A stretch of 64,000 nt of DNA from Prosopocoilus inquinatus (lineage: Eukaryota; Arthropoda; Insecta; Coleoptera; Lucanidae). Position numbers and translations under genes: made by a program. The stretch is from contig CM069873.1 of the NCBI GenBank assembly GCA_036172665.1, positions 40,394,001 through 40,458,000 on the forward strand, written 5' to 3'. The notes under the pieces were generated by a model. It searched no databases. It was given only the letters and a program-made list of their open reading frames with translations, and was not told the origin of the DNA. Of this stretch, positions 1 through 64,000 are shown in pieces (the first letter of the stretch is position 1; each line of letters starts with the position of its first letter).

Positions 1-553
1 AATCGCTCAGTACCACTGCAGCTTAACTTGATAAACAAAAAGAAAAGTTTCTGTGATCGTGGCACCAGCGATTTCTTTCTTAAAAGGGTCAAAAAAAATT
101 AGGGGGTACCAATTTAAAATTTTAAGGTTAGGTTAGATTACTGAAAATTTGCAAAAATGAAATTAATGTTACTAAGTGGCTATAAAAATACTTCAATTAT
201 CAAACAAATTAGTTTGAATCGCTTCTCAATGTCTTAAGTAACAAAAAAGTTACGACAAATAAAAGAAATTAGGAGATTTTGATTTTTGTAAAATTTTAAC
301 CAAGTTGGCCATAACAAGTAATATTTGAAAATAGACTCTTAATGAGCTCTCGAACCTGCACCTTTTTGCTAATATAATAATCTCTCTATATCTTTAAATA
401 CAGAAATTACCCATGTTGTCACTACGAAATCCGGGCACACTGTATATGCTTTAGGTAGTGACATCTTGTGGAGGATTTTTGACATAACAAGTACGACATC
501 TAGCGGCCGATTTTTGACTTAAGATCTAAAATGTAATAATCATAATAATCATA
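1..553. other. No recognised feature
   Basis: AT-rich sequence with no coding region or repeat that I can name. A two-unit TTAGG-like stretch (GGTTAGGTTAG, near 124) is too short to count as telomeric repeat. Confidence 0.4.
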
Positions 554-555
554 TA

Positions 556-1401
556 CAGGGTGTCCCAACAGTGCGTTCTCGGACTATATCTCGATAACTA
601 CTGCAGATATAAAAAAATTTCAAGACATTTTTATTTTAAAATTTAAAGGTCTACGACATAAAATTATTTTCATCTATACAGGGTGAATCAAAACTGCGGT
701 ACTGAACGCAACTTTTTTTATTTCAAATAGCATACCCTATATATGATGTCAAATTTGAATTGCCCATAAAATTCTACACATTTTCTATGTACCATAATCT
801 ATGACTAATTATAACCGTTCTGAAGATATTTAAAATTTTATCTAAAAACTGTCGCTTGCAGCTATTATTTTATTTATTCATATTTTGTTTATTTTTAACT
901 TTAGAGAAAAGTTTTCCGACACAGATGTAATTGGTACTTTAGCTTATTCTAAGCCATTATTAAATGTATTTTTATAGTTACAGAGTGATCATGGTACTAA
1001 CCAAATTATCGGAAATTTCAAAATGACATAAGTCAAATTTCTTAAATAGCCCTATATTTTTATATCCTAAATTGTTCGTCTAATACAGTACTTTCGTTTT
1101 TGTCATGCATGTCTTATACCTATCTGCTATATTTTTTAGAACCCTAGACCTGTATGTATTATTTGTTTTAAAACGAGTCATTGTCTAAGATGGCCATGGA
1201 AAGCAAACGAACCGGCTGACATTAATAAATAGTTTACCTGTTTTCCACAGCCACCTTATACAATTATACGTTTTAAAAGAAAAACGAAAATAATTTTATG
1301 CCGTAGACCTTTAAATGTTAAAATAAAAATGTCCTGAAACTTTTTTTATATCTGCAGTAGTTATCGAGATATAGCCCGATAACGCATTGTTGGGACACCT
1401 G
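556..1401. mobile_element. Long-TIR DNA transposon, non-autonomous, TA-flanked
   Basis: The left end begins CAGGGTGTCCCAACA and the right end is its inverse (TGTTGGGACACCTG). TA lies on both sides (554-555 and 1402-1403), as in Tc1/mariner insertions. The arms match over about 115-130 bp: roughly 556-672 against 1275-1401, including the shared blocks ATATCTCGATAACTACTGCAG and GGTCTACGACATAAAATTATTTT in diverged form. No transposase is encoded between the arms, so this is a deletion derivative or MITE. A second CAGGGTGAATC motif at 676 sits just inside the left arm and may mark a nested insertion; I could not find its partner end. Confidence 0.8.
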
Positions 1402-1403
1402 TA

Positions 1404-2549
1404 TATCTAAATATGAACCGTCAAATAACAACCTACAAATTAGAGTAAATCAAATAATACGGAACTAGGTATTGGTCCATTGTCTGAATTCATTTTAGTT
1501 GGTAGAGAATTATAACATGCAGTCAAAAAATAAACAAATAAACAAATAATTATTTAAAAGAAATCGAAGCAATGTTAAATTACTTTATGAAGTCAATGCA
1601 TTTACTTCCTGGTGAAAGAATGAATTGGATTCTAAGACCTCGCATTTAATTTAATTTGGACTTCTAAGAGACAAATAAAAATGCTATAAAGTACGTATGG
1701 TTTCAGGTTTATTCATTCAATCGGGAAAGACGAACGTAATGATAGTAATTTAATGATTCTGAAACTCAGACGAGCCAATTTTCATTTCGTGTCCCTAAAT
1801 CTGATTCAGACAGTTGACGTAGTTAATTTTTTTTAAAGTACAAAATAAAATTAAAAGTCAACCAGACAGAGAGAAAATTTAATTTATTTTCCCCTGCCAA
1901 AAATAGAAAGTGGAGATTTATTTTGAAATGTTATTAAATTAAACCAGTTTATCAATAGCAGTAACTTTATTTCTAGAGTTTTTAATTAGAATCGCGATGC
2001 TTTTAATTGATAATGATATTCAGCTCAGAATTATTGAGGCATTCAATAAACATTTCGCTGAAAGAACTTTTTTTTGTGCCGGTACACGAAATTAATTTTT
2101 AAATTCAACTTCAACTGACGGCGTTTTAGAGCGAGATCGTATTTCATATTTTAGTTTGTACGTTAATAATGAGTTTTCCGAAGGAATATTTTATTCAGGG
2201 CCGTGCATAATGGGATGAGTTAAATTAGACGAAGTACGTTTATCTCCAACTTTCAGGACTTGTCACAAAGAGGCCTGCAGATGCGATTTCAGCGGGAATT
2301 GTTTAATGTTTATGCGATATCAAATTTCAGTTTGACGCCACTTCAGACTGCAGGTTGATATGGTTTAATCGATTCTACCCTAAAATTTATTTGCAACTTC
2401 CAAGCATTATTTTCTGCTTCATGAATAATTTATTAACTAGTTGCAGTGCTGATCGATTGCGTTGACTCTATTAGTTACAGATTATAAAATATGCACGTAC
2501 ATACAATTTTAATTAGTACTCGTTATCCATTGACCGAAACTGAATATTA
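1404..2549. other. No recognised feature
   Basis: AT-rich, no open frame above background and no internal repeat that I could see on either strand. Confidence 0.4.
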
Positions 2550-2551
2550 TA

Positions 2552-3070
2552 CAGGGTGCTGCATTGATGAACGCAACATATGAAATCCCATGTTAATTTA
2601 AATGTGTTAAAATATTGCTTTTCCTAATTATTTTACAGCAAAATTCCACCCGGTTTTTTTTTAAATACTCTTCAAGATGAATCTGTCTCTGCAGTTTGAG
2701 AGTTTTTTTATTTGGATGGTTTCAAGATAATCAAAAAAGATTCAGTAACGAAATTCAATTTATACCAAACTATCGGCAGGGCCTTGATGACTAAATGTTA
2801 AAATAAATTTCTTTTTTAAAAAAATGACAAGATTAATTTATCATTTGTCATCTGCTTTCACAATGATTGATTAAGGCCGGCTAGTAGTTTGGTATAAATT
2901 GAATTTAGTTATTGAATCTTTTTAAAATATCTTCAAACTGGGCAAATGAAAAATTCTTAAACTACACAGAAGGGTGCTTTAAGAAAATATAATGTAAAAA
3001 AAATAGGGAAGCCAATATTCGAGTACCTTTAAATTAACATAGAATTTTCTATGATGCGTGCATCACCCTG
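2552..3070. mobile_element. Long-TIR mariner-type MITE
   Basis: Ends are CAGGGTGCTGCATTGATG at the left and the inverse of CAGGGTGATGCACGCATC at the right. TIRs continue with indels for about 190-240 bp, including the strongly matching pair around 2750-2775 and 2890-2920 (ATTCAATTTATACCAAACTA and its inverse). TA precedes the left end; the right flank reads TGTA, so one TA copy is mutated or the border is shifted by two bases. The central unpaired part is under 100 bp and non-coding. Confidence 0.8.
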
Positions 3071-3630
3071 TGTATATGTAACTCAATATTTAAAAATAAT
3101 AATTTTATTTGAATCATTTCATATGCTTCTTGAAACTTTTGTGTTCGATAAGCAGTAAATTCAATACATGCATCATTTTTGCAGTTCTCGGATTTCGTGT
3201 TGAAATTGTTTACAATGTTTGATTTTTGTCTGACGCTTGGAACTTTGTATTTTGGGCCCTTAAATAATAGTACATACTTCTACTAAAATGAAATAATTAG
3301 ATAAAATTAATTTAAAAAGTTAATAAGAAAGTTCATTCTTTTAGTTACTTTGATTAAAGTAATTTTCCTCGATTAAACATAATAAAAAAAATCAACGCCG
3401 GACGAAAAAATTAATTAATTGTGAAGTTGAACGGCATGTTGCATATTTGTGCTAAATAAAACGTCAACAAAACTGACAATAAAAACACAAAAGTTCTTAT
3501 ATTTCCGCCTGTTTGATTTGAAATTATAATTGTTAAACCCGATTGAGTTGTACTTTATTTTGCTTATGTTATGCCTTTTATTGCTTCTCTTACGAGTGTC
3601 TGTAAACTATTATCGTTTAAATTAAATAAA
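3071..3630. other. No recognised feature
   Basis: AT-rich unique-looking sequence without a supported gene or repeat. Confidence 0.35.
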
Positions 3631-3631
3631 A

Positions 3632-3799
3632 CTATTCTCTATTTTTTAATTTGGAAGAGTACTTTGAGATTTTGGCGCTAAAACCGCTTTATCAAAAAAA
3701 CTTTGTCATTGATCAATACCGGTCAGCTAGCAATGACAAAAATCGTTTCTAGCGCTAAAATTTCAAAGTTACTCCTCCGAATTAAAAAATAGAGTATAG
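3632..3799. mobile_element. Hairpin MITE, 168 bp
   Basis: Nearly the whole unit folds back on itself. The outer arm at 3632-3650 (CTATTCTCTATTTTTTAAT) pairs with 3781-3799. The pairing runs inward through the TTTGGCGCTAAAA block to the CATTG pair near 3708/3730, leaving a loop of about 20 bp. There is no coding capacity. I could not define a clear target-site duplication. Confidence 0.7.
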
Positions 3800-4499
3800 T
3801 ATAGTTCAATTACAAATCAAAAGTGTCCACTGCTAAAAATTGCAATCCATCCCGTCGCGACTTGTTAGCTGGGAACAGAAGGGTGTCAAACCTCACCTTC
3901 TTGATTTGTCATCGCCGTGTTAACTAACACCGAGCATAGGTAAGTTTGAGTTGTCAGAGAAGAAAAAGAAAACGAAAGGGACAGATTAAGCATCTAAAGA
4001 AGATAATGGCAAAAAATATACGAAGCAAAAGGAAGAAGAATTAAGGACACACAGAGAGAAAAACAAGAAAAACGTGGTAAAAAACGCAGGAAAGAAGAGG
4101 TATGAAATAGGGTGAGATGTCTCAACAACCTCATCACAGGAATAAATAGATAGAAATATGGATAAGAAGATGGGGAAAAAATAGAGAAACGTGAACGTGA
4201 ACAGCACAAAACAATCCGCCTCCACTAAGGTATTAAAAAAAACTACGCTGCATTTATGTAAGATTTTTGGAAAATAACTCTCTAGCCACCAAATTACAAA
4301 AAAGAAATTGTTACTGGATATGATAACAGATGCATAAGAGTGTATTAACCATCCCAATACAAGGTTTTTGTATTTTATTGTAAAGAGGAGAATTTTAAAA
4401 AGCTCGCACAATTAAAGAATTAGACTGGTGTATTAAATATAAATGCAATGAGAATGAAGAGAGCAGAAATATCAAGGACTAAATAATGAGTGGAACTAC

Positions 4500-4640
4500 T
4501 AGAGAATAAATCCATTAATTTGGAGAAAAAAAAAATTAATCCACTAATGGCCGATTTCTTCATCACCTTATCCCAACTGATTAATAAGTTAACCTCAATT
4601 TAAAAACTGTGAAGAAATCGGCCATTAGAATATTAATTTA
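4500..4640. mobile_element. Hairpin MITE with GGCCGATTTCTTCA termini
   Basis: Arms at 4544-4562 (CTAATGGCCGATTTCTTCA) and 4610-4628 are perfect inverses, with weaker pairing outward (GAGAATAAAT and ATTTATTC). The core resembles the arms of the hairpin at 40484-40613, so both probably belong to one MITE family. Confidence 0.65.
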
Positions 4641-4959
4641 TTCAAAATACTGAAAACAATATTAAACGATTAAACAATCGCGCAAAGTCTCACTTTCTTT
4701 TGTAAGTTTTTTATTTCTTTTTATTTTTTAATTTTTTTTAGTTTTAATAACAAGGCCACTTTACAGGGAAAAAGGTCCAATAACATATTGCCACTGAAAT
4801 TATACAAAGATAGTAGATATGCCAAACAGCAGAATTTTAACATAATTTAAAAATTATTAATTTAATTAACGTAACTTAAAGATATTCAACTAAATGAAAC
4901 AAGAGAGAAAAGAAAGGTAAATTCGTAAGCTGCATTTGAATTTACTTAAGTTAAGAGTT

Positions 4960-5994
4960 AAGAAACAAGCATCCCAGTATCCTCCACCATTGCTGGATCC
5001 CATCTTTCTAGATTTTCCTATCGTCAATATAACTTGTTGAAATCGCTCTCCTTGCTTGTGACTAACGGCATCCAAATTGTGGGGAAAAAATATAAATGAA
5101 AATGGACAAGATGAAATTTAAATGACCTACATTCCATTTTACAATAATTTGTAAACCATTATTTTTCAAGGTCTTTCGGCTTTTTTATTGCCTACAAAGT
5201 GGTTTATTATATTTTTAAAAGACCTTCAAGCACTAAATTTTCTTCAAATTGTAGATCCTTTACAATTTTTCTGCGGTTCTACAGTCCAAACAAATATCCC
5301 TTCTTTAAACTTGGTTTGCTTCCGCTCAAAATTTCCACTACAACACTTTCTTTGTCTAAAGCTTTACTAAAAATATCTATTAATTCCAACTTAATGTGCA
5401 ATGGCGGTAGTAAAATGTTTCAGGATCAACGAAGGAGTTCTTTATGTTAGCCTGCCTTGGTACAAATTCTACTTATTGGGGACAATCTTTTACTGTCCAG
5501 TAAACTATCTCAAAGACAAAGGAAACAGCAATATTTCGTAAACCCACCCCGAAGATTGAGCAGTAACCCAAAAATCACTTATTCCAAAACCGATTTTAAG
5601 CTTACAGTCTTGTTCTTCAGGTTTTTCCTTTTTGTCGATAGTTTCGTTTTCCAGTTTGTCAAACCATTTTCCAGTTTTGAAAATATCAAATCATGTGACA
5701 AGGAGGAAAGTCATTTGAAAAATTTGGGAAACATAGGTGAGGAAAACTAAGAGAAAAAGACATTTGAATCTTTGACAAACTATAAAACGCCGGGATTATG
5801 GTGACAACCGAATTTTTCCATAATTCTTCCAATTCTACAAGAACAAATTTTGTTTTGTAAAGTAAACAAAGAAGACCTAAATCGTTTAATCCTGCTGGCT
5901 TAATTAAATGTGGCCCATTTTCGTCTTCGGAATTGTGGCAATGGTGAAGAGGATCTTGTAGGATTGTATTATCTGTTTCACTCACCATTTTCAA
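4960..5994 (-). pseudogene. Decayed copy of a repetitive arthropod ORF family
   Basis: Read on the minus strand, several short open stretches in different frames keep one order. First comes a block with HLIKPAGLNDLGLLCLLYK (about 5860-5910). Next is a block with LHIKLELIDIFSKALDKES (about 5350-5410), then one resembling FHLVHFHLYFFPHNLDAVSHK, and finally KQGERFQQVILTIGKS (about 5010-5060). The last block aligns with NNLGAYSE...RDRFHQDVMEIERRYQG in the plus-strand copy at 39787-40440, so these are two diverged copies of one family. From memory, sequences of this pattern are abundant uncharacterised proteins in insect genomes; I know no function for them. Many stops and frameshifts make this copy non-functional. 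Confidence 0.55.
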
Positions 5995-5999
5995 GTCAT

Positions 6000-6600
6000 C
6001 GGGGGAACTAGAATCGATAAATCATGATTATGATGAGTGGGTTTTCTGGTCGAAGGAACTTCTGGATATTCAGTGTGTGCTCGTTTTTCGTAGAAAATTC
6101 ATTCAAACTTTTGTCAAGCAAAAGTAATTATCAGTTAAATGATTGATGGGTTCACACTAAATCATGGGTTTTGCCTTGGAAATCTAACGTGTCGAGGAAT
6201 TTTCTTCATACTTTCATGTTTAGCATACTATAAAATTGAACAAGATAGTGTAATTTTTTTCTCAATCGCAACATAACTATTGACTACTGAATTGTCAAAT
6301 ATTGATGAAGGTATGAGTACATATTCTTGATTTATTTAACTTCATTTTGGCTTTCTCTTTTGTGTTTATTTCTGAATCAAAACATCTATCTTACATTTTT
6401 CCTTCATCTTTAATACTACTTTACACTTTCCCCTCTTGGTATTTCTAAAACTACCAACTTCGGAAACCTTCTTTTACTTATCTTTTATTCGTCTGCATTC
6501 TTTTTAGTATAGATGAAATTAAGTTGAAATGTTGTTCTTCGCTGTTCAATTTACTGGCCCTTTATAACTTTCTATTTTTATTTACCTTTTGGTTTGACTG
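6000..6600. other. No recognised feature
   Basis: Between the decayed ORF-family copy and a LINE-like tail. Pyrimidine-rich on the plus strand near 6340-6490; nothing codes convincingly. Confidence 0.3.
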
Positions 6601-6730
6601 TACTATTGGCATTCTTTGTAGGATTTTAATTTAATTTAATTCACCTTTTGTTTTTTACATTATTATTGTGACCAATTGTTAACCTTAACAGTCAGATCAA
6701 TAAACGTATTATTATTATTATTATTATTTA
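6600..6730 (+). mobile_element. LINE-like 3' tail ending in (ATT)n
   Basis: AATAAACG is followed directly by a pure ATT microsatellite at about 6706-6728. CR1/RTE-type LINEs commonly end this way, and three other LINE fragments in this window end in the same repeat. No reverse-transcriptase coding sequence is visible upstream, so this is at most a heavily 5'-truncated copy. Confidence 0.35.
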
Positions 6731-9140
6731 AATATAGACAATGCCAGTTTTTTTCCAATTTTTTCTGATCGTGGTTGGTTTTTCTCTCCTTTCTTCTTTC
6801 TTCATTGAATATTCAACTTTTGAACATCGAGAATGCCTCTTTTTCCTAATTTTTCTGTCTTTGGTCCGTTTTTCTCGACTATCAACTTCAAAAGACTTTC
6901 TTCTTCCTTCAATGAATATTCAATATTTTATTTTAATCAACTATTTTGTAAAGCTCTTAAATTTTTGTCCTGATTTTAAAATTTTAGTTTTAATTATCTA
7001 CCTATCATTTAGATACATTTTAGAAAGTATGGTTGGGAAAATGGGAAATTAATTAATTAAATTAGCATCAAATTTAATTTAATCTAGTGATATACAGGTC
7101 ATTGTAAAGGAAGGAATAAGAGGAGTGCAATTATGCATTATTTTATTTATGTAAACTGTTTTATGTTGAAATGTTTCTCAGTCTCTAATGATAATTGTAG
7201 TTCATAGTCAACGCAGAATATCAAAACTTTCCCTAATATCTGGCCTTAATTGAAGCGGTTTTAGATGAACTAATAAATTTGTCAACATTGGTAGAGATAT
7301 AAAAAAGCATTAAGATTGGCAGATGAAAAATTATGATTAACGTATAATCCGACGGGATATTATAAAGCTAGAGGTAATTTTCCAATTTCCAAAGGAAATT
7401 ATTAGTAATACCATCCAAAGCGACGTTCAGCACAAAAGCCATTCTGAAAACGATTACACAGCGATTCCCTCCGTCATGAATTATGTGAATAGGAAAATGT
7501 AAATAAATAATTGACGTCATTTTGAATAATGCAGCAGCCATCTGTGTACGTTCAAGATTTCCCACCGCCTAAGATTAATTATTCCCAAAGTATTCCAAGT
7601 ATTTTTCGATCAGCGCAAGCTTGGTGTCCTTTTCGCTCTCATGCGACAAGCTACGACTGCGACAGACCGTAGGAAAATTTTTCTTGGCCTAGCCGCTCTG
7701 TTCGCCCTTAATTGCTTCAGTAATTTAATAGACGTGTTAGAAACTAGTAATTAAGACGCAACTTTCGAATTACTAGTAGTAGTGTGGGGAACTTTGCAAT
7801 TAATAAATCTTTTACGCTGACGCGAAATGTAATAAACGTCTACTTAAGGGAAAATATTTGATGATGAATGAAAAGTATTTTTTTTTTTAATTTTATATCG
7901 CAATATTTTTTATCAACCAGGTTAATGACAGCAATGAAATTGTAAATTATAGTTGTGCATGTAGTTAAAATAGTTAATACGTATAAATTTAGTCTACTTC
8001 ACTAATTTATAATAGTACTTACGCTAAAATAACATTTTAGCATCTAAACTGTGTCATCATTATAATGAACATATTAGCTGTAAATCATAAAGAAGTCATA
8101 TCCTTAGAATTACCTACGTACTACTTGACTTTAAATTATCCATAAAGAGCGACCGTTAAATTGATTTAATAATACAAACATAAAGTAATTATTTAATAAA
8201 TTCTCTAACGTTTCAGTAGCACACTTAAATAAATACATTTCAACTTCAGAGAATCTTCACAAGAATCAATTATGGAAATGAAGATACATTCACGGCATTA
8301 AAATTGTACTTAACTGAATTTTCTATATATTTTTTATTTTTTTACTTTCAAGAACGTCGATAAACAAAATACGGCACGGTACGTCAAAGCTGATGATGAT
8401 CCTCGAGATGGGCGTCGAACTCTTCATAGGTTTTCCGTCCCTAAAAGCTCTTCAGAATCATTTCATAAATTAAGCGTAAAACTCAATTACCTCGAAAGAA
8501 AACAAAGTTTTTATGGATTCGCTGAGTTGTTTAAGATTTTTCTTATGAAAAAATCCCGTCACGCACTTATTGATCTTTACATAAACGAAAATTCCACAGA
8601 CGAAAATATTTGGGGGTATAGTAATAAAGCGATTGTGTCACGAATCTTTGCCTGAAATATTTGTTTCAGATTGATTGTGGGTAGTAATTTGTTTTTCTCT
8701 TTTTAATATTGTGATGAATATTCAATAAATCAAATAAATCCAGAAATTTAAAATAAATAATTTAAAACGGGATTAATGATAGTTTTACATTTAATTAGAT
8801 TGTGAAACTTTTTAATCAAAATAGCTTAAACTCATTCGTAATTTCAGGGATCGGGTTTCTTTCTTTGTCCATAAATCCATAAAAGTTACTTGTTCCGTCA
8901 ATGATTTACTCTTAGTTACTTTGTATTTCTTAATTTTGTATTAAATTTAATTTAATTAGCACTGTTGGTAATTTAATGATTTTGTCACTAGTTCTGATCT
9001 AAAATTTAGTGATTCCGTGACCAGTTTAATTTCCAAAATCTAATGATTTCATTTAAAAATTATATTTGCCAAACTTTTTAGGATGTAATAGTTCTTATCA
9101 CAGTAAATAATTAATAAGTAGCAGTGCAGGCGTTCAGAAC
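6731..9140. other. No supported gene; one more GC-rich patch
   Basis: Open frames here look like chance. A patch at about 7570-7740 is more GC-rich and CpG-containing than its surroundings and could be a conserved element or exon remnant. I see no splice-site pair that would support an exon. Confidence 0.3.
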
Positions 9141-9429
9141 GTGCACGTAACTGCGAGAAATATTTTAATGTTATCTCATGCTGAAGGATTAAACACCGTT
9201 CTCTCTGACGCATTGATCCTTCTTTCAGCTATCGCTATCGCATTTGATCTCGCGCTTTCATGCGCAATTGACTGCAAGTTATTATTTGGGTTGGATAGAG
9301 TTAAGTTGAGTTGGGTTGACCTTGACTCCTCAACTCGTGGAATCGCTCGTCATACAGTGGCTCGTCGAAGAACCGGATTCAGGAAACATCCTGCACAAAC
9401 ATCAGTATGGATTCTGAGCGCAGGAAATT

Positions 9430-10531
9430 CTGCTTAATGCTAGCCCTGAACATGCTTTCAATTCAGCCTCGTGACAGAAAATAGCCAATGCCCTCAACAG
9501 AGCAAGAATCTCTGGTTACCTTATAAGAATTATAAAATATTATATGGACGGACGAAAGAACATTGTACCCGCGGGCGAAGAAATGGTAGCGACGTGCGAC
9601 GTCCCGCAGGGATCGGTTCTCGGACCGGACCTGTAGAACTTTCTGTACGATAACCTTCTACGAGTAGAGATCATAACTGCAAAGACTTCACAAACACTGC
9701 AAGAAAAAATGCAATACGCTATGTTAAGAACCAAGTGATGGCTCGAACACCACGACCTAAAACTGGCAGGTCCGCGGAGATTAAAAAAACTGACGCTGGA
9801 TTTCCGGGATTACAACGTCAGCGCAAAAAGGAAATCAAATGCCTAGGTGTCTATTTCAATAAAGAACTGAGAATAACTACTCATGTCAGAAAGACAAGGA
9901 AAAAAGCATGCAAGTTCCTAATGGCGATAACCAGACTGATGTTGAGGGATCTTGCTCGAAGAAGAGAAAGGTCCTAGCGGGAGTAGTGCTCTCAACAATT
10001 TTATATGCGGCGCCCAACTGCGCGGCGATACCACATATAAAGTTGGAAGGTGGAGGAAACAACGGTATCTTTTAGACAGAACATCCACCACTGGGATTCA
10101 AGACTCTTATGGAAAAATGGTAACAACACTGTGGCAACTATCGAGGGTGTACGAAAACGTTAATCAAAGACCTGAATAAATGGTGCAAGAGAAGAGATAG
10201 AGAAGTCGATCATTAAATCACCCAGACAATGACAGGTCGCGGGGTATTTGCCTTGTACCTGCACGAGATGAGGAAGCTGAAGGACAACGCCTACGGATAC
10301 CGCTAGGAAGTGGACACTGCGGAGCACACAGTCTTTGATTGCAGGAGACGGCACCAGATAAGACAGGAAGCCAAGAGGAAGTGCGGTATGCACATCATCT
10401 CAGAGAACGTCGCCCACCTCTTACTTAAGAGTGAAAATCGCTGGCAATATGTGACTGACATGCTGAGAACAATAACGCAACAGAAAGCAAGCGATGAAAA
10501 AGAAAGATACAGGCTGAGAGACACCGCATAA
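9430..10531 (+). pseudogene. R1-clade LINE reverse transcriptase, 3' part, broken
   Basis: One frame beginning near 9439 reads HAFNSAS (9451 on), then ALNRARISGYL, then CDVPQGSVLGP, the reverse-transcriptase motif (about 9595-9627). It continues to WLEHHDLKLA near 9738-9767. After a frameshift around 9830 it continues as IKCLGVYFNKEL (9837 on), typical of the region after the catalytic domain. Further frame changes lead to TGRGVFALYLHEM (about 10231-10269) and DTAEHTVFDC (10313 on), the C-terminal zinc-knuckle-like region of R1 elements. In-frame stops occur after NSAS, within the PQGS region and elsewhere, so the copy is dead. No catalytic FADD box is readable. R1-type LINEs copy RNA into DNA by target-primed reverse transcription; many are site-specific, but this one is not in rDNA. 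Confidence 0.8.
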
Positions 10532-10744
10532 TTTGAGACCAGCAGAAGAGCAGTGCCAAATCTCTGATACAATATCTAACGGTGGATTCCACAGATGAAC
10601 AGTTAGAACAGAGGATAAAAAGTTCAGTTGGTAAACGCTCATGGTGGGAACCTTTAGAAAGACAGCTTCTGAATGAATCCAACATGTCCGGTACTTGGAT
10701 TTCCGTTGACGACATCTTTCGAAAGTTCTCCGAATTTCTATATC

Positions 10745-11470
10745 CCAAAAGGTTGACCTTGAGTTGAATTGGACTGAATTGTAATTGAGTTTTAATTTTT
10801 AAAAGTTTGAAATTTTTAGGTTTCAGTTTCATTAAGTTAATCTCAGTCAAGTTCAGTTGGCCTTAAATCCAATTGAGTTTGAATTTTTCGGTATGTTAAG
10901 GCGTTAAAAATTTTAGGAGTATCATTTTTTTTGAGTTTTAATATTTTGCTTGGTTTGCGTAGAGTTATTGTGTACTCGATGCCAAGATAACTAGGAATGT
11001 CAGCTAGAGTTGCCTAGATTGAGTTTACAGTTTAAAACTTTTAATCTTAATTAATTTTCATTTTTTGGATTGAGCTGGATTGGTCTTATTTCTGTTGGAC
11101 TCAATTCTGATTGGGTAATTTTTAGTTTCCGATTTTTAACGTTTTTCTTGAGTTGGATTGGACTGAATACTAATTGTTTTGATTTTTTGGTTTGTTTTTC
11201 AATTTCTAAATTTTTCGGTTTTTCAATTTTCAATTCCTGAGATATTTACCTTTTTAGTTTCAGTATTTCTTGCTTGGGTCGGGTCACGTTTAGTTGACTC
11301 CGATTGGACTGAGTTTACATTTTTCATATTTTAAAGTGTTTTAAGTTTTATTCTTAATTCTCTACAATTTTAAGTTTTTTTGAGTCTTAATATTTCTTTG
11401 GATTGAGTTAAGTTAGATTGATTTGAATTGAGCTGACTTTGCTTGGTTAAATAATTTTGATTTATTTTGA
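10745..11470. repeat. Degenerate GAGTTGAATTGGACT-rich satellite
   Basis: Short phrases such as GAGTTGAATTGGACTGAATT, GTTGGATTGGACTGAATA, GATTGGACTGAGTTTACA and GGATTGAGTTAAGTTAGATT recur at irregular spacing, separated by T-rich filler. A related phrase occurs at 9290-9335, on the other side of the R1 remnant. This looks like an old tandem repeat of roughly 35-60 bp units with heavy decay. Confidence 0.55.
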
Positions 11471-13034
11471 GTTACTTTTAACTTATTTGTTCTTATTCAC
11501 TTCGTTATTATTTTTACTTTTTAAAGTCGTCATATAATCCTAGCCCTGTAATTTAATTTTATTGAAACTGTTTTATACACAGACTATTTCTTGAAAAGAC
11601 CCACAAAAGTAAACTGAATACGAATAGAGTTCTCAAAAACTTTTTTTTGCAAAGCAAAGTACAAGCATAAGACATCTAAGACATTTCCGTATCAAATTGT
11701 GGAAAGAAATAAATGAAATTAAAAAAATACACAATTACAAAAACACTAATTTTATTCCAGACTCTCTGCATTTCTATTAAAAACAATTTTTACTTGCATT
11801 TAAAACATTAATTAAAAAAATTTCATTGAAGGTTTGCTGAAAGCTTTCAAATTTACTTTTTACTATTTAAATCGAGCTAGATGCAATCACGTTTAAGAAT
11901 TGGTTCGAAGAACTTTTGCTGCGCACTCTGATAAACTTTTATGCATCTAAATTGAAAGTGTCTTCTATTTATACTTAACTTCGAACTTAAGAAAGTAATT
12001 TCCCATCGTTTAATGGACAGTAGACTCGACAAAAATAGAATTTTAATATCACCACTTATTCCAAAGTTGTGTTAAAAAAAGGGGGGAGAACACTAACGTG
12101 TAGTAGTGTAATTTTATACAATTTCGAGACGAAACGAAAATTTTCAAAGGGTTTTTTGATTACGGTGTTTTCCTTTGAGAGAATTTGATGGACAAGTTAA
12201 TTGAACTTTGCAAAATCATTCCCCGGCGCGTAGAGCTTACACGTCATCCAACCAGGAACTCTCCTTTTTCTATTTGAGGAGTTAACGAATTTAATCTAAT
12301 TTTAAGCATTACTGAAAAAGGAATGACTTTTATTTACGATCGAGTTGAGGTCGACAACGACGGATATAAATTTAATATAATTTTTAAACTGTTCGAAGTC
12401 ACGTTCGTTACCTGCCATAATAAAAACCCAAAAGGGAAAATAAAATTCTCCAAGCTCCATAGGAACTACCATTCGGATTTCGTAATGCAAGTATTAGACC
12501 GCAAGCCTTTATCTTTAAACGTGCAATTTTCAGAGCCAGGATCGTTGAGCTGCAATCTGTACCGTAAGATCAAATGCATGTTGAGCACAATGGCCGGGGA
12601 CAACGTTTGAAATTTTATTAAATTTGTGGAAATTCTGAAATCTAATAATATTGCGTATTAGATCTCCATTTCAGGGAGTTATGGGTTGCTCCGCTGAATG
12701 AAAATGTGCAGCTTGCGCGGTTTCTGATTATTACGAGACAATATTTTGCGCAGTGCATGATACTGATTTATGTCGAATATTTTATTCTATAAATATTAGA
12801 TCAGAAGTGATTCACATTAAATATTTATATGTATAGACCATTATATATCGTGTGAATTATCTAACAAAATCTATGAATAGGGACAGAGTAATTAATAAAA
12901 ATGGAAAGAAGATAAAAATCATGAAAATCATTGGTAATTTGGCTACAAACTCATAATGGAAATAGACCATGTACGAATAGCAAGAACACACGCCAAAAAA
13001 TAGGTGTTAGAAATTAGAAGCAGCAAGTAGAGTC
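11471..13034. other. No supported gene; small unassigned ORF at 12323-12610
   Basis: A 95-codon plus-strand frame at 12323-12610 is longer than most background frames and uses a somewhat more balanced codon set. It has no recognisable domain and also overlaps a minus-strand frame. I leave it unassigned. Confidence 0.3.
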
Positions 13035-13114
13035 GCAATCATCTTAAACGAGACTGCGCCCTTATTGCCAGTAAGGGTTACAATCGTGTCAATCGGTCTC
13101 GATTAGCTTGATCG
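13035..13114. mobile_element. Small MITE, TIR GATCATCTTAATCGAGACC type
   Basis: Left arm 13035-13054 and right arm 13096-13114 are imperfect inverses (GCAATCATCTTAAACGAGAC against GTCTCGATTAGCTTGATCGC). The interior shares GCCCTTATTG, CAGTAAGG and CAATCGGTCT with the element at 35213-35309, so the two are copies of one family. Confidence 0.65.
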
Positions 13115-14413
13115 CGAATGGTCATGATATGTTTTAAAAAAATAACGCCATTAAAAGATCGCACAGCTAGTGCAAGCAGTCACCAATATATTGTTGAAAA
13201 TAAATAAATAATTTAATCTATTCAACAATTTGAGTTTAATTAATAGAAAATACTGTTTTCACATTGCCAGTCAAAACATAAATGTTGAATTGAATGCATT
13301 TAAAAATAATTGTTTGATTAAATCACAAAATAATTCGGTTTTTCAATTTTAAATTTTCTTTGTCATTCTTGACTTTTAGATAATAGTCGTTTATGCAGGT
13401 GATTTTATTTAATTTAGAAATAATATATGTATACAACATTCAGTATTTTGTGAGCAACTTTAATTTTTGTTTTTCTTTTCTTAGAATTGCTCTTTCATTA
13501 AAAACTGTCCAGAAAGAATGAAACTCAATTTTTAGATAAACGCTAATTTTAGTTCTTGTATTTTTATTTCATTTAGGGATTGAATTTGTTTTTTACTACT
13601 AACTGAATTATTAAGAAAAAGTTCTTTCTGAGTAGTTTTCATTACATGTGTGCACTTGTGCATTTCCAAGAAAAGCAATTAGAATATTTCAGGAACTATT
13701 AAGTTTTGTGTAATGCAACCTTACCTTTAAATCAATTGAAGGGGTCAGTGCAAGAAGTAGCTAAGTCACACTTTTATGTTTTCGAACTATTGTGACTGAA
13801 TATTTCAATATACTCCCATATTTTTATTTATTGCTCTAGGCATTTGATTTTTTTGCACACAGAGATACATTGGTGTACAATAAAAAGCCAAAGTTCAAAT
13901 TTGCTTAGGTCCTGAAAAATAATACAAAATTGTTTTGGACTTAGTCACTTTTTGCACTGAATTTCTGTGATGTCGATCATTTACAATAGATAGAAACATT
14001 TCAACGAAGAATGTTATTTTTATTTTGTTTACAAAAGTAACGTATGACTCCTTAAATCTCAAATCTCAGTCGCTTGTGCAAAAAAGAACTCACGTTTTAA
14101 CTTAGAACAGGTATACCAGTACGGCCAAATTTCATCCACTTTTTGTGCAATACTAAAGTAATATTCCGTGATGTAAGCTTTGTGTTTGTTTAAAAACCAT
14201 TTTGTAAAAGTATAAAGTAAAAATTAGTTATATTAAACTAGTGGTATAATATTTGTGTTAAGAAATGATATGCGCTATCAAGTTAACAACAATATCTGTA
14301 TTTAGCTAAGACATAAAATTTATTCGTAGCCACCTGAGAACCAGATCTTATATTATAAACAATTAAAAAATAGAGCATACGTTATAACAATTTATATTTT
14401 AACAAATTGAAGG
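13115..14413. other. No recognised feature
   Basis: AT-rich, with no coding region or repeat that I can support. Confidence 0.35.
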
Positions 14414-14415
14414 TA

Positions 14416-15364
14416 CAGGATGACTGCACGAGAATTCCTATTCCCTTTAACTCTTTTATTTTTGATTTCAGGAAATAATGTTTAATACAAAACTTATAGG
14501 GAATAATTCAAAGTTTTTCTGTGTGCTCACAGGAAAACAATCGATGGTCGGATAATCCAGATATAAACTAAACTTAATTTTTTTTTAATGAAACAGCCTG
14601 TATATTATTACGATTTTCGATTCTAAATTAAATTCTAATGAGACCACATGTATAATAAAACTAATAATGCAGAAGGTGTCTATAAAATAATTCCGATTTA
14701 ATTTATTTTATTTTTGAATTTTAGAAATAGAACACTTGAATAATGATCATTTTATACTAAGAGATGTGACTAAAAACATGCTAAAAAGATTTTCACTTTG
14801 GATAAAAAAATTGATTTGCTTTGAATATGTTTTACGTTAAATTTTCAGTTATTTTCTAAAGTTCGATTTTTCCGAAATATTTTTTGTTTCTAGTTTAAAA
14901 ATAAATTTTCAGAAAACATCTAAATCAATTTAATATGTTAATGTAAAATTTTATTTAATGTTATTTTATTGACAACCAAAACTTCGTTTATTTTTTTGGG
15001 TATCCGACTCTCAATTGTTTCTTGTGAATATCTGTAGCAGTACTGAAATAAATTCTACAACTTCTTTTATCCTTTTTCTTTCTAAAATAGATAATTAAAA
15101 AAATTAGCAGGAATTATTTTATAGACACCTTCTGCATTAGTAGTTTTATTATACATGTAGTCCCATTAGAATTTAATTTAGAATCGAAAAACGTAATAAT
15201 ATATAAGTTTAGTTTATATCTCGTTTATCCGACCATCAATTGTTTTTCTGTGAGCACACAGAGAAACTTTGAATTAGTCCTTACAAGTTTTGTATTAAAC
15301 GTTTTTTCCTGAAATAAAAAATAAAAGAGTTAAAGCCGGCAGGAATGCTCGCGTAGTCGCTTTG
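14416..15364. mobile_element. 949-bp long-TIR DNA transposon, TA-flanked
   Basis: Left end CAGGATGACTGCACGAG and right end CTCGCGTAGTCGCTTTG are inverses, each bordered by TA (14414-14415, 15365-15366). TIRs run about 250-280 bp: 14416-14697 against 15108-15364. The pair includes GTTTAATACAAAACTT, GATGGTCGGATAA and AGAAGGTGTCTATAAAATAATTCC on both sides. A single diverged arm of the same family lies at 40940-41185. The centre is AT-rich and non-coding. Confidence 0.85.
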
Positions 15365-15821
15365 TACGGTAGCGGACATTAAATCCGGAAAAGAATTTAA
15401 TATAAATAGCACGCGTATTTTGACAAATTTGATAAATCAGGCTAATAGAATTTGATACTGAAACAATTTGCGACATTCCCGTCAAGAAGCAGTTATTTCC
15501 GGGAATTAGGGGCATTTCTTGCTACTTAGCAACTTCTTGCACTGAATTGGGATTCGACTAAAATTGTTGCTGTTGCTGTTTGGTTAATTTATCGACTTCC
15601 TTCAATTGTAAATAAGCTCACGCTTCCTTAAAATATTGAAACACGCTCTATATGTGTGCGTCCACGAATCGACTTGACAAGAGGAAATATTTTTTTTTAA
15701 TTTTATGCACAAAATATCGTGCTTCTCAAGAAACTTCAGAAACAATGTTTAAATTTAAATTATGAACTACAGTCTGACTAAGAAAACAAAATTTCTTAAT
15801 CCTATGTTGCAGAAAGAAATT

Positions 15822-16277
15822 AGATTTAACCTCCTGACCACAAAAATTTATTTAAAAACTAGATGCGTATTTCGGTAGCTATGCTGCATCATCTGTAGAT
15901 GCCTTCTTCTTGATCACAAGAGAAGTGAGTTTGTCTTGCCTATCGCTACCGTATATACTAATTCGTTCCACTCCAATGAAGCGTGCTTTCTGAAGCGAGC
16001 GTCTCACTGGATTGCGTTCACCAAGTCAAACAACACGGAACCTGCCAAAGGCCCATGATCGGTGTTCATTAAATCTCTCTTATTTTTGTATATAAGAATG
16101 GTTTCAAACCCGTCTAATTTCCTGTTGCTTGACGTTTCTTTCACTAACTTAAGATTGTTTAAATCTATTTTATGACTGCTGTCAAGAATATGTTGGGCAA
16201 CACTGGATTTTTCAATTCTATTGTACTTTAAATGAGCTAAGTGTTCTTTAAAACGTATTAGTAAATTCCGTTTGATA
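15822..16277 (-). mobile_element. Penelope-like element 3' end, minus-strand copy
   Basis: The inverse of the plus-strand Penelope fragment at 16507-16962, aligning over about 455 bp. Read on the minus strand it holds the C-terminal half of the endonuclease (RFKEHLAHLKY, HILDSSHKIDLNNLK, KLDGFETILIYKNKRDLMN). The frame stays open to a stop at 16004-16006. It extends past the point where the other copy stops, with a tail reading FDLVNAIQ. The 3' untranslated region continues to the GTTAAATC block near 15830 and includes a hammerhead-like motif around 15862-15895. The 5' side is truncated next to AT-rich microsatellite. Confidence 0.85.
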
Positions 16278-16337
16278 TATTATTATTATTATATATAATA
16301 ATATATATATTATATTATTATATTATTATATTATTAT
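16274..16337. repeat. ATT/AT-rich microsatellite between two Penelope fragments
   Basis: Mixed TATTATT and ATATAT units fill the junction between the two 5'-truncated ends of the head-to-head Penelope fragments. Confidence 0.85.
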
Positions 16338-16962
16338 TTGATATATTGTTCCAAAGGTTTAAATAGCATTTTTAAAACGCAGGGGTACACAATCGCACAT
16401 ACTTTAAAACGTTTGCTGGCAAACTCTAACGACAAAACTGAACCAAATCAGAAATCAGGAATCTACGAAATATCTTGTCAAGGGTGGACTAAAAAATATA
16501 TTGCGCAAACAAAAAGAAATATACTGACACGTTTTAAAGAACACTTAGATCATTTAAAGTACAATGGAATTGAAAAATCCAGTGTTGTCCACCATATTTT
16601 TGACAGCAGTCATAAAATAGATTTAAACAATCTTAGGTTAGTAAAAGCAATGTCAAGCAACAGGGAATTAGACGGGTTTGAATCCATTTGCATATACAAA
16701 AATAAGAGAGATTTAATGAACACCGAACCTTGGTAGGTTCCCTGTTGCTTGACTTGGTGGACGCAATCCAGTGAGACGCTTGCTTTAGACAGCATGCTTC
16801 ATTGGAGTGGAACGAATTAGTATATAAGGTAGCGATAGGCATGACAAACTCACTTCTCTTGTGATCAAGAAGAAGGCATCTACCGATGATGCAGCATAGC
16901 TGCCGAAATTCGTATCTAGTTTTTAAACAAACTTTTTGTGGTTAGTAGGTTAAATCCAATTT
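16338..16962 (+). mobile_element. Penelope-like element 3' end with GIY-YIG endonuclease
   Basis: A 132-codon frame (16338-16736) covers the end of the element's protein. GIY lies at residues 41-43 and the partner motif YIA (canonical YIG) at 54-56. A conserved arginine is at 65 and FKEH at 66-69. HHIFDSSH is at 85-92, a candidate catalytic glutamate is in LDGFES (111-116), and IYKNKRDLMN is at 119-128. Penelope-like elements carry this endonuclease C-terminal to their reverse transcriptase; the reverse transcriptase is missing here, so the copy is 5'-truncated. The frame stops (NTEPW) earlier than the minus-strand copy, apparently through a frame change. The 3' untranslated region follows to about 16962 with a decayed hammerhead-like motif at 16876-16919. 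Confidence 0.85.
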
Positions 16963-19860
16963 CTTTGTACTATAAACCACGGTCTCCAATACATTTTTAT
17001 ATGTTGCAGAAATAATGATAATAATAATAAGTGGTTTTATTGCTGTATCTCTACAATAATAATCTAATTAAATATAATAACAGGAAATTTTTCAGCGGAG
17101 TTCAGAATATGCGCCAGGGCACAAATCTGCTCTTACATCCAGCTCAACTGCAAAATAACGCATTAATGGTTTTAGACGACAAATTCATTCTTCAAAAAAA
17201 TTTTACTCTCCAAGCAACTTCAAAAATGACACATGCATTTAAGTTTTTTGATTAAAGGGTGTCTGAATTATTCAAATATCTGAATTTATAGAAATAACGC
17301 ATTTGCATTCTACTCATCTTCTCTTAGAACTTTAGAAACAATATTCAAGTTTGAGCTTTGAAATACAGTGTTTCAAAATTATATATTTTTGGAGGGTTTC
17401 TTAGAATTCACTGCGCTAATAGTGTAGCCGCATCGTCGTCTTTATATTTTTTTCTCGATCTCTTCACATCTAATACTGACCCGGGTTCAACATTTTTTTT
17501 TTTTGAAAATATATAATCAGAAGGCTTCACATGACTTAATATTTTCTTTGAAAATCATTTGAAACGAAGGGAATGTAAAATATCAATAAGACGTTCTCTA
17601 TTTTAAATTATTTTCAAAGAAAATAAGACGTATTTGGTATCAGTGTACTCAGAAAAAAATGTTCTGTTGAACTAAGCTAAGAAATATATGAGGTTCTATG
17701 GAAAAAAATGAGTTAAGACCTAATGAAAATTTGAAATACTGTAAAAATGTTAAAAATCAAACTACCATCAGAAGAGTGATTTTCTCGAAACGCTTGATCA
17801 CATTAGATCGAAGAAATGCGATTCATAGCTTTCTAGATTGAAAAATAAAAAAAGTTCTTTTTCGTTGTCATGGAAACCAAAATTATTATTATGATACGTT
17901 TTCGAACTCATAATGATCCGTAAATTTCAAATATGTGAAAATATATAGGGTGTTCTATTTAAAATAAGAAAGTTGATATCACTTCCGGCGAAACCGGAAG
18001 TCCTATGACGACTAGAAGTATGTTGAAAAATTCCATTTTTTGTTTAATTTATTGTCTCCAAAATTCAGGTTAATCGATTAATAAATAAAGATTCTAGAAG
18101 GGTGAGCACATGGCGCGGGGCACCCGGTATAGCAGGAAATGTTTTTCCGAAAGTTGAGTTGAATGAATTGAAGACGAGCAAAAATTTCATCAATTCAAAT
18201 AAGTTCAAACCTGTCGTAGTAAAAACAACTTTATTTTTGGAGATAATTTGGAAATTTATGAGGATAGTTAATAAGTTGCATCTCTTTATACACATTTTAA
18301 AATAGTCGGATTTTTTGCCTCATAGAAGATTGTGTCTGAAATATTACTTCAAAATATTCTTTTGTTTTGAAGTATGTATGTACTTTTTTAACTTTAAAAG
18401 AATAAGTAAAGCTAGTGCAACTTCCAGTAAGTAAATGTAAACTTTCTTATGGTGCAATTTATAGGATTTTAAGTGTGTCAGGTTTATTCTAACTAAGTAT
18501 ACGACATTGCATTGGCCAAAAGCCAAAGTAGAAAGAAAAGCGAATTTTATGGCGTTACAAGTCGTCCATTAATTTTTTCGAGCCCTGAGCCTGTTATTTG
18601 TACTCATCGGGGCATTAACATTCGAAACCGTTCGGAAAACTTTAACGAAAAATGAAAAATCGAACGCGCTTCGACTTTTGCCCGTCTATTCTATAAGAAA
18701 CTTATTTGTATTCCTTCAGAAAATCTAGATATAACAATAAATACTTCGCGGTTGAATGCGCTAGTCTCATAACTCAGTCCATCGGCTTTCACAGTTTCCT
18801 CCGAGCTGGCTTCTTTTTTCATTATTGCATAAAGTAAAAGAGATTAATCTTGTTTAGAAAATTACAGTGATTTTTTATTTAGGTACGGTGGAGAAATATT
18901 GTTCTCTTTAGAAAGGGACGTAAAAGATGACACCGAATGGCTCCCTTGAAAATACCAACAAGTGGATCGGTGCTAACTTAGTCGTAAAGTGCATCCCTTT
19001 ATACTCCGAATAACTCTACGAATCGATACGTATCAATTATTTACTGGGCAGATTGTTATAGAATTATTCAAGAACAGTTGACACTTTGGAAGGTTGTTTC
19101 GTGATGCACTTTATATGGACATGGTTTCTTTTAGAATAACAATAGCAAAATTCAACAAAAAACACAAGTTGCAAATCATTTTTGCATTATTCTACTAACG
19201 CTTATAATTAAAATTTGAATAATAGAAAAGTAGTTGAAAAGTAGCAGGTCCATCAATTAACACAAATTTTCCATTAAAACATAGATGGCAGGTATCCGTA
19301 GACTAAAAGAATCGATTTATATTTACAAAAAAAAAGACCAAAATGTATTTCCGGCAACCTACTTTTCAAACAAGAGGGCTTTTAAAATAATGCAGAAAAA
19401 AAAGGTGTTCCTGTTAGTTTGAACAAATAAACGAAGCACAATAATTAAACCTGACACAAAGTATATTAATTGTGTCTCTCACCCTAAAAGCTATTCGACT
19501 TCCCTGATAAAGACTTAGAGCCCTTTTATCCGTTGGCAATCTAATTATGATATTGTGGTTATGTTGGCAAATATAATTGGATTCCAAGAACTTGGGACGG
19601 AGTTTAGAATATGCCGGCAATCCCATACATGCTTTATAACTTAATATTAGGAGATGGATTTCCTGCAAAGTGACTAACAAACTAGCAACAGCTAATAATC
19701 CTTAATTATGTCTTTCACGGCGCTTTAAAACAGAATCTCGCATGAATTTTTAAAGGAGCTATTAAAACATAATTGCCGGCTTCATTACTTCCTGCAGTGA
19801 AACACTTTTGCGAAAGTACAAATGGCTAATTTTGATTTATATTTTATTAGGTTCGAGTCA
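16963..19860. other. No supported gene; minor repeats only
   Basis: Contains an AATAAT run near 17020, an inverted pair at 17535-17555 and 17610-17627, and a perfect small hairpin ACTTCCGG/CCGGAAGT at about 17980-18001 downstream of a TATAGGGTGTTCTATTT motif. That motif resembles the end of a mariner-type MITE whose other end I could not locate. Confidence 0.35.
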
Positions 19861-20067
19861 TTTACATAGTACAGGGTCTTCATTAATTAAATGTACCACA
19901 CGTGACTAAGTTTTATACGATATACAAGTAACAATACATATTGCTGTTTTCTGATTATTGTAAGAATACGTACGGTTTTATTTAATCATTTAGAAGTTAC
20001 GTATTTAGGATATGGTTGTAGTAAAAAATTTCTTTTTTCCAAAATTTTAATTTTAAAATTACTTAAA

Positions 20068-20262
20068 TTAACGACATCCCACAATTGCTTTTTCACCTGA
20101 CATCCTAATGCAATATCAGGTCAAAAAATCGCAGGATGTCGCTATTTAAGTTTTTCATTACTTTTACATCACAATCTTCGGATAAATCGTTTTGGTTTGC
20201 AGTGGAACTCTCGAGCTACAGCTTCTGCTGACGAAGCCCCAAATAAGGTTGAAACAACTGTA
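20068..20262 (+). mobile_element. Hammerhead-ribozyme element, copy 1, decayed
   Basis: A 5' hairpin (GACATCC... paired with ...GGATGTCGCT, about 20070-20145) is followed by the TTACATC...AATCGTTTTGGTTTGCAGTGG linker and then the ribozyme core CTGACGA at 20228-20234. GAA is at 20251-20253. Stem III (ACAACTGT) has lost its palindrome and stem II is weakened. The 3' half of stem I is missing: a TA at 20261-20262 leads straight into CAGGGTGACC, apparently the end of a mariner-type MITE. Confidence 0.65.
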
Positions 20263-20547
20263 CAGGGTGACCCAACGATAAAGTATTTTATACTAGATGA
20301 CACGCGGGATAAAATTATTTTGAACTATTGTGCAGAGTAATTGGAATGCAACTGAGAGCCATATGTTTTTGTCGGCTGATGCATATTGGAAAAGCTTGCA
20401 ATCCCGAAGCAACGCCACTCATGTCCAAATTGAATTGTGTTACCAGAGACAGTAAAGTAGAATTTAGAAAGCAAAAAATAAAAAATTATTTTGAACTATT
20501 CAGAGCGATCAGAAAAATGGCGTTTTTTTTTTTAATGGAATACCCTG
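20263..20547. mobile_element. Candidate mariner-type MITE interrupting a hammerhead element
   Basis: It begins CAGGGTGACCC after TA and ends ATACCCTG before TA. The internal arms hardly match beyond these termini, so the pairing of the two ends is uncertain. It encloses the retro-insert at 20330-20481. Confidence 0.4.
20330..20481 (+). mobile_element. 152-bp retro-insert with 19-bp target-site duplication
   Basis: The segment lies between two perfect copies of AAAATTATTTTGAACTATT (20311-20329 and 20482-20500). It ends in an A-rich stretch (GCAAAAAATAA), and it is identical by eye to 24799-24950. A long duplication and A-rich 3' end indicate LINE-type target-primed insertion of an RNA copy. 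The 5' end is truncated relative to the longer unit near 24.7 kb. Confidence 0.85.
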
Positions 20548-20879
20548 TATATTTTTAGATATTTGGATGCACCGCAGTGAGCTGATTACCACGGCATAAA
20601 GATATATTGATTTTATAGAACTACTTTCGTAAAATAATTTTTATTTTGAAAAATTCTTCAAAAATTCAGGTAGTTTGAATATGAATTTCTGATTACTGAG
20701 TTAACACAGAGAAACGAAAATCTAACACGATATTTTTAGGACTTTGGCCTTTATAAAAATGTGAACAAAATTAAGATATCTTTTTGCATTATACCGAGCG
20801 ATCGATACTTACGTCACATTGGGTATCTCAACTATCTTAACTTCTTCTTTAATTAATACCTATAGCTTCTTAAAAAAAT

Positions 20880-21178
20880 TTCTTGCAAATCGTTTTTGAT
20901 TGCAGTGAAAACCTCGAGCAGTCTCTGTACAGCTGTTTCAGCCCTGCTTGGGGCTTCGTCAGCAGAGACAAATTGAAGCGGATTTGCTCCTAATAAGTCC
21001 CCCATGCAAGGCGGCCATGCTTGCTGTCAAAGCATAATGAAAGTTTTAAAAAATTTTCTTGCAAATCGTTTTATTATTATTATGTTATTAGGAGCAAATC
21101 CGCTTCAATTTGTCTATCCTACTGCAATGTCAGGTCAAAAAGCGATCGTAAGATGTCGCTTTTTTATCTGTTTATAGC
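20880..21178 (-). mobile_element. Hammerhead-ribozyme element, copy 2, rearranged
   Basis: On the minus strand this holds an intact hammerhead (20921-20969) with the element's 3' tail (20880-20920). It is fused to a second module bearing a 30-bp perfect inverted repeat at 20966-20996 and 21084-21115 (ACAAATTGAAGCGGATTTGC and onward). The module also carries the 5' block GACCTGACATTGCAGTAGG and GCGACATCTTACGATCGC in inverse form near 21116-21160. A partial duplicate of the 3' tail (TTGCAAATCGTTTT) occurs at about 21060-21073. The arrangement suggests template switching or nested insertion. Confidence 0.75.
20921..20969 (-). ncRNA. Type I hammerhead ribozyme, all core residues present
   Basis: Minus-strand reading, in order. 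Stem I strand GTCTCTG is at 20969-20963. The core CTGACGA is at 20962-20956. Stem II AGCCC/GGGCT with a six-base loop is at 20955-20940. GAA is at 20939-20937. Stem III is the palindrome ACAGCTGT at 20936-20929. The cleavage nucleotide A is at 20928, and the second stem I strand CAGAGAC is at 20927-20921. Stem I pairs over all seven positions. The first stem II pair is A-U rather than the usual G-C. A loopless stem III cannot fold well in a monomer but pairs between two RNAs, as reported for Penelope-type hammerheads. Predicted cleavage is 3' of 20928. Confidence 0.8.
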
Positions 21179-21179
21179 T

Positions 21180-22647
21180 TCTTAATTAATAAAAATTATA
21201 AAAATGTAACTTTATTATTAAATAAACTCTAAGTTTATCAAAACCACCATTCATAAAATGAATATGTTAATCTGTTTCCTAGTTTTATTTTTATTAGTAG
21301 GCGGTGCACAACGTCATGAAAACCTATTTTTGGGCATTTAAAAGAAAAAATGAAAAACTTTAACGTTACTACATTTTTTAAAATAGTTGTTTATTATACA
21401 GCAGTGTTCAATTAACTCATAAATGCCTCAAATTTGAATTTGAATCGTAAAATATTACTGCAGGGAGTTAGTTTTGCTTGTTAATTAATTTCGCTTTAAA
21501 CTCTTGTAACTTTTTAGTTATTGTTTTTTTACCAAAATTAGCTATCCTTTTAATCTCCTCCGTACGTTATGAGACACCCAGTGTAATAATATGATTAGCA
21601 GAACTGCAGCAGCATTAAACCTAGTTACTAATTTTTCACAACTCCGATCAAAGGCTTGACCAAGGTTTGGTAATTTTTTAATTCATCGTAGACCATCTAA
21701 AATACAGAATTAAATGAAGATACGATACAAAGTACGTAGTATCGTTATGAAAAAAATGTATTCAATACTTTTTAAAGATGTTATATAAATTCAGCATTAC
21801 TATTGTGAGTGTTTTGTCTTCTTGACTTTTGACTTCTCATTTTTATTATTTTTCGTGCTTTTTATCTTATACTGGGAGTGTCAGAAATAGTATCTATTCG
21901 TTATACGTCATATATACTAACCAATCCGACTCTAAAATCACAAATAAAATTATTTTTAAGATGGTTATTTTTCAAATTACAAATGAGTATAAATCTAGAG
22001 AACACTTCATTTACTGCAAAAATATTTATATGAACAAACAGTTATTTAATCAAATTTCAAGAGTGAAGTATAAACTATGAAACCGCCGTTTTATAATAAT
22101 TTCATTTATAAAACATGCATTAACGATAAAAAAAGGCAAGCAATTTATATAAGGTCGAAGTGTTAGATAACGTTATAAAAATGTTAAGTAACACTAAGCG
22201 TTAATAACGAAATTAATTAATTCGGAACAAAAAGCGCTGTCTGGCGGACTTAGCGTTCGAATACCATCAAACGAAATTGAATTAACTGATTTTTTCCTCC
22301 TTTTTTTGGAAGCGAGCTTCAACCCCGTTCCGGGGAGTGAAAGGCCGGAGCTGAAAACCGGGTGTACCTCAACTGTTTGGTTGTAAATATTAATTAGATG
22401 CCGAAACCACGTGAAGTTTACGCTTTGTAAATACGAAAGCAGTAGAAACTCTATGGTAACCGCGAATTATACATAAATGTCATTTAGTTCATAGAACATG
22501 TAATATGCTCCGGGAGTGCCTCTTTCTTGCTTTGAATTTCTTTTGCCAATTCCAATTATTTTGGTCTTAAACACGAAAAACAAAACAATGCAAAACACCG
22601 TCTTAGATAGTACGTTTCATTAAAAACTAAAATAAAATAAATAAATA
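21180..22647. other. Unassigned, with one dispersed repeat
   Basis: 21878-21990 (TATCTATTCGTTATACGTCA onward) matches 58775-58890 inside the hAT-type element near 58 kb, so it is a diverged transposon piece. A slightly GC-richer patch lies at 22305-22375. No gene is supported. Confidence 0.45.
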
Positions 22648-22649
22648 TA

Positions 22650-24582
22650 CAGCGTGGAAACTAAGTAGCGGATAAAATCCATAACTCCGCTAATATTTGT
22701 AATAAAGCAAAAATCTAAAAGGGGTATAGCGATTCAAATTACAGCGCATAAGAAGAAGTATATTTTGAGATATTTTCATGAATTTTTTTAAGTTATGACG
22801 TCACCAAGATTTTTTTTTAATGACAACCTATATTTTTTATTTTTTATTTCGGTGGGATTCTTTAACCTGCTTTCACCAGTATAAAATTTTGGATCGATTA
22901 CATAACAAAAAATTCAAGAAAAACGGCCATAAAAATTTATTTGTAAAGTTGAAGAAATAAACAGAACATCTAGTTAGCTAGGTTTAAAACGAAACAAAAT
23001 TAAGGTGAAAATAAACAAAATTTGATTTTAACAGTCATTGAAATCACAATAAATGTTCAAACTGACGACCATGCACCAACTGACAATACCCAAGACGCTC
23101 ATAAAATTCATTTATTACATTTTGAATAGTTTGAGGTGTTATTAACCTACACTCCTGTATTCTTTCTTTAAGATCGTCTAAGTTGTTAGGTCTATTTTTA
23201 TACACCTTGCTTTTTAAGTACCCCCATAGAAAAAAGTCTAATGGCGTTAGATCAGGGGATCTAGCTGGCCATTCCATTGGACCTCTTCTTCCTATCCATC
23301 TACCTGGGAACATCTCGTCCAAATAACGTCGCACATCCACTGCGTAGTGTGGCGGAGCACCGTCGTGTTGCATCCAAATGTTATTGTTTGGTACGTCACA
23401 GTCATTTTCATTAGGAAATAATATCGCCAATGCAGGTACTAATTCGAATTGTAAGAAGTGTAGATATTTCTCACCAGTTAAATTACCTTCGATAAAGAAT
23501 GGACTTAAATTCTGTCACCGACAATTCCTGTCCATACGTTGAGCTTCTGGGGATGTTGAGTATGAGCTTCTTGCATCCAGTGGGGATTTTCCCTAGACCA
23601 ATATCGACAATTATGTCTGTTAACAGTTCCATGTAAAGTAAAACTTGCCTCATCAGAAAAAATTATACCCTGCGAGAACATTGGATCACGATTGCAAATT
23701 TCCAACATTTCTTCACAAAATTCTTGTCTATGATCATAGTCAGTTTCTGCTAACTCATGGACTAATTTTACTTTATACGGATGAAACTTGCATTTTTAAA
23801 AGTTTCAGTACCGAGTTATGGCTCAGGTTGTGCTCTGAAGCAATGTCTCGACTAGTCGAATACGGATTATTTTCTATTTCTAGTAAAATATCAAGCTCCA
23901 CATCGTCAATTAATTTTGTCTTAGGGTGGCCAGTTTTTGGAAGGTCTTTCACAATACCGTAATTTCGAAATTTATTTTCTATTCTGCTGACTGTGGATTG
24001 ACTTATTTGCTGATCAGGATATTTGTCTATAAAAAGTCGACAACCTCTTGATGAGTTCTAATTCGATCGCCATACCCAATCATCATTAGAACTTCAATTC
24101 TTTGTTTTTCAGTCAGCAACACCATTTGGGTAAAAGGTTTTTAATAATTAGTGTAACTCCTACTATCCACAGGGAATAAAAATACTCACTTTATTGTGAT
24201 AGGTATTTACAAGTTCTTGTCAATCAAACAAATTTTATTTGTTTTACACCTAGCTAACTAGATATTCTGTTAATTTCTTCAACTTTACAATTAAACTTTT
24301 ATGGCCGTTTTTCTTGAATTTTTTGTTATATAATCGATTCAAAATTTTATACTGTTGAAAGTAGGTTAAAAAAACCCACCGAAATCAAAAATAAAAAATA
24401 TAGGTTGTCATTTAAAAAAAATCTCGATGACGTCATAACTTAAAAAAAATTCATGAAAATATCTCAAAATATACTTCTTCTTATGCGCTGTAATTTGAAT
24501 CGCTATACCCCTTTTAGATTTTTGCTTTATTACAAATATTAACGGAGTTATGGATTTTATCCGCTACTTAGTTTCCACGCTG
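22650..24582. mobile_element. Mariner-like transposon, DD41D type, ~341-bp TIRs
   Basis: Termini are CAGCGTGGAAAC and its inverse, bordered by TA (22648-22649, 24583-24584). TIRs are 22650-22990 and 24241-24582 and differ at only a handful of positions plus short homopolymer indels. That points to fairly recent insertion. The interior encodes one transposase on the minus strand (23044-24125). Total length is 1,933 bp. TIRs of this size are unusual for the superfamily, where 20-30 bp is common. Confidence 0.92.
23044..24125 (-). pseudogene. Transposase of the DD41D mariner-like element, three frameshifts
   Basis: Starts at ATG 24125 and ends at TGA 23044-23046, about 360 codons if the frame were continuous. 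N-terminal part: a helix-turn-helix region (QRIEVLMMIGYGDRI, then QQISQSTVSRIENKF) followed by a GHPK linker. Catalytic core: first aspartate in IIFSDEASFTLHG (about 23650-23620), second in WMQHDGAPPH, third in LTPLDFFLWGY. I count 41 residues between the second and third, so it is a DD41D type rather than the DD34D of classical mariner. Single-base frameshifts lie near 24040, near 23795 (in an A run) and near 23508, so this copy makes no full protein. All three catalytic aspartates remain. The enzyme family cuts and pastes DNA into TA sites. Confidence 0.9.
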
Positions 24583-24599
24583 TATATAAGTAAAAGGGT

Positions 24600-24953
24600 A
24601 TTTAATAAATTTAAATCAATCGGCAGTCTGGGCACTCGCATTTCAAATAATTCACTACCAACAGCTTTCAGTAACGAATTTCCAAATATCTCAAAGTCAA
24701 TTATTATAAAATCATCCACGGCTTCAATTGAAAAACATTTGCCCGGTTGGAATCAAGCTCGCAACTTTCTTTGCCCGAAACACAGCGCGCTGCCAATTGT
24801 GCAGAGTAATTGGAATGCAACTGAGAGCCATATGTTTTTGTCGGCTGATGCATATTGGAAAAGCTTGCAATCCCGAAGCAACGCCACTCATGTCCAAATT
24901 GAATTGTGTTACCAGAGACAGTAAAGTAGAATTTAGAAAGCAAAAAATAAAAA
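24600..24953 (+). mobile_element. Longer copy of the 152-bp retro-inserted sequence
   Basis: 24799-24950 is identical by eye to the retro-insert at 20330-20481. This copy extends further upstream, and both share the same A-rich 3' end, the pattern expected of 5'-truncated retrocopies of one RNA. An open frame runs through it and stops at 24924, ending CYQRQ; I recognise no domain. It could be a SINE-like unit or the terminal exon of a transcribed gene that served as template. Its own insertion borders are unclear. Confidence 0.55.
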
Positions 24954-26180
24954 TAAATCAAGGGAGAAGTCACTTTTGATTTAAAATCGGGTCGTTTTTA
25001 ACTTGATGAAAGCTTGAAATTTCAATAACATCCAACTGGAAAATATCACACAATTTAATGAATAAATAAATCTAGGAGTTAAGGTCGATTGAATTGTTGA
25101 CCTACATCTTACATGATCGTGATTACAGAATTTGCTGTTTCTTTTTATATAAGTCGTTACCTATCTACTGCAACTTATTTTGAAGCACCTTGTGTAGAAC
25201 AATGAGAGAAGCTTAAAAAATGATAACAGATCTGGATGAAGTGTAGTCTTTGAGTTTGTGTACCTTTAACCTGAAAAATGTAATTACTTAAAACCATCGT
25301 TTCGTTTTAAACGTAATCAACAAATTTACTTTAAAATCTCCGGAACATTTTCTCATTAAACGATAATTAGCAATGAAAATTTAATCAAACTTGATATAGC
25401 TTTGGATTTTTGAGAGCAGAAACGCCACATCGCTCGTTCACAAACAAAACAAGTATTTAATACCGTAACAAGATTTTATTTTAAAAGCCCCTGCGAATCT
25501 GATTAAACGTTCGCGGCAGCTGAGAGTACCGAAAGCAGGCAAAAAAAATCCGGTTATTTGAAAATCATTCTGCGGCCGGTAAATTGATGCGGGGTGATCT
25601 TTTTTATGACAAAGAACGACCGGAGTTTGCAGGGCTTTTATTTCGAAAAAAAATGTATGATATGAAAATGTTCGAAGGTAGGAGGACCTGTATCGTATTA
25701 ATTGGGTTCGTCAAAATCACCACCAAAAAAGCAACATGTTACTACAAGTAAATTTCCTTGTTAAATTGTTCGCTAATTACTCCGATAATTAAATATAATT
25801 GGGGAGTATAATACAAAGTGCAACTTAAAGGTAAGGTAATTTTGTAAACTTTTGCTGTCGTGTCCGATACGTTGTAATTACCACGAAGTTTCAGTATTTT
25901 AAACGTCCTAAAATTTTCATGTTCATATGAGTTTATCTTCATAAGCAAAATTCAGTTTAGATACCAATGCAGGGCTTTAAAGCAGACAGCCTCTCACATT
26001 AGATTCAATTTCTTTCAAGTACGCGTCGCTAATCACAAAAAAATATAAAGTACAAGATCAAAGACCATTAAAATGGAAATAGTCACAGAATAGTAAGCGA
26101 AAAATAAGAAGAGTTTTATTCCTGCCGGCTGGCACATGTCTTATATATACCACCTAATTCTAATTAGATTAATACTTTCG
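24954..26180. other. No recognised feature
   Basis: AT-rich and without a supported gene or repeat. Confidence 0.35.
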
Positions 26181-26189
26181 AACCAAGGA

Positions 26190-26263
26190 GTCATTTTAGT
26201 TTCGTGGGTAGAACACTCGACGCGATACCAAGAGACCAGGGTTCAAGTCCCGTAGGTGACAGA
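26190..26263 (+). mobile_element. tRNA-like sequence, possible SINE head
   Basis: GTGGGTAGAACAC resembles a D-arm/A-box and GGGTTCAAGTCCC resembles a T-arm/B-box, at tRNA-like spacing. GTCA at the start and TGAC at the end could pair as an acceptor remnant. The anticodon stem does not form a proper 7-base loop, so this is not a working tRNA. Confidence 0.4.
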
Positions 26264-26269
26264 ATTTTT

Positions 26270-27247
26270 CCTTCTTCCTCTTAGTGTTTCCTTTCTTGTA
26301 TTGATTTAAACAGATTAGGTGTTAAGTTCATTAATCAGAGAACAAGAGAACTTGCTAAGATGGTTTAAATATGTCACATACATACATAATTCCTAACAAC
26401 ACAATTAAAGAAAGTAGGGAAGATGGACACAATGAAAAAGAAGACCGGGGGAAGACGAAGATGAAGCAATGAAGTAAGAGGTTACTTAGACCCAAATGCG
26501 CAAATTTAGTTTTAAATAACCTCATTTTTATGTAATTGTGATTTTCTCTTACATTTTTACATGTCATTTTGTTATTTAAATATTCGAATTTTTATTTGAA
26601 CCATTATTATTATAAGGAGAAACTACCAATTAAGCCGAGAAAGAAACGAGGAGTGGATCAATTTCTACAATTTTGAAAATATAGGTAGATGCCATTCGAG
26701 CGAACTGTGGAAAACGAAGCAGAAAACGATTTCTGGATTTCTTTTCGAAAACCAGGCGCTACTAAGAAAGAATATCGAGGTTTAGCTTTGTGCGGACTGT
26801 TAAAATAATTAAAGACAAAAGCGGGATGAAAATTATTTGGTTTTCTAGTTATTATTGAAAGGAAGAGAGACTTTCCTTCTACTTTTCCTTTGACACCCTT
26901 TTCACTCCCATTTTGCACGTTTTACGCTTTACACTAGAAAGTTACTTTAAGTTATATGTCGTTTCCAAGCGATTTTGTTTAAAAAACAGAATTTCGCGAA
27001 ACAAAGATAATTATTGAATAATAACTATGTTAATTATAAATTACAAAGTACACACTTACTTAACACTTCTTCTTTTACGTCTTGAGCAATTAATTGAACT
27101 TGCAAATAAAATATTGCCAAATTCTGCTTTAATATTCGACCAAGTTTGTAAAAGTTAAGTCCACTTCAGTTCATTTCATGGTACAAGCTTTAAGCACAAT
27201 AATAATAAAACCATGCAACAGAAGAAAAAAGATTAATAAAGTTATTT
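26270..27247. other. Unassigned; contains a dispersed repeat shared with 58.1 kb
   Basis: 26689-26880 (CCATTCGAGCGAACTGTGGA onward) aligns with 58092-58260 in the same orientation with many substitutions. This is a second copy of an unnamed repeat about 180 bp long. No gene is supported. Confidence 0.5.
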
Positions 27248-27625
27248 AAGGAATTCGTTCGCCGAAATGTTAGCAGATGGCGATGGCGATGGTTTCGAAA
27301 ATCTTCAATGAAGATCACAGAGGATAAATTAAAAGAATGATGACGTGACTTTATGTCAACGAAAATATCAAAATTCGGATAAAACGAGATTCCGAATGCA
27401 AAGAATTCACGGAATTAATTCGTAGACACATAAACAGATAGCGACGGTATTCACAATAAATGTCGAAAGCAAATTAATTTGAATAAAAATTGTGAATTCA
27501 AGGAACAGTTCACCGAAACGTATACAGATGGCGCTAACAATATTATTTCCAACTAAAGCAAGCGAATTCAAGAAATCGGTTCGCCGAAACGTACACAGAT
27601 AGCGCTGACGATGGTTTCTAAAATC
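27248..27625. repeat. Tandem repeat with GTTCGCCGAAACGTACACAGAT motif
   Basis: Related units recur at about 27252 (TTCGCCGAAATGTTAGCAGA), 27415, 27508 (TTCACCGAAACGTATACAGA) and 27580 (TTCGCCGAAACGTACACAGA). A further diverged unit lies at about 28825, beyond the LINE. Spacing varies from about 75 to 160 bp. The CR1-like LINE seems to have inserted within this array. Confidence 0.6.
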
Positions 27626-27639
27626 CTTGATGAAAAAAG

Positions 27640-28760
27640 AGACGGCAAACTCAGAAATGAAGTATACCTCGACGTTATACATTTATTTGGTAAGTCCAAT
27701 GACTGCACGTTACTACAAAATATATTAAATTTAAAAATTAAGGATGCCAAAATTCCGTTGCATAATGAAGCTAAAAATTTAGGACTAGTTATTGATAATT
27801 CTTTTAGATATCGTGCTCATGTTAAAAATATGACAAAGAAAGCCTACTGTAATTTAAAACTTGTTTACCCATATAGACGCTATTTATCTGTAAGTACGAA
27901 AATTTTGCTCTGTGATTCCCTAGTTCTTTCGCAGTTAAATTACTGTTCTGAAATTTATGGACCTTGTTTAACACAGGACAGTATTGCTCAAATCCAAAGA
28001 GTCCAGAATTTATGTTTACGGCTTACGTATGGTATTCGTAAATATGACCACATAACATATAAATTAGGAGAAGCTGGCTGGTTGAATATGTCTAGCAGAA
28101 GAAGGCTATTAACCTCATCTCTCTATCATAGAATTATCATAGATCAGATGCCGCTTTATCTTTACAGGAAAATTAAATTTCGTACTGATATTCATAATGT
28201 CAATATTAGATTCAAAGGAACACTTACGCCACCTATCCATAAAAGTACGTTATTGAAACGTTCATTCAGGTATCAAATATCTTACGTGTATAATTCAATT
28301 CCTGTTTCTTTTAAAGGTCTTTCCTCAGCCATGTTTAAAAAACGGTTTCGTAGTTATTTATTTCAACGTCAATAATGTAGATACATTCTTTGTAAATATT
28401 TTACATCCTCCATGTAACTCTATATCTGTACAGCAGTATGTACGTCCCAGAATGTTATTATTTGTTTCATTATCTCCTTTTTCCATTAATTTGTGTTAAT
28501 TTTAGGCTTGCGGGATGAATAGTCAATACATTCTAAAATTTCTTTAGTTAATTAACATAATAAGTTAGTCTTAAGCATCACACTCGGTTGTTTTTTTTTT
28601 TTTTTGTAATTTCATTTCTAGGTTTCGGTGGAAGATTAATCTCAGCTTTTGCTGTGTATTGAACCGCACCTAGTGGTTTTCAAATTTCTTTGTTTTAATT
28701 ATATTGTTTCAACACGCATTTAGGTTTAAAAAAAAGATTATTATTATTATTATTATTATA
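27640..28760 (+). mobile_element. CR1-like LINE, 3' part, open frame preserved
   Basis: A 5'-truncated non-LTR retrotransposon. The coding part ends at TAA 28373-28375, then about 360 bp of 3' untranslated sequence ends in an ATT microsatellite at about 28737-28759. This tail type is usual for CR1-group LINEs. It sits within a tandem repeat, with a further unit on its far side. A T run near 28590 lies in the untranslated region. Confidence 0.8.
27661..28375 (+). pseudogene. C-terminal reverse-transcriptase region of CR1-like LINE
   Basis: The frame is open from the repeat array into the LINE, so its first residues are not part of the original protein. Recognisable parts in order: HLFGKSNDC, KNLGLVIDNSFRYRAHV, ILLCDSLVLSQLNYCSEIYG, QRVQNLCLRLTYGIRKYDHI, AGWLNMSSRRR, and the C-terminal MFKKRFRSYLFQRQ. 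This is the thumb and C-terminal part following the catalytic domain; the catalytic YADD box is absent by truncation. A related, more decayed protein is encoded on the minus strand at 54083-54505, sharing QNSCLRFIYGIPRR and EAKWLNM. It cannot make an active polymerase but has no internal stop over about 240 codons, which suggests a young copy. Confidence 0.8.
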
Positions 28761-29370
28761 TCGATGGGGAATCTTAAAATTTTGATAAAGATTCCAGTTA
28801 AAGAGAAATTCGAGCTCGTGGGAATGTAAACAGATGGCACTGACAGCATATGAAACGAAAGCAACGGGAAGCGTGATTTCGATTAAATATAAGAAGCACT
28901 ATTTCAAATTTCATAGAAGTTTTGAGATATTTTCGGTAAACTTGGCTATCTTATAAGAGTAAACTTTATATTGTCCCTTTTTTGACTGCTTTCCTGAGAT
29001 GAGAAATACTTTTATATGATAGGAAGATAGCAAATTGTTTGGAAATCCGCTCTTCGGGAAACATCCTGTATATCAAGTTTTAAATTGTATTTATCCTTGA
29101 TGGCGCAATATTAAGAAATTGTGTGTGTGAAACGCATCGTCTCATTTTTCTTCGTCCTGAGTATTACAGTTTTTTATAATCGATTGCTATTAAAATTTTT
29201 GCATAAATTGAGTAATTTCCTTTGATTCTCTCCTCATATCCGGTTAAGATTAGGTGGCGCTCATTTATTGTCGCGTTTAATTAACAATTTTTTTTAACTA
29301 TGTTTGAATCCGTTGCCTTCAAATTACAATACTTATTGGCATATAAATTAGAACAGAAGTGAAGCAATTT
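28761..29370. other. No recognised feature beyond one satellite unit
   Basis: A diverged unit of the 27.3-kb tandem repeat lies near 28815-28860. The rest is unassigned. Confidence 0.35.
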
Positions 29371-29908
29371 AATGCAACACAGAACGAAAAAGATGGAGAC
29401 AGTTCTGAGCGAAGCCTGGCAAGCATTTGTAGAGTCGAAAATGGATATAAGTAACAGATGAGGGAGAATCTATCATTAGACGTAGTACGAAAGGGAATGC
29501 TACTTTGGAAATTGTGCCAAGATCTATAATAAGTTCTGAAATGTACGTATCCTTACATTCATAAACGAATTTAACAGTAGCTTTCTATATCTAAATATAA
29601 CAAATATTTCTTTGTTAAAAAAGAAAGCAAAAAACACTCTTACGTTTACGTCTTTTATAAAAGTAATAAAACAAATGCATCTGGCGTAAGCTTTTAAAAA
29701 GAAGATTATATTTTATTTATGAATGTAAGGATACGTATTTCAGAACTTATTATAGATCTTGGCACAATTTCCAAAGTAGCATTCCCTTTCGTACTACGTC
29801 TAATGATAGATTCTCCCTCATCTGTTACTTATATCCATTTTCGACTCTACAAATGCTTGCCAGGCTTCGCTCAGAACTGTCTCCATCTTTTTCGTTCTGT
29901 GTTGCATT
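29371..29908. repeat. Near-perfect 194-bp inverted repeat with ~150-bp loop
   Basis: Left arm 29371-29564 and right arm 29716-29908 are exact inverses by eye except for one two-base indel (ATGTACG against ATACG). The loop is AT-rich. Transcription of either strand would give a hairpin RNA with about 190 perfectly paired bases. No terminal motif typical of mariner or hAT ends is seen. The right arm runs into an AT microsatellite flanked by TTCAGTA and TACTGAA. The arms are non-coding as far as I can tell. Confidence 0.92.
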
Positions 29909-29910
29909 CA

Positions 29911-29964
<54 letters not shown>
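29911..29964. repeat. (AT)n microsatellite
   Basis: About 25 AT units, directly abutting the right arm of the inverted repeat. Confidence 0.97.
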
Positions 29965-30808
29965 TGAACATCAATGAAATGTTACCGAGAATAAACTCCA
30001 ATTTCGTAATTTTTATTTCAAAAATAAAATAGACTTTAGCACTTGAGTTTCAAAAGAATGTCATGGTAATAAAATCCCAACAATTAAGTTCATTTAAAAC
30101 TACCCTTTCATTGCGACGCAATGCAATGACGTTGTGTGAAAGTTTATAGTTTAATTTTAATTCTTTTTTCCTTATCTTTCCCGAACAACACCCATTTAGT
30201 ATGCCCATTTGTAATATGAAAAGCTCTTTTCATTTAACGCTCTATATCTTTTAATTTCGAATGAAGTCGTTCTCGTTTTAGACGACATACGGTTCAACAA
30301 TACCGCCGATCGTAACGTCCTTGAAAATACACGACAATAATTCTAGTACAACTCTGCGACGCCGTAAAACTGTCATAAGTGGAGGAGAAAAGGAACAAAG
30401 AGTTGCAGGTTGCATCAAGGGTAAATTTTATGAAGTTGTGCTCCGTGATACTTGTACAAGGAGATGTTAGGTTAAAGTTTTCATAAAGTTGGAAAGCATG
30501 TATATAATATGTACATACTGGAGACCTGTTTTGTATATTGTCGGTTTTAAGAAACAACACAAATAAATTCCCTTGTACGTGAGATTTCTTCATCAAATTA
30601 TATAAAAAAGAAAGAAAGAATTACTTTACGTGTGATTTACAGCAACTCTACACACGTAGTTACCAAATAAACTGAACACACTGTAGCTACAATTAGAAAT
30701 AGTTTCTAAATTTGTTTAATTTTAAAACCTTGGCCGTGCCTCATTTGCCTAAATAATTTAACTTACTGCTAGAAATGTTATCTATTATTTCTTATCTTAA
30801 TTCCTTAC
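29965..30808. other. No supported gene; would be intron of the candidate gene at 30.8-31.1 kb
   Basis: If the minus-strand exon at 30809-31072 is real, this stretch is the start of its following intron. I see no convincing next exon. Confidence 0.3.
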
Positions 30809-31072
30809 CTTTTATGCAGATGCTCGCTAGTAAACCAATCACAAAGCTGACACAAACCATCTTCTTCTTACACTGTCCTTCCATCACGAACTGTCTATTA
30901 AAAACAGCCCAAACATAAATTGTTTTTACACGTTCCGATGTGAAATGAGTTTATTAATTCGCAAAAACAAATACATCATCCATTTAACCTCCGCTGGAAC
31001 AAAGCTGATTTGGGTGAACAGTCTGTCTACTCGAACATTTTATGCGTCGAGTCGAAGATTACCAGTAGATAT
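30809..31072 (-). CDS. Candidate host exon: signal-peptide start followed by splice donor
   Basis: Read on the minus strand, a pyrimidine tract TTCCTTTTCTTTTCAG gives a strong splice acceptor, with the exon starting at 31072. An ATG at 30884 opens a frame beginning MEGQCKKKMVCVSFVIGL and continuing LASICIK. A second ATG at 30860 would start MVCVSFVIGLLASICIK, a textbook signal peptide. The exon ends at AAAAG followed by GTAAGG, a strong donor (GT at 30808-30807). The coding part is 76 bases, so the intron falls in phase 1. Signal-peptide exons ending in phase 1 are common in genes for secreted and immunoglobulin-superfamily proteins. The 5' part would be untranslated. I cannot identify the gene because no downstream exon is recognisable in the window. 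Confidence 0.45.
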
Positions 31073-32450
31073 CTGAAAAGAAAAGGAATTTAATATCATA
31101 AGGGCGACCACTTATGCATTAAACGCTTGCAGAGGTACTCGATGAGGTGCTCATTGTTTGGGTGTTTGCGAAACGGAATTATCACTCATCTCTATTAACG
31201 TGTGCGCTCATTTATGCCGCCAGGCGGAGATAAATTTAATGTGAAGATAAAGCATCTGCCTGTGATGAGAAGTTGTTAAAAATGTTTCTTGATAAAAAGC
31301 GAAAAGAAAAATAACGAACTTATTAGATTTAATAAACGAATTTAATATAAGCTAGGAGAGTAGATTTCGCCCAGATGTTTTTCATTACTCGTTTGTGATA
31401 AGCTCCTGAGTTTATCGTGGATGTAGTAGTCCTAGTTGATTCTAAATTGCTTCCGTCTCCGCCAACCATGGCCATTGCTGCTGTCACAATAGTGTTTTGT
31501 ATAATTGTAAAATATTGCAGCGCCGAGTTTCATCCAATTACAGCACGTCGGAATTATTTTTTAATAAATCGAGTTAGTTACGAATCAAATACGTTAATAA
31601 AATCAAAAGTAATTCAATTTTTTTTCTCAAAAGTAATCAAGTCAAGGCAAACACCTATATGGAATAATTTGACCAGAAATAGATGAATTAATTTTTATAA
31701 GTATTTTATTTATTTTTGACACGTACGCTTTTTAGTAATGTGTCTTCTACAAATATTGAATTGCGGCCTAATGCTTTCTGACCACACTATAAAACAAAAA
31801 CAAGCACACCAACAAGCAAGTGAACAAACAGAAAACAAAACCATTAAATAAAATTCCTCATGTTTGTTTACCTTTTAGATCGCAATTTAGAATTTTATTG
31901 TAGGGACTTTTGATTATGATTGTACTTACACTACCCATACTTGTGACGAGTCGTAACTCGAGAAGTTATTATCGCAAAGGAATTTGTAATCAGTTTTTGA
32001 AATACGCCTTGACTTAGATATAACATGCAATTAAAATGAGAAAGAACATCGAAAAAAAATAACACATGGCCTTTAAACAACCATTAAATCTCAAACTAAC
32101 GACAACATTTTTCGTCACTTTTCAAAGAAAATTGCCAAATCAGTTTTCGAGAATTTCCAGCGCGTCATTTTAATGATCCACCCTGTTCGGTTTTAATTTT
32201 CGTTTCTAATATTTTTTTATTTTATAAGATTTATTTTCATTTCTTACTTTTGAAAAAAGGACAGGCAGATATTAAAGTTACCTACATTGATAAAAGTGAG
32301 TGATTATAAAGAAGGTTCTAATACAAAAAGTACCTATTGCAAGAACGTGCTTTTGAGATAATTAAAGTCTGTAAAAAGAGTTATGCATTGTTTATAAATA
32401 TTAGACGAAACTGTAGGCGGCATATTGTTACAATTGTTTATTTGTCTTTC
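31073..32450. other. Unassigned; possible second signal-peptide-like start on the plus strand
   Basis: A plus-strand ATG in good context at 31468 opens MAIAAVTIVFCIIVKYCSA, which is signal-peptide-like, but no splice donor follows before the frame closes in AT-rich sequence. I do not call it a gene. Confidence 0.25.
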
Positions 32451-32454
32451 GCTG

Positions 32455-34375
32455 TCGTTAAGGGTGTGGTTGTTCGGTTTCGGACAGCCTCTCGTTCAGA
32501 ACGCATGGTTCTCTCTCTCTTGACCACCAGCAACGAGTCAATGCAGTTGTGTTCAGTTTGTAATACGTAGTGAGTTTGGGAGTGTTTTGGAAACGAAGTT
32601 ATCGCTGGGATCTGTGACCCTACCGTCCTGTACGGATGTACTCACTCCGGTAGTTGTTCCCTTGACTGTTTGTGGGGCCGTTTCATACGGGCTTGGTGGA
32701 CGTGAAAAAACCTTTTCGGGCTTGCTTTTTGCTTTCCCCTCGAGCAAGGTAAGCTCCATTTTCTTTTTCCATTTTGTTACCTGCTTGTTTCACATGTGCA
32801 TTTATTTCTCGCATTCGTTAATTCATCGTTTTCCCACATTAGAGTAAGTAGTCTGGAGCAGATTTTCACCGGCAATTCGACGCCGGATGTTTGCCTCCGT
32901 CCAACCTCGTGAGCGACAGTTGAACTTCGAGAACCGTCACTTTCTCCACATGCCTTCGCTGAAAGAAAAAAGGTATTGCTACCTATGTTTTGGACTGTCG
33001 TAGCCACTTTACTGACATCTCGTTTAGAAGGAATTCTTGAATGAGAATATTCTAATTTTTCTCTTCGCCTGTGGAATTGCATACGTGACGTGATCCCCCG
33101 GGCGTGTACATTGCCAGTGGCGAAGATTGAGCTGAGCTGCGGGAGTTTCGGCAACGAATTCAGTGGGGAGGGTATCGTTATTTGTTGGTAACGTAGACAG
33201 GGGCGTTTTGTCGCGTTCGTCATATATATTAGAGTCATACTTACACTATCCGTCCTATTTTTTCTTGTTTTTCATTTTGAATTTTCTCTTCATATTCATC
33301 TTTACATTATTCATGTTAATTGTCTTGATTGTTGAATCCTTCAGAGAGCGAAAAATTTACGTGGTTTTGAAGAGTTTCTCCGTTTTGCCTACGACCGTTC
33401 GCTTATTTTAGCCACTTCGGCCTGTGCGTTTACCACCTTAACATTTTATTGTATTATTTTGATGCTTGTGGCTGTAAGCAAACACGAAAGTACTCACGTC
33501 TATACGCCTTTTCCCTTCGATTTGGGTCATGTAAACTTGAATAATTCCGATAGATTTACGATCGATCACCCTGCTAAGGAATACTAAAATTACTGAATAT
33601 ACAATTGTGTGTTACAATAAACGATTTGATTCGGGCCGAATTAGAGTTTATTTCCCTAGTGAATACTTTGCGTGATTACTTTGGCTGGGACGTATATTTT
33701 TGGGGAGGGGTTTCGAAGACCATTGTAGAGACTTCCTTTTCTTTTGTATTCCCTAACGATCACCACTTCGGGTATACCAACGGAGAAGCGGATCCTGAGG
33801 ACTATCTTTCGAGGACAAAAAGGGATACATTTTCCCGATACTTGTGGGTTGCGTAACCATTGCTGGGTGGGACTCCTAATCGTAACACCTTTTGGTTTCC
33901 CCCACGCCCTCTCCACTGAGAGGGCATCGTTACGCAGTTTTTCTCTACATAGTAATCTCTGAGGGAACGACCGATCCTGCTTTAGAGATACGTTAGGTTT
34001 TGGTTGGTGCAGGTTCATTATTTTTTCTTCTTGTGGGTCAAAGCGCGCTTTGTTACGTTCGTGACAATACAATTTTTTAATAGAAAAGATATTTCCTACA
34101 AAACGTAACGACTTGTGTAAAGATATCTCATGATCGTCAAATTTACTTCATTTCTCTTGTTGAGTGCGGTTAGGGGGTATTTGTCTCCTCCTGAGAAGAG
34201 GTTTGATTCTGAAATCCTGGTCTAGTACTGGGTTCTTTTGGTTTCATCAATTTGCGGATTCCGTCTATTTCTAATAAGAACGGGAACTTCCCCCAGTTAC
34301 AGGAGAATCAATTACGACTAGTACTTCAAGAACTTTTCGGTCTTAGCAATAAAGCAAAAGGGTAGAAGATGGAAT
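32455..34375 (+). mobile_element. Higher-GC island ending in a PBS-like site; possible LTR
   Basis: This 1.9-kb block is clearly richer in G and C than its flanks. It ends with AATAAA (34348-34353) and, at 34376, TGGCGCCCGAGGTGGGGC. That sequence matches the complement of an insect lysine tRNA 3' end at all but two of 17 positions, which is how a retroviral-type primer-binding site begins just after a 5' LTR. A strong splice donor (CAAGGTAAGC, about 32746) lies inside. No gag or pol reading frame follows, and I found no second LTR. It may be a solo or truncated LTR with leader, or an untranslated host exon cluster. Open frames on both strands here have no recognisable domain. Confidence 0.35.
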
Positions 34376-34393
34376 TGGCGCCCGAGGTGGGGC
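34376..34393 (+). promoter_or_regulatory. Primer-binding-site-like sequence (tRNA-Lys type)
   Basis: TGGCGCCCGAGGTGGGGC, complementary to a lysine tRNA 3' end apart from two positions. Its place at the right border of the GC-richer block is what gives it weight. Confidence 0.4.
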
Positions 34394-34399
34394 ATCAAT

Positions 34400-35212
34400 T
34401 AATAAAGGCAATTGATTGCATCTGATTGTATCGACACAAAAGAAATTTTGTGTGAATGAAATAACAAAAATTATTGAAAATTATAACTTCTCAAGAACGG
34501 AATTTTATACAGTAAGAGAGTAGCGCGGGAAATTCACTCTAGTCTAACCCATATGTCTTAAATATCTCAAAAAAAGAGAAAACAAATACATGTCCTATTC
34601 GATAAGTCTTATCTAGGATTTCATGTGAAAGAGTTATTTGGAATAATAACATAAACTAATGGTATCCTGTCTTAGAACAAACGTGGGCACATAAATCCAA
34701 AAAGAGCGAGCTCGTAATGTCCCTACTATTTGATAGTAAGAATGAATACACTGACAATGTGATCTCATATAAGTTACAAAAAAGTTTCTTGAATCATTAG
34801 CTGTTGTGATTAGCGCGCAAGTAATATTGCGAAGAAAGGGGATGTACCCCGTCATGTTCTTTTACGATGCCAACGCCTGTTTTAGAAGCATGACATTAAT
34901 TTGCTCTAATATTGACCGATTAATTTGCTAATCAAAATAATATTTTCTTAAATCCTGGTAGAACGTTCTGCCTTCTAAGACTCGTTATTTGAAACTTCTT
35001 CAAAAGACTTTTGTCCGATGAAATTTGTAAGAAAATAGTTTTTGACCTTTAACCGAACACTATCAAACGATAGTGAAACGTTGAGTGTGCTTCCCAATTT
35101 GAATAGTGTCCGGTTGAAGTTAAAAACTATTTTCTTTGAATTCTTCGTTCCAAGTAATACAAACGTCATTGAGAAGTGAAGCATTTTAGTATTGCATTAT
35201 ATGTACGGTCAC
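34400..35212. other. Small hairpin MITE at 35031-35134, otherwise unassigned
   Basis: 35031-35063 and 35103-35134 pair as imperfect inverses (GAAAATAGTTTTTGACCTTT and its inverse) around a 39-bp loop. Nothing else is supported. Confidence 0.6.
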
Positions 35213-35309
35213 GATCATCTTAATCGAGACCACTGTATGCTAACTGCCCCCTTATTGATGCTGGTAGTAAGGTTTCCAGAACTGCCAATCGGTCTTGATT
35301 ACAAGATGC
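35213..35309. mobile_element. Small MITE, second copy of the 13.0-kb family
   Basis: Arms GATCATCTTAATCGAGACC (35213-35231) and GGTCTTGATTACAAGATGC (35291-35309) are inverses. The interior matches the element at 13035-13114. Confidence 0.65.
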
Positions 35310-38140
35310 TAAGCAGGCATAACACGCGGTTATATTTTCAAATTTGTATTTTGTTTTAGGAGCAAGTCTCCAGAATCTTCAAATGTTCAGGTTAATAAAT
35401 ATTCTGGAATATTGCAATACCTTTGTCGCATTATTTCATCAATAATTTTTAATAATGTTATTGTTTCTTTTGCGTTTTTTTCGTAAAGAATTGTTTTCAA
35501 CGCAAATTTGAATGTTACTTATATCAATGGTTACGTAAACGTAATAAATATTTAACGCAGATATACATATCAGTTTTTATGATATCATGGCATGGGTATA
35601 CAAGGGCAACCATTGGTGTAGATTTTGAATTCAATTCCAACATAAGGATGTGGACTTTTTTGTTCACCTTCATCAGATAACATTCCAGGACTTTCTCTTA
35701 ACAGCTTTCTGCGTTACCTTGTCCCAAAGTGTATCTTCATTCCTAAATTAGTCTTCATCTGTTGTCATTTCTTCAACTTTCACTTTTTCTTCCACTTCCA
35801 TTCTGCTATGTTCACTTCCTATAATTTCACCATCTGCATCACACCATATATTCTAGCCAAGTATTCAAAAGAAAGACATCTCGTTATCTTTAGCCTGTAG
35901 CGTTTTCTTTAGACCTTCGTATGGATTACTTGGTTCTATAATTACATTTTCTTCTATAGAACAATCAACTTATTAACTTTTCCTTCTTATTAATGTCTAA
36001 TTCGAATTTAATGATTTTTTTTTTTTTGAGAAAATAAAATTGAGTTCTTCGTACATCTTATTCATATTGGGCGCCAAATATCTGCTTTGTATAGTCCCGG
36101 TTGGTAGCTCTTTTTGTTGTTGTCGATGCTACTCAAGGTTTTCTCTTAATACAATAATAAAAAATATACAGAGCCATTTAAAAAATAAAAGTTGACTGTC
36201 GTTTGACCATGAAGGTAACTAAAAAGTAACAATTAATTGACCACATTTTACATTGCTTTTAGGCTCATTTCATTTGACTTTTTGATTTTTATAATTAGTC
36301 CACAAACAAAGGTGTTGTATCTTGGGGCGTTTTCTATAGGACATCCTGTAGATAAAACAGGTATACAAAACGAAATCATTCACTTGATGTATATTCTAAA
36401 TACAAAGTTCATAAAAACTCAAATGATTTATATCCAACTCAAAACAAAATGCATGATTTATTTCTATGTATGTATTTGTTCTGTCCGATTTTGATTGTCT
36501 TGTGTTTTGAAAGAATCATTTGTTAAATTTTCCCAATCATGCTTAAACAGAAAGTAGGTAGTAGAGAAAATAGCTAAATTAAAAAAAGACTTTTAAAAGC
36601 ATGAACCTCTTGGAGTTTTTGGAGTCAGTGTACAAGTGAATTAATTATGAAGCAAAATTTATAATCAATATTTATAATTGCAACAGAATTTGAAAACATC
36701 AAGGTAATTTTTTTGTTCAAATTAACAGTTTTTTGTTCAAATTAACATTAAAATTAAAAGATAACTGATGACTATATTTATGATCATCAGTGCACAAGCT
36801 TTCGAAACTTTTTGTGGATTAGTTAATATCAGAACATTCATCTGGCACTTGTGTTTACTTGTCTAACTTATAACCAGTTCGTAGTATTTAGAACATTTTA
36901 TCCATTTATTGATTGGTAACGTATAGAAATAAAAAAAAACTGCATTATTACATAAAATACTGAAAACTTCTTGCGCAAGATAGATTAACTAAACATCAAC
37001 AACTTCTTCGCAATAAGTTATTTACAAAAGTTTCGAATTTAAACAGTGAGAGTTACTTTAGGTAGCAGTTTGTATTAGTGAAAAGTTTCGAATTGGGAGC
37101 TAGCAAAAAAATTGGCCGTCAAAGACTAAACAAGTTACAAATTGTGTTTACAGCGGACACTTTCCACTTACAAAAAGAACACGGCGAAAGTTATGAAGTC
37201 TTAAAGTCTATGTCGCTGTGCAGCTCGTGACGAATTAAACTAAATCGCCTACAGGGGCAATTTCACGTGCTAATTTCCTTTTATTTGTGGAAATGTTTGA
37301 TATTTGTGCAGCTTCATATTGTTCATCAAACATAAACATAATATGTTTCTTCAATCAGGAACGTATTCGCGGAAACAATATTGATCTAGAATTTATAACA
37401 TGAGTATTACGGCATTACGGAATAACTGCTTTCAGTCTGTAACATTATGTAAGGAATACATTATCCTAAATTTATATATTTAATATTTCATTATTAAATG
37501 TTACTTTACATATGAAAGCTCAGCTGTTGTAGTAGTCCTCCAATAAAATGATTTTCTAAATGCACACCGCAAACAAATATTAAAATAAAATTATCTCCAC
37601 TTAATTTAAGATATCTATTTTATAATGAGTCAATAAAATAAAAAGTCTGCACAAGTTTATAGTTAGTAAACTTTCGTTACCCACGTGATTGGTTATTACA
37701 TCGATTAACAGAAAAAAATATTTATTTTTCGCCTAAATTTGAACCATAATTTTTGCATTAGTCATGAACTAAGCGGTTATATAAAAAACTGCTATTTTTG
37801 CGTAGTAAATCCAGCTAAACAACGCAAAGCAAGAATGCGAAACAAATTTTATATCCAGACCTACCTACTCCTTCCGCTCCAATACAGCGGAATTAGTGAA
37901 GAATTTTCAATACCTAATCCTCCAGTAAAAGTTCCTCAAACAAATTCATCTCTAATTTCCAGTTTCACAAAAATTATTTAATCATTGATTAATTTAACAG
38001 CGTGATTAAAGCCTGTGATTGGTTGGCGTTCCTTAATCAGAGAATTAAATGAAATATTTGTGTTGTCACAGGAACCATCAGTATCGCACCTTATGGCCTT
38101 TATGGACTTTAAAGATTTAATAAGAGGTCAGACGAAATAG
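35310..38140. other. No recognised feature
   Basis: AT-rich and without a supported gene. A GGACATCCTGTAGA phrase near 36338 resembles a mariner end but has no partner. Confidence 0.35.
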
Positions 38141-38144
38141 ACGT

Positions 38145-39635
38145 AGAACGTAGAACGTGGTTTTTGGAGATATGGAAAACAGCGCGGAATAATGAGAAAA
38201 TCCCTAAAGAATGAGAGGAGAATCTAATAGTTCCCATACAGAAGAAAGAAAGTAAACTCAAATGCGAAAATTACAGAGCGATTAGTCTGGCGTCCTCAGA
38301 ATTTAAAGTATAGGTGCACAAAACAGTAGAAGAAAAGATCAGAAAATTCATGGAACAGAAAACAGACGAAGAATGGACAGATTTTAGAAGAGGAAGAACC
38401 TACTGAACAATATCTTTGTAATAAGAAACCTGTTAGAAAAAAGGAGGCCAACGAAGAATTATTTATTTCATTTAAACATGTAAAAGCAGCATTTGATATT
38501 GTAGAAGAAGTCAGTGCTATGGGGAATAATGTAACAGATGGAATCTCGAAAAAAATGGCTAGAATAGTTAACAGTAGTTATTTAAAAATTTAGTTGCAAA
38601 TTGTTTTTGATTGCAGAGAAAACCACGAGTAATATTAAATGGGGAAAGTCTGGAAAATTTGATATGAGAAAAGAAATAAAACAGGGAGACAGTGTTAGCC
38701 TACTACTATTTAATGTTTACATTAATAACGGACAAGATATTTAAAAACAACACAAGGAAAATAACAGGAAGACTCCAGAGGACACAGACAGTTGCTACTG
38801 ATTCAACCGAATAAAATGCTATACCAGATGATATAGTACCAGTCGTGGACACAAGGGAAAAATGAAGCCACTGGACAGAAGAGATAGAAAAAATGAAAAT
38901 GGAGGTCAATAAAGGAAAAACTAAATACATAATAATAAATCAGAAAACACAAATGGAGGCAGAGGGAATAAAACGCAAGGGACAACAAATAAAACAAGTA
39001 ACAGCATATGAATACCTAGGAGTTATGATATTAGAAGATGGGAAGATAGACCTAGAGATAGCAAACAGAGTAAGGTAAACCACAAAAATATATTACGCTC
39101 TGAGTAATGTTATATTTGGAAAAAAAAGAGTTCGAAACAAAAGTAAAACTCCAGGTATACAACAAACTAGTAGTACCGACGCTATTATACGGGGTGAGTA
39201 CAAACAAATACGAGAGTATGGCGACAGCAATAGAGATGGAACAATTGAGAAAATAGTAGGGTAGACAAATATGGTTAGAATAAGAAATGACAGCATCAGA
39301 CAGCAATTAAATCAAGAAGATATAGAAAGGAAGGTAAACAAGATAACATTAAACTGGTTTGGACATGTGACTTGAATGGATAACACCCAACCTGGCGAAA
39401 TAAAGCAGTGGAAGCAGGGACACAAAGAAGAAGGAGGGAGACCGAGAAGTACATGGATGTAGCGGCTAGAGGAGATAGGAAGGCGATAGGGAAAAACACT
39501 AAAGGAATTTTTCACTAATTTCAATTACTGGCCAGTGAACGGAGAAAATGGAGGAGATGGAAGAAGAATAAACAAGAATATCCGATGCCCTCACGGGCAA
39601 AAGAAATAAAACAAGAAGAAAAAGAAGAGATCTGA
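38145..39635 (+). pseudogene. RTE-like LINE reverse transcriptase and C-terminus, heavily broken
   Basis: Short frames keep the order of an RTE-type element. It starts at WFLEIWKTARNNEKIPKE (about 38158), then LIVPIQKKESKLKCENYRAIS (about 38225-38290), then FDMRKEIKQGDSVSLLLFN (about 38660-38715). A degenerate catalytic box reads IPDDIVP (about 38819-38840; FADD or YADD is expected). Next are KMEVNKGKTKYIIINQKTQ, YEYLGVMILEDGKID (to 39078), and YYALSNVIFGKK. The end holds RIRNDSIRQQLNQEDIERK, ITLNWFGHV and a tail rich in RRKWRRWKK and PMPSRAKE. Numerous stops and frameshifts make it inactive. A piece resembling the hammerhead-element tail interrupts it near 38590-38632. Confidence 0.82.
38590..38632 (-). 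mobile_element. Fragment of hammerhead-element 3' tail inside the RTE remnant
   Basis: TTGCAAATTGTTTTTGATTG and the following CAGAGAAAACCACGAG match the tail module seen at 20884-20918, in the same orientation. The fragment stops before the ribozyme core. Confidence 0.6.
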
Positions 39636-39786
39636 ATCTACCCAAAAATAAAACTAAACTTTTGGGTTCTTGGCTGAAACAGTGGTATTTGCTTGATTAT
39701 GTCAACATGTGTCATTTTTACCTAACAAAGAAGGGCTGTGTTTTTGTAATAACATGGTTAATTGAAATATCTTACATTCCCAGTGA

Positions 39787-40440
39787 ATGGCGGTTGTTTA
39801 TCAACAGTTGAAAGGTGTGTTGCTTCACGGAAATAGATGTCAATCTCTTCGGCTTGCTCATTCCGTACATCTTAAAGAAAATTATGAAAGTATGAAAATT
39901 CAGCTTGAAGCTCTAAAATATAAAGAATGTACCTGGCAACTTGTAAGAGATTTTAAAATGATGGGATTCCTAATGGGATGTCTTTGTTCATGGGAGTGCA
40001 GATCCGACTCTGCGCACTGTAATCAATAAACATGGCCAGAAAGAACAGAATTTTGAGGTGGGGAAGCAAAATGTTAGATGGAAGTCTCTAATTATTGAAT
40101 TAAAAAATTACATTACACATCTAGCTAGGGCCCATGAAACAATTTGTGAAAGTATTGCATGGAAAATCCTAAGCGTTTAAATATTTGCAATTTTTTTCCA
40201 AGGTCATCAGAAGCAAAAGTTAAGGCGGAGTCTTTGTCAGACCACAGATTAAAAAAAACTTATGGACAGCGAAGAATTTCCAAACTTGATTACTAATTAC
40301 CAAAAAGATGAATTTGAAAACAACTTGGGAGCGTATTCAGAATAAAAAAGAGATCGTTTCCATCAAGACGTTATGGAAATTGAACGCCGTTATCAAGGTC
40401 AGTATGATGGACGACTAAGTATATATGGTGGTCTTCATTC
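39787..40440 (+). pseudogene. Second decayed copy of the repetitive arthropod ORF family
   Basis: Frame one (39787-40029) reads QQLKGVLLHGNRCQSLRLAH, then SVHLKENYESMKIQLEALKY and CTWQLVRDFKMMGFLMG. Later, in another frame, NNLGAYSE is followed by a stop and then RDRFHQDVMEIERRYQGQYD (about 40318-40425). The last block corresponds to NLDAVSHKQGERFQQVILTI in the minus-strand copy at 4.9-6.0 kb. The middle, including a likely cysteine-containing stretch (FLMGCLCSWECRSDSAHC), is shortened. No catalytic function is known to me for this family. The copy number in this window and the decay suggest a mobile or repeatedly duplicated gene. Confidence 0.6.
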
Positions 40441-40483
40441 TTGATCTCTGTTTCATATTATTAATAATTCTTTTAGTACTTTA

Positions 40484-40613
40484 ATGCCCGATTTCTTCAC
40501 CTCCCGATAAATTTATCTGCCAGGTATTGTCCTTGGAAACCATTGTATCGATAATAGTTACCGAGGATATTACCTGGCAGATAAATTTATCAAGAGGTGC
40601 AGAAATCGAGCAT
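40484..40613. mobile_element. Hairpin MITE with 43-bp arms (ATGCCCGATTTCTTC)
   Basis: Arms at 40484-40526 and 40571-40613 are inverses with few mismatches, including GATAAATTTATCTGCCAGGTA. The terminal motif is shared with 4544-4562 and resembles the ATGCCCGGTTTCTGAAAC end of the MITE at 56264-56467. Confidence 0.8.
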
Positions 40614-40809
40614 AAGTCAATTAAAATGTTATACATTAATATCTACTTAATTTTCTTTATTACCTATCTAAGCCAGGGATGCTCACCGGTGGATAAGTGT
40701 ATACCCATCACGCTAAAAGAACGTTACAACTGCGACAATTTTAGTTATTAAGTATTTATTTTCCGCGCGTTTCTCTGTGAATGAATTCTCGTTTCCCGAT
40801 AACAATTTC

Positions 40810-40905
40810 TCCCTTGTTGAAGAGGCCCCAAATAAGGCCGAAATAGCCGTATAACAGGTGCTCAGGAGATCTACTGCAATTGAAAGTGACGTGCAACTAA
40901 TTTTT
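40810..40905 (+). mobile_element. Decayed hammerhead-element copy
   Basis: TTGAAGA in place of CTGANGA at about 40817, stem II GGCC...GGCC, then GAAA, TAGCCGTAT and a GTGCTC...CTACTGCAATTGAAAGTGACG tail. The layout matches the intact ribozymes but key residues are lost. Confidence 0.55.
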
Positions 40906-40939
40906 TGGATCTCAGTTTAATTCAACAATTGGTAAGCAC

Positions 40940-41170
40940 AGGGCAACTACGTGAGAATTCCTTCCTGCTTTACCTCTTTTATTTTAGATTTTAGGAAAAG
41001 ATGTTTAATACAAAACTTGTAATAGGACTAATTCAAAGTTTCTCTGTGTGTTCATAGAAAAATAAATGATGGTCGGATAAATGAGATGTAAACTAAACTT
41101 AGGTTTTTTTAAATGGTACACCCTGTTTATTATTACTTTCGATTCTAAATAAAATTCTATTGGGATTATA
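40940..41170 (+). mobile_element. Single arm of the 14.4-kb long-TIR family
   Basis: CAGGGCAACTACGTGAGAAT through ATGATGGTCGGATAAATGAG and on to the CCCTG near 41130 matches the TIR of the element at 14416-15364. The second arm is missing. Confidence 0.7.
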
Positions 41171-42455
41171 CAGGGTATCTGTAAATTCCGTGAACATGGC
41201 TTATAACAAAGGAAAGCCTGAACCGACTTGGATGAAATTTAGTATGAGGTCCCACAAGAAGGTAAGTCACATTTACAGGTAGTTTTAGTTACTCGCAGTA
41301 ACCCGTGAAAAACAGGGTTACCACATAACTTACTATAACTTTTTTGAGGTTAGGAAGATATCTTTAGTTAATAAGTTTTTAAGAAGAAGCACTACATAGG
41401 AATCCTTTTCGTGTCTTTGTAACTTTTGATATTTCTTACGGTTTACACACGTCACAAAATAAGAAAATGTAGTGTTTGCAGAATTTTTTATTGAAAACAG
41501 GTTTATTTTACTGACTTTTAACTGCTTCATTTATTTATTTTGAAATAAAGTAATTAATTAGTAAGCTATATTAAGCATTTGTTTTTCTGTTTACACGCTG
41601 CCAACTTGAAATTATAAATTAAATCATTTTGAAAAAAAGACTAAACCGTAACAGATAGCAAAGTTGGTAAAAGATACATAAAAGGTTACTAATTAATAAC
41701 TCTTTCCGAAAATAAATTAGTTATACATCTAGAAAGCACTAGAGCGTTTCCCAAACTTTTAGAATTCACAACTCCCTTTTGAGCTGTGTTAAAATTCTCT
41801 CCCCCCCCCCCCCCTCCCCCCAACTGATACTAAATGATTGTCAAAATACTTATTTTTGAGATATTTTAGACTCATCAATACATTTCATAACTGTCATAGA
41901 TATTCACTGTCAAACAAAACGTTATTTTAATTCCAGAAATTAGAATCTCCTTAGTTTTAATCAAATACAAGTTCGGTGCCAACCTATGAAATTAATGTAT
42001 GTACAACTTCTTGCACAAAATATTATGATAAAATAATTACAATTTGCGTTCATTTGTTTTTAGATTTATTCTGCTGCGTCCCCCTTGGATGAATTACGCG
42101 CCCCCCTAGGGGGGCGCGCCCGACAGTTTGGGAAACGCTGCAGTAGAGCATACCCGTTTTCTATAAGTAACTCTGCAGCCATTTAAATTTTCTCATTTTG
42201 ACTAAGCCATAAGAAATATCAAAATACGCAAAGACACGGAAAGTTTCCTATCGAGCGCTTCTTTCTAAAAAATTATTAATTAAAGTTAGGTGTTCCTTTG
42301 TTATAAGAAAAATTAAGTTTTTTTTCAAGAACTTTAAAGAAGAATGTCGGCTTAACGAAGCATATTTCGGATATAGGTAAGTTTAGTTAAATCGTCTTAT
42401 TTTGAGCCAAGGAATCTGTGGTTAAACCATGCCCACGGAATTTGGAGACAGCCTG
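41171..42455. mobile_element. Mariner-type long-TIR element with a nested hAT-type MITE
   Basis: Left end CAGGGTATCTGTAAATTCCG and right end (inverse of CAGGCTGTCTCCAAATTCCG) match. Internal arms pair around TAGGAATCCTTTTCGTGTCTTT near 41398 and its counterpart near 42235-42250. TIRs are about 270-310 bp. Subtracting the nested insert at 41739-42143 leaves about 880 bp. No coding capacity is seen. Confidence 0.8.
41739..42143. mobile_element. hAT-type MITE with CAGNGTTTCCCAAAC termini
   Basis: Left end CTAGAGCGTTTCCCAAACTT and right end (inverse of CTGCAGCGTTTCCCAAACTG) match each other and the hAT terminal pattern. TAGAAAGCA on the left and TAGAGCA on the right look like a target-site duplication with a small indel. 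It contains a C run at about 41800-41822 and a GGGGGGCGCGCC palindrome near the right end. Confidence 0.75.
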
Positions 42456-44337
42456 TTTACAGAGTGTAATAAAAATACAAGCCGTTACTTCAAGGACATA
42501 TTCTACAAAGAGAAAATTTCATATAAACATGTACACAGAGTGTTCATGGGAAGCCGCAACAATAGTTAACTTTCTTAATTGAATTTTTACGAAGTTACTT
42601 ATATTGGAAAAGTTTCAGGACCTTTCCTGTCAAGTTATATGGCAATATGGGAAAACAAATGACTATCAGGTTTTTGAAATTTTCAATTGTATCAATCGTT
42701 ATTTATTCCTCTTTATTCCTCAAAAAGATAAGTATAAATAAGTATAAAAAGAAAATAGTTTCAACTTTAATATCGGATATTCAATGAGCCCATCGGCTGT
42801 TTCCAGACATGCAAGAATCCACATCAGATTTTCACGCTCCCTTGAGTCTTGTCTGCATTCTATTTTGTCATTAAAGCGAAATTTATTTATGACTACAAAA
42901 TTCAACATTCATTTTTATGTTTATTTTTGTATTGATTTAGCTTCGTTTATTTGTCTTATGGAAGGGGCAGTAAACGTACGAAATATTTGGTAGTTTTGTG
43001 TTACATTTTAAAAGTCCCTGACAAAAAGCTACATCTAACCAAATGCTTACAGGAAACCTCATTATTTTCAAAATAGGGAAAGTATGGAAATTAAAAAATG
43101 TGAGAAGAGAGAATAAATACGAAATATTCTAATATATTTATTACTGGCAAGAAAAACGTTTGGAGAATTTTAAATTTCTTAAAGAAAAGTCAAGGTTTAT
43201 CTCGCGCCAAGTTCACCAATATTCCACTGTTTAAAAATTGAGGGTTTTCCAGGAAACTTTGTAGGAACTGTCTATAAATAATTTAATAGGTATCGAAATT
43301 TGAATTTCAAGAACTTTGAAATTAGAAAAAAAAATACAACTTGTATTGTACTTCAATGTACTTTATCAGGTCGTAATTTCACAATTTTGCACAAAGGAAA
43401 GCGGCAGCCATCAAAAAAATTTACAGCCTCTTTGGTAACGCCCCGCCGTCGCGCTCATTTAACAAATCCCAGTTAAAGAATAGAGTGCGCTATTTGCGGT
43501 TCTAGAAATAATAGAAAAAGTTAGCTCACGTATGAATACGCTTGGTTATAATTTCTAAATTTTCTTGTGCTATTGTCTAATAATATCCTACTGCAATATC
43601 AGCTCAAAAAGCGATCGTAAGATGTCGCTTTTTATCTATTCAATTAAGGTTACTAAATCAACACACTTACGTGTTCAGGTAACGTCATTACATTCCTATT
43701 CCGAGATTCTTGTGTAACAAAGATAAATGTCGCAAGAGCAACAAGGAACTCAACACTTTTAGGGAATTCTGTTTACTACGATGATAGTAGTTTATAGCCG
43801 ACTGTCTAGTCAAAAATGTATTAGGTTATGTTATTCTCCGCAGCCATAGTAAAATGCCATTTGTGAAACGTCACTTTGATTAACAAACTTTCGACTGTGT
43901 TTTTTTATCCCTAGACGAAATTACTATGCGACAAGGACAGATAGAAAACATCACTAATGTCGCTACCGGAACACGAAGTGTGTCGATTTAGAACCTTATA
44001 TTCAATAATATTAAAGGATTTCTCTTTCTGTTACGTACGACGGAGTATAAATTAATCCGCATGGACTCAAACATTTTTATAAATTGATTGGAGGCGTTTT
44101 TATGCCCAAGTTAGGATTTCCTTGTAAAAATGCCGCTATTACTTCTGATACTGCAATTTCATTGTGCAACTACGACTTGATAAAATACAACTTACTATAT
44201 ATGTTGACCTTTTAGCATTTTATTACTAGTTAAGAAAAATAATATTTTAAACTCAGTCAATATTAAAAATGAGTTTAAATATTTCAGATATACTGAATAA
44301 TTAATTAATTAGAATTAGAAACTTCATGTCCAATAGG
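42456..44337. other. Unassigned; one hammerhead-element 5' module at 43588-43636
   Basis: CCTACTGCAATATCAGCTCA and the following AAAAAGCGATCGTAAGATGTCGC match the 5' hairpin strand of the hammerhead elements. The remainder has no supported gene. Confidence 0.45.
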
Positions 44338-44789
44338 TACTGTGTTCACGGATTGGGCTCACAATAAGAAAAAAAAAACGTTTTTATTTTTGAGTTTTCT
44401 AAAAAACGTTATTCTTTATAAAAGTTCTTACTAGTCCAAAAATAACCAAAAAATTCTTAGAATATGGTAGGTAAATCGAAAGGTAGATAGTCCAAAAAAA
44501 TTAAAAAATTTCTTTAAACTTTTGCAAATATGCAATATTCTTAATAAAAGCACGTCAGCTGATATTGTTTGTTATGAATGTTTGTTTTTCCAATATCGAA
44601 AATGCTAACATTTCAATTCAAACAAACTTTCTGTTCTTATGAATAATAGTTTGGAATAAACTTGGAATTTAACTTCTAAGGCTGCCCCCACATTTTGTTA
44701 GGAGGTGCTTTTTCATTGCCTTTAATAGGACCGAGCCCAAACTGATAGACCAAAATAAAAACAGTTTAAAACAAAATTAAATTAAATTA

Positions 44790-44945
44790 AAATGTATTGC
44801 AGACTGTGGTTTGTAGTACAAAGATTACTGGATTTAACCTCCTAACCACAAAAAAAAAATTTAAAACTAGATACGTATTTCGGCAGCTGCCATCTTCAGT
44901 AGATGCCTTCTTCTTGATCACAAGAGAAGTGATCCCTTGTGATTA
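44790..44945 (-). mobile_element. Penelope-like element 3' UTR fragment
   Basis: The inverse of 16870-17005, including GATCAAGAAGAAGGCATCTA and ACTACAAACCACAGTCTGCA. It carries the best-preserved hammerhead-like motif of the three Penelope copies. Confidence 0.8.
44867..44902 (-). ncRNA. Hammerhead-like motif in Penelope 3' UTR
   Basis: On the minus strand: CTA (44902-44900), core CTGAAGA (44899-44893), a GGCAG/CTGCC stem II with an extra U, GAA (44881-44879), palindromic stem III ATACGTAT (44878-44871), cleavage nucleotide C (44870), then TAG pairing with CTA. Stem II has lost its loop and the base next to the core is not a standard pair, so activity is doubtful. The equivalents at 16890 (CCGATGA) and 15880 (CAGATGA) carry core changes. 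Confidence 0.5.
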
Positions 44946-44962
44946 AATCCAATTTTCTTAAA

Positions 44963-45212
44963 CAGATAAAACAGTGACATCCTACGATCGCTTTTTGACC
45001 TAACATTGCGATCGTAGGGTATCACTGTTTTATCTGTTCATCACTATTACATCGCAAATGCGAATAAAATGGACAAGTCGTTTTTGGTTTGTAGTGGGAA
45101 TGTCCAGCTACGTCTCTGCCGATGAAGCCCCAAACAGGACTGAAACAGCTGTACAGAGGCTGCTCGAGGTTTTCACTGCAATCAAAAACGATTTGCAACA
45201 AATTTTTTTTAA
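44963..45212 (+). mobile_element. Hammerhead-ribozyme element, copy 5, most complete monomer
   Basis: Order along the unit: a 5' hairpin at about 44965-45042 (AAACAGATAAAACAGTGACA and its inverse), the linker CATCACTATTACATCGCAAATGCG, the ribozyme (45112-45160), and the tail CACTGCAATCAAAAACGATTTGC ending in a T run. About 250 bp in all, with no coding capacity. The order is the same as in copies 1 and 6. Confidence 0.75.
45112..45160 (+). ncRNA. Type I hammerhead ribozyme, one core substitution
   Basis: GTCTCTG (45112-45118), CCGATGA (45119-45125; consensus CTGANGA, so the U is changed to C), stem II AGCCC/GGACT (45126-45141), GAA, ACAGCTGT (45145-45152), cleavage nucleotide A (45153), CAGAGGC (45154-45160). 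The extended stem I pairs GTAGTGGGAATGTCCAGC with GCTCGAGGTTTTCACTGC. The core change probably abolishes or greatly slows cleavage. Confidence 0.7.
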
Positions 45213-45390
45213 ACTTCCAATTTTCTTAGTTTAAAACACGTCGAAACAGTTGCACGTTTTGACTGAAAGCGTTTCGTAGTTACGTCATTCAGATTTGTCA
45301 TCTCTAATCAATATGATTCAGGGGACAAAACATGCTCTTTAATTTATATGTCGGAAGTAAAATATTTTAGAGTACGCTTTTCGCTTGTTT

Positions 45391-45610
45391 CATAACGCAG
45401 TAAAACGTTTTGCCCGAAAACGTTTTGTTTCATCAATGTGTGGCTAATAAAAATATTTTACATTGCAGCAAAACGTTTTGGTTAAAAATCGTGAAATGTT
45501 TGGCCTGAAAAAGTTTTGTTTAATCAGTGTGTGACTAACCAAAATGTTTTACGTTGCAGCAAATTGTTTTGTTTAAAAACGTTTTTGATTCATTTGTGTA
45601 TGGGTAGCCT
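45391..45610. repeat. Three-unit tandem repeat with GCAGCAAAACGTTTTG
   Basis: Units of about 70-90 bp start near 45391, 45462 and 45552. Each has GCAGYAAAACGTTTTG, a second CGTTTT phrase and TCAATGTGTGGCTAA-like text. Confidence 0.75.
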
Positions 45611-46062
45611 AAATCGGCGCTTCTTCATTTTAAAGACAAGAGATATGCTATTGAAGCCATTGGCAAAATAGTAGTCATCCTCAGCAGAAACTTTCATCCT
45701 TCTCTTTTAACCTTTTTGATAAAATTTATTCAGTTTCAGAACACTCAAAATTTACAGATCAACTGGGATTTCACGGCAAATAATTCGAAATTCCTTAACA
45801 TTCAATTACGTAAATACGCTCTAGAATTAACATTCTTGCCTAAGTAGTTTTTTGACCTTGTATAGTAACATTAACTTTTATACCGGCAAACATTTTTATA
45901 AAGAATAACTTGTTCACGGGATGTACTCGTAGCAGAAATTGAATCGAAGTCAGGAAACACTGATCTGCTTCATAAATTTATGAATAACTAATTAACTAAC
46001 TAAAAAATAAAGATTTTTTTTCTATTAAATATAAGCACAATCCGTTGACAGTATACACCATA

Positions 46063-46857
46063 CACTGTGTCCACGGATTTGGTTCATAACAGGAATTATT
46101 TTAGAGTTTTTGAAAAAAGTCATTATAAAAGTTTTTGATTGTCCTAAAATCTCCAAAAATTTCTTAAAACGTAATAAATTCCGGTTGATAGCCGAAAAAA
46201 AACTAAGAGTTTTGTTTTGACTTTCTGCAACGAACTGTAAAATATGCAGTTTTCTTCATATAATCACGTTAGCTGATTTTGCTTGAGTCGTGAATCAAAA
46301 TCTTCTTACAATATCAAACACGCAGAAATTTCAGTTAAAAAAATTTCTGTCCATATGAAGAGCTTGGAATAAATTAAACGGCGCTTCTTCATTGTAAAGA
46401 AAAGCGAGATGACAAGCGGCCTTAAAACAAAATTTTTTGAATCAATTCTTTTAGTTACCCGCACGCCGGATTTTTTTAAAAATCATCTCAATTTGTATTT
46501 TATGACAAACAGTTCGAAATTCCCCAACATTTAGGCCCGATCGTTCCAATTTCCTAATAAATTTATTTGACGAATAATTCGACGAATCACCATGACAAAA
46601 CAATTCATAAGATTCAACTTATTTGCCAAATAACGTTAACGGTAACTTTATTAGCGAGTGGAAATACCGGCCGTTAATGAAATAAATACCCTCTAGAATT
46701 GATATTCTTGCCTGAATAGTTATTTCACACAAATTAGTAACTTTAACTGGCACTCAGTCCAAGGACAAACAAAAACTTTTATAAAGAATGACTCTTTCTC
46801 GAAAACTCACAAATAAAGAAGTTTTTCCTCTTATGAACCCAATCCGTGGACACTGTG
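46063..46857. mobile_element. Long-TIR element Y, 795 bp, TA-flanked
   Basis: Left end CACTGTGTCCACGGATTTGG and right end (inverse of CACAGTGTCCACGGATTGGG), TA at 46061-46062 and 46858-46859. TIRs run about 100 bp or more, through TTTATAAAAGTTTTTG. It belongs to the same family as element X, only 11 bp away. Non-coding interior. Confidence 0.85.
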
Positions 46858-47404
46858 TATCATTGCCTGTAAAACGTCTTTCAAAATAATAATAAAGTGA
46901 AACTAAGAACGTTTTTAATTCATTGCTCTGGAGCAGGATAAGCGCCTCAGAATGTCCCCACTCTCGATTGTTTGAGAGAATCCAGACTTAATTAATACAG
47001 AGAGGTATCCGGCAAATAAATGCAACCGTCGCAGCAGCTTTCTTAAGTAACGGTATAAAGAACAACTCAAATCTACTCCTGCTCTCTTGTGGACTAGATT
47101 TGAGTTTTTCTTTTTATTTTTAACTAGTGACTTCACTATGAGCTATAGAAGTGGCTCTTCTATATCTTTATATAAAATTTCAAAACAGCCTTATTTACAA
47201 CTAAAAAAACCCGGCTAATCTAAGTAACTGCTGAGAACTGTTTCCATTTCGATGTGTTTTTGTCCCCAGAATCGAATCCGTACTCGTACGAGTATTAGTT
47301 TTGAGTCAGCCTATTCAGAGTTATTACTAATTAACCCCATAATGGGGCTTACGTAAACTGTAAGAGATACAAAAGGGGCTAATCTGTATCGAGTACGTTA
47401 AATT

Positions 47405-47700
47405 TGAACATATAAAATAGCGACATCTTACTATCGCTTTTTGACCTAACATTGCAGTAGGATAGACAAATTGAAGCGGGATTTGCTCCTAATGAGTCCC
47501 CCATGCAAGGCGCCATGCTTGCTGTCAAAACATAATGAAAGATTTTAGAAAAATTTTGTGCAAATCGTTTTTGATTGCAGTGAGAACCTCGCCGCCTTGC
47601 ATGGGGGACTCATTAGGAGCAAATCCCGCTACAATTTGTCTATCCTACTGCAATGTTAGGTCAAAAAGCGATAGTAAGATGTCGCTATTTTATATGTTCA
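47405..47700. repeat. 108-bp near-perfect inverted repeat within a hammerhead element
   Basis: Arms 47405-47512 and 47593-47700 are inverses with a single mismatch (GAAGC against GTAGC). The 80-bp spacer contains a piece of the element's 3' tail (GCAAATCGTTTTTGATTG, about 47560) in the orientation opposite to the true tail at 47836-47868. Two inverted pairs are therefore interleaved in this locus. Confidence 0.9.
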
Positions 47701-47880
47701 TCACTCTTACATCGCATTTGCGAATAAATTGAGCAAGTCGTTTTTGGTCTGCAGTGGGAATGTCGAGCTACGTTTCTGCTGAAGAAGCCCCAAGCAGGGC
47801 TGAAACAGCTGTCCAGAGGCTGCTCGAGGTTCTCACTGCAATCAAAAACGATTTGCACAAAATTTTTTTGTTAAATTTAA
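47701..47880 (+). mobile_element. Hammerhead-ribozyme element, copy 6
   Basis: It continues from the inverted repeat: linker CATCACTCTTACATCGCATT, the extended stem I strand, the intact ribozyme (47772-47820), and the tail ending ATTTGCACAAAATTTTTTT. The element's usual 5' hairpin has been replaced by the enlarged inverted repeat. Confidence 0.78.
47772..47820 (+). ncRNA. Type I hammerhead ribozyme, intact core with GUC site
   Basis: Stem I strand GTTTCTG (47772-47778), core CTGAAGA (47779-47785), stem II AGCCC/GGGCT with a six-base loop (47786-47801), GAA (47802-47804), palindromic stem III ACAGCTGT (47805-47812), cleavage nucleotide C (47813), stem I strand CAGAGGC (47814-47820). The triplet before the cut is GUC, the best known hammerhead site. 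Stem I extends through TGCAGTGGGAATGTCGAGC (47749 on) pairing with GCTCGAGGTTCTCACTGCA (to 47840). The loopless palindromic stem III favours a two-molecule (dimer) ribozyme. Predicted cleavage lies between 47813 and 47814. Confidence 0.85.
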
Positions 47881-47960
47881 AGGTATGTTGCTATGGTAAC
47901 AACCAATCATAAAGCTTTTTGATTGGTTGTTACGATAGCAACAGTCCGTTAAATTTAAAG
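47871..47960. mobile_element. Tiny hairpin MITE between TTAAATTTAAAG copies
   Basis: Arms GTTGCTATGGTAACAACCAA (47887 on) and its inverse (to 47942) pair over 23 bp. TTAAATTTAAAG lies on both sides (47871-47882, 47949-47960) and may be a target-site duplication. Confidence 0.7.
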
Positions 47961-48385
47961 TACTCATACAGAATAGCTCCTATTGACGGATAAATTACAA
48001 AAAAGTTGCGTTATTTTGAAGTCTATAAAAATATGGAAAAGTCTCGTCCGTCATTAAATAATTTCGAATATCTTGCTTATTTATTGCTATAGAATCAGAA
48101 AAGTGAAACATCCTCAGGATCGATGATTCGACTGTCAACTGTTTTTTCTCTAGCGGGCGCTATCTTAGATATTCATACCACGTGATACAAAAACGATATG
48201 TAAATTCAACCATATGGCACACTTACTGTTTTAAAACAAAATAAAAGAGTTACTAAAAAAATAGTTTCAGAAAATAACATTTTTTATGTAAATACATAGC
48301 ACAGAGAGAGAAAAATAGGATATACATACTTTTTATGCCATATAATGTAAGTTGTAGAGTAGATCGAGTAGTAAATTGTGGTATA

Positions 48386-49455
48386 CAGGAAAAACTCTGC
48401 ATAGACCAAAAAATGATGCTACATCAAAAAACTGGTTTTCGGTACCTGCGCTCACTTAAAAATTTATAAAACTTCGATTTTCCTTTACTGATTTTTAATT
48501 GTAACATTGCATTGAAAAGAGAAAAAAAAACTTTTCAACGTTATATTAAAAATTGGTTCAAAAATGGCAGAGTTACACATACACCACATTTTTCCACAGT
48601 CATCGACAATTTATGAAAAAAGTTTATTCCATACATTTTTCTTTAAACTTTAATCTCAAGGTAACTACAGTTCTGCATTTCAACGCACCCGAAATCATTA
48701 AAATTGGTTTATATTTGATCGAGATATTTAGTTTTAATTAAATAAGTGAAACAGTAGTTTGCATGAGAACAAAGGAAACAAATTAGAGCATATGTGTTAA
48801 AGACAAAGATGCAGCTATACATTCTACGCCGAGTAGTAGCCATTTCGTTGCAAAAGTGCACTAATTTTAGTTTAAATTGAATTTTCGGAATGAAATGCAA
48901 AAATATTTTACTTTTGTAAGGTAATAGAAAATTTGAATATGCGTAGTTTACCAGGGCCTGGGATTTGCCAACAAAATCAATCTATCAATTTATCATTTTA
49001 ACATGACTTATAGCAAGTTTTATTATTCTAGTCTGAGAGATTACTTCCTCCTAGGGCAGTGTGTTAATTTTCAGAATGATTGCATGTTCCTCTTTCCGAA
49101 AACTTTTAATAGGCCACTCAACTTGGGTTGCTCTGTACAATATATTCAAAATTCAATACTTCAATGAAATCTTAACGGATTTTAATGCTCTTCTTAATGC
49201 TGGAATATTTATCACATAACGGTTGGTAAATAGTGGAAAAATGTGAAAACTGGTAAAAATTTGAAATGTTTACATGTGGAACTCTGGTAACTTTGAACTA
49301 ATTTTCAATTTTTGCATAACGTTGGAAAGGTACGTTATTCCTCTTTTCAACGCAGCATCAAAATCAAAAATCAGTGAAATATAAACGAAGTTATAAAGTG
49401 CGCGCATGTAACGGATAACTGTGTTTTGACTCTATCCTCATTTTTTTTTTGGGTG
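48386..49455. mobile_element. 1.07-kb long-TIR element
   Basis: The arms around 48440-48620 and 49230-49410 are inverses with moderate divergence (shared CACTGATTTTT-type, GCATTGAAAAGAG-type and CAACGTTAT blocks). Outer borders by TA and weak terminal match are tentative. Interior non-coding. Confidence 0.6.
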
Positions 49456-52400
49456 TATAGGATATTTCTTATATACATGACATAGAAACTTTATTTTCTC
49501 CATGAATTTATAATTTTAGAAGATTTGTTAAGTTAACAGGAGTAATAATTTCAGTTCTTAATGTTTGTAAGCATCCGATTATTTTTTGGTTAAACATTTT
49601 CTGAAACTATTAAGTAACTTAATATTTTGTTTTAATACAAAAGCATAAGTGTATTTTATTGTATTCAGATTTTATTTTTGTATCACATGGTGCGAATATC
49701 TAAGATAAAAAAAAAAGAAAGAAGAAATACAGTTGGCAATAGTATCTGCGAACCTGACATTCCTAACCTATACTTTCTCACGGTATTAGATTGTCCATCG
49801 AAATTACCAAATTTTATAATTCTATGGTAATAAATAAACAAAAGATATGCGATATATCCTAAATTGAGAATTTTCATTTTTAGGAAGATATTTCAGAAAT
49901 GAATGAATGGAAGAAATATTTCTGCACATTTTCATAAACACTAAAATAGAACAAACTTTTTTATAATTTAACAGACTTTGTTTGTATCTCTTATAGTTTA
50001 CAAGATCCCCATGGTGGGCTTTTAATTATGTGCTTGTAACCCCGTGTAGCACGATAAAATAGACAACTTTGTCCCAATTTAAACAAGCAGTTTTTCCAAC
50101 TACCGAAAGCGCATTACATTTAAAAACAAACTTATCGTTTGGCTTCTTTGCCAAAAATAAATAATGGACAGTTTGGCTAAGTAAATTACTTGCTCGTTTT
50201 TTGGAAAAGTAGTTTTGTTATTGGATGGCAAGGTTTCACAAGCCACAAACAGCTTTGCGCAAGTATTCGTGGCATTATTATTCGCGCGAATTAAATTGCA
50301 ATCTCTCTTAAGTGGCGAACATTCACGTGAATACAAAATTATAGTTCGAAGCTAACGACGTTCCTTTGAATATTATAATATAAAATACGCCGGAAAATTC
50401 TAGGGCACGATGTAATATTAACGACAACTATGCAATCAACTTCAATAAAAAAAATATACTTAATAAACAAATTTATAAAAATATTACGTGCAGTCTCATT
50501 TAACCCATAGTTAATAACTTAAATTTTAAATTTACTTATACAGGGTGTTTTCTAGCTTCCAATATATAATCTCACCACGCGATTCCACGTCAAAAAGTGT
50601 CAAAAAAAAATTATGCCACTTTCCTCTTAATCTCACTGTTAGTTATTGAGCGTGTAACAAAAAATACTCCTCACATTGTTAAAATAATATAACGTGGAAT
50701 AAATTCAAATTATTTTATATTATATAATAATCACTCCTTCTTATTTATTACAATTAGATTTACTGTTTGACATAATTTCTTTGACGGTGTTTTTAAATCT
50801 TATAATAATTATTAAATTAAACAAGGTGATTTTTGGAAATTTAACAAAAGTAAGCAACCTTTGAGATACTGCAACAAACTAACCGACAACATAGAGTTAC
50901 AGTGTAGACCGTCGAGGAGGCGATCAAACCTCATAAAAGCCTCTTTAACGGGTAAGATTTACGAACCGGAAGATACGTGAAAACTTTCTGCCCTCGCCAG
51001 AATCTCACAAATTGACTGCTGCAAATAACTCCACTACTCCTAACTCCACAACAAATACAATGAATTTATTATTAAAATTTACATTTAAAGTTCTGTCATG
51101 CTTTGACATTTAAAACAGCTTCGAATTTCAACAAAATGATAAATACTGTATAGAATAATTCAAGATACTTGACATTTCTTGTAAGTACCGTGAAATCAAT
51201 AAAAAATTTAAATCAGATATACCCTTGGAATATGAATCTATTGTAGACATTAAGTTAAAATGTATAACCGTTAAAAATTTAATATTTTTTACATCTTCAT
51301 CTTGCCGAAGAATTCCATTTTCCATTTTGATTGCTTTCAGTGTATTTGTAGTGGAATTGATTTTGTGTCTTCCGAACTCTTATTTAAAACAATAAACCAA
51401 CAAGAATTTTATAGGAACCAATAAAAGAACTAATTAAAAACAGAGGACACAAGGTAAAAAAAAAATGAAATTTCAAAAGAATGCTTCTTGTTAAAAGAAA
51501 TCGATTAACCTGCTAGTTTGGTAAAAAGTAATTACAGTAAAGAAAAAAAATAATATATGACAATTCTAAAAGAGTAAGAGAGTAGCTGGAGAAAAAAATT
51601 AATTAATAAAAATGGTGGGTGAAAAATGCAACCAAGATGGCGGAGGTAGGACTAAGCTAAGCTTCCACATGTAAAGTATCATGAACTATGATGACTCGTT
51701 TTTAATAACAGAGTATTTATTATTAAAAAAAAAGAACATGAAGAATTTCAATTAAAATCCTCGATAAATACACAAGTCCAGATGAAATCAAACATCATAA
51801 TATACAGGGTCTGAGAAATAAATAACTTCCTTTCACATTGGCCTGAGTGGTTTTTTTTATTTATTTTTTAAAACGGAATTATTTGAGTATCTCGAGAGCC
51901 CATCGCTTCATTTTTCTAAGTGGCCATTGAATATAATAAATCACGATTTTAAAATAAACCAGATTTTATGTCAAGTTGATTACATCTCATTCATATATCA
52001 ACGTCTGCGAAGGTGTCTAAATATGAAAACACTCTAGAATATACGCTATTTATTCAAGTGTCTACTTTAAAACATTAAAGGCGCACGAGGTAGAACTTTG
52101 CATATAAATTTTAACAGGCCACATTCAATACACGTTCATGGACTTTTAAAATCTTAAAGAATGTAGGTAGGTTGTACTTCATGGTTTATTACCGTTCCAC
52201 TCATGTGTAATAAAACACACTGGCTGCACTTACACTTTTTATTCACGAAACTATAAAAGCAAAGGTCCTTTTTTATTAATGAAACGAGTGCGCACGTTTT
52301 ACTTGCATGTTCAAATCATGTTCAAATGTTTGTTTAGGTATGTTCAAATAGTAAATAGCCAAAATTTTTCAATGGATTGTACGGGTTTAAGAGAAACAAA

Positions 52401-52930
52401 TTCGAACTCCCTTCCCCCTTCATCCCTCACAAAAAAAAACCTTTAATCACATGCTTCACAAACAGCGTTCTCGTTTTAAAATTGAAAATTCCTCGTCGAC
52501 ATCCGATTTTTTAACGATGGACGGCTATTCAAAAGCTTATCTGAAAGGTATCGGCTAACACTGAGGATATACGTTGCTTTAAAAGCTAAATGCAATTACA
52601 CTTTTTTATTTATCACAACTACTGAAATTTCGCAATTAAAAAAAAATAATTTTAAAGTCGTAATTCCATTTTAATTGAAATCGAATTATTTTCGAGTTGT
52701 AAAGTTTAAAGAGAAATACTATTATTCTCTTGGTTATTGTGACATCACCTACTACATGCTGCTGGTGACAACTTAGTACAGTCAACAACTTAATTTAAAC
52801 TTGTATGTCTTTGGAAGTCTCAGCTTATTTGAATGAAATTCTGGGAAAAAGTTTGCTCGAGGTAGTTTAGGTTTATTTCATTGAATACTAATTGGATTTG
52901 AGCAAAAAAAAAGGTTGCTAAAAAAAAACA
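49456..52930. other. No supported gene
   Basis: Isolated mariner-like ends at 50541 (CAGGGTGTTTTCTAGC) and 51805 (CAGGGTCTGAGAAATA) have no partners that I could find. A 55-codon open stretch ending near a GTAAGA donor at about 50952 is too short to call an exon. Confidence 0.35.
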
Positions 52931-53039
52931 AAATGACTTAATCGAGGGGTTGTTGCATCCACCTATTTAAACTAAATACATTAAGATCATGAAAATTGTA
53001 CCATAAATTTGGGAAACGTATCCTTTGAATATTCCTGGG

Positions 53040-53470
53040 GGTAAATTCAAATTGGCGCGTTATTAGTACTTGGAACGCACACGAGCGCGATGTTTCCGCA
53101 ACCGGTCTGTTACAGCGCCCACTACGATAGAAGGACGCGGAAGAACTGCGCTCCGTGAGCCATGGCCAACTAAAGGATGCTGTACGCACGCGCCAGCCCT
53201 TATTATCTAGTCACCCCGACTCCAGAACAAATGAATATTTAAACTTGTCAAACGTCTTTCTGGAGTTACATTATCATCCTCGCGGAATAGTTCGATCGCG
53301 GGGGCAATAAATTTATCATAGATTTTAATAGCCCCGTCAAGCGAGCCGTCCCCTTATTATGTCCTTTCCCTTGATCGGATAATTCAATTTATTACTAGGA
53401 ACATCGTTAGAAAACTATCCGGGGGTAATTATTCGGGCCGAGTCGCCCGGAATCGAAAACAACGCGGATT
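53040..53470. promoter_or_regulatory. CpG-rich patch, possible promoter or conserved element
   Basis: CG dinucleotides are dense here (for example near 53090-53190, 53280-53300 and 53410-53465) in a window that is otherwise AT-rich. No open frame on either strand has a recognisable domain and no repeat structure is visible. It may be an undermethylated regulatory region or 5' untranslated exon of a host gene. Confidence 0.3.
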
Positions 53471-53715
53471 TTATGTAACCAATACTATTCACACAAATTT
53501 TAAACTTCTAACTAGATTCATATTTCACAGCCAAAGCCGAACCCAATTAGGGAGAATTGGGGCAATTACCCAGCCCGTTTAGCTTGCAGGATACAATATC
53601 ATTTGTATGGAAGTTATATTACCTGAGCTTCTGCCTGACTCCGGAATTTTTCGATAGTTCATGGAAATTAATGTTAGGAAAACTGCAACTGATCATTCAG
53701 TATTTTCCACCCCAG

Positions 53716-53751
<36 letters not shown>

Positions 53752-54505
53752 TTATTGGACCATTTCAAAGAAAAAAAAATTACAGTGATGAAACAGATGA
53801 TAGGAATCCAATGGGACTGGCATCAGTTTACTACAACAAATGCAGCAAACTGTTCCACCTGCCAACCCGAACTTAACTAAACTTAACTAAGTTATATCTA
53901 TAAATATAAGTACTACATATGAAAGTTTGATAACACATGGCAGACCTATAAATGGAAGGATCTTAGTTGATCTAAAGAAACAGAAATTAGGAAAGAAATT
54001 GAATGTATGTAGTTTTGGCGGAAACAAGCAAATTTCATAAAGTAATATTAAAAATTGTGTTATATATTTTACGTTAAACATCTCATGTTAACGCTCGTCT
54101 AGTCAACAGGTACAGCTTCAAATGTCTCTTAAATTGTTTAGGAGGTAATTGTTTTAGAGTACAATCGAGGCTATTTAAACAGTACGCTACGTTATAAGTA
54201 AATGATCAGTGTTGTTTTGTGTTTAGGAACATCAATGAAATCTTTACGTCTTATATTTATACCATGTATATCTGTGCGATGTCTAATTTTCATCAATAGA
54301 TAAGGAGGAGTTCCAGATATTAAAATTTTGTGAGAAAAACTGGCGAAATGGAGAAAACGTCTGTCATCCATATTAAGCCATTTCGCTTCCTGTAACTTGT
54401 AAGAAATATGCTGCCGTCTCGGAATGCCGTAAATAAATCTTAGGCAACTGTTTTGCATTGTCTGAATACGCTTAATATCTCTGAAATCTAAACATGGGAT
54501 TTTAC
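53716..54505 (-). mobile_element. CR1-like LINE 3' end, minus strand
   Basis: A 5'-truncated LINE. The coding part is 54083-54505, about 330 bp of 3' untranslated sequence follows, and it ends in CCAATAAATTTATT running into an ATT microsatellite at 53716-53749. Related to the LINE at 27.6-28.8 kb. Confidence 0.8.
54083..54505 (-). pseudogene. C-terminal reverse-transcriptase region, frameshifted
   Basis: Minus-strand text reads CLDFRDIKRIQTMQNSCLRF, then IYGIPRRQHISYKLQEAKWL, then MKIRHRTDIHGINIRRKDF. After a frame change near 54195 it continues YNVAYCLNSLDCTLKQLPPK and QFKRHLKLYLLTRRALT before a stop at 54083-54085. It aligns with the end of the protein at 27661-28375 (QRVQNLCLRLTYGIRKYDHI, FRTDIHNVNIRFKG, MFKKRFRSYLFQRQ). 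The catalytic part is absent. Confidence 0.8.
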
Positions 54506-54627
54506 TCTAAAAAGAATGAAGCGAAATAGTAAAAGACAAAGCAAAAAATAAAATGAATAGAAATAGGGAAAAAAACGAAGAGCAACATTTTTCTGTACCG
54601 AAACCGATTCACCAGAGCTTACTGAAG

Positions 54628-54738
54628 ACAGGCTACAAATTGAAGTGGGAAGCAGGTTAATCTTGGACTTCGTTATTAGACTTCAAGTTAAGTTTTCAAA
54701 ATTGAGCTGTTCTCCACTTCAATCTGGCCTGTCTCTCT
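54628..54738. repeat. Hairpin unit, first of two direct copies flanking a LINE
   Basis: AGACAGGCTACAAATTGAAG (54628 on) pairs with CTTCAATCTGGCCTGTCT (to about 54737). A second, left-truncated copy is at 55373-55457 in the same orientation (TTAATCTCGGACTT, GAGCTGTTCCCCAGTTCAAT). The LINE fragment between them seems to have been inserted next to or copied with this unit. Confidence 0.6.
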
Positions 54739-54773
54739 AAAGATATTCGGTATTATCACGAGACGTTTTTCTT

Positions 54774-55287
54774 GCTCAAAAGCGAATCATACGTTGCATT
54801 GCTAATATTAGATCAACGGAATCTTGCAAACCGTTTTTCACATCCTACAAAATATTACCTCTAGCTTCTATGTACATTCTTGAACTTTTAACGTACGTGC
54901 ACAATAATCACAATAATTTCTCAAAAAATTTAGACTTCCATAATTAAGATACTCGACACCGAAATAATTACAGAAATCCTTTGGGACGTTCCAATTTAAC
55001 TAAAAAAATCCCGTCTGCTGCTGGTCCGAGATTGTATAACTTGCTACACCCTCATCTGAAACATATTGATAACAATAATGCGTTCAAATCGAAAATCAAA
55101 AAAAAATTAATTGATAACTGTATTTATAGTGTTACAGAATTTATTGAATTAATGGCACACTTGTGAATTTTGTTCTATGATACTTTTTTTTATAACTGTT
55201 TTTATGTTTTTATTTTAATATGTTTTTACTTTATTATTACAGACTTGACTTATCCACTTTTATAATTTTATAATTCTTGGATGAATA

Positions 55288-55373
<86 letters not shown>
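54774..55373 (+). mobile_element. LINE 3' end (jockey/CR1-like) with long ATT tail
   Basis: The frame from 54774 reads AQKRIIRCIANIRSTESCKP, then FFTSYKILPLASMYILELLT, then, after a stop and a change, GRSNLTKKIPSAAGPRLYNL, LHPHLKHI and KSKIKKKLIDN to a stop at 55164-55166. This is the conserved C-terminal text of many insect non-LTR elements. About 120 bp of 3' untranslated sequence and an ATT microsatellite (55287-55373) follow. Confidence 0.78.
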
Positions 55374-55376
<3 letters not shown>

Positions 55377-55457
55377 GGAAACAGCTTAATCTCGGACTTT
55401 GGTATTGGACTTCAAGATTGAGCTGTTCCCCAGTTCAATCTGGCCTGTCTTTCTAGC
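55373..55457. repeat. Second copy of the 54.6-kb hairpin unit
   Basis: Direct repeat of 54650-54738 with several substitutions; the left part is missing where the LINE tail ends. Internally GGGAAACAGCTTAATCT pairs with AGATTGAGCTGTTCCC. Confidence 0.6.
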
Positions 55458-55629
55458 AGGCATTGTCCGAACTGCAACGGTTCGAATTCGTACTTTTGGT
55501 AAGATACAGGTTACCATAGTGAATGTTTACAATATTTGTTTTTATTATATTTTTTATACACAACCGATTTCAAGTAGTTTACTATAAATTAAAAGTAATT
55601 AGAACTAATTAATGGAAACTTTAACTGGA

Positions 55630-56785
55630 ATAAATTCTGTAACTTAGAAACCTATTTTTATTTTTAATGGCGGATATTATAAAGGGGTTTCTTTAACTTT
55701 TTAATTATGTGGGTGAGTGAAACAACCCCTAACTACTTTTTTTTCCTTAAAGCTTGTTCAATTTTGAATACAACTAAGTTTTCATTTTCTTTATTTTTCT
55801 TAAATAGTAAAAGGAAAAAATAAAATAAAGTTTTTGTTAAAACCGTTTTTAATGCCAAAAATTTAGGAAATCCATTTTTTTGTTACTTGGTAAAAAAAGA
55901 AGCATTACATAAGTATGGTTGCGATCAACCAATAGCTGGCGCTGCCAATGCGCTGATCTTTCAAAAAGAAAATTGGCAAATACTGAGTTATCTAATTTTG
56001 ATTAGTTTTTTGCTCAATTGTTGTTCTTTTTAACTACCTACTCAAAACAACCGAGAACATCCGAAAACGCGCAGTCTTGCCTCTTTTTAAAAAGTTAACA
56101 CATTGGCAACGCCGTCTATTAGCTGGTCGCTACAATATAATGGCGTTTGGCATGCTTATTTCTTATCAAGTAACAGAAAAATGGAGTTCCCAAAGTCGAT
56201 ATCCCACTGTCAATATTTTGATTAAAATTTCCATCAATGTAAGACATATTACTTAACTATATAATGCTCGGTTTCTAAAATGATAAATAACTTTAAGTAA
56301 AGATAAATTTTGACAGATAACTTTATGAGAAGTATAAACTGTTTACGTTGCTGCGTATACGCGTTATCCATGGATAAAAATTTGAATAATGGTTTTTAGA
56401 AGTTATGGTCAGTTTACCTTGAGTTTATCTCTACATAAAGTTATGTATCGTTTCAGAAACCGGGCATATGTAAACTATATCACACTATCAATATCAATAC
56501 ATTTTTATAAGAATTTGATGTACACATAAATGTTTCCACTACCATAAAACCTTGTTTATTAAAATTTTTATGGATTTTTTTTCTTTTTGCTCTACTAAGA
56601 TAAATAAAAAAAGTACAAACGTAGTTGTGTTCCCAATTGAACAAGCTTTAAAAAAATTACTCTACATACCCTTCCAGTAAAATGAAATAGGGATTGTTTC
56701 ACCCCCCAAATAGTTTAAAGTTAAAAAAAAAATCCTTTGCAATATGGGCTATTAAATATAAAACTTGACCTGTTCCAAGAATTTT
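55630..56785. mobile_element. Long-TIR element with a nested MITE in its right arm
   Basis: Arms pair in three blocks: GGATATTATAAAGG with its inverse near 56745, TTAAAGCTTGTTCAATT (55748) with its inverse near 56640, and TTGTTACTTGG...GATCAACCAATAGCTGG (55883-55940) with its inverse near 56115-56185. The right arm is longer because the MITE at 56264-56467 and some unmatched sequence lie in it. Exact termini are uncertain. Non-coding. Confidence 0.65.
56264..56467. mobile_element. MITE with ATGCYCGGTTTCT termini
   Basis: Left arm ATGCTCGGTTTCTAAAATGA (56264 on) and right arm (inverse of ATGCCCGGTTTCTGAAACGA) match over about 45 bp, continuing through AACTTTA and GATAAA. 204 bp, non-coding. 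Confidence 0.85.
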
Positions 56786-56912
56786 TTTACATAGCTTAAC
56801 TTTTTAAGTTACAAGATATATTTCAGATAAACTTTCCACTCAGTACAAATATTAAATATTGCAGTATATTTTAGATATAAAATAATAGGAGTATTAATTA
56901 CATTACATTATA

Positions 56913-57578
56913 CAGGATGTTCTTTTACTGTGTGCTAGTATTTAAACCTGTAATATATCACCATAAATGGCAACGATTAAACTCATAAGTTCTTAACACA
57001 AATTTAATAGTTTTCGATAAAAATGCAGTGGCAGATTTTCACTAAACCGCTAAAAGTGGAACGCGGCCGCCGCTTTAATTAAGACCGGCAGCCGAAGTAG
57101 GCCAAGGTCAGTGCGTTACTTGCTGTTGAGCACGAACGATGTAACTCAGCCGCTCCGATTACAGCTGATCGATCAAAACGTTTACAATTTAAATTAACTT
57201 CACTGCAAGTAATTACAAGTTTAAGTATTTTTAAATTAAAATCTAGTGCAATTCAAGAAGCTGCGGTTCGTAATTGCCGAATAAATTAAAAGCGAGGTAC
57301 AAACAAATTGTAATTTCTCATTCCAATATTTTTAATAGACTTATAATAAAAAACGCTACGAAATGGTTTTGAATACGGAACTCAGTGCGGGTCGGTGTGT
57401 AGGAAGACGTTGCGACCTTGCAAGTATTTCTCTCTCGCACATATCAACGATTCCAAACAAGTGGAACATCGGAATTGTTTTGGCTATACGGTAACCACCG
57501 GAACATACGCACAGTAAGACGCATTTCATGAACTTATACTGAGGTTTCTTGATTTGCACACAGTAAAAGAACACCCTG
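56913..57578. mobile_element. TA-flanked element, 30-bp TIRs
   Basis: CAGGATGTTCTTTTACTGTG (56913 on) and the inverse of CAGGGTGTTCTTTTACTGTG (to 57578), each bordered by TA. 666 bp long. The interior includes a GC-rich patch at 57055-57170 and no gene that I recognise. Confidence 0.85.
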
Positions 57579-57660
57579 TATAATTTAAGAAATTGATGTT
57601 GTAAAAATTCGGTATGTAGAGATGCAAAGTTTATATCGAAAATTAAATGTGAGATTAAAG

Positions 57661-57885
57661 TATCATATGATTTTTTAAATTTTAGTTCAAGGTTAGCCAT
57701 GAAAAGTAAAGTACATTTAAATTTAGTCGTAGAGGATGATAGTGCGGATAGGAAAAAAGGAAATGGCAAACCTACAATCAGAACTAAAGAAGTTATTCGA
57801 ATTTTTTATTTATGGAGCTATTTCGCACTATATGTTTGGCTTTCCATGGCCTCCTTTTATCTAAAATTTAAAAAATCATACGGTA
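57661..57885. repeat. Small inverted repeat, ~40-bp arms
   Basis: TATGATTTTTTAAATTTTAG (57666 on) and its inverse (to about 57885) with GCCATG at both inner ends. The enclosed 68-codon frame (57699-57905) has no recognisable domain. Confidence 0.55.
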
Positions 57886-57905
57886 CTATTATTCATAACG
57901 TGTAA

Positions 57906-58405
57906 TTAATTGGTTCAAGGTCAATTAGGAATGGTTAAGCATTTCTTAGAAATTGCACACGACGTAGAAAACCCGACCGCCGGAGAAAAGGAATCGGGTC
58001 TCGGGAGCTGCAATATTTGCCCGTAATTCCTACACTTAATAGAGGGTATTTTGGCGAAACATTTTCGACAACTTTGAAAATACTGTTAAAACTCCATTCG
58101 AGCAACCGTGGAAAACAAATTAGAATCTATTTCTGACTTTTTGGCTAAACCAATTACGCTACGAACAAAGAAAATGAGATGAAAATTTGTAGGGTTTGTT
58201 TTAAAGAATTGCGGACAAAACGGAATGAAAAGTAGTTTTCCAACCCCCTCCATACGGATTCTACAATCCCATTTCTTGGTGCATTGCAAGCTGATTAATG
58301 CTTTAATTATACAAAGTAGTGGCCTGTGTCATTTGTGTTTTCCAATGTGTCATATTCCGATATGAGTCCTAATTTAATAAAATATCTTAATTAAATGAAG
58401 TGTAC
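57906..58405. other. Unassigned; dispersed repeat shared with 26.7 kb
   Basis: 58092-58260 is the diverged counterpart of 26689-26880. No gene supported. Confidence 0.45.
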
Positions 58406-58413
58406 CGAATCAC

Positions 58414-59296
58414 CAGAGCTGTGCCGAGTAACGAATACTTTACTCGTATTATTTAATCGAGTAAAAAAAGTATTCATTTCAAAGTACTTACAACTACTTT
58501 TCACAGAATTGAAATACATAAAGAAATAGTTAAATAATTATTTAGTGCGTAAAAAAATACTTCACCTACATAATTAATAGTAGATTACACTATTAGAAGC
58601 AAAAATAATTTTCTTTGTGTTGTTTACATACAAAGTAGTACGTATGTGGAAACCAGGCTTCGGACATGGCAAATGAGACAAAATGCTAAAGTTTTCTGGC
58701 AGTTGTAGAAAAATATTTCGAATGCTTTTTTCTATTCGGCATCCAGAGTGCCGTGAATGGTTTTGTTTATACTCGATGTCTCAAAAATCGTATCCATTCT
58801 TTATACGTCACATATCACTAAATCAATCTGACCCTAGTATCTCACAAAATATTCCTATGCTATTGATTTTTCAAGTTACAAGAATTTGAAGTTGCTTGTA
58901 CAGATTCTGCAATTATATTTTTCAAAAAATTTGGGTCATTTAAAAATGGCCCAACGTTAAACGGAAATTTATTAAAAAATTTTTTTTGACACAAGTTTTA
59001 TAAAATATTTTCAAACAAAATATCTGGCAACTATGTACTTAATATACTTTTACTGCAATCGATTTCATACTCTATGTAGGAATGGGCGCCATCGTAGAAG
59101 AGTATCCCCACCACCCAACAGCAGATTAAAAAAAAGACACACCTTATTAGAGTACTTGTACTTGTTACTTATGTTATTACGAATAATACACGTACTCGTA
59201 TCTTTTTTTGGCAACTGTACTTACGAGTAAAATAATATTAATATTCGTACTCGAATTGCTGCCAATACTGTTTTTTTGGTACTCGGCGCAGCTTTG
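58414..59296. mobile_element. hAT-type element with 8-bp target-site duplication
   Basis: Termini CAGAGCTGTGCCGAGTA and the inverse of CAAAGCTGCGCCGAGTA. CGAATCAC (58406-58413) and TGAATCAC (59297-59304) are 8-bp duplications differing at one base. 883 bp, no transposase frame; the interior is AT-rich with ACTCGTA-type repeats near both ends. A patch at 58775-58890 is repeated at 21878-21990. Confidence 0.85.
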
Positions 59297-59413
59297 TGAA
59301 TCACACAAATAAATAATAAGAATCTGGATTCTTACATTTAAATTGTCTTTTAGAAACAACCTACAAATTGAAATGCAAGGCTAACAATAATATTTTTTAA
59401 TAAGTTTTATATA

Positions 59414-60528
59414 CAGGCTGTCCATTTTTCGAGCCCAAGCATGGGGATCTCACTTATCTTAAGATATACGAGGTCGGTTAAATTAGGCCAAAGTTGCGTA
59501 TTTTCATGCTAATTAATAATCTGAAAAGCAATTTAAATTATTCCTTTTCGTTTTGAAGATATTGAGAAAAAAATTAAAAAAATTATTTTTTAAATCGAAA
59601 ACCGATAAAGCTAAACATTTATAACTTACACATTATTAAGGCACTTTTTTACGTAGAACTTAAATGTTATTACATTTACCCGAACTGTCAAAATTGCAGA
59701 GATACGACTGTCAACTTTTTTTTTCTTATGGGCGCCATATTGGATTTTCATATTTTTAAATAAAGATTTTTTCTCCGATTCTAGCAATGTATCACACATT
59801 ACGGTTGATTTGACTTTTTGAACAAAATTTCAATTTTTTTATTTTTACGAAGAGCGCTGTGGAATCAATAAGGATTTTGTCATTTATGTAGCGCTAGCTT
59901 AACCAACTGAAAACGCGGAAGAAATTCTGCACTCTTAAAAATCGCTCTTTCATCACTCAATTTTTATAATATTCTTATTGCAAACAACCCCCACTTTAAG
60001 TACAAAACAAATCTTCGTGTTTAACAAGACAAACCGCAGTCAATTTTACATACCACACCAGGTGGAAAATTCGGAAAGAAACATAAGAATTGTCATTGGA
60101 AAATCCATATCCATAACCCCTACCCATCAGAAAATAGTCTGGCTCTCTGCTGGCCAGCCGAATTCTCCGTTATTTCTTTTAAGAAAACATTTTAGTTAAA
60201 CAATCAGCAACTCAGGCGCCAAGAGAGAGCAAGCCATCTTGTTGAAATCAACTGTTTATTAATGTATTTCATAAGAGTCGTTTTTTTTACGAAAATTTAG
60301 GTATCCGTTTTCGGACAATGAAGATTTTTATGTTCGTTGTGTTGCTTGAACGAAATGAAATTTTCTTGTTTTTTGTCAATATCTTCAAAACGAAAAGGAA
60401 TAATTTAAATTGCTTTTCAGCTTATTAATTAGCATGAAAATGCGCAACTTTGGCCTAATTTAACCGACCTCGTATCTCTTAAGATAAGTGAGATCCTCAT
60501 GCTTGGGCTTGAAAAATAGACCGTCTCA
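59414..60528. mobile_element. 1.1-kb long-TIR element
   Basis: The arms 59414-59590 and about 60355-60528 are inverses. They share CGAGCCCAAGCATGGGGATC-type sequence, TATCTTAAGATA, GGTCGGTTAAATTAGGCCAA, AGCAATTTAAATTATTCCTT and TTCGTTTTGAAGATATTGA. TA lies at both borders. The interior holds a 73-codon frame (59978-60199) without a recognisable domain. A related internal phrase (CGACTGTCAACT...GGCGC) occurs near 48128-48160. Confidence 0.85.
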
Positions 60529-60530
60529 TA

Positions 60531-61369
60531 CGGACCTAACAAATATGTTTATAAATAATACTAAGTGAAAACATTGAATTGGAAGAATTACCGGAAACAA
60601 AATAAAACAAAGAAGTGGTTGAATGAAAATCACCTATATGAAATGAGAGTGGTCTTAGAAAAACAAGAATACTTAATGATCAAGAGGGTTTTTACAATTA
60701 TTATTACTTTAGAAAAGTTGAATGTAAGTAGAAATATAAGTAAAAACCATTTTATTTTCAAACGATTAAAACGGAATTCAAAGCTTTAATTATTATTTAT
60801 AAAATAATACTCATATCATTTTTTTTCGTGGAAAAAGAAAAAGGAAAACGCAATGTCAAATCACAAAGACAGTTAGTCGGTTAGTTATAAATAAAAACTA
60901 AGGTGGGAATATTTTACGAAGAATTCGAAAGTGTAATGCATTAGCGCTACACTATTACAGCTTCGTATCCGTACACGCCCTCCATGTTATTTCCGTTTTT
61001 GACTCACGTAAGCTCTAATTTTCCTTTCCGCTCGATAATGGTAAAAATATTTTGACGAGAAAACGAGCGCTAATGTGCGGAGAGTGGAATAACGGGGATT
61101 CCTCGCAATTGCGACAACTGAAAAAATGATAACGTTAAAGAGGTAAAATGGTAGTAAGCTAGGGGAAATAATTTTTTGCCCTAATTTGATTTGTAGGTAC
61201 AAAAATGTGTTGAATGACAAGTGGGACAGCCCATACATTAAACGATCATGAGTAAGTAAATGAAATTACTGTTTTTGTTTGAAAACATTCAAATGGATGC
61301 TGCAATTTTGTTTTCAATTACTACTTAAAGTTGATTGATTATTCTGCAAATGAAGATTAAATACAAGAA
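60531..61369. other. No recognised feature
   Basis: AT-rich; open frames here look like background. Confidence 0.35.
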
Positions 61370-61590
61370 ATTGTTAGAAAAATAAAAAAACAATTTGGTT
61401 TACAAAACCGTCTTCTTCTTACTGCATATTATTGTCTGATAGCATCATCATTGCAGACAGTTTATTTTGTTTGATAAGTTAGATCACAATCCGGACAACA
61501 CAAACACCTATGGTCCTGGTGGGATTCGAACCCACCCGACAAGTAGCACGATTTTCAAAGTCGTTAACTGCTGAGCCACTCGCCTGCCCA
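61370..61590 (-). mobile_element. tRNA-derived SINE
   Basis: The head (61590-61511, minus strand) has an A-box-like GAGTGGCTCAGCAGTT and a perfect B-box GGTTCGAATCC within a 5-bp T-stem. The anticodon loop TTTGAAA (anticodon UGA) and a longer variable arm resemble serine tRNA. The acceptor ends do not pair, so it is not a tRNA gene. An unrelated AT-rich body of about 140 bp follows with an AAGAAGAAG-type tail. SINEs of this type are transcribed by RNA polymerase III and moved by LINE proteins. Confidence 0.65.
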
Positions 61591-61912
61591 TTGCGAAACG
61601 TTAAGATGAAGGTAAATTTCCACCAAAACGCAGTGAGGCAGGAGAAGAGAAGTTCATGCCTTAATCAACCATAATTCAACGTTTGATTTCTTCATACTTC
61701 TGGAGAGAATGAACTTTTTTTAAACAGTTTGCAACTTTAAAGATGGCCATTGAGCATTGTCACACCAATGATACTGATTGTAAACTGTCAGTCAATATCT
61801 TGACCACCAAATAGATTTTTTTATTTTCTCATCGTAATCTCTTAGAGATTGGTTGATTTATATTATATTTAAATTCACTTCCCCTTCGTTCGTTTTTGTC
61901 CTTCTTCCTCTT
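61591..61912. other. No recognised feature
   Basis: Between the SINE and the candidate exon; if that exon is real, this includes its 3' untranslated region. Confidence 0.3.
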
Positions 61913-62158
61913 TCATACATTTTTCTCAGTACGTTCTTCTTTTTGACTTTCATAGATGTGATCGCTCAATTGACTAATTGTCTTGGACACTAAATTAATT
62001 CTTACACTGGCCTTGTATCGTCCTAAATCGAAACATCGTCCCAAAGTTTCTAATGCTTCATTTCCTTTTGTTCTACGCGTTTCACTTTCCACGCTTTCTT
62101 CTTCTTCTTTCTTCTTTAATCGCAATCGTGGCGTGTAGGTGGTCATATTCGCATTCTC
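61913..62158 (-). CDS. Candidate terminal host exon, charged protein
   Basis: On the minus strand GCACATTTTTCAG gives a good splice acceptor, with the exon starting at 62158. The frame then reads ENANMTTYTPRLRLKKKEEE, ESVESETRRTKGNEALETLG, RCFDLGRYKASVRINLVSKT, ISQLSDHIYESQKEERTEKN and stops at 61913-61915. The sequence is hydrophilic, rich in Glu, Lys, Arg and Ser, and uses a less AT-biased codon set than background frames. An ATG at 62146 could also be a start. No domain is recognisable. Confidence 0.4.
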   Translation of the reverse strand, partial: ENANMTTYTPRLRLKKKEEEESVESETRRTKGNEALETLGRCFDLGRYKASVRINLVSKTISQLSDHIYESQKEERTEKNV

Positions 62159-62159
62159 C

Positions 62160-64000
62160 TGAAAAATGTGCATAAAGTAGACAGTTTTTACAATACATAA
62201 AAATTTAAGATGCATATTTTTTTTGGAATTACACTTTTAAAATGGTATGTTACTCGAACCATTTTGCTATTTAAAATGTATTTTTAAGTTCTACCAAGGT
62301 TCATACACATTCATAGTGCACGCACAATGCCATCTAGCAGAAGATCCAACGTAATCCTATCTCAAAAATTAATATTTTGTGTGTACTTTGATTTTTCTCT
62401 GGGATGTTTTATCTTATTTGGTTTCAAAGAATATGATAGGGGACAGGGAATTTTGAACTAGCACTGTGTAGTAACACTTTGGAATTATTGGTAAATAATA
62501 TTATAAAAATTAAGTGAAATCAAAATAAAACACAAAAAAACAACAATTAAAATTACTTGTCAGAGTGAACGAAGGAGCTTTGTTTAACTTTATTCAGGAC
62601 AAATTAAAAAAAAAGAATTTTTTACTACCTCTAAAGAGACAAGTATATGGAAAGTCCCAGAGAAAATGAAGAGATATCAGAAGAATACAATAATTCTGTA
62701 ATCGTTTAAGTGAAAAAATAGAAGCTAAAAGAATAACTAAAATCTAATAAATAACGAAAACAAGCAATTTATTTTTTTTATTTATTTAAAGAAAATGTGA
62801 ACTGTGCATAACCGTAGTGCTAGCTGAAATTAATAAAATTCGAGGTGGTTGTGCCCTTTTATTATGAAAGAAAAGAAATAATTTTATCATTAAACCTCAT
62901 TATTTTGCGACTCGACGGTTAGACTGCAAATGCCTCATGTAAGTTATCTTTGTGAATTGCTCGAAGAACTGTGTCAAATTATTTGACAAATTTTGTTCAG
63001 TATGGGACAAACAAAAAAGGTGGACCAAAAAAAGAAAATTTCACTAGGACTGAGAGAATAATTATTGCTGCAGCAAGCAGCAATAACTTGAACAGTTCTA
63101 AAAGAATAGTTGAAGAATGAAGACGGAGAAGAAGAACCTTATATCTGCCCAAATTTTAAATATAACAATATATTAAAAAAATGTTAAGATTTTAGTTTAC
63201 AATATAGGAGTAATTTGAAAAAAAAATAAAACGTGAAATTCAGAAATTAAATGAAATTTTGAAATTATCTTAAAAATTTGCAAAAATGGTTTGGAGAGAA
63301 AAGCACAAATTCAGTATATAACAAAAAAGAATTGTATTAGAAAATAGCTTTTCTTTATATGCAAAAAAAATTTTGTTGTTTCAACTCTCAACGCTGACTT
63401 TCTTGAAACACAGAATTTAAATTAAATTCATAAAATAGAATGAATTCAGTTACGATTAAATTGATTACAAAAACACATCGTAACGAATTAACGTGTTCAT
63501 TCGCGAAACTAACTTCAAACTGAGGAAATTGACTTAAAAAAAAATTAAAAAATTACTTTCAACGAGGAACACGACACGATGCATAATTAGGTCAAACGAC
63601 TTCGACTTGAAGAACTAGGAAGATCTATTTCTTGTTCGAACTCACTCTTCTTACACACTTTTTCCTTCCCAATTGTTGCGCAAATATTATTTAATCGCTA
63701 TACAACTTTACATTAATTTTTTTTCTCTAATCTTTGTTGAATTAGCATTTAGAAAACCCTGTACAAGAACTTTCCAGTCTACTTCCAACTGTTACGTTTG
63801 GATTTATCGCTACTCTTGTTCGGTCATGCTGTGTTTACTTTTTTTCCTTGAAGTCCGTTTTTACACTTCTTCCCCTTGCATGGTTATGCTTGGTGTCTCT
63901 CACAGGAATTCTGTTTGTTTATTTCCTTAAAGTCAAATAGTTGAGGTTATGTTTTGTTTCCTTTCTGTGTCACGCAAGGTGGTTCCAACTGTTTCATTTC
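62160..64000. other. No supported gene
   Basis: AT-rich to the end of the window. The 85-codon frame at 63673-63930 has no recognisable domain. Confidence 0.35.

Follow-up and report, generated by a model that had tools for sequence, protein, structure and literature searches.

The window, by which we mean the whole 64-kb stretch of DNA that was analysed, carries a type I hammerhead motif at positions 47772–47820 of the forward strand. All of its parts can be read directly from the letters in the expected order: GTTTCTG, the catalytic core CTGAAGA (47779–47785), stem II as AGCCC-CAAGCA-GGGCT, GAA, the stem III palindrome ACAGCTGT (47805–47812), C, and CAGAGGC, with the cut predicted between 47813 and 47814. 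On its own the palindrome forms 2 bp and a tetraloop, and between two copies it forms 8 bp. The motif has the features that define the type, namely the core CUGANGA...GAA, H17, and three stems of which stem I is open, and the hammerhead with its GUC site and stems is present as the original prediction had described it. The further claim that stem I extends past seven bases agrees with the predicted fold of the 169-nucleotide sense arm, in which pairing continues far beyond them. Judged from the letters, 47772–47820 is a real hammerhead-ribozyme motif, from which we infer ribozyme activity.

At the Rfam gathering threshold, no family was reported. When the motif alone was searched (96 bases), the top entry of 4227 families was RF00163 Hammerhead_1 (23.8 bits, E 0.0004), and its alignment to 47772–47820 runs over the full length with no pair broken. 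A covariance-model search had been proposed as a check on the motif; Hammerhead_1 did come first, but its 23.8 bits are under the gathering score of 34, and the type I claim therefore rests on the core and the stems and not on Rfam. The sole hammerhead entry in a 2.5-kb search was HH9 (14.5 bits, E 7), and Rfam support for the motif is therefore moderate. Rfam microRNA matches over 47.4–47.9 kb were rejected, being far under their gathering scores and on inverted repeats. A descriptor that required the core together with at least four, three, and two pairs in stems I, II, and III, respectively, found three sites in the window (47779–47813 and 20228–20262 on the forward strand and 20962–20928 on the reverse strand), and it matched twice per 100 windows simulated with a first-order Markov model. 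Core plus stem III ACAGCTGT alone does occur by chance and is not rare, with 58 exact matches in a large collection of viral contigs; stems I and II of at least three pairs were found in none of the 58. Pattern scans of these contigs for relatives of the motif gave 0 matches in one case and the 58 chance-like matches in another.

The motif belongs to a repeated unit whose copies in the window are dispersed, with no tandem array. The insertion that contains it, c47, has a sense arm at 47593–47869 (forward strand; unit positions 37–313, ending at the start site marked by a T-run) and an antisense arm at 47405–47591 (reverse strand; unit position 144 down to 1 and then across the unit junction to 269), and the arms are identical at 150 of 151 shared positions. 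Its target-site duplication, GTTAAATTT at 47397–47405 and again at 47870–47878, is 9 nucleotides long (12 with one mismatch) and weak (29 of 3000 random pairs equally good), and it adjoins a hairpin repeat with similar ends. This 88-nucleotide hairpin repeat (47871–47958), with arms 89% complementary, lies directly beside the insertion. The insertion c45 (44958–45213, forward strand) consists of an antisense arm at 44958–45009 followed by a sense arm, and is bounded by a perfect 13-nucleotide duplication, TCCAATTTTCTTA, at 44948–44960 and 45216–45228 (1 of 3000 random pairs equally good). The insertion c20m (20872–21175, reverse strand) is likewise bounded by a perfect 13-nucleotide duplication, TTAAGAAGCTATA, at 21173–21185 and 20861–20873 (3 of 3000), and contains a second complete hammerhead at 20921–20969 on the reverse strand, with the cleavage triplet GUA and a Hammerhead_1 score of 21.8 bits. 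The layout had been said to recur at 20.9 and 45.1 kb; the 20.9-kb copy is indeed complete, but that at 45.1 kb (hammerhead-like at 45112–45160) keeps the layout with its core changed to CCGATGA. An older, truncated insertion, c20p (20064–20265, forward strand), has a weaker hammerhead at 20221–20269, and a decayed copy at 40810–40906 (forward strand) has the core TTGAAGA. Two reverse-strand fragments were placed by mapping to the unit, one at 43584–43643 with an end at the start site near position 145 and one at 38584–38629 with an end at the start site near 313. When a covariance model was made from the five copies in the window, it recovered them at 64.8–76.7 bits, by construction.

In c47, c45, and c20m, an antisense arm from one common start is followed by a sense arm that ends at the T-run. 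In c47 and c20m, the T-run is directly followed by the start of the next unit, which gives a unit of 313 nucleotides; a reading of the 3' T-run as that of a Pol III SINE was rejected because both insertions read through it. The unit combines this size with a type I hammerhead, low G+C, and no recognized protein, and in these respects agrees with metazoan non-LTR retrozymes (unit of ~150–450 nucleotides). In the tripled c47 unit (47405–47869), the longest stop-free sense stretch has 105 codons. Matches to the 29-nucleotide stretch from stem II to stem III, with at most three mismatches, number 22,151 (11,021 + 11,130) in the 649.6-Mb assembly, and the reversed pattern has none. Among the 100 exact places listed, 21 pairs of neighbours lie within 1 kb, of which 17 are in the order minus-plus, 0 in the order plus-minus, and 4 on the same strand; the same-strand neighbours are 311, 312, 312, and 624 bp apart, corresponding to one and two units.

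The arrangement was examined in all 78 loci formed by the 100 listed exact hammerhead matches, which cover the first 6.4 Mb of one contig and contain 80 insertions, two loci (L100 and L129) carrying two each. Sixty-seven of the 80 are head-to-head, antisense then sense, and so lack the head-to-tail tandem repeat of metazoan retrozymes; eight are sense only, two antisense only, and three of more complex structure. Outer ends are concentrated at unit positions 136–156 and 300–313/1–21. The pairing of outer starts is 145 with 313 in 61 insertions, 313 with 313 in one, and 145 with 145 in one, the other 17 having an end that is missing or elsewhere. After correction for the duplication, the edges of 48 insertions lie at 136–146 (mode 142) and at 308–313 and 1–11 of the next unit (peaks at 311 and 3–6). 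The insertions thus show the marks of the Penelope-type mode: opposed arms, single use of each of two start sites, and a target-site duplication. Five two-armed insertions from outside the exact-match listing (L078, L175, c20m, c45, and c47), a small set comprising those with both ends readable among the 19 clusters listed, all fit the two sites within ~11 nucleotides, as does a sixth at L074 864–1116, which lies next to a listed insertion. Single-arm pieces, with L106 as an exception, mostly terminate at one or other of these sites. A 12-nucleotide duplication was found in only 1 of 10 single-arm insertions, which may therefore be truncated or have formed otherwise.

The duplications are narrowly distributed in length. 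Among the 61 insertions with mixed starts, the longest edge duplication measures 12 nucleotides in 31 and 13 in 14, and it is at least 11 nucleotides in 50, compared with 2.5% of 1187 pairs with swapped flanks. In the 48 insertions with duplications of 11–14 nucleotides, the target is symmetric, AAC-N12-GTT, and base composition is alike on its two sides. The base frequencies outside the duplication are A 0.77, A 0.71, and C 0.44 on one side and G 0.46, T 0.69, and T 0.67 on the other; AA occurs at −3/−2 in 29 of the 48 (3–8 at other offsets) and TT at +2/+3 in 23 (1–12 elsewhere). When the motif was anchored on raw BLAST ends, no clear signal was obtained, even for the retrozyme. The geometry suggests that nicks at the edges of the duplication would leave two 12-nucleotide 3' overhangs, one for each outer end of the insertion. 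At least two terminal bases of the overhang agree with the template in 20 of 48 cases at the 145 site (4.8 expected) and in 9 of 48 at the 313 site (4.4 expected).

A second, larger element in the window has a comparable structure. The insertion at 15816–16999 (forward strand) comprises two head-to-head arms that are ~90% alike and is flanked by the 13-nucleotide duplication TATGTTGCAGAAA at 15803–15815 and 17000–17012; the end of one arm is ~34 nucleotides longer, so that the two ends correspond to start sites without and with a tail. Although its frames read as GIY-YIG-like by eye, Pfam matched none of them, and the GIY-YIG-like piece had no homologue. In the longer frames of relatives, RVT_1 scored 28.4 bits in L160 (cut-off 29.6) and GIY-YIG 27.0 bits in L163 (cut-off 22.6), and NCBIfam gave weak reverse transcriptase and group I intron endonuclease matches only. 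Of the 49 homologues found with the L160 frame, 6 have both reverse transcriptase and GIY-YIG domains and 14 are named Aromia moschata. Judged from these frames, 15816–16999 and its relatives are assigned to the Penelope-like elements, which are recognized by reverse transcriptase and GIY-YIG in one open reading frame. The retrozyme differs in that no such frame is present in its window copies, and its 313-nucleotide unit is too small to hold one.

Further Penelope-like loci were obtained by a DNA search in which 40 of 1836 candidates were scored, and 35 stretches were taken around the scored places. The sample left out a pair at C5:31.1 Mb that resembles a copy of the window insertion; this pair (G000:C5:31144973-31146114; 92% and 100% matches) has the spacing of window positions 15819–16960, lies 9.3 Mb away, and is probably a duplicated segment. 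Of the 16 head-to-head insertions, including the window copy, 12 have each outer end within the 3' zone and 4 have an end elsewhere. Eleven of the 12 pair a start at 663–670 with one at 695–699; the other, L176, pairs 664 with 666. Duplications of 9–13 nucleotides flank 9 of the 12, compared with 2 of 240 swapped pairs, and the nine sites anchored in this way match AAC/GTT partially, with G at +1 in none. The retrozyme and Penelope-like insertions of this genome thus follow the same two-start rule, although the two starts are ~145–170 nucleotides apart in the former and ~30 in the latter.

Hammerhead-like motifs lie just upstream of the start sites in these Penelope-like elements, as in systems with pLTR hammerheads. 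In the search with the five-copy model, 44863–44906 (reverse strand; 17.2 bits, E 0.038) ranked sixth after the five model copies, and 15855–15902 (reverse strand; 12.0 bits, E 0.95) and 16876–16923 (forward strand; 11.0 bits, E 1.8) took the seventh and ninth places with scores that are not significant. The predicted cut of the Penelope-like motif is 50–54 and ~81 nucleotides upstream of the two start sites, and one retrozyme start is 54–62 nucleotides downstream of the hammerhead cut, so that both families have a start 50–62 nucleotides downstream. Stem III of 44863–44906, ATACGTAT, is also palindromic. These minimal motifs, situated in the element's 3' part, have a stem II that is mismatched at its base.

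Animal retrozymes have been described as tandem repeats with type I hammerheads that are expressed as circles and for which Penelope-like elements are candidate helpers (PMC7229834, PMC7761336). The original prediction had pointed to Penelope-like elements and metazoan retrozymes, a suggestion that the repeat family and the Penelope-like parallel support. In common with the non-LTR retrozymes of coral, mussel, and axolotl, as PMC7229834 presents them, the family has the type I hammerhead, a unit within 170–400 nucleotides, low G+C, no recognized coding, target-site duplications of more than 4 bp, and Penelope-like elements alongside. It differs in that those repeats are described as head-to-tail tandems, whereas here there is mostly one head-to-head insert with two fixed starts and a 12–13-nucleotide duplication, and the published model names candidate helpers only (PMC7229834). 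According to a 2020 review, retrozyme repeats have no conserved motif by which the machinery could be identified (PMC7761336). Among the matches listed in a search of the open-licence literature, no report of such an insertion structure for retrozymes was found.

The closest parallels in structure are the Penelope-like elements with pLTR hammerheads of anole and Adineta, which share head-to-head ends, a single tail, AT-rich targets, and target-site duplications (PMC11167929, PMC3846280). The Adineta insertions have head-to-head ends with an optional tail on one and duplications of 8–10 bp, and were explained by self-priming (PMC3846280). The anole protein, once purified, was able to cut and extend each of the two target strands; it began internally at two neighbouring sites, which correspond to the tail, showed a preference for ATT, and is a predicted dimer (PMC11167929). 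Other results of the in vitro experiments described there weigh against the reading proposed below: hammerhead mutants did not alter insertion, reads neither started nor stopped at the cut, and the two target strands were alike in start site (PMC11167929). By analogy, the pattern observed in this genome is what an enzyme of the anole type would leave if each overhang primed its own cDNA.

The motif is thus probably the hammerhead of an abundant non-autonomous retrozyme whose circular (or multimeric) RNA is reverse-transcribed by machinery of the Penelope type, starting at each 3' end of a staggered break. Transcripts containing two direct hammerheads would be cut by ribozymes paired through the stem III palindrome, and the resulting 313-nucleotide RNA would be ligated into a circle. 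A dimeric endonuclease/reverse transcriptase of the Penelope type would then cut both strands to leave 12-nucleotide 3' overhangs, each of which would prime a separate antisense cDNA with retrozyme RNA as template, one per start site; synthesis would sometimes make more than a single circuit. Finally, the two cDNA ends would be linked, in many cases at short matches, and would be filled in. The joins in 64 two-armed insertions overlap by at least 2 nucleotides in 39 (76 of 270 simulated blunt joins) and contain 3–19 extra bases in 12 (12 of 270 simulated). With somewhat less confidence, we favour the broader proposal that Penelope-type integration is in general a symmetric, two-ended target-primed reverse transcription by a dimer, with 12-nucleotide 3' overhangs and two fixed RNA sites, and that retrozymes are its parasites by way of rolling-circle reverse transcription. 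If true, the two-ended reading would account for the inverted pLTRs and the "tails" of Penelope-like elements and would name the enzyme that spreads animal retrozymes. The insertions number in the thousands, each with two starts, a join, and a duplication, and they make both the retrozyme enzyme and the origin of the inverted Penelope ends testable; they also record reverse transcription of a small RNA over lengths that exceed one unit.

The first step of this scheme, cleavage by paired ribozymes, is consistent with the predicted folds. The minimum-energy fold predicted for the isolated c47 motif (−16.9 kcal/mol) is not a hammerhead, since stem III is paired there with a portion of the core, whereas the hammerhead fold is at −10.9 kcal/mol; the predicted fold of the single motif within the 169-nucleotide sense arm is also not a hammerhead. 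For two c47 copies, the prediction is a double hammerhead with an 8-bp stem III shared through ACAGCTGT (−37.7 kcal/mol), and the 20.9-kb copy behaves alike in prediction (−20.0 kcal/mol alone, −14.7 as a hammerhead, and −45.3 as a double hammerhead). The folding model thus suggests that a single motif would misfold and that only a pair joined through the palindrome would adopt the (double) hammerhead. Because the predicted fold of the isolated motif is not a hammerhead, a negative assay of the monomer would not refute the ribozyme. Dimeric action of hammerheads with palindromic stem III is described as established in newt and suggested in Aedes (PMC3088659). The likeness to these lies in a palindromic stem III/loop III able to pair between two ribozymes; their host element differs from the unit here, in which dimer activity is a prediction (PMC3088659).

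The template left its own record in the arms. In 64 two-armed insertions, 92 of 128 arms run across the hammerhead cut, 58 run across the unit junction, and 2 end exactly at the cut, which means that a cut linear monomer did not usually serve as template. Read-through RNA that was linear and multimeric could have taken this role, with no circle and with the hammerhead incidental. We regard this as unlikely, although direct hammerhead repeats 311–312 bp apart, which could be transcribed, are present in 9 of the 78 loci and the anole enzyme inserts RNA without hammerhead cleavage in vitro (PMC11167929). Most insertions contain fewer than two direct units, and linear copying of these should erode the arms in each round, yet 28 of 116 arms exceed one unit (the longest has 733 nucleotides, or 2.3 units). 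By this reasoning arms longer than one unit would arise most easily through a circle, and metazoan retrozymes are described as circles (PMC7229834).

The enzymes might come from a LINE and not from a Penelope-like element, the insertions being products of ordinary twin priming. A LINE fragment is present in the window at 27611–28372, and its homologues carry RVT_1 (the four named among 46 are from Callosobruchus). Like Aromia moschata, which is named among the Penelope-like homologues, Callosobruchus is a beetle, and the host insect is probably a beetle as well. L1 twin priming also yields inverted 5' arms, the likeness being that the second target strand primes a second cDNA. L1 twin priming is occasional, however, with a variable priming site and target-site duplication, and the narrow 12–13-nucleotide stagger, the symmetric site, the prevalence of two arms, and the two fixed internal starts, together with a two-start rule shared with the Penelope-like insertions of the same genome, make a LINE source improbable.

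It is slightly less probable still that the motif is a dead relic without present ribozyme activity. Cores or stems are damaged in three of the five window copies, and covariation gives no support: it was not significant among the five (three pairs changed on both sides, a number reached in 126 of 500 shuffles), and no excess was found in the 125 fetched copies (49 distinct rows). Such a null result is expected for young or neutrally decaying copies but provides no independent proof of ribozyme function. Against a relic stand the two complete window copies, the 22,151 near matches in the genome, and the ~96% likeness of the fetched copies.

An origin of the second arm by snap-back, in which the first cDNA or an antisense transcript folds back and primes it, was the reading given to the Adineta palindromes by their authors (PMC3846280) and would suit insertions such as c47 with long, near-perfect inverted arms. 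We consider it very improbable here. The inner ends of the two arms lie within 15 nucleotides of each other in 7 of 64 insertions, with 6.7 expected, and the independence of the stops is an argument against snap-back; nor does snap-back predict a fixed second start, yet 145 is paired with 313 in 61 of the 63 insertions whose two ends both fall at these sites.

Two copyings of one source probably account for the relation between the arms. In 58 two-armed insertions with both sites, the arms measure 41–599 nucleotides from 145 (median 191) and 67–733 from 313 (median 220). Agreement between arms of the same insertion exceeds the mean agreement with other insertions in 43 of 50 cases (97.8 versus 96.1%), a modest difference because many arms are 100% identical to some other insertion, and in c47 and c45 the variants private to each insertion, relative to the other window copies, are common to both arms; one RNA source was therefore probably copied twice. 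That an inverted master copy is instead transcribed and reinserted as such, with later palindrome deletions producing the differences, has in its favour the layout common to all four window copies with readable heads, but it is the least credible of the alternatives, given that the lengths of the arms differ greatly and show no correlation (r 0.12), that some arms exceed one unit, and that arms are closer within than between insertions and share private variants.

Several minor features were seen alongside these elements. The insertion at L126 1237–2153 comprises a retrozyme insertion followed immediately by an antisense Penelope-like segment and could be chimeric or nested. L083 and L114 share 36 nucleotides of flank up to approximately the insertion point, indicating either one repeat targeted twice or a duplicated locus. 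In the window, the LINE pieces and most transposase pieces were not recognized by Pfam; broken frames at 23044–24057 on the reverse strand resemble a mariner-type transposase by eye, and one piece has HTH-type Pfam matches. A perfect 158-nucleotide direct repeat occupies 20327–20484 and 24796–24953, and an arm of the long foldback repeat at 14395–15367 recurs at 40918–41111, just downstream of the decayed 40.8-kb copy.
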